Shown here piece by piece: positions 1 to 44,548 of a stretch of 44,548 nucleotides of DNA (the stretch's first letter is position 1; each line of letters opens with the position of its first letter). The translations under genes and the position numbers were made by a program. Below the pieces are notes generated by a model, which worked only from the letters and a program-made list of their open reading frames with translations, searched no databases and was not told the DNA's origin. The stretch lies in assembly GCA_020247005.1 (NCBI GenBank), contig JADCJN010000176.1, forward strand, positions 1 through 44,548, written 5' to 3'. Source of the stretch: Silvanigrellales bacterium (lineage in GTDB: Bacteria; Bdellovibrionota_B; Oligoflexia; Silvanigrellales; Silvanigrellaceae).

Positions 1-15
1 AAGGAGTCTCACTGC

Positions 16-864
16 ATGCACGTTGGATCGAAAAGAGATGGATGGAAAAAGCCTTTCTTCTTCGCTCCCCTTTTGGGTGGGCTTGCTGTGCTGTCGTGCG
101 CAAAGCACGTGATAGCGGAGCGTGAAAAGGCGGCGGCTCTCGTAGCCACCGAGCCTCCCGTGCCCGCACCGCAACGGACGAACGCGGCCGGCACAGGCGT
201 TTTGCCTCCGCCCACGGCGGTGCCAACTGCGGCTCCCACCGCGGTTCCCACAGCGCCTCCTCCGGAGCGCATTATCCGCCTGACCGTGGCTCAGGTGCAG
301 CCGGAGTCGTGGTGGAACTCGTGTTTGTATTTGAAAATCAACGACGGAAACGAAGTTCCCGTGGGATGTGGACAAGACGCGGGCCAAATTGGCAAGGTCA
401 TTGAATTGCCTGCCCGAAAAGACTTCTGCAACTTGCTGAAGGTCCGCATGGCGGTGACCACAGGCTGCCCCCAGAACAACTGTGTGGTAAAAACCTGGAA
501 CCGGGAGTCGACTTTGGCCGCCGACAAGTCCTTTTTCAAGTTCGTCGAGGGGCCAAAAATGTTTCCCGCCGACGCAGACATTCGGCCTGAGGCTTCGGTG
601 GCAGCTGCTCTCGAAGCAACCTCGAAACAAGCAGACACTTACGTGAAAGCGCAGGTGGGAAACACCTGGCTGCGCATGTGGTTCGAAGACCAAACCGAGA
701 ACAACTACTCGCTTTGGCAAGCCGACAAAACGAAGTGGCAAGAAACCGGCATCGACTTCAACGACTACGTGTTCGACTTGAAGGGCGAGAATGTGGCCTT
801 CACCGTGGACGGCTCGGGCCTTTCGTGCGTGGCACTTCCTCCCCCACAGCCGTCGAAACCCTAA
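16..864 (+). CDS. Proline-rich secreted lipoprotein, function unknown
   Basis: The 282-residue product starts with a positively charged, hydrophobic leader ending in a lipobox (LAVLSC, Cys about residue 28), so it is probably a lipoprotein anchored in the envelope. A Pro/Ala/Thr-rich linker follows (about residues 48-88, with repeats of the type PTAAPTAVPTAPP), then a globular domain rich in Trp and Cys. The end of that domain carries a DFNDYVFDLKGE segment. This recalls the acidic D-x-N-D-x-V-F motif near the end of DUF4114-type domains, but the match is weak. A ribosome site AAGGAG lies at bases 1-6, nine bases before the ATG. The stop is 15 bases from the stop of the convergent PhnD gene. 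I do not recognise a function. Confidence 0.75.
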   Translation: MHVGSKRDGWKKPFFFAPLLGGLAVLSCAKHVIAEREKAAALVATEPPVPAPQRTNAAGTGVLPPPTAVPTAAPTAVPTAPPPERIIRLTVAQVQPESWWNSCLYLKINDGNEVPVGCGQDAGQIGKVIELPARKDFCNLLKVRMAVTTGCPQNNCVVKTWNRESTLAADKSFFKFVEGPKMFPADADIRPEASVAAALEATSKQADTYVKAQVGNTWLRMWFEDQTENNYSLWQADKTKWQETGIDFNDYVFDLKGENVAFTVDGSGLSCVALPPPQPSKP

Positions 865-879
865 CGGGCTCCCTGGGAC

Positions 880-1791
880 TCACTTCTTCTTATTGAGTTC
901 CGCAGAGAGGTCGATGTTGAGGTCTTTGATTGTCTTACGGAGGCCGTCGTAGTCGGCATCCTTGACAGGAGCCAGGGCATCGGAGTTGTTGATGCCCTTG
1001 AACGACTCAACGTTCGTGGTGACACATGCCTGAAACGCTGCCTGGACCTTCGCTTTCACTTCGGCACGGACGTCTTTGCGAATGACAATGGGGTCGTTGG
1101 GAATTTCCTCGGTCAGGGCGAGGATTTTTACTTTTTTCTCGACGTCGGGAAACTGCGTGAGCACGCGTTCACGAGCGTCGCGGATCTTTCCATCGGCGGC
1201 GGGGGCGTTGTAATACACAGCGCCGGCGTCCACTTGGCCTTGATAGATCATCGTCACGACAACATCGTGTTTGCCGCCAAAGACTTCCTCGGAGGGCTTT
1301 ACGCCCTGTTCCAAAAAGAGCTTCTTGGGAAGGATATAACCAGACGTCGATGCCGGGTCGACGTACGCAATCTTCTTCCCGTTGAGGTCTTTCACCGTTT
1401 TGAGCTTGTCATCGTTGCGAGCAACGATAGCACCCTTATAGGTCGTTTCGCCGTGACGGCTGGCTTTCAAGAAAGCTTCTGCGCCATAACGATCTTTCGC
1501 CAGAAGGTAACCGAACGTGGGAACGAACGCGACGTCAACCTTCTTCGAGCCGAGGCCTTCCACCACCACGACGTAATTGTTGGGCACGCTGATGTCGAAG
1601 AACAGGCCTGTTTCTTTTTCAAGGCATTGCGCCACAGGCTTCATGCTCGAAAGGATCTTCGTGGCGTCGCTCGAAGGCACCATCGAAAGCTTGATGGGGT
1701 TCTTGCGGGAGCCGAGGGTTTTCTCATCCTGGGCGTAAGCGACGCCAGAAACGAGGACGAGGGACGCAACGAGGGTCTTCGAGAACTGCAT
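880..1791 (-). CDS. PhnD-family phosphate/phosphite/phosphonate-type ABC substrate-binding protein (orphan)
   Basis: The 303-residue product has a clear Sec signal peptide (MQFSKTLVASLVLVSGVAYA, cleavage before QDEK). The rest reads as a type 2 periplasmic binding protein of the PhnD/PtxB group. Typical features are the NPIKLSMVPS start, the VDVAFVPTFGYLLA segment, the DLNGKKIAYVDPASTSGYILP signature in which the Ser/Thr residues usually bind the anion, and GQVDAGAVYYN. The family delivers phosphonate, phosphite or related ligands to a PhnE permease and PhnC ATPase, but neither gene is in this window. AAGGAG lies about 10 bases before the ATG. The ligand cannot be read from the sequence; members are also found as sensory or scavenging proteins without a transporter. 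Confidence 0.85.
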   Translation of the reverse strand: MQFSKTLVASLVLVSGVAYAQDEKTLGSRKNPIKLSMVPSSDATKILSSMKPVAQCLEKETGLFFDISVPNNYVVVVEGLGSKKVDVAFVPTFGYLLAKDRYGAEAFLKASRHGETTYKGAIVARNDDKLKTVKDLNGKKIAYVDPASTSGYILPKKLFLEQGVKPSEEVFGGKHDVVVTMIYQGQVDAGAVYYNAPAADGKIRDARERVLTQFPDVEKKVKILALTEEIPNDPIVIRKDVRAEVKAKVQAAFQACVTTNVESFKGINNSDALAPVKDADYDGLRKTIKDLNIDLSAELNKKK

Positions 1792-1954
1792 GGACGTGAA
1801 CTCCTTCGCAATGGACGGGCGTTGGTGCCGGAATCGGGGAAGCCCCCGCTCTGGAAACCGCTTTGTCCCTTACACACATGCGAAAACATCGGCAACAGAG
1901 GAAGCCGCTGCCGGGTCTTTGGAAGGGGGATTGCCACCCTCCTTCACATTATTG

Positions 1955-3052
1955 TCACGCCATGTCGGAGCCCGGACGCAGGGGGTGATCGGAGAAACAC
2001 GTCTCGACCTCGTGTTTCGTGAAGTATTTCGTTTGGCAGGCCGTGCAGACGTAGCGAGCATCGGCCCTTTTAAATGGTTTCATGCCGGGTTCGCGGTAAA
2101 TGATGATCCCCTGAGCATCTTTCATGGGTTTTGCAGGCGCGTCTTCCGAAGGGACCTCAGGCGCGGGAGCTTCTTCGGGAGACACGTCCTGAACGTGTGG
2201 AGGAGCTTCGCTCGGTCTGTCTTCGCCAAGCACGTTCACTGTGGCGCCTTCGCGGAAGGCTTCCTGTGAGCTTTCATCGCGTCCCTCGTCTCCGTCTAAA
2301 AACGGTTCTGCTTCTTGCACGAGCGTGCCTTCGGGGACGTCTCCAAGAAGAAGCTCTTGTGTCTTGCGGGCCATTTCTTCTGCCGAAAGAGGCTTTGAGA
2401 GGGGCTTTCGACTTGAACTCGAGGTTTGGGTCTCCCACTGCTTGCCTTGCGCAGGAGTTGCGACTGACTCCTCGAGGTGACTTTCCATGCTTTTGCTGCT
2501 CAGAGGGCTGGCCACACTTCCCGCGTGAGCGAGGGGCAACCCCCGAAGCCCTCGGTTGGGGTTCCCTTCGAGGGCACCTGCGCTTCCCCGAAAAAGAGGC
2601 CCCCGTGGCAAGGAGGAAGCACAGGCAGGCGCCAAAGGCCCAGATGCAGCCCCTGGGCGCAGTCCGTCAAGAGCATCCACCAGGGGATGGGGCAAAGAGC
2701 GCGTATGGCGGAGCCGTTCCAGGCAACCCTCAAAGCAGCGCAGGGCGTCGTCGCGGTAAACCCTCACTCGGCTGCAAAGACTGCAGCGGTAATGCGAGCC
2801 ACTCGGACTCGCCAGGGCCTGGAGAGGCTCTCGGAGGCGCTGCCTCACCACACAAGACTCCAAACAGCCCTTGGCATGGGCGAGCGAAACGAACTGACTA
2901 CCGCAGAGCCCGCAGGCGAACCCTGCAGGCGCGCGGAGAACTGAGGCAGGCAATGCCCCTTCGGCCTGGCTCATGCTCCCCTGCGAGGAGCCCTCGGGGT
3001 GTTCGGTGTGGTCGCTTTTCCGCAGAAAGCGTCGAAGACCATTGGTCGCCAT
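1955..3052 (-). CDS. Protein with three zinc-finger-like C-x2-C-x12-C-x3-[C/H] clusters and a long acidic linker
   Basis: The 365-residue protein (start MATNG) has two Cys4 clusters near the N terminus, at C47/C50/C63/C67 and C90/C93/C106/C110. A third, Cys3His, sits at the very end (C336/C339/C352/H356). All three have exactly the spacing C-x2-C-x12-C-x3-C/H, which is the spacing of classical C2H2 fingers. The last also keeps the aromatic four residues after the second Cys and a Val at the usual Leu position. About 225 residues of Pro-, Ser- and Glu-rich, probably disordered sequence separate fingers 2 and 3. The ATG at 3050-3052 is preceded by GGGGGAGG; an upstream GTG (3076) is less likely. 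No enzyme domain is visible. Nucleic-acid or protein binding is inference. The gene is divergent from the ferredoxin gene across 137 bases. Confidence 0.7.
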   Translation of the reverse strand: MATNGLRRFLRKSDHTEHPEGSSQGSMSQAEGALPASVLRAPAGFACGLCGSQFVSLAHAKGCLESCVVRQRLREPLQALASPSGSHYRCSLCSRVRVYRDDALRCFEGCLERLRHTRSLPHPLVDALDGLRPGAASGPLAPACASSLPRGPLFRGSAGALEGNPNRGLRGLPLAHAGSVASPLSSKSMESHLEESVATPAQGKQWETQTSSSSRKPLSKPLSAEEMARKTQELLLGDVPEGTLVQEAEPFLDGDEGRDESSQEAFREGATVNVLGEDRPSEAPPHVQDVSPEEAPAPEVPSEDAPAKPMKDAQGIIIYREPGMKPFKRADARYVCTACQTKYFTKHEVETCFSDHPLRPGSDMA

Positions 3053-3189
3053 GAAGCTTCGCCTCCCCCTCGTCACAAAGGGGTATCGGTTGAAGGCCGC
3101 GCGGGTTTATGGGAAAGTCGGTGGACCCCCGCAAGAACTCTGGCCACGGTCTTCCGTGGCCTCGCTCATTTCAGAAAGCTCCGAAGCCC

Positions 3190-3471
3190 ATGCCCATTCT
3201 GACAATTAAAACTGACAAAAAAACCATTGAAGTCGAAAAAGGTGCGGCAATTATAGACGTCTGCGAAAACCACGATACGAGCATCTTGTTTGGGTGCCGT
3301 GATGGTGCGTGCGGCGCCTGTATGGTGCGGGTCATTGAGAATCCGCAGCACCTGAGCCCCATGGAAGACCACGAACGCGATTTTCTGGAAACGATGGCGG
3401 CACGGGAAGATGAACGTCTTGCCTGTCAGTGCCGCGTGTTGGGTGATGTTACGGTGGAAGTTGCCGAGTGA
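3190..3471 (+). CDS. [2Fe-2S] ferredoxin
   Basis: The 93-residue product is a stand-alone plant-type ferredoxin. It begins with the beta-grasp pattern PILTIKTDKKTIEVEKG and carries GCRDGACGACMV and RLACQC, giving the four iron ligands C36, C41, C44 and C79 in the C-x4-C-x2-C...C arrangement. The family carries single electrons to oxygenases, reductases or iron-sulfur assembly. The ATG at 3190 starts exactly at the domain; an upstream in-frame ATG at 3109 would add 27 residues with no ferredoxin similarity. The stop codon overlaps the GTG start of dapF (GTGA, 4 bases), so the two are probably translationally coupled. Its partner enzyme is not obvious from the window. Confidence 0.92.
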   Translation: MPILTIKTDKKTIEVEKGAAIIDVCENHDTSILFGCRDGACGACMVRVIENPQHLSPMEDHERDFLETMAAREDERLACQCRVLGDVTVEVAE

Positions 3472-4460
3472 GGCCCACTGTCCTGTGGAAGTACCACGGC
3501 GCCCAAAACGATTTTCTTTTTTTGGAAGCCCCGTTTGCGCCCTCATTCTGTTCTTCATTGGCCGAGCTGCGCGCCTTTGCCAGGCAGGTTTGCCATCGTC
3601 ATGCCGGTTTCGGTGCCGATGGGCTCGTGCTCGTTGAGCCTTCCCGTGACTCGGGCACTCTCAACCTGCTCATTGTGAACAGCGACGGGTCGCTTGCTGC
3701 CACGTGCGGCAACGCGCTGCGCTGTGTGGGTCTGCACGCCCTGAACCGGCAGCTCTGGAGTGGTCATGAGACACTCCGCATCGCGCGGGGCGTCCCCCCG
3801 TTTTTGGCGAGCCCCGATTCTGAGCTTGCCGACGACGAGCGTGAACTGTTGCGTCAAGACGTTGTGTTTGCACGCCTCCTGAGCGCATCCAACGTGGCGA
3901 GTGAGAGTGCTGACGTCGATGTTTCGATGGGACACGAAGTGAGCTCTCGCGCACTGGTTCTTCCTGCCGACGTCCTGGCGGCGTTTGGGGGCATCGCCCC
4001 GTCCGTTGCGTGGCGGAGCGTGAAGGCCAGGTTCGTGGAGCTCTCGAATCCGCACGTCGTGCTTGTTGGCGAAGGTTTCAATGCACTCCCGTTGGTTGAC
4101 CTCACGGCCTTGGGCCGGTTTGCGCAGTCGGTTCTGCCTGCGCGCTTGGAGGGCGTTCCGTTGTCGAACATTGGCTTTTTGTCGAACCAAGAGACCGATT
4201 TTTCTCTGAGCGTGTATGAACGGGGCGCGGGGCTCACCCAATGTTGTGGTTCGGGTGCAACAGCGGCGCGTGTGGCTTTGGAAGCAGAGGGGCTTGTTGC
4301 TGGTGCTCAGCCCTGGTGCGCATTCAAGATGCCGGGCGGCATTGTTTCTATTGGCGTTGAGAGCTCCACCCAAGAACGCGTCTTGCGCGGACCTGCGGAA
4401 TGGGTTGGCTGCGTGCAGCTTGCGGCGAGTGTGAATCGCGAAGTGCTGCGCCCCCGTTGA
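3468..4460 (+). CDS. dapF: Diaminopimelate epimerase
   Basis: DapF converts LL- to meso-diaminopimelate for lysine and peptidoglycan synthesis in the cytoplasm. The family's landmarks are present: KYHGAQNDF at the start; GFGADGLVLV; NSDGSLAATCGNALRC containing the first catalytic Cys (C80); LSNPHVVLV; and RGAGLTQCCGSGATAA containing the second catalytic Cys (C260). The protein is 330 residues, against about 275 for most family members; the excess lies mainly between residues 105 and 185 and at the C terminus. Translation starts at GTG 3468, overlapping the ferredoxin stop. A strong intrinsic terminator follows directly. The two-gene unit is unusual because dapF more often sits with lysA, dapA or xerC. 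Confidence 0.93.
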   Translation: MRPTVLWKYHGAQNDFLFLEAPFAPSFCSSLAELRAFARQVCHRHAGFGADGLVLVEPSRDSGTLNLLIVNSDGSLAATCGNALRCVGLHALNRQLWSGHETLRIARGVPPFLASPDSELADDERELLRQDVVFARLLSASNVASESADVDVSMGHEVSSRALVLPADVLAAFGGIAPSVAWRSVKARFVELSNPHVVLVGEGFNALPLVDLTALGRFAQSVLPARLEGVPLSNIGFLSNQETDFSLSVYERGAGLTQCCGSGATAARVALEAEGLVAGAQPWCAFKMPGGIVSIGVESSTQERVLRGPAEWVGCVQLAASVNREVLRPR

Positions 4461-4477
4461 ATGCCGAAAGAAAAAGA

Positions 4478-4508
4478 AAAAGGCGACTTCTTTGAGAAGT
4501 CGCCTTTT
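4478..4508 (+). terminator. Rho-independent terminator after dapF
   Basis: A perfect 14-bp stem (AAAAGGCGACTTCT pairing with AGAAGTCGCCTTTT) closes a 3-base loop (TTG), 17 bases after the dapF stop. The right arm ends in TTTT. The A-rich left flank and T-tail make it symmetric, so it could also act on the other strand, although no minus-strand gene ends there. Confidence 0.92.
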
Positions 4509-4583
4509 CTCAATTGTTGCATAATCGTTGCTCGTTGGTGGGCGTTCTGTTAGCTGATTGGTCAACCTACAGGAGGTCATTCC

Positions 4584-7500
4584 ATGATGTTTCACAGGCC
4601 CTTCTTTTTGGCCTTCTCACTCGTTGCCGTTGTTGCGCAGACGCCCGGGTGCTCGCAAAAGTCGTCTGACGCGAAGCGCACCGACGCTCCCAATGCGCCT
4701 GTGGCGGGGCCGAAGGCCCCTCTCACAAGGCTTTCCGACAAAAATTCCGACGTCCGCGCGCAAATTCGTGCCGTAGACAAAAGCGCCAACGAGAAGCAGG
4801 CCGCCGACGCCAAGCGACTGGCTGCCCTGGAAGCCGAACTCGAGTCCCTCAAAGGGGCCCTTGCCAGCAAGGCCGACGAGGCCCGAGTGAAGGCTCTCGA
4901 AGCTGAAATTGCTGCGCTCAAGGCGCAAATGGCCAAAGACGCCGCGGCTTTCAAAGCAGAGTTGAAGTCGCTACGTGAATTTGCCACCGGCCTGGAGTCG
5001 AAGATTCTTGCGAAGCTCGGCGCAAACAACCTGGCAAGTTCGAACGCAGAAACCCTGCGCGAAACCTTTGAAGGGCACACGCCGCTTTACGAACTCAAAG
5101 GCAACTACCAGACCCTTGTCATTCCCGTGGAATTTGCACCGGAAGACAACTCTCAGGCGGGCGGTTTCGATGGTTCGCTTGTGAACCGCCAGGCCTTCCT
5201 CGACGGCACGATGCAAAAAGAGCTTTTTGGCAGCGGTGCGGGTTCGATGACCACCTACTACAAGCACGTTTCGGGTGGAAAACTCAACGTGGGTGGAAAC
5301 GTCGTACAGCCCGTGCGAGTCGAAAAGCCCCTGTCGTATTACGGCAAGGCGGTGCAGGGTGCCAACGACGAGCATGCCCGTGAGCTCGTGGTCGACGCTC
5401 TGAAAAAAGTCATGGCTGAAAAAGGAACCTCGAAGGACTTCTGGCGCGCGTTCGACAAGTGGGACCTCAACGACCTCGACGACGACAAGAATTTCTATGA
5501 GCCCGATGGCTTTGTTGATGCCGTGATTCTGGTTTACGCGGGCAAGTCGCAGGCAAGCTGCCAACGCACGTTTGATCCGGAAGGCAAGCGTCCCGGCACC
5601 GACGATGTCGACCCCGCCGACCCGCGTCGGGCGCAGAAGGTCGATTGCTTCAACCGCATTTGGCCTCACCGCTGGAGCGTTTTTCTCGAAAAGTCGAACC
5701 CGGATGCGCCCACAAGCGGCCCCGTGCGCGAAGGCCAGGAAGGCCCTGCGAACGGCTTCCGCATCAACGAAGAGCTGCACGCGTTCGACTACAACATGCA
5801 GTCGGAATATTCGGACATCAGCACGTTCACGCACGAATTCGGCCACTCCCTCACCCTGCCCGACACCTACGCCTCGTCGGGCGAAAACAACGTGGGCGAG
5901 TGGGATGTCATGGCGCGCAATTCGGGCAACTCTTCTCAGGAGCTTTCGGGCTACAACAAACTCTCGTTGGGTTGGTTGACGCCGAAAATTCTGGAAGCCG
6001 GCACGCGCACCTCACTTTACCTTGGCCACGTGAACTACGTTCCAAAGGCCCAAAGGGAATCCCGTGCGACGTTCACAGGTCCTCTCTCCATTTTGCAGCA
6101 GATAGGCGCGGTTTCGAGCCCCATCGACATCACCTCGCTCGTGCCTTCAACGGGCGAGCCCGTTTACCGCTCGGCTTTGCTTCGCACGAAGCCCTCCTCC
6201 GACTCCGTGCAAGTGGTGGACGTGAATGAAGCCAACGGCCAGTACCTTGCCTACTCCGGTCGTTACGACAACGACACCCGTTCGTTGAGGTACTCTTTCA
6301 CGGTGCCTCTGGAAGGCGATGCCACTTTTGCTTTCGACACCATCTACCACATTGAAACCGAAACGAACTTCGCTTCGCGCGACGCCGACGTTCGGGTCGT
6401 CACCGATTACGACATCGGCTTTGTCAAAGTGGCAGGTGAAACCAAAGAAGAGTTGCGCACGCTTTCTGGCGACGAAAACTTCGACTCCCTTGTGGAAAAA
6501 AATGCGGCCTGCAAGGCCGATGAAGCACTTGCACTGCGCAAGAAAAACATCGACTCCGGCCTTTCTGCCGACGAGAAAAAAACCTTCGCCGAGCTTGTGG
6601 CCGCTTGCCAGGCGCCCGTGTGGCTCACGAAGTCTTACGACCTCTCTGCCATGCGCGGCAAAACGGTTGAAATTGAAATCGGATTGACCACCGACGCGGG
6701 TTACACGGAATTCGGCCTTTTTGTCGACAACGTCCGCATGGGCAGCAGAGTGTTCGATTTCGAAAGTGGTGAAGTTCCTACGGGCGGCTTCAAGGCCTCG
6801 AAACTGGGAACAGACGTCTTCACGTCCAACCAGTTTTACCTTTTCGAATACCGTGATCCTCAGGCCTCGTTTGGCAACGGCGCGTTGAACAAAGACGCGA
6901 ACATCAGCCGCGGTGGCATGGCCATGTTCCTTCCTGAGTCGGCGGGGAGCACGCCGAAAAGTCGATTCCGCGTGGTCACCACAAGCTACCAACCGGGCGT
7001 TTTGACCTGGTACTACAACTCGAAATTCGACAGGCGTTCGAACAGCCCACAGGCTCAGAACGGTCAAGGTTACATTCTGGCCGTGGGCAGCGAAATTCGG
7101 GAACTTGAATTGCCAGGACCCTTTGGCGACCCCTCGTTGCTCGACGACAAGGGCTTCTACAAAACGACCTCTGACGAATTCAAGGCGTTTGCGGCTGCGC
7201 AAACAAACGAATTCAAGTGCTTCGCCTACACCGGCTTCGCCACTTACCTCGATGGCAAGGCGCCCGCGTGCGACGGATACCCTGAAACAGATGTCATGGA
7301 AAAGATCCGTTTCGGATCGAAGTCGCTCATGTTCAGCCGGAAGAGCTTCAACGACTTCCTTCCTTCGGATCAACGCAAGCACCTTCAGGTGAGCAACCCT
7401 TTGAACGCGCTCAACCTGTTGCCCTCCTACCGCACCGCGTTGCTCACCTTCCGTCCTCCGCAGGCGAAGCCTTTTGCGCCCCTGAAGGTTTATAAGGTGG

Positions 7501-7949
7501 TGGATGCGGGCAATGGCGAAGGCGACAAGCTCGTGCTCGACAAGACACTCACAAAGGCGTCAAAAACCTACAACTCTATGAGCGCGTTTGATGACGCGGC
7601 ATTTGGCCCGAATGCGCCGCACCTTGCCGACCCACGCCTGAAGGGCGCTGTGGCCATTGTGCAGCCCAAAGGCGTGAAGTTCCGAGTCGAGAACCCGGGT
7701 TCCGACATCCTCGCCCAGTATGGCGTGCAGAGCCCCAAATCTGCGGACGGCGAAGAAGTTGCGGAGTCGGAAGAATCCACGGCGGCAAAGCTCGAGAGCG
7801 CCCGCGCACCTCTTGTGAAGTTGTTCCTCGATTGGAATTCGGAAACCGCCCAAAGTCTTGAAACCGACGTGCCCCAACCTTTTCAGCGTGACGTCCGCAT
7901 TCCGGCAACCCACGTGCACAATGGCTTCTGCGGCCATCTTCACGACTGA
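4584..7949 (+). CDS. Large M6-type (immune-inhibitor-A-like) metalloprotease, probable lipoprotein
   Basis: The 1121-residue secreted zinc protease starts with a hydrophobic leader ending in TPGCSQK, an imperfect lipobox with Cys at about residue 23. Residues 45-145 form a Lys/Ala/Glu coiled coil with heptads such as LAALEAELESLKGAL. The catalytic centre is HEFGHSLTLPD (H417, E418, H421, third ligand probably D427), followed by GEWDVMARN, the M6 pattern of a Trp-Asp-x-Met turn below the zinc. The region after residue 500 has beta-rich modules typical of M6 C-terminal halves. The ATG is preceded by a near-perfect AGGAGGT (4571-4577). Its stop overlaps the convergent ATPase gene by 10 bases. 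A role in degrading host, prey or environmental protein is inference. Confidence 0.88.
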   Translation: MMFHRPFFLAFSLVAVVAQTPGCSQKSSDAKRTDAPNAPVAGPKAPLTRLSDKNSDVRAQIRAVDKSANEKQAADAKRLAALEAELESLKGALASKADEARVKALEAEIAALKAQMAKDAAAFKAELKSLREFATGLESKILAKLGANNLASSNAETLRETFEGHTPLYELKGNYQTLVIPVEFAPEDNSQAGGFDGSLVNRQAFLDGTMQKELFGSGAGSMTTYYKHVSGGKLNVGGNVVQPVRVEKPLSYYGKAVQGANDEHARELVVDALKKVMAEKGTSKDFWRAFDKWDLNDLDDDKNFYEPDGFVDAVILVYAGKSQASCQRTFDPEGKRPGTDDVDPADPRRAQKVDCFNRIWPHRWSVFLEKSNPDAPTSGPVREGQEGPANGFRINEELHAFDYNMQSEYSDISTFTHEFGHSLTLPDTYASSGENNVGEWDVMARNSGNSSQELSGYNKLSLGWLTPKILEAGTRTSLYLGHVNYVPKAQRESRATFTGPLSILQQIGAVSSPIDITSLVPSTGEPVYRSALLRTKPSSDSVQVVDVNEANGQYLAYSGRYDNDTRSLRYSFTVPLEGDATFAFDTIYHIETETNFASRDADVRVVTDYDIGFVKVAGETKEELRTLSGDENFDSLVEKNAACKADEALALRKKNIDSGLSADEKKTFAELVAACQAPVWLTKSYDLSAMRGKTVEIEIGLTTDAGYTEFGLFVDNVRMGSRVFDFESGEVPTGGFKASKLGTDVFTSNQFYLFEYRDPQASFGNGALNKDANISRGGMAMFLPESAGSTPKSRFRVVTTSYQPGVLTWYYNSKFDRRSNSPQAQNGQGYILAVGSEIRELELPGPFGDPSLLDDKGFYKTTSDEFKAFAAAQTNEFKCFAYTGFATYLDGKAPACDGYPETDVMEKIRFGSKSLMFSRKSFNDFLPSDQRKHLQVSNPLNALNLLPSYRTALLTFRPPQAKPFAPLKVYKVVDAGNGEGDKLVLDKTLTKASKTYNSMSAFDDAAFGPNAPHLADPRLKGAVAIVQPKGVKFRVENPGSDILAQYGVQSPKSADGEEVAESEESTAAKLESARAPLVKLFLDWNSETAQSLETDVPQPFQRDVRIPATHVHNGFCGHLHD

Positions 7950-10699
7950 AATTGCTGGGTTTGCCGTGTCCCTTGTGACAGAAGTTTTTTCACCACTTCC
8001 ATCACAATGAAGAGAACAAGAGCCGCGCTTGCGGCGGTGAGGAAACTCGCCGCTGGGAGCGCCACCGTGTTGAAAAAGAGATTCAAGGGTTCCAGCACGA
8101 CAACCGTCACTTGCAGCCCGAGTGCAACGAGGATCATGGCCAAAAGCAGGGGGTTTCCAGAGAATCCGGTGCGGAGCGCCGAGACTCTGAAAGAGCGCGC
8201 TGAAAGAGCGCGTGCAAGCTGAGTGAAGGCCAAGGCCGTGAAGAGTGTTGTTCCCCAAAGGAAAATGTCCTGCGGCGTTGCGTTTTCTCCGGGCCATAAG
8301 ACATAGGCGAGTGTCAGCAATGCGACGCCGAGCACGGGCCCAACAACAGCAACGTGAAGGCCTGCTCCGCGGGAAAAGAGCGATTCCGTGGGCGGGTAAG
8401 GCGGTCGCTGCATGGTGTCAGGCTCCGCCTTTTCGAGCCCCATACCAAGGCCAAGAAGGCCATCTGTGAGAAGATTGCTGAACAACACTTGAATGGGTGT
8501 GAGCACTGCTTTCATGCCTGCCAGTGGTGAAAGCGTGACCAACATCACCTTTGCGACATTGCCCGAGAGCGAGAACATAAGGAATCGGCGAAGATTGTCG
8601 AAAACAATGCGCCCTTCTTCCACTGCCGAAACGATGGTCGCAAAGTTGTCGTCGAGCAAGACGATGTCTGCCGCTTCTTTTGCCACATCGGTGCCTGTTC
8701 CCATGGCCACGCCGATGTCAGCTTTGCGCAGAGCGGGCGCATCGTTCACGCCATCGCCGGTCATTGCCACAACGTGACCTCTTGCTTGCAGCGCTGTGAC
8801 AATAAGAAGTTTTTGTTCGGGCGAGACGCGCGCGAAAACTCGCGTGCGTGTGACAAGCTCTTCGAGTCCTGGCCCTCCCAGACGCTGGAGATCCGTTCCC
8901 GAAACCACCGCATCGCTTTGGTCGCAAAGTCCAAGATCCGTAGCAATGGCTTTGGCCGTGGCAGGGTGGTCTCCTGTGATCATGACGACACGAATTCCGG
9001 CGGTGCGGCATTTGGCAATGGCCTCACGTGCCTCCGGACGTGGAGGGTCGACAAGGGAACAGAGCCCAAGAAAGGTAAGTTTTTGTTCGAGCTCGCCCAG
9101 GTTTGCTTCTCGAGGGTTTACAGCCAGAGCACGGCAGGCGACGCCCAAGACGCGTTCCCCGCGCGAAGCCCATGTGGAGGCCAGTGTCAGAATGGCCGAG
9201 CGTTCGTTGGCGTCGAGTTCTGCAGTCGCGTGAATGCCATCTCGCACCACAGACATGTGCGTGCAGCGCGAAAGAATCTGCTCGATAGCACCTTTTGTGA
9301 TAACAATCGCTTCATGTTCCTCGGTGGCATTGAAGGCGCTCCACTCGGAAAGAGGGGTTTCTGGGCCTCGCGCGTGCACAGTGGACATGAGTTTTCGGTC
9401 GGAATCGAACGGGCACTCTGCAAGGCGGGGAAAGAGGGAATCGAGTGTCGATTTCGATGCGCCATGTTCTTTTGCAGCATGAACAAGTGCAATTTCTGTG
9501 GGGTCGCCCGTCCAACCTGCGTTCTCGTTGGTCTGTGTGACGTCGGTGCACAGCGAAAATGCACTGAGTGCGGCAGAGGGCACGACGGCGCAAGACGACG
9601 GATGTTCGCATGAGCCGTACGGTGATGTGGCAAGCTTCACCATGGTCATTTCATTTTGAGTGAGAGTGCCGGTTTTGTCGGAGCAGATGGTGGTGACTGA
9701 ACCCAATGTTTCCACTGCTGGAAGCTTTCGAACCAGGGCTTTTTTGCCTAGCATTCGCTTCGCGCCCACTGCGAGAGTAAACGTAAGCACCGCGGGGAGG
9801 CCTTCAGGAACAATGGCCACGGCTATGCTGATAGACATCACGATGACGCTGGCCAGCGACTTTCCTTCGACAAAAATTCCGATAAGAGCCACCAGAGCAG
9901 CAACAAAAAGCGCAATCCAGGCCAGAGTTCTTCCCAGCGCATCGAGTTTTTTCTGTAGGGGCGTTCTTTCTTTTTTAACGTTCCCTATCATGGTTGCAAT
10001 GCGGCCCAATTCTGTTTCCATACCGGTTGCCACAACAACAACCGTGGCTCGCCCATGGGTGACAAGTGAACCCATGTGAACCATGTTGATGCGGTCCCCA
10101 ATGCCCTGCACCGCGCCGGAAAGCGCTCGTGCGACCTTCTCTGCGGGTTGCGATTCTCCTGTGAGGGAAGCTTCCTGGACGCGAAGATCGTGCGACACCA
10201 AAAGTCTGCCGTCAGCGGGCACGCTTTGGCCGGCCTCAAGCTTCACGACGTCGCCCGGCACCAGCGCTCGAGCGGGCAAGGACACAACGACTTCGTCGCG
10301 AAAAACTTGGGCGTTGGGTGCCGCCATGCGGCCCAGCGCTTCAATGGCCTTCTGAGCTCTGAACTCTTGCACAGTGCCCAGAGCAACAAAAATGGCAATC
10401 ATGGCAAAGATGGCCAGCGCGTCCACGGGCACGCCGCCACTGGACTTGAAGAAGAGAGCCAAGACTCCGGCAACAAAAAGAATGAGGATCATGGTGGACG
10501 ACACCTGTTCGAACAGGATTCCCCTAAGGCCTGACCCCTTTTTTGCACGAATCTCATTGGCGCCTTGTTTTTCAAGTCTTGCTTGAGCCTCGAGTGAGGT
10601 GAGGCCTTGCCAGCCCGAGCCCACCGCCTCGAGCACGTTTTCGGGCTCCAGTTGAGTCCAAACAGCTCGAGGTTTTGTTTCTTTGGTATGTGCATTCAT
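7940..10699 (-). CDS. P2A-type Ca2+-transporting ATPase
   Basis: The 919-residue inner-membrane pump has an N-terminal cation-ATPase domain, the actuator motif TGES (180-183), IVPEGLP in M4 (about 297-302), and the phosphorylation loop [12 protein letters not shown] (D341 is the phosphorylated Asp). It also has [22 protein letters not shown] and a C-terminal transmembrane block with [20 protein letters not shown]. The PEGLP sequence and the TDGL segment in M6 place it with SERCA/PMR1-like bacterial Ca2+ (or Ca2+/Mn2+) exporters rather than heavy-metal pumps. I chose MNAHTKE at 10699, which has GAGAGGA 11-12 bases upstream; the open frame extends further, but the extra residues look non-coding. 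It lies 16 bases downstream of the baeRF-like gene, so the two are probably co-transcribed. Confidence 0.93.
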
Positions 10700-10715
10700 G
10701 AAAAAAAATTTCCTC

Positions 10716-11777
10716 TCAGATGGCGATAAGAGAGGTGCCCAGCGGCATCTGTCTCGATGGGGCGGAATACACCTGTGCATGCGCCCTGAGCGCACGTTCG
10801 GCGATGTCATCAATCACGCAATCGCCAAAGCTTTGCTTGCGATTCTCGTTTAGGAACACGACGCGTCCCTCTTCCCAATCAATCTCTCCTCGCTGTTTGA
10901 GGTCTTCGCGGAAAACGAGAGTCTGCAAATTGCCACTTCGGATCCGCCGCACCACTTCGCTCGGATCGGTCAACGCTTTTCCGCGGTAGTATTCGTTTTG
11001 CAGCAAACGGAGCATGGCGAATTTACCGGCCTCGAGGCCTGTTCGGATGCTCTGCCAACCCTCCTGCACAAAGCCAGAGTTGTGAAAGTCTTCTTTGGAA
11101 GACGAGGGGCGGTTGAGGAACGTTGTGAGAAGTCCAAAACGATGAGCCATGGTTCGCAGGCCGGCGTGGTAGGCTTCTGGTGCGCGGATGACTAGCCGAG
11201 CGGGAACGCTTCCCGAGACGTCTTGTTTGACGCGCCGCAGGAGTCCGAAGGCGGGAGCATCGGTGGTGTTGGCGCCCTGAAGCACTCCGCGCAGGCGTTT
11301 GAGCCCTGCCATGTGAATTCCCGTTTCTTCTGCTTCACCAGCGCGGCACGAAAACAGTCGGGAGTTGTCGTCGGCGATGTCGAGGAGCGACCAGGTGTTC
11401 GAGGCATCGAGAAGAGGAAAGAGAGGTTTGAGGTGAAAGGAGTTCGCCACAGTCACCGACGACTCACAGGCCTCGCGAAGAGGCATGTAGCCGGCAAAAT
11501 CACGGTGCACAAACACGGCCATCCCTCGGGCGTTTGGAAACGGGTTGCGCTCGAGAGTTTTTTCGAACTCCATCAGCGAACGTGTGATGCGCGAACTTGA
11601 AGTCCCTTTTGAGGATGTCTCAAGTACGGTGAGCGCCTCTTTGCGCAAGCGTCGAAAGGCCGCAGACCGCGCTGAAGACTGCAACGCCTTGTTGTCGAGA
11701 GGCAAGTAAACAGACACGCAGGCGTCAAAGTGAACGCCAAGAAGCTCAGACAGTGACGAGAGCGAAATGCGATACAT
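10716..11777 (-). CDS. baeRF-family (bacterial archaeo-eukaryotic release-factor-like) protein
   Basis: The 353-residue cytoplasmic protein has the order I associate with the bacterial eRF1-like (baeRF) group: an N-terminal CVSVYLPLD strand, a central LKPLFPLLDASNTWSLLDIADDNSRLF segment matching the usual 'plLplL...f.vLals.n.vRLf' core, and a C-terminal AERALRAHAQVYSAPSRQMPLGTSLIAI. Most homologues continue a few residues to a final FRY; here the protein stops at IAI. The family was defined computationally and is thought to act on stalled or hibernating ribosomes. The ATG at 11775-11777 has GGAGG five bases upstream; an upstream start at 11843 lacks one. It is the first gene of a unit with the Ca2+ ATPase. 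Confidence 0.7.
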   Translation of the reverse strand: MYRISLSSLSELLGVHFDACVSVYLPLDNKALQSSARSAAFRRLRKEALTVLETSSKGTSSSRITRSLMEFEKTLERNPFPNARGMAVFVHRDFAGYMPLREACESSVTVANSFHLKPLFPLLDASNTWSLLDIADDNSRLFSCRAGEAEETGIHMAGLKRLRGVLQGANTTDAPAFGLLRRVKQDVSGSVPARLVIRAPEAYHAGLRTMAHRFGLLTTFLNRPSSSKEDFHNSGFVQEGWQSIRTGLEAGKFAMLRLLQNEYYRGKALTDPSEVVRRIRSGNLQTLVFREDLKQRGEIDWEEGRVVFLNENRKQSFGDCVIDDIAERALRAHAQVYSAPSRQMPLGTSLIAI

Positions 11778-12166
11778 GGGGGCCTCCAAAAAAGGAGACC
11801 AAGCCTTGGCCAGCCCAAAAGACAGACGTCTTTGAAGCAACACGGGAAGCCGACTTGGTCTGCGCCTTTAAAAAAAGAGTGCGAGACTGTCGGTCTTGCC
11901 CATTCGCATAAGTTGCCACCCACCTGTTCTCGTGCGCATTTGCACAACAAGGCGAAGACGAACGTGCGAACCACCTCACCAGGGACGCAAAACTCACCCC
12001 AACCAAAGGGGCTCGGCCTGCTGCCCGAACTGGTGGCGAGGCGTGCTTTTTAAAAGCCGGCTACTCCCCAACATCTTCAGCGTACCCCTCTCTTCGACCC
12101 GCTTCAAGGTTCGATTAAATGGATAATTTGAATTTTTGAGTTCGCTTTTTTAGAACCAAAAGGACT
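11778..12166. other. 389-base non-coding stretch
   Basis: I find no convincing gene between the LysR stop and the start of the baeRF-like gene, both on the minus strand. No open frame here has a ribosome site and sensible composition, and I cannot fold a tRNA. It must hold the promoter and leader of the baeRF/Ca2+ ATPase unit. The part next to the LysR stop (12110-12160) is AT-rich. Confidence 0.5.
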
Positions 12167-13036
12167 TCAGAGAGAGTGCTTTATGCGCCAATCTTCTTTG
12201 ACTCTGCCGAGTAGGGCCTCCACGAAAGGGCTTTCAGCCGACTCCTCGTGCACGAACGCGAACAAGCCTCTTCCCTCCACGCGAAGCGGTACGTGAGCGT
12301 GTGAAAATTGACCCTGCAAGATTTTCTCATTCACTAAATACGTTGGCAGCAGGCCTGTTCCGAGGCCTGCTGCCACGGCCGACAGAAAGGTGTCCATGCC
12401 GTTGAAGGTCCAACGCGTGGAACGAATCAGCTTTCCTCCCCCAGGGAGCGCAAGTGGGGTTTGCAGATCGCCTTCGCTTGACACCAAGATCTCGTTCGAC
12501 GCGGGCGTGCCAACTGCAGTGCAAAAAATCTTTCCATCTTCGCCCACGAAGTGACTGACGTAAGGGCCCTCGGGGATGCGAGTTGCGAACCGAAACGCCA
12601 AATCGATTTTTCCAAGCGAAAGATCCTCAAGATCGTGACTGGTACGCAGGGCGATTGGGGGGAACGTCCTTTGTTTCTCGTTGGCCACTGCTTCCATAGA
12701 AGCGAATAACGGCATCAGTACGTGGCTTGTGAAAAGGGGTGGTGCCGCAATCACCCATGTTTTTCGCGCGACGCTCGCCCGTTCTTTTGCCCGCGCGACG
12801 CTGCGCGCAAGCGAGGCCGACGTTCGCGCCAAATCAACGGCCAGGACTTCGCCGGCACTCGTGAGAAGAGGACGTCCTGCCTCTTTCCGGAAGAGGGGGA
12901 CACCGACTTCGGCCTCGAGCGCTTTCATGTGTTTACCAACACCGGAAACCGTCATTCCTAAGCGATCGGCGGCACGCGAAAAGCTTCCTGCCTCGACCAC
13001 GACGAGAAACGTTTCCACGGAATTGAGCAACAACAT
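12167..13036 (-). CDS. LysR-family transcriptional regulator
   Basis: The product (289 residues from the preferred start) has the LysR winged helix-turn-helix at its N terminus (SVETFLVVVEAGSFSRAADR, then LGMTVSGVGKHMKALEAEVGVPLF). A two-lobed effector-binding domain follows, with IDLAFRFATRIPEGPYVSHFVGED and GLGTGLLPTYLV. Such proteins usually control the divergent neighbour, here an Old Yellow Enzyme gene. The start MLLLNSV (13034-13036) has TGAGG six bases upstream; the ATG at 13081 adds 15 residues and is possible. The C-terminal sequence matches the subfamily (DNA-binding domain HTH_1, LysR_substrate) in length and order. The effector is unknown, perhaps a substrate of the neighbouring reductase. 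Confidence 0.92.
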   Translation of the reverse strand: MLLLNSVETFLVVVEAGSFSRAADRLGMTVSGVGKHMKALEAEVGVPLFRKEAGRPLLTSAGEVLAVDLARTSASLARSVARAKERASVARKTWVIAAPPLFTSHVLMPLFASMEAVANEKQRTFPPIALRTSHDLEDLSLGKIDLAFRFATRIPEGPYVSHFVGEDGKIFCTAVGTPASNEILVSSEGDLQTPLALPGGGKLIRSTRWTFNGMDTFLSAVAAGLGTGLLPTYLVNEKILQGQFSHAHVPLRVEGRGLFAFVHEESAESPFVEALLGRVKEDWRIKHSL

Positions 13037-13173
13037 GTCGACCTCATTGACAGTTTCCAACACTGCGACCCGGGTTTCCATCGGGAGGACTGTTGTCGCC
13101 TCCCTCCGAAAGTCTACTTGGTCGTGTGACCGGGGGCGATTCCTCGGAGGCCATTGCGAAGAGAAAACACAGA

Positions 13174-14217
13174 ATGAACGTGACAAAGGATCTTCCGCTG
13201 GTGCTTGCACCTATGAACTTGATGCTCAGCCAGCCGGATGGTTGTTACACGCCTTTGGAAGTCCGCTTTTTGGAACAACGCGCGCGAGGAGGATTTGAAA
13301 TGGTCTTCACGGGCTCCACAGCGGTGGCGGAAGACGGCCGTGGGGCTCTGGAACAACTTGGGTTGTTTACCACCCTCCAGGAGAAGGCGCTTGCCTCTGC
13401 GATTGAAGTGTTCGCGCGAGCGGATGCCAAGACGTTTGTTCAGCTCAACCACTCGGGCGGCCGCGTTCCCCCGGACGCCTTTGCCGGACGACGCATTGGA
13501 CCCTCCGCGCTGCCTAAACAGCACCGGCATTTCAATGGACAGCAGACAGCCACTCAAAGTGAAATTGCCCGCGTGGTGGACGACTTCACGGCTGCAGCGC
13601 GTCGGGCATTCCGCGCCGGAGCCCATGGGGTTGAAATTCATGGCGCACATGGCAATTTGGGTTCTCAATTTCTGTCTCCAGATTTTAACCACCGCAGCGA
13701 CGAGTACGGCATCGAAAATGAGGGAGGCTCGCGCTTTTTGGTGGAAGTGCTCACGTCCATCCGAGCGGTGACTCCTCGGGGGGCGCGCGTGAGCGTGCGT
13801 CTTCCGGGTGAATCGAACATGCCGTCTCTTGCGCCTCACACTGTTCATGCACTTGCGGAAAGGATGGAAAAGTCGGGTGCTGACGTTGTGCATGTTTCCG
13901 AGGGCGAGGCGTGGCGCCCCTCACGAGAGGGGCAAGCCCCAGCCTCAAGGTTTCGAGGCGTGCTGCACCAAGGAGCCGAGCTTTGGATAACGGGCGCCGT
14001 CAAAACGCGTGACGATGCCAGAGCTCTGCTCGATTTGGGCGTCGACCGCGTAGGCGTTGGGAAGCTCGCACTTGCGCACCCCGAACTCGCTTCCAAGTGG
14101 CGTTTGGGAGCCGAAATCCCCGGTGCGTACCCTTGGACGAAAGCCTTTTTGCGCTCTCAAGGTGTTCCCGATGACCTCATCGAATATCTGACTCACTACA
14201 AGGGAGTGATCGCATGA
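13174..14217 (+). CDS. Old Yellow Enzyme-family NADH:flavin oxidoreductase
   Basis: The 347-residue FMN-dependent TIM-barrel enzyme begins with LVLAPMNLML, the FMN-contacting first strand. It has QLNHSGGR, GVEIHGAHG (the His/Asn-type substrate pair region), QFLSPDFNHRSDEYG, VSVRLPGES, and a phosphate-binding end ITGAVKT...GVDRVGVGKLALAHPELASKW. The family reduces activated C=C bonds of enones, nitro compounds or dienoyl-CoA esters. There is no C-terminal iron-sulfur/flavodoxin-reductase half, so it is not the 2,4-dienoyl-CoA reductase fusion. I chose ATG 13174; the frame is open further upstream, but only a TTG lies there. It is divergent from the LysR gene, its probable regulator, and overlaps the next gene by 4 bases (ATGA). 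Confidence 0.9.
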   Translation: MNVTKDLPLVLAPMNLMLSQPDGCYTPLEVRFLEQRARGGFEMVFTGSTAVAEDGRGALEQLGLFTTLQEKALASAIEVFARADAKTFVQLNHSGGRVPPDAFAGRRIGPSALPKQHRHFNGQQTATQSEIARVVDDFTAAARRAFRAGAHGVEIHGAHGNLGSQFLSPDFNHRSDEYGIENEGGSRFLVEVLTSIRAVTPRGARVSVRLPGESNMPSLAPHTVHALAERMEKSGADVVHVSEGEAWRPSREGQAPASRFRGVLHQGAELWITGAVKTRDDARALLDLGVDRVGVGKLALAHPELASKWRLGAEIPGAYPWTKAFLRSQGVPDDLIEYLTHYKGVIA

Positions 14218-15059
14218 GCACACAAGCAACCCAGAGCGTGTGGCTTCACCTTGCCTACGCGAGCATTGAGCGCTGGAACCGTGGCAGCGCGCCTGTTGTT
14301 GATGCACAGACTGCAGGCATTCTTCTCTTTGGTTCTCATGCCAAAGGCAAAGCACGCGTCAATTCCGATCTCGACTTTCTTATTGTCGTTCCTGAACACG
14401 CTCGCTTTAATGGCGAGTCCGTTCTTCAATTTGCTCGAGCCGACAGCTTGCCTTCAGTGAGCGCGGCAACCGAAAGCCTCCCCACAGAAAGTTCACTTTT
14501 CGATGTCGGCTCGTTGGCCCTGAGTTTGGAAAAAGAGCGCAAGGAGGCTCCTCCCTTTTGGGTTTTTATTCTGCAAGAAGGGCTGGTGCTCACGGACCCC
14601 TGTGGTTTGTTCAAGCCTCTTCAAAAACGGGCTCAAGAGCTTCAGAACGAGCTTTTCCTGCAAACTCAGGCGACAGTGGACCAACAAGACTTGGAACTTG
14701 AGCGGCAGCACCTTCTTTACCGCCTCGAAGACACCAGGCGATCGTTTATTCACTTGCGCAACTCTTTCGACGGATCGGCGCAACGGGTGCGCACTTTGGA
14801 ACTCTTGAAATTGTGCCTGGAGTGGCAGGCCTGGCGCAGAATTCAACAGGACGTCGATTTCAGCGCCGAAAATCGACGCCTCATTTTGCGAGCGGCGTTG
14901 GAATGCACGCACCAAAGAGTTTCGCGTATTTTGCGGCATGTCGATGAGTTTTGTGAACTTCTTGGACTTGGCGACGTGGTGGCTTTTGTGCCAGGTGCCA
15001 CGCAAAGCAATGAGTCTGCGTGCGCTCTGCTCGATGCGCTTCTGACGAGGTTCGATTAA
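14214..15059 (+). CDS. Nucleotidyltransferase-fold protein
   Basis: The 281-residue cytoplasmic protein has an N-terminal nucleotidyltransferase signature, ILLFGSHAKGKARVNSDLDFLIVV (residues about 36-59), with the GS-x-A-x-G turn and the SDLD metal-binding pair. The downstream third catalytic carboxylate is not obvious; the sequence then becomes helical (QATVDQQDLELERQHLLYRLEDTRRSF) and resembles a HEPN-like or substrate-binding helical domain. Family members transfer AMP or other nucleotidyl groups to proteins, tRNA or antibiotics. Its ATG lies inside the stop of the Old Yellow Enzyme gene, so the two are probably made together. A classical MNT/HEPN toxin-antitoxin is unlikely because the protein is a single long chain. 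Confidence 0.75.
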   Translation: MSTQATQSVWLHLAYASIERWNRGSAPVVDAQTAGILLFGSHAKGKARVNSDLDFLIVVPEHARFNGESVLQFARADSLPSVSAATESLPTESSLFDVGSLALSLEKERKEAPPFWVFILQEGLVLTDPCGLFKPLQKRAQELQNELFLQTQATVDQQDLELERQHLLYRLEDTRRSFIHLRNSFDGSAQRVRTLELLKLCLEWQAWRRIQQDVDFSAENRRLILRAALECTHQRVSRILRHVDEFCELLGLGDVVAFVPGATQSNESACALLDALLTRFD

Positions 15060-15105
15060 GCAGATAAGTCCAAACTTCAGGCTCGACGGCGCTCACGCAC
15101 GTCCC

Positions 15106-17619
15106 TCATGGGGCGCGTGTGAACGTCGCAGTGATTTCTGTGGCATCGTAGGCGAAGTTACCTTCGGAATCGATACCCAAATAAATTTTGTCGCCTGTCT
15201 GAAGACCTGTAAAAGTCACGTTTTCGCCCAAATTCCATGCCGTCTGGTTGCCCATGGTGGAAGACAATACGCGCCTTCGAACTCCATCGGGCCCAAACAC
15301 GTGGAGCGAAGTTCCTTCGGAAGATGGCGAAACGATGCGAATGCCGATGCCCGACACAGTGTAATCGCCAGCTGCTGGCACCACGAAGGCGGCGACAGTA
15401 AGGTCGTCGGTATCAGGCGGGTGCATTTGGAGGTCGAAGACGCCTGTACCCGCGGGAGCCGGGACGTTTGTTTCGCCAGCCCCGTTTCCGCGCGCCTCTG
15501 AACTTTTGGCAACATAGGGATAGTTATCGTCTGCCAACGAATCCCAGTAACCAATCAGACTGTTGAAAGCGTCGGGATGCGCACCAATGTGATAAGTGTC
15601 GAATGCATAGTTCACGGCAATGGAGTCGAGGCCCGACGAAACAAAATATTCGACGTCTGCGGTGTGCGAGCCGAAGGCGAGAGTTCCTTTGCTTCCTGTT
15701 GAGGAGTGAACAATGTTCCAGGTGCCAGCTGTGGCCAACACGGCGTGATTTTTCAATGCCCACGAGTTCGATGGGGGCTGGGAGCCCAGGTAACTCGCGT
15801 CGGTCGACTGCGCGAGCCCTATGGAAACGGCATATTCGGAAAAGCCGGACACAGGTCCGCCGGCCGCTCCGGTGACAGTGAACATTTGAGGCGTTTGCCA
15901 GTTTGCAGGGGTGAAAGTGACACTGGCCGGAGACACGGTTCCGCCGGCTGTTTCGTTGCTTGAAACCAAAGGAACAGTGACATTTGCGGCTGGGGCGCGT
16001 CCTAGCACCACAGACATCGTGGTTTGCGCCCCCGTTCGTGAAGTCGCTGCAAATGTACCTTTCGACGTGAGGACGTTTGAAACAGGTGCAGAGCCGATGG
16101 AAAAATGAAGCTCCGTTGAGGCTTCAACGGCAGAATTCACCGCAGAAAGTATGGTGAGGAAGTGAATGCGTTCGCCTGCCTTCAGTCCCGAAAGGGTGTA
16201 CGACGCTCCAGGCGTATCGGACACCCATGCGCGGTTGGACTGCGCGCTATTGGTGGATAAGGTTGCCACCAATCCGAGATCGGGGCGCAGGACTTTCACA
16301 ATGGCGTCTGCTGTGAAAATTTTCACTCGGCGAATGGCAAGTTCGGAAACCGTGTAGTTGCCATCGAAAGGAACCTCGAAAGAGACGAGGGAGCCCGTTT
16401 GATCGTTGTTCCAAGGAGCTGCAACCGTGAGGTCTTTCAAACCGTTGCCGATGCCGTTGGGCGCGGGAGCATTGAGTTCCCCGGTGTCTTGGCCCCTCTC
16501 GGTGTCGCTGCGTCCTGCCATGATGTTGTCGGCCAATGGGCTGCTATAGATCCACCCCGCGTCTAGTTGGAACGCGCTTCTTTCGCCACTGTCGGCTTCC
16601 ATTTGCAAACTGCCCCGCCCAAGTCCAGTGGCGTCGGCAACAGAGAAATGAAGCGTCGTTCCCAAGCCACCCGTCGCTTCCGCCAGGGTGGCACGCGATC
16701 CTGTGGCGCTCACCGTCAACGCCGACGACTTCCAAACCAGAGGTGCCGCTTTCTCAAAGACTGTGAGAGATGCCGATTGTTGATGAGACTCCACACCATC
16801 GCTCGCTTGGAAAGTGACACTGCGAGATCCCAGGTCGCCACTGCCCGGCGTCCATGTCACCGCGCCACTCGAAGCATTCACCGCGAACCCCGTGCAATTC
16901 GTGACGCACGAGTAAGTGAGAGGGTCAGAATCAGCATCGCTTGCGGAGAGCGAAAACGACATCAGAGTGTCGGTGGGCACCACGGCCGAAGGGATGCTTG
17001 CGAGCACGGGGGCCGAGTTTGTCACGGTGACCGTGACGTCGGAAGACACCGAGTTCACACCATCGCTCGCCTGGAATCGAAGAACCTGGACTCCCGCTTG
17101 CCCCAGTGTGGGCGTCCACGAGAACTCACCGCTTGTCGGTTGGAACGTCGCACCGAGTGAAGTGCATAGCGTCGTTCCCGTGCCGAGGGTGCACGTTGAA
17201 GTTACAGTGTATGCTTCCGGGTCAGAGGCCAAAACCACAAAGGCGAGCGGCGCGCCATGCACCACGGTGCGGGAAGAAGCACCCACGTCGAGAACCGGCG
17301 GAAGGTTTACACTGGTGGGAGTGGGAGTGTTGGTTGGAGGCGCCGTAGGAGTTGTCGGTGCCGACGAGCCAGAGTCTGGTGTCGGCTCTTCGGATGCAGG
17401 GAAAACACCAGCGCCGAGTCCGGGCCCCTTGCCCACCTCCACCCTTCTTTTTCCTGCCGCCTGAGTCTTCATGCCTGGAGTGGGCGTCGCTTTTGGGCGA
17501 GGTTGATCGGTTTGTGTTCCGACATTGACGGACACACTCGGCAAACTGCCCTGCCGACACGCGTTGAGTGTGGCGAGACCCGACAAAAGGCAAAGCGTTC
17601 GTTTCCATGAGGTGCCCAT
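15106..17619 (-). CDS. Surface lipoprotein with Ig-like domains and duplicated beta-sandwich modules
   Basis: The start at MGTSWKRT gives 837 residues with a lipobox (LATLNAC, Cys about 19). A Pro/Thr/Ser-rich stalk (about 25-110) leads to two putative-Ig (cadherin-like) domains. Their repeats end in VLRFQASDGVNSVSSDVTVTV and VTFQASDGVESHQQSASLTV. Next comes a beta-sandwich module (about 310-515), a linker domain with TVTGAAGGPVSG, and a second module (about 630-837). Both modules carry a related core: ELNAPAPNGIGNGLKDLTVAA in the first and ETNVPAPAGTGVFDLQM in the second. This suggests an internal duplication. Start codons at 17646 and 17718 are also possible; none has a good ribosome site. 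The architecture suggests adhesion or carbohydrate binding at the cell surface. It converges on the nucleotidyltransferase gene. Confidence 0.82.
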   Translation of the reverse strand: MGTSWKRTLCLLSGLATLNACRQGSLPSVSVNVGTQTDQPRPKATPTPGMKTQAAGKRRVEVGKGPGLGAGVFPASEEPTPDSGSSAPTTPTAPPTNTPTPTSVNLPPVLDVGASSRTVVHGAPLAFVVLASDPEAYTVTSTCTLGTGTTLCTSLGATFQPTSGEFSWTPTLGQAGVQVLRFQASDGVNSVSSDVTVTVTNSAPVLASIPSAVVPTDTLMSFSLSASDADSDPLTYSCVTNCTGFAVNASSGAVTWTPGSGDLGSRSVTFQASDGVESHQQSASLTVFEKAAPLVWKSSALTVSATGSRATLAEATGGLGTTLHFSVADATGLGRGSLQMEADSGERSAFQLDAGWIYSSPLADNIMAGRSDTERGQDTGELNAPAPNGIGNGLKDLTVAAPWNNDQTGSLVSFEVPFDGNYTVSELAIRRVKIFTADAIVKVLRPDLGLVATLSTNSAQSNRAWVSDTPGASYTLSGLKAGERIHFLTILSAVNSAVEASTELHFSIGSAPVSNVLTSKGTFAATSRTGAQTTMSVVLGRAPAANVTVPLVSSNETAGGTVSPASVTFTPANWQTPQMFTVTGAAGGPVSGFSEYAVSIGLAQSTDASYLGSQPPSNSWALKNHAVLATAGTWNIVHSSTGSKGTLAFGSHTADVEYFVSSGLDSIAVNYAFDTYHIGAHPDAFNSLIGYWDSLADDNYPYVAKSSEARGNGAGETNVPAPAGTGVFDLQMHPPDTDDLTVAAFVVPAAGDYTVSGIGIRIVSPSSEGTSLHVFGPDGVRRRVLSSTMGNQTAWNLGENVTFTGLQTGDKIYLGIDSEGNFAYDATEITATFTRAP

Positions 17620-17737
17620 GCCTTGATGCGCGTGTCGTGTGCCCATGACGCAAACTACCCGTGCGGAGGCGTTTCTCTGCGGCCCCCATCCTTCAGAAGA
17701 GTTTCGGCCACTGGGCACAGGAACTTGAAAGCAGACC

Positions 17738-18250
17738 TTAACGTTGCGCTCTTGATGGGCGGTTGGCCCCGCCCAAGAGGCGAAAGCTCTTCAGAGTGAT
17801 GCCGGTTTCAAGGCCATGTGTGCCAAGTGCAAGAGAGCATTCATGAAACGAGGGCGCCCCCACGCGCACGACGGGGTTGCCGGTGAAGCCAAAATCTTCA
17901 TTGGGGATGCCAAAAAGCCCTGTGTTTAGCTTTCCATCGCCATTCGCATCGTGAAACACGGCCGCCGCAATGCGCCCCACAGGAAGGTGATTCAAGGCAA
18001 TGGAGAGGGAGCCATCGGTGCCGACTCCCGAAGCTTCGACACAGAGGGAACGCAAGGCGTTCTTGCTTTCGCCAGGAAAACCCTGCTCCGAATTGAAGAG
18101 GGCAACGCACACTTGCCCCTCGGCCTTTGAAAGGCCTTGGACGTGAAGCGTAACGAGCCCCGCTTGGGCGTGGGCAAAAAGGGTTGAGGAAGGCACAAGC
18201 ACGCACGCAAGAAGCGCGCACGCAAGAAGGACGCGAGCAACGGTGTTCAT
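17738..18250 (-). CDS. DUF2141-family secreted protein
   Basis: The 170-residue product has a signal peptide (MNTVARVLLACALLACVLVPSSTLFAHA) and then a compact beta-rich domain. It contains GQVCVALFNSEQGFPG, AAAVFHDANGDGKLNTGLFGIPNEDFGF and VGAPSFHECSLAL. The DxNGDGKLxTxxFGxPxExYGFxxN string is the hallmark of DUF2141, a small periplasmic or outer-membrane-associated family of unknown function. The DANGDGKLNTG loop looks able to bind Ca2+. MNTV lacks a clear ribosome site; a start at 18292 (14 more residues) has GGAAAG upstream and cannot be excluded. It lies downstream of dksA-like and upstream of the Ig-like lipoprotein on the same strand. Confidence 0.85.
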   Translation of the reverse strand: MNTVARVLLACALLACVLVPSSTLFAHAQAGLVTLHVQGLSKAEGQVCVALFNSEQGFPGESKNALRSLCVEASGVGTDGSLSIALNHLPVGRIAAAVFHDANGDGKLNTGLFGIPNEDFGFTGNPVVRVGAPSFHECSLALGTHGLETGITLKSFRLLGGANRPSRAQR

Positions 18251-18329
18251 GGGAACGCGTGGCAAAGAAGCCTGAGGGGCGCAAAGGAGCATTTTGGAAG
18301 CTTTCCGAGCCAGGAAAAAAGTCAGGCTT

Positions 18330-18725
18330 TCAGCCGCGGCGGCCCTTCTCGAGCTCTTCTTGATACCGAAGGGAATAGGGCACCCAGGGCTGCACTTCCA
18401 GACGACGGAAGCCAATAGGCTCGCCTGTGCCTTCACAAATGCCGTACTCGCCCAAGCCGTCGTCAATTTTCTTGAGAGCCTTTTCCACAAGAAAAAGCTT
18501 GTTGCGCTCGTGTTCGGCGAGCTTCATTCCCACGTCTTGGGCCGTTTCAACCGAGGCCAAGTCGGCTTCGTCAGCGAGGTCGTCGCGGCTGATTTCGTAC
18601 ATGCCCTCGGCCTTGCGTTCACGCGCCTTCAGCAGGAGTTCGTCGCGAATGCTCGCGAGGCGCTCCTTGAGCTTCTGCATTTCCTCGGGCGTCAGCTCTT
18701 GTAGTTCTTTCGATTGCTTGGCCAT
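18330..18725 (-). CDS. DksA/TraR-family RNA polymerase-binding protein with degenerate zinc site
   Basis: The 131-residue protein has a long helical hairpin with the acidic tip ADEADLAS (fits D-x-x-D-x-A, the part that enters the polymerase secondary channel), then a C-terminal zinc-finger region. Aligned to the canonical Cys4 (C-x2-C...C-x2-C), it reads YGICEGTGEPIGFRRLEVQPWVPYSLRY. Only the first Cys remains; the other three positions are Thr, Ser and Tyr, so zinc is probably not bound. Similar low-Cys DksA variants are known in many bacteria. A good AGGAGA lies eight bases before the ATG. It probably adjusts transcription with (p)ppGpp; sitting between a TPR cluster and a secreted protein, it could be part of either unit. 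Confidence 0.88.
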   Translation of the reverse strand: MAKQSKELQELTPEEMQKLKERLASIRDELLLKARERKAEGMYEISRDDLADEADLASVETAQDVGMKLAEHERNKLFLVEKALKKIDDGLGEYGICEGTGEPIGFRRLEVQPWVPYSLRYQEELEKGRRG

Positions 18726-18827
18726 GGGGCACTCTCCTGCGGCGTCAAGACGGAACGGAACAACCGTCCTCCGATAGGGACGGGAATATGCCTGACACTC
18801 ATGGCTTTGTAAACCGCAGTGAGGGAT

Positions 18828-19178
18828 TCAGGGGCTCGCGGGAACCGCAATGAGAGCCTCGTAGGCGCTTCCCTGCATCTGAGGACGGAAGTTCCTGCGC
18901 AGCTCAATGATGTTTTTGAACTTGCCGGAGCTGCGCGCCTGAAGCAAAAAACCGTCGGGTGCCTTCGCGCGGCCTTCGATGTTGGCGTCGTCGAAGTCGA
19001 TGACTGTGACCTTGCGCCCCTTGGCATCCGTTATAGTGCCCTGCTTCGATTTGGGGTCGGTGGGCGACTGAGCAAAGGCAAGGCTCGGTGCGCCGGATGC
19101 CGCAAAGGCCAAGACCGCTAGGAAGGCCAGCAACACAGGTCGTGTCTTTTCAGGTCGTCTGATCTCAGTGCGTTTCAC
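18828..19178 (-). CDS. Small secreted protein at the end of the TPR cluster
   Basis: The 116-residue product has a signal peptide with an AFA cleavage site (before QSPTD) and a mature part of about 80 residues. It contains the motif VTVIDFDDANIEGRAKAPDG, then FKNIIELRRNFRPQMQGSAYE. The DFDD-x-IEG...PDG...R-x-NF pattern reminds me of short segments in envelope proteins of myxobacteria, but I cannot name the family. The start is GTG (19176-19178), overlapping the stop of the TPR lipoprotein by 4 bases, so it is translationally coupled to it. That placement suggests it is a small periplasmic part of the same machine. Confidence 0.65.
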   Translation of the reverse strand: MKRTEIRRPEKTRPVLLAFLAVLAFAASGAPSLAFAQSPTDPKSKQGTITDAKGRKVTVIDFDDANIEGRAKAPDGFLLQARSSGKFKNIIELRRNFRPQMQGSAYEALIAVPASP

Positions 19179-20311
19179 TTGATGGCGTCCTCCAGCGATT
19201 GGGCGTCGTCTGTGTTGACGTCGATGCTGCCTTTCTTGGGCGCGTCTTCTGCGGCCTTCGCCCCCTGCTGCGCTGCATTGCTTTCGGGAGCCTCGGTGTT
19301 CGCTGTGAGTTGAGCGTCGCGGCGTGTTTGAGCGTCGTCTTCTTGCCCCTGCTGCTGCGCACCTTGTGCGCGCGTTGCGGCAAGCTCTCGGAGCTGTTGG
19401 TCGGACATGGGCCCTTGGCGCTTGGCCATAAGGACCTTGAGCTCTTCGCGCTGCGCTATAAACTTTTCGGTGCTTCGTCTATCGCCTTTGGCTGTCGCAA
19501 GGTAACGTTCCGTGTAGTCCATCGCGGCTGCGAAGTTCTGGAATTTTTCTTTCTCGAGCACTGCGAGGTTGTAAAGCACGAGCGAGCTTTTAGGGCTTCT
19601 TTGAAGAAGTTGCACAAGGAGTTGTTTCGCTGGCTCCGCCTGCCCCTGTGCCGACATCACGAGCGCTTTGCCTATGAGTGCGTCTGGGTTCTGAGGTTGC
19701 AGTGCGAGGGCTTTTTCAAACGCGGCACCTGCGAGCTGAACATTCCGGTTGTGGTAGTAGAGCGTCCCAAGATTCATGTGCGCCGACACATGCGTTGGAT
19801 TTATTTCAAGCGCTTTTTTCCAGGCTTGCCTTGCCGCAAGAGAATCGCCAACCAGGAATTCTGCGAGCCCCTTCAGGCACTGGAGGTCGGCGTCGCGTGG
19901 TTGCACTGCTATGGCGTTTTCTGCCATGAGGATGGCTTCTTCTGGGCGATTTTGCGCCAGCGAGACCTTAATCAGAGTTTTCATCGCATCGGTGTTCTTG
20001 AGGTCGCGTTTCAACAAGGCACGCGCTTCCAGGGCAGCTTGACCGGGATTGCCCGACAGAAGCGAAAGCTCTGCGATGGAGTTCATGAGCTGGAGCGAAA
20101 GCTCCTTTCGGGCCTTGAGCTCCTGCCTTGCCGTCTTGGCTTCCGAGGCGAGGTCGACCGCGAGGAGGCTTTTGCTGTCGCGCGAGAGTTGCAGAGTCGC
20201 GCCTTTTCCGTCGTCGCTCACTTCAACAACACGTTCGACCTTCGTCGTTTGGCATGCGGTCGCAGCGAGCGAGAGGCCGGCAATGAGCAGTTTGAAATAT
20301 GGAATCGTCAT
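19175..20311 (-). CDS. TPR-repeat lipoprotein (GltE/AglT-like)
   Basis: The 378-residue product has a signal peptide ending in the lipobox LAATAC (Cys about 20). A helical repeat region follows with at least four tetratricopeptide units (for example PEEAILMAENAIAVQPRDAD, AARQAWKKALEINPTHVSAH and AGAAFEKALALQPQNPDALI). The tail after residue 320 is Gln/Ala/Asp-rich and probably disordered. In Myxococcus xanthus, GltE (AglT) is a TPR lipoprotein of the gliding complex; the same gene order here supports that comparison without proving it. TTTAGAGGA precedes the ATG by eight bases. It lies 38 bases after the 1187-residue TPR gene. Confidence 0.85.
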   Translation of the reverse strand: MTIPYFKLLIAGLSLAATACQTTKVERVVEVSDDGKGATLQLSRDSKSLLAVDLASEAKTARQELKARKELSLQLMNSIAELSLLSGNPGQAALEARALLKRDLKNTDAMKTLIKVSLAQNRPEEAILMAENAIAVQPRDADLQCLKGLAEFLVGDSLAARQAWKKALEINPTHVSAHMNLGTLYYHNRNVQLAGAAFEKALALQPQNPDALIGKALVMSAQGQAEPAKQLLVQLLQRSPKSSLVLYNLAVLEKEKFQNFAAAMDYTERYLATAKGDRRSTEKFIAQREELKVLMAKRQGPMSDQQLRELAATRAQGAQQQGQEDDAQTRRDAQLTANTEAPESNAAQQGAKAAEDAPKKGSIDVNTDDAQSLEDAIK

Positions 20312-20349
20312 GATGGCATTCCTCTAAAATTGAATGTCGCGTTGTTCTT

Positions 20350-23300
20350 TTATTCTTTGAACATGGGCTTTGTTTCGCGAGTCATCACGACGTCGCTCGA
20401 GTAGTAAGAAGGAGCCGGCATGTCTTCCACGATTTTCGTGAACTCCGAAGGACGGAGCACGGCGAGTTTTTCATGGAGCTTGCGTGTATAGGGCGTCATC
20501 GCTTCGGTTTCTGTCGCACGCTCCCATGCCTTCACGTACAAATTCGCAGCCTCTTCCTGCAGAGGAAGCGCAATGCGTTCCAGCGTCCCGCGGAACTGTT
20601 CGACTTCGCCGGCAGCAGCACCGGCTGGGGTGGGTGCTTTCAGCAGCATGTTCGCCAAGAACTCCTGCATTTCTGCCACTCGGTAGAGCGCGCCAATGCC
20701 ACTTTCGGCATTGCCGAGTTTTGCAACCGACAAGTACTTTTGGGCGAGGCCTTGAACGTCGTCGCGCACTTTCGTGAATTGCTCGGTGAGCTTCAACGAG
20801 TCTGTGATCTGGCGCTTGTAGATTTCAGTCACCTGTTCATCGAGAAGAGCGAGCTGGGTTTCGCCAAGGAGCCGAGCCCCTTCCATCGACTGTGCGTCTT
20901 TTGACTTGTCGCTTAAGCTCGCAGCGTGAGTGACTCCTACGGTGATGTACTTTTGAGCTGTGGGCTTGTCTTTCGACTTGAGCGCCTCTGACGCCGCGAG
21001 CCCGAACAGAAGGACAGAGCGCGACGACTTGCCGCCGCGAGCGAGTGTCTCGCCACCTTGCGCCAGTGTTTTGTGCGCGGTGACGCTGTCACCAAGTTTC
21101 GCATACGCGATTCCAACCTGCGCGTAGGCTTGGTGAACGTCTTTGTGCGCCGAATAGGTTTGAATGAACGCATTGCCATTGCGCACAGCCTTGTCGAAGT
21201 CTCCAATGGCGTTGCGTTGCACTGTGGCACGCAACAGGGATTCCGGTGCGGCCTCGAGTTTTGGGTTCTCGGTAGCAAGCTGTTCGTAGCTTTGCGCGCT
21301 TTCCGCAAATTGGCCAAGAGCATCGAAGGAATTCGCAATGAGGAAGAGCACATTGGGGGAAAGTTCACTCTTTGGGTATTGGGCAATGAGGGTTTGAAGG
21401 TGATTGATGGCTTCGTCCATCTTGCCCAAACGGAATTTGTTGTTCGCGGCGTTAAAGAGTGCTTTGGGCGCTTCGGCATCGCCCTGGAACTCTTTGTGGT
21501 AGGCCAGGAAAAGGCTGGCCGCGTCGGCACGCTTCTCTTGTTTCTCTAGGGCAAGAGCGTGCTGGAACACGGAGGCCTTCAAGACTTCGACGAGTTCTTC
21601 ACCCAGTTTCGATTCTTTTACGCCTGGAAGGCCCAGAAACTTGCGAGACTCGAAAATGGCGCCAGGCCAGTCTTGGGAGTCGACGGGAACCTTCACCACA
21701 AGGCGAGCACCGTCGAAGGCCTCTTTCGATTTGGGATGTGCCTTGGTGATGGCAGTCCAGCGCGTGTTCGCAGACTTATAGTCGCCAAACGCGTACACCA
21801 CTCCGGCGGCCCGATGGGCCAGACTCAAGGTGTCCGTTTCCGTGGGATACAGGCGCGCATAAGCGTCGAGCGACTTCACCAAACGCGCGTGCAGGGGAGT
21901 GAGAGGAATGGCACTGGGCGCCCTGCCCGCTTCGGGCAATTTCGGAGCCTGAGACTTCGAGAGCACAGTGTCGATGGCGACGATGGAATTCAGAAGGGCA
22001 TCGCGCGTGACCTTGCCTTTGAGGCTGTGTTTTTCGTCGAGGGCAACGGCCTTCATGTATTCGTCGGAGGCCTCGAGCATCTTGCCCTTGTGGACGTAAA
22101 TTTCGGCACGGTAGAAATGCGCGATGTAAGATTCGGGTTGCTCCCCATTTCGGGCAAGGTAGATGTCGTAGCATGCGAGCGCGTCATCGTAGGCCTGTTC
22201 GCGTTTGGTCTTTTGTGCATCCTGGTGGAAGCGTTGGGCCCAAGTGCTTGTTTCTTTGCCGAGCAGCGAAGTTCGGGCCTTCATGGCGTCGGGATTTTTT
22301 CCGTTCTTTTTCATCCACGCGCCGTCGTCGGCAAGCAGAGTCGTAGCATTTTGCAACGTTCGGATGAGGTTCGGACGTTGGTTCTGGCGCTCGTAGAGGT
22401 CAGCAAGCTTGCCATGGTAGGTGGGCAAGCGCTCAGACAGGGGCGCTTCACGAACAAGGCGTTGATAAATGTTGGCTGACTCGGCGTACTTGCCCGCTTC
22501 GCTGTTCTGCCAAGCCAGGCGTTCCAGGAGCGTAAAGTAAAGGTCTTGCTCTCCAAGAGACTCGAAATAACGTTGCGCAGCGGTGACGTCGCCAATTTCG
22601 GCGAAGACCAGAACCATGTCTTTCAGAGCTTCCTTGCGGAGCGCTTTCACGTGTTTGTCGGCACCGGCGGTGTCAGACAGCTTCACCACAAGCTTGAAGG
22701 CGGCGAGACTCTTGACAAGGTTTCCTTGGGGTTCTTTGGAAGCGCCCGGAATGTTGAAATACGTCCAACCCAGCTTGTACACCGCGTAAGGGTACGCCCT
22801 GGTTCCTTTGTAGTTGAGCACCTTCTGGTAGTTTTCCTGCGCTTTCGACCAAGAGAGCTTCGAAAAATGCCATTCGGCGAGAGCGAGATAAGAGTCTGGA
22901 ACGAATTCCGATTTGGGATAGTTCTTCACAAGCTTTTCGAAATAGAGCGAAGCGCTGTCGCTGTTCATTTGCGAAAGCATGAACCCCAGTGTGAAGAGGG
23001 CTTCTGGAGCGCGCGCATGGTTGGGGAATGATGTTGTTACCGTGCGGAGCGCGGCAATGGCCGAAAGCATTTGCGCAGTAGAACGGTCCGTTTTGAACGT
23101 TGGCTCCGAACCCTTGCGCGTGAGTTTCCACTTGTCGTGGGACTCATTGAATTCTTTGATCTCGAGTTCAAGCAGATAGGCGTGGCGCTCTACTAGGATT
23201 TCCGCCAGACGCATATGAAGGTCGACTTTTTGATCGTTTGACGGACTCGTCTGAAGGATCTTGCGGATGCTATCAGCCGTTTCCGCACGGAGCTTTTCGG

Positions 23301-23913
23301 CCTTTGCCTGCCTTGCGAGTTGCTCGGTGGAAGCGGCACCCAGCTGAACGTGTTCCTGTTTGAACGAGCCCTCTTTGTTTCCTGCGGCAGGCTCCGTGTT
23401 TGCCTTTGCGGAACCGGGGGCCTCGCTGCCGGCCTCCGAAGCTCTGAAGTACGCAGCGAAGTCAGCGATGCCTGGTGCATTCACGCGCCCGCCTGCAAGA
23501 TTCTCGGCACGGAACACGCCAAGCGACAAGACAGGCGCGCTTTTCTTCATGTCTTCCAGGGCGGAACGAGGGGTCGGCTCCACGGCCGTTTGGGGCCTTG
23601 CTGCAGAGGCTTTGCCGCCGACCAGCGCCTCTGCCTTCGCGTCTCCAAGTCCCTTCGCAAGCGATGCACTGCCGGCGCCTCCTCCAAGACTTTGGCCCTG
23701 CCCCGGCTTTGCCAGGGCGACAGGGGCTTTCGAGGCACTGGAAACACGCGAGTTGGGGTCGTCTTTCGGTGCCTTCGAGGAAGCTTCGGTGGGAGCGGCT
23801 TGTGCGCCGTCTTTCGATTTCTTCTTTTTCGCCAGCGCATCGGGAGCGACACCGAGGCTCACCACAGCGAACACGCCCACCCAAGCCACGAAACCCGCTC
23901 TCATCCCCTTCAT
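20350..23913 (-). CDS. Very large periplasmic TPR protein (GltD/AgnA-like)
   Basis: The 1187-residue product has a signal peptide (hydrophobic FVAWVGVFAVVSLGVAP, cleavage after DALA). A low-complexity Lys/Ala/Ser segment (28-110) follows. From about residue 210 to the end it is an almost continuous helical-repeat rod of Sel1/TPR type, with units such as APEALFTLGFMLSQMNSDSA, FVPDSYLALAEWHFSKLSW and SPNVLFLIANSFDALGQFAE. Size and layout match the large gliding protein GltD (AgnA) of Myxococcus, and relatives occur in Bdellovibrio. That is inference from architecture. ATTAGAGGA lies just upstream of the ATG. It is probably a periplasmic scaffold linking inner and outer membrane parts of the cluster. 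Confidence 0.85.
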   Translation of the reverse strand: MKGMRAGFVAWVGVFAVVSLGVAPDALAKKKKSKDGAQAAPTEASSKAPKDDPNSRVSSASKAPVALAKPGQGQSLGGGAGSASLAKGLGDAKAEALVGGKASAARPQTAVEPTPRSALEDMKKSAPVLSLGVFRAENLAGGRVNAPGIADFAAYFRASEAGSEAPGSAKANTEPAAGNKEGSFKQEHVQLGAASTEQLARQAKAEKLRAETADSIRKILQTSPSNDQKVDLHMRLAEILVERHAYLLELEIKEFNESHDKWKLTRKGSEPTFKTDRSTAQMLSAIAALRTVTTSFPNHARAPEALFTLGFMLSQMNSDSASLYFEKLVKNYPKSEFVPDSYLALAEWHFSKLSWSKAQENYQKVLNYKGTRAYPYAVYKLGWTYFNIPGASKEPQGNLVKSLAAFKLVVKLSDTAGADKHVKALRKEALKDMVLVFAEIGDVTAAQRYFESLGEQDLYFTLLERLAWQNSEAGKYAESANIYQRLVREAPLSERLPTYHGKLADLYERQNQRPNLIRTLQNATTLLADDGAWMKKNGKNPDAMKARTSLLGKETSTWAQRFHQDAQKTKREQAYDDALACYDIYLARNGEQPESYIAHFYRAEIYVHKGKMLEASDEYMKAVALDEKHSLKGKVTRDALLNSIVAIDTVLSKSQAPKLPEAGRAPSAIPLTPLHARLVKSLDAYARLYPTETDTLSLAHRAAGVVYAFGDYKSANTRWTAITKAHPKSKEAFDGARLVVKVPVDSQDWPGAIFESRKFLGLPGVKESKLGEELVEVLKASVFQHALALEKQEKRADAASLFLAYHKEFQGDAEAPKALFNAANNKFRLGKMDEAINHLQTLIAQYPKSELSPNVLFLIANSFDALGQFAESAQSYEQLATENPKLEAAPESLLRATVQRNAIGDFDKAVRNGNAFIQTYSAHKDVHQAYAQVGIAYAKLGDSVTAHKTLAQGGETLARGGKSSRSVLLFGLAASEALKSKDKPTAQKYITVGVTHAASLSDKSKDAQSMEGARLLGETQLALLDEQVTEIYKRQITDSLKLTEQFTKVRDDVQGLAQKYLSVAKLGNAESGIGALYRVAEMQEFLANMLLKAPTPAGAAAGEVEQFRGTLERIALPLQEEAANLYVKAWERATETEAMTPYTRKLHEKLAVLRPSEFTKIVEDMPAPSYYSSDVVMTRETKPMFKE

Positions 23914-23969
23914 GCGATTTCTCCTCTAATGGATCGCATCGATCTTTTTAAAAACGGAAAAACGGAACT

Positions 23970-25721
23970 TTAAGGCCCTTGCGAACTTGAACCGCTCCCC
24001 TCTGTGCCTGGCCCGCATTGTGAGGCCGACTGAAAAACGTAGTGTCCGAGTTCGTCGAACCAGAATTCGTTCTTGTCCTGAGCCCATTTCTGTGTGTCGG
24101 CATTTCCGAAAGCTTCCTCAAATTGCTTTTCAACACCCGTGAATTCTTGGCCTTTCACAGACCTCTCTTTTCCAAGCAGGGCGTCTTTCTTCGCTGTCAA
24201 AATCTCTAGGTACAGCAACCGTGCTTGGGAAAGAGACTTTTCGAAGTCGGCATCGATGGCGCCCAGAAAGGCCTGGGTGCGGCGACCCAAAGCCAGCTTC
24301 AGCTCCCGTTCCAGTGCCGTAACAGACTTCAAAACCCGGTCGGCACCTTGACGTTTCGCAATTGTCTTAGTCATTTTTATGCGAGCATTCGTCGTAGAAA
24401 CTAAAGCGATATGAGCATCCTTTGGAGCATCCTTTTCTAGGAGCGCCGCGAGCGTTTTTGGTCCAAGTCCGATGTTGCGCGCCGACACCCCCGCAAGGGC
24501 GTCGTCGTAGAGTTTAGCGTAACGTTGCAGAACATCGGCTTCTGGCAAGGCACTCCATGAGCTCACACGCTTGCGGAGTTCATCGCCTTCATTCTTCGTG
24601 TGGGCCACGAATTTTGCGAGGCCAATGCGTGCCGACTCGAAGTCGCACATCCAGTAATGAAGAACGGCTCCCAAGAAGTAGGCATCAGGATTGAAGCGGT
24701 TCGAGAAGAAGGGGCTCACCGCTGCATACTGCGCTCCCAGCGCCCGGTTTGGAAAACCCGCCAAGAAAAACGCCCACCCCTGTTCGGAAAGGGATTCGTG
24801 GAAAAAGGGGCTGTCTTGCATGAGCGTTCGATAGTAAGCGAGCGCCTCGAGAAACTCTCCTTGTTCGTATGCAAGGCGAGCGAGATTCAACACGCCAAGC
24901 TCCCGAAGTCGACTCACCGACGAGTTCGGCAACGGGGACGCCGACTCTGCGCTGCTTTTGTCCATGGCGACGACAATTTGGAACGCTTGCTTGGCTTCGT
25001 CCCATTTCGATGATTCGACATGAATAAGGGCTTCAAGATACTTTGCGCGTCGGTACTCGGAACGGTCGACGGCGACCTTGCCGAAAGCCAGGAGCGCTTC
25101 TCGGTACTTTTTCATTTGGTAAAGACCAAGCCCTTCGTAAAAATGGAACGCCGTGTCTTCGGCATTCTCCAACGCGGAACCTGCAAGGGCAAGTGCCGCC
25201 TGCACGCGCGCGGTGTCGTCGAGAAGGCTCCCTTCGTCGAAAGCTTTTGCAAACACCGACCAAAATGCAGGCGCTTCTTTGGAATCGGCCAAGCCGGGCC
25301 ACTGTTTTCGCGCGTGCGTAAGAAAGGGAGCCGCGGCGAGTTTCGTGGAAGACTCTTGCGCGTGAAGCACTGCGAGTGCTGCGAACAAAACGCCCTCTTC
25401 GGCGGCCGCAAAGTTCGTTTTGTTCAATTGCGCGTGTATTTTTTCGCCCAAACGAACCCTATTGGTTGCGTCTTTGAGTCCAAAAGCCTTCTTGAGAACC
25501 GCCTCGGCAATTTCCTTCGTCGGCCGGACTTTCGAGCTTTTGGGCATGGCGCCAGGACTCTTTTCGTCGTCGTCTGAGTCGAGATCGTTGACTTGAGGAG
25601 TGGGCTGTTTGGAAACCGACTTTCCCTGCGCGAATGCGACAGAGGATCCTTGTTCCGAAAAGCAGCCTGCGCATACAAGACTGAGGGCGGTGATGCAAAG
25701 AAGCTTGGGAAGAGTTTTCAC
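23970..25721 (-). CDS. TPR lipoprotein (GltC-like)
   Basis: The product is 583 residues from a GTG start (VKTLPKLLCITALSLVCAGC), with the Cys of the lipobox at about residue 20. A short Ser/Asp-rich segment (SKQPTPQVNDLDSDDDEKSP) follows, then TPR-like helical pairs between about 60 and 420 (EDTAFHFYEGLGLYQMKKYREALLAFGKVA is the clearest). The C-terminal part is coiled-coil-like. AAAAGGGG lies eight bases before the GTG, and the preceding barrel gene ends 13 bases upstream. A much longer open frame (to 26012) overlaps the barrel gene and looks like a read-through of non-coding codons. Its position between a barrel and the 1187-residue protein parallels gltC in the Glt locus; this is a suggestion. 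Confidence 0.82.
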   Translation of the reverse strand: MKTLPKLLCITALSLVCAGCFSEQGSSVAFAQGKSVSKQPTPQVNDLDSDDDEKSPGAMPKSSKVRPTKEIAEAVLKKAFGLKDATNRVRLGEKIHAQLNKTNFAAAEEGVLFAALAVLHAQESSTKLAAAPFLTHARKQWPGLADSKEAPAFWSVFAKAFDEGSLLDDTARVQAALALAGSALENAEDTAFHFYEGLGLYQMKKYREALLAFGKVAVDRSEYRRAKYLEALIHVESSKWDEAKQAFQIVVAMDKSSAESASPLPNSSVSRLRELGVLNLARLAYEQGEFLEALAYYRTLMQDSPFFHESLSEQGWAFFLAGFPNRALGAQYAAVSPFFSNRFNPDAYFLGAVLHYWMCDFESARIGLAKFVAHTKNEGDELRKRVSSWSALPEADVLQRYAKLYDDALAGVSARNIGLGPKTLAALLEKDAPKDAHIALVSTTNARIKMTKTIAKRQGADRVLKSVTALERELKLALGRRTQAFLGAIDADFEKSLSQARLLYLEILTAKKDALLGKERSVKGQEFTGVEKQFEEAFGNADTQKWAQDKNEFWFDELGHYVFQSASQCGPGTEGSGSSSQGP

Positions 25722-25734
25722 GTTCAAGCCCCTT

Positions 25735-26505
25735 TTAGTCGAGGAGGAACGCCGAGACGCCCAAAGAGACCGTCCATGCGTGCCGAATGTTCTTTTTGTC
25801 TTCTGTGCGTTTCGTCGTTCCCTCAATGACGGTGTTCTGCCGTATTTCTTGGAAAATGTGGTCGACGGCATCGATGCGGATGTTGAAGCTCTTTGCAAAA
25901 TAGAAGCGCTGGCCAAGCCCAAGGTGGCCAGACGCCCTGTTTCCTTGCGAAGTTCCAACGACGCCTGCACCCAAGTTCGCGTAGATGTCGGAGTAAAGGA
26001 TGTAGCCTTCAAGAAGATTTATCTTTCCATAGATGGGGGCAAACGTCATGGAAACCGAGTGCGAGGACTCAAGCCTGACGTAGGAAGGGTTCACCGTTTG
26101 GCAAACCGACTCCTCTTCCCCATTGGCTCCACAATAACGCAGGGAACGGAGAGCTTTGCGGTCGGCAGAGTCGGAGGCCAGAAACTTGCCGAAGGCGTAT
26201 TCCACACCCAGGGCTTCCGTCAGAAAAAGTCCCAGCCGCGAGCCCACCATCCACGTCTGGCTGTAGCTCTCGTTGAGCACCTGCCCGCCATGGATGCTCA
26301 CCTCGGGGCGCATTTTTTTCAGAAAGTAGCGATTCTGGAGAACCATAGGCGGTTTCGTCGCCAGGAAACCCTCGTCACTCTTTGAAGCAGAAGCCGAGGC
26401 TGTAGCATCTGCCTTCTTTTCCTGGGCGAAAGCTTGCGCCACCCCCACACTCGAAAGGCCAACAACGCTCAAGCACGTGAGTGCTCGTTTCAGAATGTTT
26501 AACAT
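25735..26505 (-). CDS. Outer-membrane beta-barrel protein, Glt-cluster type
   Basis: The 256-residue product has a signal peptide (MLNILKRALTCLSVVGLSSVGVAQAFA) and then a Ala/Ser/Lys-rich stretch. The rest is alternating beta-strand sequence with MRPEVSIHGGQVLNESYSQTW, LGLFLTEALGVEYAFG and FNIRIDAVDHIF, ending in a short hydrophobic strand (AWTVSLGVSAFLLD). The pattern fits the outer-membrane barrel family found in gliding clusters (GltA/GltB/GltH type) of myxobacteria. ATTAGAGGA lies nine bases before the ATG at 26505. It opens the minus-strand TPR gene set and is separated by 210 bases from the divergent CNNM gene, so the promoter of the cluster should be there. Confidence 0.78.
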   Translation of the reverse strand: MLNILKRALTCLSVVGLSSVGVAQAFAQEKKADATASASASKSDEGFLATKPPMVLQNRYFLKKMRPEVSIHGGQVLNESYSQTWMVGSRLGLFLTEALGVEYAFGKFLASDSADRKALRSLRYCGANGEEESVCQTVNPSYVRLESSHSVSMTFAPIYGKINLLEGYILYSDIYANLGAGVVGTSQGNRASGHLGLGQRFYFAKSFNIRIDAVDHIFQEIRQNTVIEGTTKRTEDKKNIRHAWTVSLGVSAFLLD

Positions 26506-26721
26506 GTGGAAAAGTCCTCTAATGAAAGTCCACATTCCCGCTCCTGTCATCGTATCTTTTGGAAAATTCTTGAGGAAAAAAATCCAGCGCCCTCTTTCCA
26601 AGAACTTGAAGTCTTACGAAATGTTCACGGCGCGTGACGTTTCCCACCTCTCAGGCCCCATGATGTTGACCGCAACTCACTCGTCGTCGTAAGGTTCTTG
26701 AATAATCCCGGGGAAATGGAG

Positions 26722-27837
26722 ATGTATTTTTTCGTTATGTTTGTGTGTCTCGTGCTCAACGGCCTCATCGCCTGCGTCGAGATGGCCTTTGTGTCCGCGA
26801 GTCCGCACGAACTCAAGAAGCTTGCAGGGCAAGGAAACACACGCGCTGCCCGCATCCTCAAGCTCCGAACAAACCCGGAACGCACTCTTTCAGTGCTGCA
26901 AATCGGACTCACTCTTGTGAGCGCAGTGTCGGCAGCTGTGGGCGGCATGGGTGCCGAAGAGAAACTCGCACCCCTCTTTGAATCGGGCTTTGGGGTGTCA
27001 GAAGTCACGTCGGAATATTTAGCCCTCGCCTGCATCGTCATCCCCATCACCTTCCTGACCGTGGTGTTTGGCGAACTTGTGCCGAAAGCGTTCGCATTGC
27101 GCGAAGCCGTGCGCATTGATCTTTGGGCGGTGCGAGTGCTTGAGGTCGCTGACCGGGTTCTTGCGCCGGCTATCACCTGCATGGAAGTGGTCACGAAGGC
27201 GGTGGTGAAACTCTTTGGCCGCTCGCGCGCTCACAGCGACGAGTTCGAGGATCCTCCCATCGTTCTTCTCGAGGGCATGTCGGAAAGCAACCGTGCTTAC
27301 GTGCGCGCCATGGCCGAGCTCGTGCAGTGCAAACTCGAAGACATTCTTGTTCCCTTTTCACGGGTCGCCACGCTCGACTATGCCATGGACCCCGACACTG
27401 TGCTGCGTGTGATGCTGGCCTCGGGACACACGCGCCTGCCTGTTCTTTCCAACAGCGACGTTGTTGGTTTTTTGCATGCGAAGGAGTTTGCCGCCGCGTG
27501 TTTGTTGCATGGGCATCGCCATTGGCACCAAACCATTCGCCCCCTGTACCGAGTGTACGTGAATGCCACTCCACTCGACGTCTTGCGCGACCTGCAGGAG
27601 CGCAAAGAGCGCATTGTTCTTGTGGTGGGAGGGCATGGTGACCTGGTGGGGCTCGTGTCGGTGGAAGACATCCTCGAGCACGCTGTGGGCCATGAGCGTA
27701 TGGTGGAAGAAAAATCTGCAATACAGCGTGCGGGTGCAACGGCCGTCGATGAAAGTATTCCAGGGGATGGAGCGTTGCCTCTGGAGGGAGCCAAGAAATC
27801 GCCCGAAAGCACCCCGAACAGGGACGCTGAGCAGTGA
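26722..27837 (+). CDS. CNNM/CorC-type membrane protein with CBS domains
   Basis: The 371-residue inner-membrane protein has a DUF21 (CNNM) N-terminal half with three hydrophobic segments: the start (MYFFVMFVCLVLNGLIACVE), LSVLQIGLTLVSAVSAAVGG, and LALACIVIPITFLTVVFGELVPKAFAL. These hold the conserved ERTLSVLQIG and GELVPK motifs. A paired CBS region follows (about 195-330, ending VVGGHGDLVGLVSVEDILE). The C-terminal CorC-HlyC domain is absent and replaced by a short Pro/Glu-rich tail. The family mediates Mg2+/Co2+ efflux or Na+ coupled transport. The start is uncertain: MYFF (26722), MEMYFF (26716) and TTG 26698 are all in frame; GGGG lies nine bases before MYFF. Confidence 0.85.
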   Translation: MYFFVMFVCLVLNGLIACVEMAFVSASPHELKKLAGQGNTRAARILKLRTNPERTLSVLQIGLTLVSAVSAAVGGMGAEEKLAPLFESGFGVSEVTSEYLALACIVIPITFLTVVFGELVPKAFALREAVRIDLWAVRVLEVADRVLAPAITCMEVVTKAVVKLFGRSRAHSDEFEDPPIVLLEGMSESNRAYVRAMAELVQCKLEDILVPFSRVATLDYAMDPDTVLRVMLASGHTRLPVLSNSDVVGFLHAKEFAAACLLHGHRHWHQTIRPLYRVYVNATPLDVLRDLQERKERIVLVVGGHGDLVGLVSVEDILEHAVGHERMVEEKSAIQRAGATAVDESIPGDGALPLEGAKKSPESTPNRDAEQ

Positions 27838-27886
27838 TTGACTACGGGAGCTCCTTGCCCTGGCTTTCCAAGAAGCCTCAGTGCGC

Positions 27887-29998
27887 TTAAGGCATGGCGC
27901 CGGGCTGAACGAGGCGGAGAACTTTTTCAGCACGGCCAATGTTCCCCAGGCCCGCTGGCTCCGGGCGAAGTGCTTCCAAATATCGTGTGCCTATGAGTTC
28001 ACCCCAACACGTGACAGACCCATTCGCATGGCGCGCGCAGGTGTGCTTGCCGCTTGCCGCTACTTCAACGGCATCAGCAACACCTTCTACCGTTGTGGGA
28101 ACAAGCACATTGCTGCTCAAGCCGCTCCCTCCCAGGTTTCCCCATCCGTTGTAACTCTCCAGTTGGAGCCCAGGCACTTTACGGTTTCGTCGTTCAAAAG
28201 AGCGCACATGACCTGGGACCCCACTGCCAACTTTGACACCCCAGTCAAACCCGGGATGGGTACGGGCGAATTTTGGTTTGTTGTGGTGCCGTCGCCAAGT
28301 TGACCTACGTTGTTGAGTCCCCAGCAGCTGACCGAGGCGTCAGAGTGCACGACACAGGCATGCTGTCCGCCCACGTGAACACTTTGAGCATCCGAGATGC
28401 CTGTGACGCTCAAAGGCGTTCCTGAAGATGTGACTTTTGGGTCTACTCCCAGGCCAGCCCATGGCGAGGATCCCCAGCATTTCACCTCACCAGAAGTCAA
28501 GCGCGCACAGTTCCAGTCGCCGCCAAGGCTGATTTGGGTGGCTCCCGAAATCCCGGAAATGGAACCAGGGTGCAAATTGTCGCTGACCGGACCGGGGGAA
28601 TTGGGCCCCCAGCATCGCACGGCGCCGTTGGTGTCGAGGAGGCAGTTGTGCGCGAAACCCGCCTGGAGAGAATTTGCAAAAATTCCAGGAGACTCCGACA
28701 AGGGAATGGGACTCGGGTAAAGATTATTGATGCCTGTGTCTATTCCCAACTGCCCCAGCGTGTTCGAACCCCAGCAGCGGACTCTGCCCGACGACAAGAG
28801 CGCGCAGTGGTGGGTGTTGTTTCCTGCAAAAGCAGACACCCCCGACAGCCCTGGTATAACCTGAGGCACTGTGGACTCAGAGGAGTCAATGCCTCCTCCC
28901 CAGCATGTGAGACGCCCGTCGTCGAGACCCGCACACATTCCCGTACGGGCCACACCAAGGTAACGAGCTCGCCCGTCGATGCCAGGCACGCCAACCGGAG
29001 TCAGGCTGTCTGTCACAGTGCCATCGCTTGCGATGGACGCAGCGTATCCCCAACAGAGCACGGATCCTTCTTGAGTTAAAGCACACGTGCCCGAGTCGCG
29101 CGGCACAGCCATGGCGGCATTTGAAATTCCAGGAACCACCTTCGGTGAAAGGGCGTCTGCCAGGGTGCCATCGCCAATTTGGCCCGACCAGTTCGATCCC
29201 CAGCAGGCAACCTCGCTGTTGTGCTTTACGGCGCAGGTGTGCCAGCCCTCCCTTGCGTTTGAGGCAATGGATTTCACGGCAAGAGGAAGCGCTGTGACCT
29301 CCACGGGAACAGAACTGTCGACTTGCGTCCCAATGCCAAGCTGTCCTTGTCCATTGTACCCCCAGCACCCCGAGCAGTGCTTTTTTGCTGCCTTCACTCA
29401 GCTTCCAAGTCGAGGCCAGGGCATTGGAAGTGGCAACGACAAGAGCCGTGTCGACGCCGAGCTCTTGAAAAACATCGCTCAGAAGGCGCAACGCCTCGCT
29501 AGAATCCTTGATGGCTGAGACGAGGGCAAGGGAGGCCGCGGCGTAGAGACCCGCCCGCGCCGTTTCGGTGTCAGACGCTTTTAAAGGCTTGCCTTCCGCC
29601 TTTGCCGCTTCTGACAAGGCAGCAGGCAGCGAATCGGCAACCGTCAGAAGCGTGGAAGCGAGTTCTTCAGCAGTCAAATTCAAGTTTTTGGCAAGGAGCC
29701 GAGGGAGTGCGGCAAGTATTTTTTGAGCATCCGAAACGGCACCGTTGGACGACGAAAGCACGCGCAGGCTGCCTAAGAGGGCAGCCCTTCGGGGCGCGGG
29801 AATGCGCTTCCTTTCCAGAGCAGAGTTCACAGCGCGCAGCAAAACCTCACGACGCGCAGACGGAGTGCTCGCTCTTTTTGAAGACGAGGGATCGAGAGCC
29901 ACGTCATCGACTGCAATCTGTGACTTCCGACACCCGAGGGTCACTATCGCCAAAATCACAAGAAACGGGAGACTCTTCCGCGCGTACGTCATTGTCAT
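27887..29998 (-). pseudogene. RCC1-repeat lipoprotein gene broken by two frame disruptions
   Basis: The gene starts with a clear lipoprotein leader (LPFLVILAIVTLGC, Cys about 23) and a helical N-terminal domain of about 180 residues. A run of RCC1-like repeats follows, each with HxCA...C[W/L]G-x-N-x2-G-x-LG. I count ten C[W/L]G motifs. No single frame carries it all. The first frame stops making sense at a run of six A (plus-strand T6 at 29381-29386), and the repeats continue in the +1 frame. At 28154-28167 the frame returns to the first one. GAGGTG precedes the ATG at 29998. RCC1-type propellers in bacteria are usually secreted or surface proteins. It may be a decayed gene, a phase-variable gene, or contain one sequencing error; the second lesion does not look like an error. 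Confidence 0.8.
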
Positions 29999-30213
29999 TT
30001 CCCACCTCTACCGTGCGCATAGGCGTGCGTGCTCAACTTCTGAAGTGGAGGGCGCGAGCGTCCCTGAAGAACGCCTCTTGGCAGCGACGTTGGCGTCAGA
30101 TGGTTCAAAATCCTCTGCAATTTCATTGATCCATGCGCCCGCCTTCACTCTGTGGAATTCCGACCGAAAAGAGGGGGACAAGAAGGCGGGCTCAGGATTT
30201 TTGGAGAATGAAA

Positions 30214-31215
30214 ATGAAACCAGCCCTGAAGTTGAAGTGTTCGCTGAGCCTCGCACTGAGTCTGTGTGCCTGCGGTCTTCCAGAGATAAAAGAAGAGGTC
30301 AGCACACCTGAAAATTCAGGGGCCTGTTCCATTGCATCGCTGTCTCTTGTCAATGGACTGGAGTCGAGCGAGCATCCCGCCGTTGGCCTCCTTTTGCGCC
30401 TCAATTCCATGAAGACGCTTGCAGTGGGAGCCTGCACCGGGACGTTTGTCGATTCGACGACCATGATCACATCGGCCCACTGCGTCGATGCATCGGAAAA
30501 TGGAGGCGTCATTTTTGTTCCGGGGGATGCCCCCAATCTCTCGAATCCGAACTTCAAGTCTGTGTCCGCACTCAAGGTCTTTCACCTTGGTCTGACCCAC
30601 GAGGATTTCGTCGATGGAGACTCCTCGGTGGAAGTTCGCGCAAAAGACCTGGCAGTGGTTGTCTTTCCCGAGGGAACCGCTCCCGGCGTCGCGGGCCTTG
30701 CGGCGGCGCGACCGGCGCCTGGTTCCCGTGTGACCATGGTCGGATACGGATCAACCCAGTGGGTGGATGCGGTGGGGACAAGCACCACGCCTCGAAAGCG
30801 GGTGGGAACAAACCTGGTTCAAAGTGTCTCGGGAGAGGGGTTTTCCGACCTCTTTGTCGATGTCGGATTCGTGTCTGCCGAGGAAAGCGACGCGAAAGCT
30901 GAAGACGGCTCTGCCGCCATGGCTTCCAGGGGCGATTCCGGTGGCCCCATCCTCATGAATGGGATGATTGCGGGAGTCGCAAGCCAAGCAGGGGCCACGG
31001 GGGATTCTCCGATGCTTTACTTTGCTTCGTACGTGAGTCCGCTTTCGCCGGAGGCCACAAACTTGTTTGGAGCGGCGCGCAAGGGAGGCGCGGTGATTCC
31101 AGAGCCCGGAGTGGCGCCCAAGATGCCTCTGCCGCCCTCGGAGCCCACTTCGGAGTTGCCTGAGCAAAAGTCGAAGTCGACATCTCCTGCAACCCAAGCG
31201 CCCAATTGCCTTTGA
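30214..31215 (+). CDS. Trypsin-like serine protease, lipoprotein
   Basis: The 333-residue product has the leader MKPALKLKCSLSLALSLCAC (lipobox Cys about 20) and a chymotrypsin-fold domain. All three catalytic residues are recognisable: His in MITSAHCVDA, Asp in AKDLAVVVFP and Ser in ASRGDSGGPIL. A disulfide-type Cys precedes the His (ACTGTFVDSTTMITSAHC). The last 50 residues are Pro/Ser-rich (PSEPTSELPEQKSK) and may be a linker to the cell surface. I chose ATG 30214 because TTGGAG lies seven bases before it; another ATG lies two codons upstream (30208). The gene is divergent from the RCC1 gene and ends 8 bases from the mlaD stop. Confidence 0.9.
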   Translation: MKPALKLKCSLSLALSLCACGLPEIKEEVSTPENSGACSIASLSLVNGLESSEHPAVGLLLRLNSMKTLAVGACTGTFVDSTTMITSAHCVDASENGGVIFVPGDAPNLSNPNFKSVSALKVFHLGLTHEDFVDGDSSVEVRAKDLAVVVFPEGTAPGVAGLAAARPAPGSRVTMVGYGSTQWVDAVGTSTTPRKRVGTNLVQSVSGEGFSDLFVDVGFVSAEESDAKAEDGSAAMASRGDSGGPILMNGMIAGVASQAGATGDSPMLYFASYVSPLSPEATNLFGAARKGGAVIPEPGVAPKMPLPPSEPTSELPEQKSKSTSPATQAPNCL

Positions 31216-31223
31216 AGCTTCGA

Positions 31224-32765
31224 TCACTTCGCCATGGAAGACAACGACGCTGCTCCAATCACGGCTTTCAGATCTTCGTCGGTGAAGCGGAGTCCGGCGC
31301 CCACGAAAGCCACAGGCCGTGGGGTGCGGCCAATGTTGTCGGCGCCGCCCGTCACGTAAAAGTTCGGCGTCACGAAAACGTTGGAATAGGCCTTCACACG
31401 TGCAAAGCCTTTTGTGGAGTCGGTGCCTTCGAATTGGTCGTCGCCGAAGTTGAAGACTTCCACAGCGGTGGCGACACGGTCGCCAAAGAGGTAGAGGTCG
31501 CCTGCCACGCCTGCGTAGCTTTCGAAAAGTCCAAACCGAACGCCCACGGCTTCGTAACGCTTCGCGAACTGCGCGTTGAAACGCAGACGGCCTCTGTCTT
31601 CCGGCGTGCGTTCCACTGTTGTGGTGCCGCCATCGGCATTGGGCGATGACGTCGTGATGACGCGCTTGCGGGCCGCTGGGCTGTCGGAAATCCCAAGGAG
31701 GTAGTAGCGGTCGGGCCGGGTGGAAAGACGCACATTGAAGTGGTTGCCATAGCGGCCCAATGCCACGTTTTCTTTCGAGCGGACCTCACCCTTGTAGTCG
31801 ACCTCCACCTGCAGCTTTGTGGCGGGCGCAAGTACGTCCTTGATGCTTTTGAGGGTCGAACGGATGTCGTTGGCGGTGTCGTCTTTGCTCACCAACTGCC
31901 CCAACGTCCCTTCGCCCTTTTCCACTTTGTCGACAATGAGCTGCACTTTCGACGAGGCCTGCCGGATGTTCAACATGGAGTCGTCGATGCTCGCAATGAT
32001 GTTTTCCATGCGGCCCTTGTTTGGCCCCGTGACCATCGTCTTGAGTTCCGACGTGAAGGCTTTGACGTCCGACATGCTCGACTGAACCGAGGCGATGACT
32101 TCGTCGATGCGGCCATCGTTGCGTTCCAGCATGGCGTTCACACGTTCGGTGGATTCGCGCAGGTTCGCAATGATGCGCGCGACGTTTTCTTTTTCAGTTG
32201 AAATGACGTTGCGGGTGTCCGCCGTAATGGCTTCGATGTTTGCCAAAATATTCTGGAGGGAGTTCTTCCCGCCTTCTGATCCGAGCACCTTTGAAAGCGT
32301 GCTCGACACGGTTTTGATGTCGGTGGCAATGGAACCCATGGACGCCATGAGCGCGCTCATGTCGTTGAGTTCTTTCATTTTGGGGATCATTTCCCCAGGA
32401 CGAAGATTCTCTTCGGAGCCTTCGGCGCGAACAACTTCGAGGTAAACGTCGCCGAGAATGCCTTTGCTGCGAAGCTCAATGAATGACCCTTTCGGGATGC
32501 CAACCTTCGAACTGATTTTGAAGTTCACCCTCGCCCCTTTTGGGAGGATGTCGATGCTTGTGACTTCACCCACCTGCACGCCGCTCGTGCGCACCTGGGT
32601 GCGTTGCCCTACGCCCCCGACGTTGTCGAGGACTGTATAAAAGTCGATGGCGCGGGAGCTGAAGGGATTGCCCTCGAGCGTGACAATGAGTGTCCCCAAG
32701 ATGCCGAAACCGGCCACCGCGAAGAGACCCACTTTTAATTCTGTCGACACACTACGGGTGAGCAT
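31224..32765 (-). CDS. mlaD: MlaD-like MCE protein fused to a probable outer-membrane barrel
   Basis: The 513-residue product has an inner-membrane anchor (KVGLFAVAGFGILGTLIV, about 11-28), an MCE domain (about 37-115, with VGQRTQVRTSGVQVGEV and SKGILGDVYLEVV), then a long helical section (about 130-310). The last 200 residues alternate polar and hydrophobic positions in the manner of an outer-membrane barrel (YYLLGISD, RLRFNAQFAKRYEAVGVRFGLFE, FYVTGGADNIGR, FVGAGLRF). MCE proteins form hexameric rings that shuttle phospholipids between membranes. A C-terminal barrel would let one protein span the envelope, as reported for the Veillonella Mla system. GCAGGT lies upstream of the ATG. It is separated from mlaF by 209 bases, unlike the tight spacing of the other operon genes. 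Confidence 0.88.
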   Translation of the reverse strand: MLTRSVSTELKVGLFAVAGFGILGTLIVTLEGNPFSSRAIDFYTVLDNVGGVGQRTQVRTSGVQVGEVTSIDILPKGARVNFKISSKVGIPKGSFIELRSKGILGDVYLEVVRAEGSEENLRPGEMIPKMKELNDMSALMASMGSIATDIKTVSSTLSKVLGSEGGKNSLQNILANIEAITADTRNVISTEKENVARIIANLRESTERVNAMLERNDGRIDEVIASVQSSMSDVKAFTSELKTMVTGPNKGRMENIIASIDDSMLNIRQASSKVQLIVDKVEKGEGTLGQLVSKDDTANDIRSTLKSIKDVLAPATKLQVEVDYKGEVRSKENVALGRYGNHFNVRLSTRPDRYYLLGISDSPAARKRVITTSSPNADGGTTTVERTPEDRGRLRFNAQFAKRYEAVGVRFGLFESYAGVAGDLYLFGDRVATAVEVFNFGDDQFEGTDSTKGFARVKAYSNVFVTPNFYVTGGADNIGRTPRPVAFVGAGLRFTDEDLKAVIGAASLSSMAK

Positions 32766-32776
32766 GGTTACCTGCG

Positions 32777-32790
32777 CCCTTAAATAAGGG
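32777..32790. promoter_or_regulatory. Palindrome upstream of mlaD
   Basis: The sequence CCCTTAAATAAGGG is a perfect inverted repeat with 6-base arms around two bases, starting 12 bases before the mlaD start. It could be an operator or overlap a -10 element; no protein can be assigned. Confidence 0.3.
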
Positions 32791-32974
32791 AATTGGACAG
32801 GGGAATCGGGTTCTGGATTTCAAGCGAACATTCCAAGAGTAACAGAGGTGTCGGTTGGAAAAACGAGAAGCCTCATGGGAAATTCTTGCCGCATCCGCCA
32901 AGAAGCATCAAAGAAACAGCGCCAAAGCAAGGTTGTCAAGCCGAGGAGCCGCTCTTTCGTGCGTCTTGCCGAAG

Positions 32975-33760
32975 TCATGTGATGGGCTTTGAAAGGGGAC
33001 CTTCCAGACCACCCTCAAGGAATTGCCTGATGAGCGGGTCTTGGCTTTTGCGGAACTCGTCGGGAGTTCCCTGAAGAAAGACTTTACCTTCGTGCAAGAA
33101 CACGATGTCGTCGGCCACATGGAGAATCGAGCGCACATCGTGACTGATGACCACCGAAGAAAGCGTTTTTCCTTGCTTCGTTCTTTGCGTCTGCATGTCG
33201 ACAATGAGCTTGTCAATGAGCTCACTCACCAAGGAGTCCATACCTGTCGTGGGCTCATCGTAAAGAAGGAGCTTGGGGTCGAGGGAAAGGGCTCGCGCCA
33301 AACCAACGCGTTTCTTTTCACCAATGGAAAGTTCTGTCGGGAATTTGTTGCCGATGCCGGGCAAACCCACAGACTCCAAGAGCTCTTCCACGCGAGCATT
33401 TTTTTCCTTCAGGGTGGTGCCTTTTTGTTCGTTTAAGGCAAAAGCAACGTTTTCTGAAACAGAAAGAGAGTCGAAAAGGGCCCCGTCTTGGAACAAGAGT
33501 CCTATTTTTCTTCTTTCGGCTTCCCAGGTGCGTTGCGACGCGTTGGACATGTCTTGCCCGTCGAAAGAGACACGCCCCACGTCAGGTTTCAGTATTCCCA
33601 CAATGTGTTTGATGGAAACAGACTTGCCTTCGCCGGATCGCCCAATGATGAAAGTGATGCCCCCTTCTTTCACCGACAGTGTGATACCGCGCAGCACTTT
33701 GTTCGACCCGAAGGTTTTGTGCACGTTGTGGAATTCGACGATGTTGCGAGCGGGGTTCAA
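32975..33760 (-). CDS. mlaF: MlaF-like ABC transporter ATPase
   Basis: The 261-residue ABC ATPase has Walker A GRSGEGKS, a Q-loop LLFQDGALFDSLSVSENVAF typical of MlaF/Mkl, signature LSIGEKKRVGLARAL, Walker B LLLYDEPTTGMD and the H-loop VVISHD. It powers phospholipid movement through the MlaE-MlaD complex at the inner membrane. The signature reads LSIGE where most MlaF proteins have LSGGM or LSGGQ. The start is TTG (33758-33760), 10 bases after the mlaE stop; the frame has no ATG or GTG upstream before a stop. It is downstream of mlaE on the same strand. Confidence 0.93.
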   Translation of the reverse strand: MNPARNIVEFHNVHKTFGSNKVLRGITLSVKEGGITFIIGRSGEGKSVSIKHIVGILKPDVGRVSFDGQDMSNASQRTWEAERRKIGLLFQDGALFDSLSVSENVAFALNEQKGTTLKEKNARVEELLESVGLPGIGNKFPTELSIGEKKRVGLARALSLDPKLLLYDEPTTGMDSLVSELIDKLIVDMQTQRTKQGKTLSSVVISHDVRSILHVADDIVFLHEGKVFLQGTPDEFRKSQDPLIRQFLEGGLEGPLSKPIT

Positions 33761-33770
33761 GCTCTTGGGC

Positions 33771-34553
33771 TCACTTCATTTGAAAATATGTGATGAAGAA
33801 GTCGATAATCAGAATGGCGAGCAGCGAGGTGACCACGGCCTGAGTCGTGGCTTCTCCGACGCCTTTGGCGCCTCCACGGGCATAATACCCACGGTAACAC
33901 GCGACTGAAGAGAGAATGAATCCGAACACTGTGGCTTTGAAAAGGCCCTTTCGAATGTCAGACACCCACACGAGTTGTTGAAGTTGGCTCAGAAAGACTT
34001 GGCTGTCGACCTTGAAGAGAGTTTGTCCTACAACATAGCAGCCAAGAACCCCCAAGGTCAGGAAAATTCCCGAGAGCACAGGCATCATCAGCGTGGCAGC
34101 CAGCACGCGAGGCACAATGAGGTAACTGATGGGGTCAACGCCCATGGCTTCCATGGCATCTATCTGCTCGTTCACTCTCATGGTCGCAATTTCAGCCGCC
34201 ATGGCAGCACCCGCACGCCCTGTGACAATAAACCCGCACATGACAGGGGCGAGCTCGAGGGCGAGGCTTTTTCCTGTAGCCGCTCCCATAATGCCTTCAG
34301 CCTGAAAAAGACCGAAGATTTTGCCGAGCTGGAGTCCAAGCACAGCGCCCGTAAAAACAGACGACAGCAAAATGATGTTGAAGCTCTTGTTGCCCACGAA
34401 ATGGAGCTGCCGAAAAACGAGCCGAACACGGTAAGGCGGCCGCACCATCCAATAAAAAACTTCTCGAAGGAGCAGAGTATATCGACCCATCCCAATGACG
34501 CTTTTGCGCAGCGAAGAACCGAAACTTTCGAGACTCCGCAGGACAAATTCCAT
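33771..34553 (-). CDS. mlaE: MlaE-like ABC permease
   Basis: The 260-residue permease of the MlaE family carries the diagnostic loop ATMRVNEQIDAMEAMGVDPISYLIVPRV and the preceding TGRAGAAMAAEIA. Five to six hydrophobic segments are visible, starting at about residue 58 (NIILLSSVFTGAVLGLQLG) and ending at the C terminus (LLAILIIDFFITYFQ). It forms the dimeric membrane core on which MlaF (ATPase) and MlaD (MCE ring) assemble. Its ATG directly abuts the TAA of the upstream Get3-like gene (TAAATG), so translation is very likely coupled. No STAS protein MlaB is nearby. Confidence 0.94.
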   Translation of the reverse strand: MEFVLRSLESFGSSLRKSVIGMGRYTLLLREVFYWMVRPPYRVRLVFRQLHFVGNKSFNIILLSSVFTGAVLGLQLGKIFGLFQAEGIMGAATGKSLALELAPVMCGFIVTGRAGAAMAAEIATMRVNEQIDAMEAMGVDPISYLIVPRVLAATLMMPVLSGIFLTLGVLGCYVVGQTLFKVDSQVFLSQLQQLVWVSDIRKGLFKATVFGFILSSVACYRGYYARGGAKGVGEATTQAVVTSLLAILIIDFFITYFQMK

Positions 34554-35741
34554 TTAGGGCCTCCCTTGCACGGCAGCTGAAGAAGGTTGTTCCGCGAGCT
34601 TTTCACGTAGGAGCTCGCCTAAGCCTGCCAAATCGTCCATGCGGACTTCACGCGCCGCATCGAGCTTCGATGCGATGGGAAGTAGAGCAATCCGTTTCGG
34701 GCTGAAGCGTGCCATGCTTTGTGTCACCTTGTCTTGTGTGCGAACATAACTCGAGAGCGAATTCGCGAAGAAGCGCGCATGGGAAGCACCCTCCTTGGAA
34801 GCTTCCTCCGCTGCCTTTGGCAAGAGGCCCTGCCCCGCAGGCTCAGCCAGAAACGCCGCGAAGGCCGAGTCGGCACGGAGGGCATCAGGAAAGCTGCGAT
34901 TGATGGCAACGTAAACATTTTGCGCATTGAAAGAGCGAAGCACACTTCCCAGTTCAAGGCTCACCCGAGCGGCATCATCGCGCACTGCCGTAACAAGGTA
35001 AAAGGAGGTTTCGGGGCTGGCAAGCCAAACCCTCGCCCGTTCAAGCCGCGTAAGCATCCGCACAAAAACTTCGTCGAGCAAAATCAGGAATTCGCCGAAG
35101 TTGATGAGGAACGTTTGTCCGCCGATTTGCGCAAGCCCATCGAGCACACGCCTTGCACCGGCTTTCACCACCTTTTGCCAGAGCGTCGACTTTTGTTCTC
35201 GCTCACCCACGAAGGCTTTGAGCCAGTCAACAAGTTTGGAGTCGAGAAATTCCATGAGGCGGCCGGGCTTGGTGAGAAAGTCGATGGCGTGAACACCGGG
35301 TGCGGTGTCGATGACGAGATCTTCGAGTTCGGGCCATTGCTCGAGCCATTCCGCCATGCGCACGGCTGCGAAGGTGTCTGTGCTCGACGCAATTTTGTCG
35401 GCCACGGCTTTAAAAAACGGATTGGTGAAAAGCGTTTCTTCCACATCGTTCGGAAGACCTTGTTCGCGCACCCAGCGTCGGAAACTCTCGCCCACGTGGA
35501 GAAGAGAAGCTCGCAATTCGCCCTCCCCTTCCTTGTAGAGCGTGCGTCCGGTTTCCGGGAGGTCGCCCGCTGACAAGGCGCTTTGAAGGCGCTTGGCCGG
35601 GTCGATGGACAGCAGTGCAACCTTGCGTCCTGAACGGGCCAACGCGGCCGCGTAGCCCGCGGAAAGCGTTGTTTTTCCAACGCCGCCAGCACCCAGGAAA
35701 ATGTGAAGGCGAGGCCAACGAGACCCCTGATGTTTCGTCAT
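34554..35741 (-). CDS. Get3/ArsA-like ATPase, second of a pair
   Basis: The 395-residue protein is a SIMIBI-class ATPase with the P-loop GAGGVGKTTLSAG (residues about 17-29), a switch-I-like LLSIDPAKRLQSAL and a Walker-B-like VIDTAPGVHAIDFL. In this family the first residues usually read GKGGVGKT; here the signature Lys at the second position is Ala, while the P-loop Lys remains. A long helical insertion (about 165-260) could be the client-binding groove. No arsenite-binding Cys pattern is visible, so arsenite export is unlikely; a Get3-like role in handling membrane proteins fits better. The ATG overlaps the stop of its upstream paralogue by 4 bases. Mycobacteria have a comparable pair (Rv3679-Rv3680). 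Confidence 0.85.
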   Translation of the reverse strand: MTKHQGSRWPRLHIFLGAGGVGKTTLSAGYAAALARSGRKVALLSIDPAKRLQSALSAGDLPETGRTLYKEGEGELRASLLHVGESFRRWVREQGLPNDVEETLFTNPFFKAVADKIASSTDTFAAVRMAEWLEQWPELEDLVIDTAPGVHAIDFLTKPGRLMEFLDSKLVDWLKAFVGEREQKSTLWQKVVKAGARRVLDGLAQIGGQTFLINFGEFLILLDEVFVRMLTRLERARVWLASPETSFYLVTAVRDDAARVSLELGSVLRSFNAQNVYVAINRSFPDALRADSAFAAFLAEPAGQGLLPKAAEEASKEGASHARFFANSLSSYVRTQDKVTQSMARFSPKRIALLPIASKLDAAREVRMDDLAGLGELLREKLAEQPSSAAVQGRP

Positions 35742-36715
35742 GCCTTGGCCACCCCCGCGTCTCGAAGCTCGATTTCTCGAAGCTCGTTTGCGAGGAACGC
35801 CGGAACTTCTTTTTCGGTAAGCTCGGGATGTGTGAGAGCCACATCCGACAACACCGCAACGGGAATGCCCTGCTGCGCGCAGGCCGACGCAAGTTGTCGT
35901 TCAAAGGCGTTGCGCTTCAAAAGGTCGCCCAAAAGAAGGCGCGCGCCTTCGCGTGCGGCGTCCGACCCCAGGCTCTGCGAGAAGGCAAGGTACCAGCTTT
36001 CCGAAGCGAGACTTTGAGCATCGCCTTGGGAATGCCGAGAAATGCTTTTGTTGATGGCCATGAGAAGCGGAGGTCTCCCGAGTTCCCTTTGAAGCTTTGG
36101 AAGCGACTCGAGAGTTTCCTCGACGGGCAGTTCTTCGGGAAGTGTGACGAACACGGTTCCCACCTTCGTTGCGTCGGCAAGAAGACGCGCCACGCGTTCG
36201 CACTCGTGGGCAAGTGGACCCGTCATGCCAAACGAGGCGATGGTGGGTGCGATGGTGAACAGGGAAACGCCGTGGCCCGTGGCGGGGGTGTCGACAATAA
36301 CACGGTTGTAGCTCCACCCACGCGCTTCCTGGGCAAGCTCGACGAGCCACAAAAGACGCCCGAGAAAGAAGAGTTCCTGAACCCCGGGGGCAGCGTGAAT
36401 GAGCCGCTGCACGTGTTTGTTTTCAATGACAATGGAATGCAGAAGGCGCATTCCCAGGTGGTCGACGAAGTACTCGCGCATGGCCTCGTCGACGTTGAAA
36501 TTCATGGTGGAAATGTTTTTCATCACTTCGCGTTCGGTGTGCCCGACCGACGGAAGCCCATACCGTGGCGAAAGGGCATCTTGCAGGGCCCACTGCACCA
36601 CCAACACCCGCTCTCCCTTCTGGGCGAATGCGGTGGCGAGGGCCATGGCACAAGTGGTTCGGCCGACGCCGCCCTTGCCCAGGACGAAAAGGAGTTTTTG
36701 GCGGATGGGCTCCAT
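35738..36715 (-). CDS. Get3/ArsA-like ATPase, first of a pair
   Basis: The 325-residue paralogue of the following gene carries the full deviant Walker A GKGGVGRTT (residues about 13-21), in which the last Lys is replaced by Arg but the signature Lys is kept. It also has VIVDTPATGHGVSLF (switch II region) and KSISRHS near the adenine site. The two neighbours are complementary: this one keeps the signature Lys and lacks the P-loop Lys, the other keeps the P-loop Lys and lacks the signature Lys. This strongly suggests a heterodimer sharing active sites. It starts 4 bases after the tatA stop. The role is inferred as membrane-protein targeting. Confidence 0.85.
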   Translation of the reverse strand: MEPIRQKLLFVLGKGGVGRTTCAMALATAFAQKGERVLVVQWALQDALSPRYGLPSVGHTEREVMKNISTMNFNVDEAMREYFVDHLGMRLLHSIVIENKHVQRLIHAAPGVQELFFLGRLLWLVELAQEARGWSYNRVIVDTPATGHGVSLFTIAPTIASFGMTGPLAHECERVARLLADATKVGTVFVTLPEELPVEETLESLPKLQRELGRPPLLMAINKSISRHSQGDAQSLASESWYLAFSQSLGSDAAREGARLLLGDLLKRNAFERQLASACAQQGIPVAVLSDVALTHPELTEKEVPAFLANELREIELRDAGVAKA

Positions 36716-36719
36716 GGGG

Positions 36720-37124
36720 CTAGCCCTGGTTTTCGCTGTCGACGTCGACGACCTGAGCCCGAGGAGGTGCCGCCGCCGATGTCACAGGGGTGCTCCCTGC
36801 GAGGGGAGTGGGAGGATTCGATGTCTGCACCCTCGCCTTGACGGCCGTCGTGCTTGAAGCTGACGCCGCCTGAGGTTCTGCCCCGCTTGAGTCGTAGACA
36901 ACGCCCGATGCTGTCTGCGATTCTGAGAGACGGTTGTCGGAAGGCGCCGTTTTTGGGCCTCGTGCGGGAGGCGCGTCGCCTTCGTCGTGGCCACCCGAAA
37001 GTCCCTTTTTAAAGTTTCGAATACCGGAACCGAGCGCCTTGCCTACGCCGGGCAAGCGAGAACCAAAGAGAAGCACCGCCAAGGCCGCGATGATGAGGAG
37101 TTCCGTGAGGCCTATCTGCGGCAT
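36720..37124 (-). CDS. tatA: TatA/E-family twin-arginine translocase subunit
   Basis: The 134-residue protein has the TatA pattern: a single N-terminal membrane helix (IGLTELLIIAALAVLLFGS), the FG hinge, then the amphipathic helix RLPGVGKALGSGIRNFKKGL. TatA oligomers form the passage for folded, cofactor-loaded proteins. The remaining 85 residues are Ala/Pro/Ser-rich and longer than in most TatA proteins. GAGGG lies six bases before the ATG. tatB and tatC are not in the window. It opens the operon with the two Get3-like ATPases and mlaEFD, and is divergent from mqnE. Confidence 0.92.
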   Translation of the reverse strand: MPQIGLTELLIIAALAVLLFGSRLPGVGKALGSGIRNFKKGLSGGHDEGDAPPARGPKTAPSDNRLSESQTASGVVYDSSGAEPQAASASSTTAVKARVQTSNPPTPLAGSTPVTSAAAPPRAQVVDVDSENQG

Positions 37125-37258
37125 GGATGCCCTCTTTGCGAACGGTGAGGAGGGAGACTACGAGAGCCAGAGCTCCTGCCACGCGAACTCCCGGGACTTG
37201 CTTGTGCGTGACCCGAGGTGTTACCAAATTTCAGGAATTTAGAAAAGAAAGGTCCGAA

Positions 37259-38494
37259 ATGGAGCCCCAAGTGGAGCCGCTTCTTGCCGCCGCCCCGCAC
37301 CGTCCTCCGGCTACGGAGCAGGCCAAGGCGGCCCGCAACCCAACGCCCTTCACGAGAGTAGCGTATGCAGACGTGCAGCGCGCCTTGAGGAAAGCCCTTC
37401 GTGGCGAACGTTTGACGTTCGACGACGGCGTGAACCTGTACCATGCTCCCGACCTCGTAGAGCTTGGCGCTGTCGCAGACGAAGTGAATCGCTCCAAAAA
37501 CGGTCGAGACGTTTATTTCAACGTCAACCGGCACATCAACCCAACTAACGTTTGCGCGCTGAGCTGCAAGTTCTGCGCATTCTCGCGCAAGCCCGGTGAA
37601 CCAGGCTCGTATGCGTACACCGACGATGAACTTGCGACGCGCGCTCAGGCCGCGGCCGCTTCCGGCGCCACGGAAATTCACATGGTGGGTGGCCTTCACC
37701 CGCGCTGGAATTTGAAGAACTACCAGAACATCATTCGGGTGGTGAAAGAAAACGCTCCTGAAGCGCACATCAAAGCCTTCACCGCCGTTGAGCTCGACTG
37801 GCTTTCGAGGCGCGAGCGCAAGACAGTAGCCGAAATTCTGGAGGCCTTGAAGGAAGCGGGCCTTGCGAGTCTGCCGGGCGGCGGTGCAGAGATTTTCGCG
37901 CCTTATGTGCGCGACCTCATTTGCGACACGAAGCTTTCGGCCGAAGGCTGGATAGACATCCACCGCACAGCGCACAGGCTCGGCCTGCGATCGAACTGCA
38001 CCATGCTGTATGGGCACATCGAAGACGTGGAGTCGCGGGTCGACCATGTTTTGAGGCTGCGCGCGCTGCAAGACGAAACTGAAGGTTTTCAGGTGTTCAT
38101 TCCTTTGGCTTTTCAGCCCGAGAACAACGACCTCGGCATAACGAAACACACCTATGGCGTCGACGACCTCAAAACCATCGCGGTGTCGCGTCTCATGCTC
38201 GACAACTTCCGGAATGTGAAGGCCTACTGGATTATGATGGGCGATCGAATGGCCCAGTCTGCCCTTCACTTCGGTGCAAACGATGTCGATGGAACGGTGG
38301 TGGAAGAAAAAATTGCGAACATGGCAGGAAGCCGCAGTGGCATGGCCTTTGCGAAGTCGCGCTTGTTACGCCTCATTCGCTCGGCCGATCGCATTCCCGT
38401 TGAACGTTCGACCACTTACCAACCTCTGCGCCGCTACGAAAACCCGCAAGAAGACGACATTCCGCATGACGATGGAAAGGAGGGAACGCCATGA
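37259..38494 (+). CDS. mqnE: Aminodeoxyfutalosine synthase (radical SAM)
   Basis: MqnE adds the radical from S-adenosylmethionine to 3-(1-carboxyvinyloxy)benzoate, making aminodeoxyfutalosine, an early step of futalosine-dependent menaquinone synthesis. The 411-residue product has the radical SAM cluster CALSCKFCAF (C-x3-C-x2-C), preceded by YFNVNRHINPTNVC. Other family segments are HMVGGLHPRWNL, GGGAEIFAPYVR and ALHFGANDVDGTVVEEKI. AAAGG lies seven bases before the ATG at 37259. An open frame upstream (to 37127) overlaps tatA and is not used. It overlaps mqnC by 4 bases (ATGA). Confidence 0.94.
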   Translation: MEPQVEPLLAAAPHRPPATEQAKAARNPTPFTRVAYADVQRALRKALRGERLTFDDGVNLYHAPDLVELGAVADEVNRSKNGRDVYFNVNRHINPTNVCALSCKFCAFSRKPGEPGSYAYTDDELATRAQAAAASGATEIHMVGGLHPRWNLKNYQNIIRVVKENAPEAHIKAFTAVELDWLSRRERKTVAEILEALKEAGLASLPGGGAEIFAPYVRDLICDTKLSAEGWIDIHRTAHRLGLRSNCTMLYGHIEDVESRVDHVLRLRALQDETEGFQVFIPLAFQPENNDLGITKHTYGVDDLKTIAVSRLMLDNFRNVKAYWIMMGDRMAQSALHFGANDVDGTVVEEKIANMAGSRSGMAFAKSRLLRLIRSADRIPVERSTTYQPLRRYENPQEDDIPHDDGKEGTP

Positions 38495-39864
38495 GCCTCG
38501 AGACAACCCGTGTTCGCCTCGAATCGGAGAGGGGCGCCTACGTGAATTGCGCGAGTCGCCCCGAACACGCTTTTCATCCGGATGCGTTCAAAGAATCCCT
38601 GCGTGGCCGCACTCGCTTGGGTGCGCCCGGTTGGCAAGAGGCTCCCACTCTCCCTGAGCTTTTGGAGCGCGATGCCACGCGCCTCGCGGCTGCAAGCCAG
38701 GTTCTGCGCACAGAGCGTGTGCAAGAACACCTCGTGAAAGCAAAAATAGAGGCGCTTCCTGGCGGCCTCTTGAAGGAGGCTTACGAGAAAGCCTGGAAGC
38801 TCGAACGTCTCACCGAGGCAGAAGGTCTTGAGCTTTTGGTGAACGGTGAGCTCATGATCCTTGGCACGCTCGCCACGCGCATGAAGGAACGTTTTCATCC
38901 ACATCGCAAAGTGAGCTTCCTGCTCGACAGGAACATCAACTACACAAACATCTGCCGTATCGGTTGCGATTTTTGCGCTTTTTACCGGCGCGAAAAAGAC
39001 ACCGAAGGGGCCTACACACTTTCGTCTGAAGTCATCCATCAGAAAATTGAAGAGACCATTGCTTTGGGCGGTACGGGCGTGCTCATGCAAGGTGGCGTGA
39101 ATCCCCACCTGAAAATCGAGTATTACGAAGACCTGTTTCGTGGCATCAAGCAACGCTTTGACATCCACCTTCACGCCCTCTCGGTGATTGAAATCGAAGG
39201 CATTGCCCGCGTGTCTCGTTTAACGCTCGCGGAAACTCTAGAGCGCCTCAAAGCAGCCGGACTCGACTCCATTCCGGGAGCGGGCGCCGAAATTCTTGTC
39301 GACGAAATTCGTCTCGATCAGAGCCCCGTAAAGCGCCACGCCCACCGCTGGATAGACGTGATGAAAGAGGCCCACAAGGCCGGCCTCCCCACCACAGCAA
39401 CCATGATGTTTGGAGCTTTGGAAGAACCTCGTCACGTGCTGGAGCACATCAAGCGCATCCGCGATGCGCAAGACGAAACCAATGGTTTCTATGCCTTCAT
39501 CATGTGGACGTTTCAGGGTGAAAATACGGAACTCGCAAAAAAACACCCCGACATCGTGCTGACGTCGGCTGTGGAGTACTTGAAGGTCGTCGCTGTGTCG
39601 CGTCTCATGATGGACAATATTCCCAACATTCAGGGAAGCTGGGTCACGATGGGGCCAAAGGTGGGTCAGACCTCGCTGCATTTTGGCGCTAACGACATGG
39701 GCTCTATTATGATAGAAGAAAATGTTGTGAGTGCTGCAGGAACAGCCTTTCAATTGGACCGTGAAAGCATGAAGGAACTTATTCGCCGTTCTGGTTTCAC
39801 CCCTCTTCAGCGCGACACCTACTACAACATCCTTGCGGAATTCCCCGAGGCCACACCGGCGTGA
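38491..39864 (+). CDS. mqnC: Cyclic dehypoxanthinylfutalosine synthase (radical SAM) with extended N terminus
   Basis: MqnC cyclises dehypoxanthinylfutalosine in the menaquinone pathway. The core (from about residue 92, GLLKEAYEKAWKLERLTEAEG) has NINYTNICRIGCDFCAFYRR with the C-x3-C-x2-C iron-sulfur site, GVLMQGGVNPHLKIEYYEDL, IPGAGAEILVDEIR and LHFGANDMGSIMIEENVV. The family usually has about 360-370 residues; this protein has 457. The first 90 residues contain two CAS/ASR-like segments and several Arg/Glu-rich helices that I cannot assign. The ATG overlaps the mqnE stop and has AAGGAGGG seven bases upstream, so the long form is probably the real one. Confidence 0.93.
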   Translation: MSLETTRVRLESERGAYVNCASRPEHAFHPDAFKESLRGRTRLGAPGWQEAPTLPELLERDATRLAAASQVLRTERVQEHLVKAKIEALPGGLLKEAYEKAWKLERLTEAEGLELLVNGELMILGTLATRMKERFHPHRKVSFLLDRNINYTNICRIGCDFCAFYRREKDTEGAYTLSSEVIHQKIEETIALGGTGVLMQGGVNPHLKIEYYEDLFRGIKQRFDIHLHALSVIEIEGIARVSRLTLAETLERLKAAGLDSIPGAGAEILVDEIRLDQSPVKRHAHRWIDVMKEAHKAGLPTTATMMFGALEEPRHVLEHIKRIRDAQDETNGFYAFIMWTFQGENTELAKKHPDIVLTSAVEYLKVVAVSRLMMDNIPNIQGSWVTMGPKVGQTSLHFGANDMGSIMIEENVVSAAGTAFQLDRESMKELIRRSGFTPLQRDTYYNILAEFPEATPA

Positions 39865-41111
39865 GTTCCGCTCCTGCGAGCTCCTGGCGTCCCTTTCTCA
39901 TGGAGTCGTGGCTCGAGGAGTGGCGTTTTAAGGCGCGCTACAATTTGGGCGAGTCGGGTCACCGTGCGCGCACAGTGGAGGAATTCTTGAGGGGCGCAGG
40001 GGTGTCTGCGGAAGAAGCCTCTCGTCGTTTCCTTGCCACCCCCCTCTGCGACTCTCCGAACAGAGGACGCGATGATCTTCGAGACGCCATTGCTGCAATT
40101 CACCCGGGAGCCACCCGTGAAAACGTGTTGGTGACGACCGGAACAAGCGAGGCGCTTTTTCTTCTCTTCCGGACTCTCGCGCCAAAGTCCGTTGCTCTTC
40201 TTTTGCCCGCGTTCCAACTTCTTTATGAAGTTCCCGAACGCATGGGAGCAAGGATTGTGGGCCTCCCTGTGCGTTGGAATGAATCCGGTGAGCCGCTCGC
40301 CCCATGGGCTTTGTGGTTCGAAATTTTGGAACGGGAGCGTCCTGAGGTTGTCGTGTTCAATCACCCGCACAACCCGTCTGGGCTCGTGTTCTCGGAGTCC
40401 GAAATAAGAACCTTGCAAGAGTTTTGTGCGGAACGTTCCATGCACCTGGTGGCCGATGAACACTATCGTTTTTTATCGACGGAGTCGGTTCCTTTGGGCC
40501 CCACTTGTTACCGCCACGGAGGGTCAATTACGGTTACGGGTAGTTTCATCAAATGCACAGGGACGCCGGGTTTGCGGGTGGGTTGGTGTGTGGGAAATGA
40601 AGAACTCCTGAAAACACTCCAAAATGAGAAAAATTACACGACGCACACGGTGAACCCGGTGGTGGAGTGGATGGCCTTGGTGGGATTGCAAGCCGTGGTC
40701 GACCCCACTTCGTGGCTTTCTTTGAAGCTCCGCGCGGAATGGGAAGACAACCGCAAGGTCTTGGCTTCTTTTCTGGCCAGCTCAGCGGCGTGGCAGGGTG
40801 CTGTTCCCAAAGGAGGGCTCGTGTGTGCCTTGTCACACTCCAGCTGGAACGAAACAGCGGCGGAAAGCAGCGCGGAAGGTGGGTTTGAGGAGTCCTCCTT
40901 TGCAGAGGCGTCAAAAGAACTTCGCGCCGAGGGGATCTTTCTTCTGCCACTCGAAACAATGGAGTTTCGCGAGTCCTATGCTCGCATGGGCATCCCTCCC
41001 CAAGGACCTCTGGAAATGGGCCGCGGGTTTCGACTGGGGCTCGGGTGTGAGCCCCGTCTCTTCCAGGAAGCGCTCCTGAAAATTGCACGCATTGCGCGAG
41101 ACGCTGTATAA
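39861..41111 (+). CDS. PLP-dependent class I/II aminotransferase, coupled to mqnC
   Basis: The 416-residue fold-type I aminotransferase has the cofactor motifs: TTGTSEAL (phosphate loop), NHPHNPSGLVF (Asn stacking on PLP), VADEHYRFL (Asp to the pyridine nitrogen), and SFIKCTGTPGLRVGW, whose Lys forms the Schiff base. The C-terminal MGRGFRLGLGCEPRLFQEAL carries the carboxylate-binding Arg. The closest general group is the capreomycidine synthase/HisC-like set; the substrate is not clear. It begins with GTG overlapping the mqnC stop by 4 bases (GTGA), so it is part of the menaquinone operon. No known futalosine step needs an aminotransferase, so it may act on a side reaction or an unrelated substrate. 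Confidence 0.9.
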   Translation: MSSAPASSWRPFLMESWLEEWRFKARYNLGESGHRARTVEEFLRGAGVSAEEASRRFLATPLCDSPNRGRDDLRDAIAAIHPGATRENVLVTTGTSEALFLLFRTLAPKSVALLLPAFQLLYEVPERMGARIVGLPVRWNESGEPLAPWALWFEILERERPEVVVFNHPHNPSGLVFSESEIRTLQEFCAERSMHLVADEHYRFLSTESVPLGPTCYRHGGSITVTGSFIKCTGTPGLRVGWCVGNEELLKTLQNEKNYTTHTVNPVVEWMALVGLQAVVDPTSWLSLKLRAEWEDNRKVLASFLASSAAWQGAVPKGGLVCALSHSSWNETAAESSAEGGFEESSFAEASKELRAEGIFLLPLETMEFRESYARMGIPPQGPLEMGRGFRLGLGCEPRLFQEALLKIARIARDAV

Positions 41112-41157
41112 AGGTGTAAAGAAACACACCCGCATAGCCTTGCTTACCGGAGTCGAC

Positions 41158-42960
41158 ATGACGTCCCCCCGCTTTGTCTTGTCTAGAGTCTCATTCGTGG
41201 CTCTCGGCGCCCTTGCTGCCGGCTGCGTTGCACGTTCCTTTCACAAGCCTGCAAGCGACTCGAGGGCAACCCAGAGCAGCGAGGCGGGGCTTGTGCGGCT
41301 CGACAGCCAGCCACTCCAACAGACGCGAGAGCCCGACAGAACCGATGCGTTTATTCCCGCATCGCCCGAGGTCGTAGCCTCGCTCGCGGCCAAGGCAGAT
41401 GCGAAGTTCTCGCGTGCAGATGTGTGCGCGGACTGGGAGCTTGCCATCCATCTGCTCGCGTTGGTGCAGGCGCCGGCGGGACGCACAGGCCCGAACCTTT
41501 CCACAGAAGAGTATGCCCGCAGGCTCGCGTCGTGCCCGGGCACCTACTCGAAAACCGCCAGCGCGCTCCTCACACTCCAGCGTGGATTGAAAGATTATCA
41601 CACTTATTTCGAAGCTCCCGACTTAAGTGCCATCGTGGCTCCAACCATTACGGAATGCAGCGTGGCTTCGGAGTGCGGAGACCTTGTGGGCGGAACCTTC
41701 GTGGCTCTCGAAACAGCGCTCGATCGCAGGGCGTATGCCCGCGCTGCGCCTTCCGAAGGCCGCACGGCCTCCTTCGAGATTCTCAAAGTCGACGATCGCG
41801 ACACCTCGCGCGTGTACGAAGACCTCATTGCCAGTGAGCGTGTCTCGCGGCAGCAGTGGGCCAACGCTGGCCGCCTCGCTCCCTACCTCTTCTTGCGCGA
41901 TGCCCTGGAAAATCCAACGGGTTCGCACAGGCTGTTCGTGAAGCGCCTCGATACAGGCGCCCTGGCACGCATGACGGTGTCGTTCGACGTGCCGCCGACA
42001 CGCGAGCCGCCGGCACGCTGGAGCCAAAACCGCCGTGCTCTGCGCGATCGCACCAACTACGTGTGCGACGAGGAAATCACCACTCCCGAAGGAAACGCGG
42101 GAGGATGTGTGCTCGACGGCGACCGCGGGCTTGTTTGGGTCCGGAGTTTCAGCGCCGGGGGATACGAGGTTCTCAACGTCGTGCGTAAGCTTGTGCGCAA
42201 GAACCCAAACATGGCCTCGCGGCCGCTTGTGCTCGATTTGCGTGGGAACGGAGGAGGTTCCCCCGAGCTCGCAGGGCAACTCGCGTGCATGCTGGGCGGT
42301 GCGCCTGTCGCCGACATCATAGGCCGAAGGGAGCTCGTGGCCAGCGTCTGGCCGGAAGCCTTTGAGCTCTCCGATGGAACACGCCTCCTCTCAACTTCCC
42401 TTTTGCGCGAGGGGAACAACGACCTCGCGCTCAGCAAACCGGGCTTCGTTGCAAGTTCCGTGCGCCCTGATCCGGCGAGGACGGAGTTCGCTCTCCCCTT
42501 CTTCAACCGTTTTGTCGACGATCCCGGCGGGCTCTCATCGCGTGGGCGCTGCTTGGATCTGCACGGGCCCGATTTCCAACCCTTGAAGTGGGTGGTTCTG
42601 ACCAGCGGCCGGGAGTTTTCGGCCACCGAAAACTTCTTGAGTTTCGTTGAGCCGGTAAATGAACGCTTCACCATTCTTGGACGCACGACGTGGGGGGGCA
42701 CCGGTGCGCCAAGCTACGTCACGCTCCCGCGCACGAAAATGCTGCTTCGCCTTTCCTTGGCGCGGCATCGAGATCCGACCATTGGAACGTGGGCCATTGA
42801 AGGCATCGGCATCAAGCCCGACGCGCGCACCGAGGGCGAATCCGTCGCGGAACTCGAACGTTGGTTCAAGGCGATTTCCGCTGGACAAGACACGGCGCGA
42901 GACAAGACCATGCGGCCAAAGATCCTGACCGAAGCCCTCGCATTTGGCGCGTTCCGCTGA
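41158..42960 (+). CDS. S41-family C-terminal processing protease-like lipoprotein
   Basis: The 600-residue product has the lipobox LGALAAGC (Cys about 22), an Ala/Thr/Ser-rich linker, a helical domain (60-170), and a C-terminal S41 domain. The latter has PLVLDLRGNGGGSPELAGQL, WVVLTSGREFSATENFLSFV with the likely catalytic Ser of SATE, and ILGRTTWGGTGAPSYVTLP. No PDZ domain is obvious between the N-terminal part and the catalytic core, as in the interphotoreceptor retinoid-binding-protein-like (tricorn/IRBP) branch. GGAG lies six bases before the ATG at 41158. It follows the aminotransferase by 46 bases on the same strand and may be in the same transcript. Confidence 0.86.
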   Translation: MTSPRFVLSRVSFVALGALAAGCVARSFHKPASDSRATQSSEAGLVRLDSQPLQQTREPDRTDAFIPASPEVVASLAAKADAKFSRADVCADWELAIHLLALVQAPAGRTGPNLSTEEYARRLASCPGTYSKTASALLTLQRGLKDYHTYFEAPDLSAIVAPTITECSVASECGDLVGGTFVALETALDRRAYARAAPSEGRTASFEILKVDDRDTSRVYEDLIASERVSRQQWANAGRLAPYLFLRDALENPTGSHRLFVKRLDTGALARMTVSFDVPPTREPPARWSQNRRALRDRTNYVCDEEITTPEGNAGGCVLDGDRGLVWVRSFSAGGYEVLNVVRKLVRKNPNMASRPLVLDLRGNGGGSPELAGQLACMLGGAPVADIIGRRELVASVWPEAFELSDGTRLLSTSLLREGNNDLALSKPGFVASSVRPDPARTEFALPFFNRFVDDPGGLSSRGRCLDLHGPDFQPLKWVVLTSGREFSATENFLSFVEPVNERFTILGRTTWGGTGAPSYVTLPRTKMLLRLSLARHRDPTIGTWAIEGIGIKPDARTEGESVAELERWFKAISAGQDTARDKTMRPKILTEALAFGAFR

Positions 42961-43038
42961 GGATCTTCGTCGAAGGCACTCAGACTGAGACAAACTCTCG
43001 CCTTGCGGCAAGTCCTGTTTGAAAGGAAACAATCCTCA

Positions 43039-43863
43039 ATGAGGACATGTTCCCGCCGGCTGTTTTTAACCTTGAGCATTTTTTTTCTCAGCAACGGCTG
43101 CACGAAAAAAAGTCAAGTTGCTATCGAAACGGATGTCAAACAGGCGTCGATGGCTTCGCGTTCAAGTCAGTCAAATCAAGTTGCCGTCGTCAGCACTTCG
43201 GCGGAGCCTTTTGAGGCTTTTGACATCGCCCAGGAGGCTATTGCCCAGGGAGCGAAATACATTTTGTTTCCCGAATGGGGATTTCTGACAGACGCCGTGG
43301 CTGCGACGTCCACATCACTCGACGAATGGGCGCTTTTGGCGAAAGACAAGGCGGCCTATATTATTCTGGGTGCAAGGTTTAACGCCAGAAACACCGTCTT
43401 TCTCTTTTCCCCCGATGGGACAAGAAAATCTCTTGTGCGCCGAGATGGATACAACTCACCCAAACCCACTCTGCAAAGCGAGCTTAGCCCATTTACGTTC
43501 GTCACTCCCGATGGAAAATTCGGCATCCTCATTTGCGATGAATCGCGCACCCAAACCTTCTTCGACGAAATGAAGTCGCAGGGAATAGATGCTCTTTTTG
43601 TTCCCAACTACGCTGGGCTCGCCGTCTTCGACGACACTCTGGACCGTCGGTACAAGTCGTTTTCCGCCGACTTCGACCGCTTTATTGCAGACAAACTCCC
43701 TTCCATGAAAGGAGGAACGGAAACTCACGTCGTCCGAGGGAAGACGAAAAAATACGAACTGAATGCCTTTGGCAAAGACATGGTCGTCGGGGAAGCCCCC
43801 GAAACGAAAATATCGAAAAACGGCACGACCTACTCTATTTCCTACCATGCCTTGAAGCCTTGA
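43039..43863 (+). CDS. Nitrilase/carbon-nitrogen-hydrolase-like lipoprotein
   Basis: The 274-residue product has a leader ending in FLSNGC (weak lipobox), then a single alpha-beta-beta-alpha domain. The Glu of the nitrilase triad lies in YILFPEWGF, and the Cys in FGILICDES, followed by the usual GIDALFVPNYAG. The middle Lys, normally in a YRK-x-x-L segment after the 'PDG' turn, is missing: the corresponding stretch reads GTRKSLVRRDGY. AAAGGAAA lies about nine bases before the ATG. Relatives of this family hydrolyse amides or transfer acyl groups in lipoprotein maturation; without the Lys, catalysis may differ or be lost. The gene is convergent with dps. Confidence 0.72.
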   Translation: MRTCSRRLFLTLSIFFLSNGCTKKSQVAIETDVKQASMASRSSQSNQVAVVSTSAEPFEAFDIAQEAIAQGAKYILFPEWGFLTDAVAATSTSLDEWALLAKDKAAYIILGARFNARNTVFLFSPDGTRKSLVRRDGYNSPKPTLQSELSPFTFVTPDGKFGILICDESRTQTFFDEMKSQGIDALFVPNYAGLAVFDDTLDRRYKSFSADFDRFIADKLPSMKGGTETHVVRGKTKKYELNAFGKDMVVGEAPETKISKNGTTYSISYHALKP

Positions 43864-43921
43864 TGCGTGGGCCGGGCTTCCTCCCACTCTCACGCAAGGT
43901 GTCAGCCCAAGGGGCCTTCCC

Positions 43922-44395
43922 TCATTCGCCTTCCAGGAGGCTTCGGAGCATCCACGCTGTTTTTTCGTGAACATTGAGGCGCTGGGTCAGAAGATCCGCT
44001 GTGGGCTGGTCGTTCGCCTCATCCACCACGGGAAGAAGCTTGCGCGCGGTGCGTGCTGTGGCTTCCTGGGCCGCCACAAGGTGACGCACCATGTCAGCAG
44101 CGCGCGGCACGCCTTCCACTTCTTGAATGGACGCAAGCTTCACGAACTGTTTGTAAGTGCCAGGAGCCGGAAAACCCAGCGCGCGGATGCGTTCCGCAAT
44201 GGCATCGAGAGCAGTCCACTGTTCCGTATATTGCGCCATGAACATGGCGTGAAGGCTGTTGAACTGGGGACCTGTCACGTTCCAATGGAAGTTGTGGGTC
44301 ATGAGGTACAACGTGTAGCTGTCGGCAAGAAGAGCGGAAAGCCCATCCACAATGCGTGTGCGGTGCTCAAGCGAAAGTCCAATGTCCATGTTCAT
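43922..44395 (-). CDS. dps: Dps-like ferritin
   Basis: The 157-residue Dps protects DNA from oxidative damage by oxidising and storing iron in a 12-mer. The core motif [23 protein letters not shown] (residues about 28-50) supplies the inter-subunit ferroxidase His/Asp ligands, followed by [16 protein letters not shown] with the second Asp/Glu set. A basic N-terminal tail is absent, so DNA binding may be weak. I chose the ATG at 44393-44395 (MNMDIG) because it gives a typical length; no strong ribosome site is visible there. A GCGATTT/AAATCGC repeat (44475-44494) lies about 80 bases upstream. Confidence 0.93.
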
Positions 44396-44474
44396 GGTGG
44401 GCTTGGAGGAAATTGGTGTAACCCCGTTTCTGTAATTTGCTCCCAGAGCCCCCGGGCAGTTTGACTCGGAAAAT

Positions 44475-44494
44475 GCGATTTTTTCACAAATCGC
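44475..44494. promoter_or_regulatory. Inverted repeat upstream of dps
   Basis: GCGATTT and AAATCGC form a perfect 7-base-arm inverted repeat with a 6-base spacer, about 80 bases before the dps start. Dps genes are commonly regulated by peroxide or iron sensors, so an operator is plausible; the repeat does not match a consensus I can name. Confidence 0.35.
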
Positions 44495-44548
44495 CAAATC
44501 CGTGCCAGACGATGAACGGAGAGCCAGGGCAAAAGAAAAGCCCCTCTG

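Follow-up and report, generated by a model that had tools for sequence, protein, structure and literature searches.

The long MlaD protein encoded in the window (the whole stretch of 44,548 nucleotides that was analyzed, contig C86 in a draft genome of 4.28 Mb and 291 contigs, 91.8% complete) serves, with a probability of roughly 80% for the scheme as a whole, as the MlaD component of a trans-envelope transporter for phospholipids that is made up of three parts, MlaE, MlaF and MlaD. We infer that the host is a Silvanigrellales relative within the phylum Bdellovibrionota, and no ordinary proteobacterium. A preliminary description of the DNA had seen in this protein a possible one-protein bridge across the envelope. 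The term "one-protein" overstates the case, since MlaE and MlaF, the ABC components, are encoded in the same operon and, to our knowledge, the MCE proteins characterized so far form hexamers.

Gene, operon and N-terminal architecture

The mlaD reading frame is complete from ATG to stop and had been delimited exactly (Table 1). It is the last gene of an operon in which two ArsA/Get3-type ATPase genes are followed by mlaE, mlaF and mlaD, and the presence of mlaF and mlaE directly upstream makes the case stronger. There is a 4-nt overlap between the two ATPase genes and no spacer between the second and mlaE, so that arsA-arsA-mlaE, at least, look translationally coupled; mlaE and mlaF are separated by 10 nt, and mlaF and mlaD by 209 nt. 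Promoter and terminator sites near the operon were not more frequent in a scan than in shuffled sequences. Two adjacent radical-SAM-like genes (37127-39864) are divergent from the operon and resemble MqnE and MqnC, proteins of the futalosine menaquinone pathway; they are named from sequence only, and this neighborhood is seen in the closest genus only. Elsewhere in the window, a lipoprotein-like ORF (28886-29998) and an RCC1-repeat ORF (28117-29397) overlap out of frame on the same strand, and the tail of the former is a wrong-frame reading of the RCC1 region. This region (28117-29998) probably contains a frameshift, either from a sequencing error or in a decayed gene.

Table 1. Coordinates of the mla operon, the parts of the long MlaD and the second mla locus. 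Positions are those of the window, except for the last row.
Feature	Position	Strand	Evidence or remark
Long MlaD (anchor, MCE, helical stalk, C-terminal beta-barrel, the last of these probable)	31224..32765	-	513 aa; ORF, Pfam and 26-homologue alignment
N-terminal inner-membrane helix, residues 8-31	32673..32744	-	predicted helix (low pLDDT there), hydrophobic sequence
MCE/MlaD domain, about residues 39-118	32412..32651	-	PF02470; pLDDT mostly about 70-80
Alpha-helical stalk, candidate tunnel, about residues 135-316	31818..32363	-	helical moment, DSSP helices of AlphaFold model
Ten-strand C-terminal domain, probable outer-membrane barrel, residues 317-494	31284..31817	-	sequence, alignment, model
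Last strand FVGAGLRF, beta-signal-like, residues 486-494	31284..31310	-	invariant G491, near-invariant G489 and F494
Conserved C-terminal tail TDEDLKAVIGAASL	31227..31283	-	predicted helix
MlaF, ABC ATPase	32975..33760	-	NCBIfam MlaF best match (E=1.1e-51, under model cut-off); ABC_tran
MlaE, permease	33771..34553	-	PF02405 (E=6.3e-75); TIGR00056 above cut-off
ArsA/Get3-type ATPase, BagB (Rv3680)-like	34554..35741	-	P-loop GAGGVGKT without signature lysine
ArsA/Get3-type ATPase, BagA (Rv3679)-like	35738..36715	-	P-loop GKGGVGRT
tatA-like gene	36720-37124	same as mlaD	upstream of the ATPase genes
Second mlaE-mlaF-mlaD locus, L099 (G000:C196:12000-29370)	10367-12904		

The N-terminal parts named in the preliminary description, namely an inner-membrane anchor, an MCE domain and about 180 helical residues, were all recovered. 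Pfam assigns residues 41-112 to PF02470 (E=1.2e-14), with no further convincing family in the protein. Residues 133-316 carry a strong helical periodicity (z=6.5 over shuffles), whose spectrum peaks near 3.55 and near 3.63-3.67 residues. The main clades of homologues differ in stalk length by 7, 7 and 18 residues, that is by whole helical turns, and two single homologues deviate by 4 and 5 residues. The stalk is read as a helical bundle, with which its periodicity and the majority of these length differences agree. The MlaD profile matches PDB 8fed over both the MCE and the helical parts.

Distribution of the long MlaD and of MlaC in two phyla

No mlaA or mlaC had been seen near the gene, and neither MlaA nor MlaC was found when the source genome was searched for both, with E. 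coli and Caulobacter positive as controls. Likewise, both are missing from all genomes of the Bdellovibrionota group that were covered (0/56). A homologue of the long MlaD is found in 54 of the 58 genomes of the phylum, one of these being a fragment at a contig end. PF02470 occurs in 51/56 phylum genomes and nearly always only once, so the long MlaD is usually the sole MCE protein. Thus, an arrangement that had been taken for an oddity in a proteobacterium-like genome is standard for this phylum, whose genomes usually have no other MlaD. No MlaD was found in one relative of the same family (92% complete). Another relative encodes, in addition to its own barrel-bearing MlaD, a 907-aa ORF with six MlaD-domain matches, resembling the multi-MCE proteins LetB/YebT (G027:C14:3618-5921). 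Two scans of viral contigs gave no relatives.

A profile of the C-terminal domain (A3) also matches 63 of 118 genomes of a second phylum, that of a Thermodesulfovibrionales MAG and probably Nitrospirota, mostly in ORFs of 465-600 aa. The gene order mlaE-mlaF-mlaD is seen in 19/20 sampled loci, the contig of the twentieth being too short for mlaE. MlaC is found in 50 of these genomes. Barrel-bearing MlaD is found without MlaC in 60 genomes and MlaC without barrel-bearing MlaD in 47; 3 have both (G058, G087 and G171) and 8 have neither (Fisher p=9.5e-21, with shared ancestry ignored and independence therefore overstated). This near-exclusion supports replacement of the shuttle by the barrel protein. 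It also quantifies a trend described in qualitative terms only in the main text of the earlier survey (PMC10665443), and singles out the genomes in which the swap between shuttle and barrel is open to study.

Unlike most relatives, which have one MCE protein only, the source genome carries a second mlaE-mlaF-mlaD set, on contig C196. Its MlaD has 323 residues and ends after the helical part, without a barrel. The tetranucleotide profile of this contig matches that of the window (r=0.969), so contamination is unlikely, and a barrel is thus not required for every MlaEFD in this organism. Of the preliminary description, an MlaD with a probable outer-membrane barrel, the absence of MlaA and MlaC and a trans-envelope system of the Veillonella type are supported; the second, barrel-less MlaEFD is a correction to it.

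The second locus is one of two points that could favor a reading in which the barrel is an anchor or spacer only, with lipids carried by an unknown periplasmic carrier or through an unrelated outer-membrane partner. The other is that most long MlaDs are without a complete barrel, and that a stabilizing or anchoring role has been suggested for the domain in certain species (PMC10665443). Against this, the long helical stalk and the near-exclusion of barrel-bearing MlaD and MlaC suggest that the extended protein stands in place of a carrier. We regard a purely anchoring role as possible, if somewhat unlikely.

The C-terminal domain and the proposed lipid path

The C-terminal domain is probably an outer-membrane barrel, as judged from its sequence. 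The helical signal is absent from residues 317-498 and is replaced by a modest beta-type alternation (z=1.8 with 26 sequences, z=2.2 with 39 sequences). Ten amphipathic beta-strands were picked from the sequence, in a domain of about 180 residues, the final VGAGLRF strand (residues 488-494) lying where the preliminary description had seen it. In 39 sequences from two phyla, the strands and the connections T1-T4 are constant in length, and four connections vary (L1 5-11, L2 23-36, L4 6-15 and L5 9-18 residues). All four variable connections fall on one side, a pattern that is supportive and no blind test, as the alignment was in sight when the borders of the strands were chosen. With a periplasmic N-terminal stalk, the variable side would be the cell-surface side; if the strands number ten, the C-terminal tail, conserved as TDxDLKxxxGxA, must be periplasmic. 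The last strand resembles the beta-signal (GxGLxF) that is read by the BAM machinery.

The two faces of the strands differ in conservation. In a membrane barrel, lipid-facing residues need hydrophobicity only and the lumen is conserved, whereas in a soluble domain it is the buried face that is conserved. In the C-terminal domain, conservation is higher on the polar face, although marginally (2.78 vs 2.44 bits, p=0.057), and in the MCE domain of the same proteins the order is reversed (polar 2.46 vs hydrophobic 3.03, p=0.068). Six strand residues are fully invariant (R410, G412, G419, D423, G474 and G491), all of them on the polar face. The outer-membrane barrel that was earlier claimed to be fused to MlaD is therefore a probable reading of the sequence.

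Structural comparisons point in the same direction at low confidence. AlphaFold models were built as single chains from a three-sequence alignment (the window protein and two relatives from a scan of genome contigs), and are both weak for that reason (full-length MlaD, pLDDT 43.5; C-terminal domain alone, pLDDT 51.6, pTM 0.45). Most of the ten strands picked from the sequence reappear at matching places in the low-confidence model. A Foldseek search gave no significant match (best E 0.023; all > 0.02). Its top non-significant matches are mostly membrane barrels (VDAC, OEP21, FapF, OMPLA and porins), with a few soluble proteins, and were used as a hint only. The domain has no match in Pfam and no convincing one in a PDB profile search; the single hit there, to SAKe6FE (1.6e-5 over 46 positions), was regarded as a chance match.

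The domain could instead be a soluble periplasmic beta-barrel, a lipocalin-like lipid cup exchanging lipids with the outer membrane without insertion. Strand alternation and loops that vary on one side only are known from soluble calyx barrels as well, lipocalin-type proteins (nitrophorins, odorant-binding protein) are among the non-significant Foldseek matches, and the confidence of the AlphaFold models is low. However, conservation of the polar face, with all the invariant strand residues, is the opposite of what is seen in the soluble MCE domain, the last strand is beta-signal-like, and a construct of the barrel of the Veillonella parvula relative is recovered in the outer-membrane fraction (PMC10665443). 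A soluble cup is therefore considered very unlikely. A join of MlaD and barrel created by misassembly or fusion in a 291-contig draft is ruled out by conservation across genomes, since the full-length architecture is phylum-wide, single-contig assemblies included, and the C-terminal domain recurs in the second phylum (63/118).

In the trans-envelope scheme, MlaE and MlaF, by their family assignment, form the inner-membrane ABC motor. By analogy with characterized MCE proteins, six copies of MlaD probably form an MCE ring on MlaE and MlaF. Their six helical regions may build a hydrophobic tunnel across the periplasm, which at about 180 residues x 0.15 nm could have a length of at most 27 nm, provided that the helices are continuous and fully extended. 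The ten-strand domains would then probably be inserted in the outer membrane via BAM, docking the tunnel at the inner leaflet. Along the tunnel, phospholipids may travel between MlaE and that leaflet, passing beneath the barrels or in the gaps between them and staying outside their polar lumens. A channel continuing through the barrel, as first proposed, is disfavored because the inward, non-lipid face has conserved charges and the V. parvula barrel was called too narrow for a phospholipid by its authors (PMC10665443). From the sequence, passage via the helical tunnel thus appears more likely than passage via the barrel lumen. With lipids moving along such a tunnel, the MlaC shuttle and the MlaA lipoprotein would not be needed. 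By analogy with Veillonella and E. coli, retrograde transport is the likelier direction. The genome also encodes four Omp85 proteins and two TamB-type proteins; as TamB-type proteins have been proposed for the opposite direction in Veillonella, they could by analogy be the opposing pathway here.

The BagAB-like ATPase pair and comparison with known systems

A pair of ArsA-type ATPase genes precedes mlaE in 16 of the 19 phylum loci with enough upstream sequence, in six families (loci L035-L054) across which the MlaDs are only about 35% identical and other neighboring genes vary. In these loci the second ATPase always has G[AS]GGVGK, without the signature lysine, and the first always has GKGG, the P-loop being GKGGVGRT in the family of the window. 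The best PDB matches of the first and second ATPase are Rv3679 and Rv3680, respectively, chains of one solved complex (PDB 6bs3), and NCBIfam BagA and BagB are their best matches, but under the cut-offs. From this sequence pattern, the two would be an obligate heterodimer in which one site is complete. No such pair is present beside mlaEFD in the 20 sampled loci of the second phylum, so it is no general part of the trans-envelope system.

In this phylum, the trans-envelope MlaEFD and a dedicated cytosolic BagAB-like heterodimer might form a five-gene lipid-transport unit not described before, in which the pair would, for example, regulate MlaF/MlaE or, as a targeting factor, insert MlaE or MlaD. 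This is put forward tentatively and judged unlikely. No paper tying such ArsA/Get3-type ATPases to Mla was found in the literature searched. The pair next to mlaE is nonetheless the freshest lead, giving a testable handle on a poorly understood ATPase pair shared with mycobacteria, which also use MCE transporters. The mycobacterial bagAB genes have been tied to glycerol and nitric-oxide tolerance (PMC10597346). Like the pair here, mycobacterial BagA and BagB (Rv3679/Rv3680) are paired Get3/ArsA-type ATPases, with GAGGVGKT in BagB. The pair differs in being linked to mlaEFD, and in that GKGGVGRT replaces GKGG[TI]GK in the BagA of the window's family.

Among MCE systems, PqiB and mycobacterial Mce1A-1F (PDB 8fed) have an MCE ring and long helices forming a tunnel, as is proposed here. 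However, their chains are without a complete C-terminal outer-membrane barrel, and mycobacterial Mce1 is a heterohexamer. The six-component Mla system of E. coli (MlaFEDB-MlaC-MlaA) has the MCE domain, the MlaE permease and the MlaF ATPase in common with the system here; MlaB is a generic STAS protein. In contrast, E. coli MlaD has 183 residues, with neither stalk nor barrel (PMC10665443), and needs MlaC and MlaA, both absent here.

The closest known system, as the preliminary description had recognized, is MlaEFD of V. parvula. Grasekamp et al. 2023 described its MlaD as an anchor, an MCE domain, a helical region and a predicted ten-strand barrel, and reported mutant phenotypes (PMC10665443). 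By described architecture, the two systems share the anchor, MCE domain and helical region of MlaD and probably its ten-strand barrel, as well as mlaE and mlaF and the absence of MlaA and MlaC. They differ in the length of MlaD (513 aa here, 419 aa in V. parvula) and of its helical region (about 180 and about 150 residues), and in the presence here of the BagAB-like pair upstream and of the second, barrel-less MlaEFD. In the survey of the same authors, 103 MlaDs (about 10%) carry a barrel, in Terrabacteria, some Proteobacteria and related phyla, and the genomes encoding them tend to be without MlaA and MlaC (PMC10665443). Thus, the barrel-bearing trans-envelope MlaD was already published in 2023 as widely distributed, and the protein described here belongs to that type. 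Beyond that work, the present analysis contributes a rule that holds across the Bdellovibrionota group, figures for the exclusion in a second phylum, and the neighboring genes. For the idea that in many diderm bacteria phospholipids travel along a fixed bridge rather than by shuttle, the protein is a further, phylum-level example.
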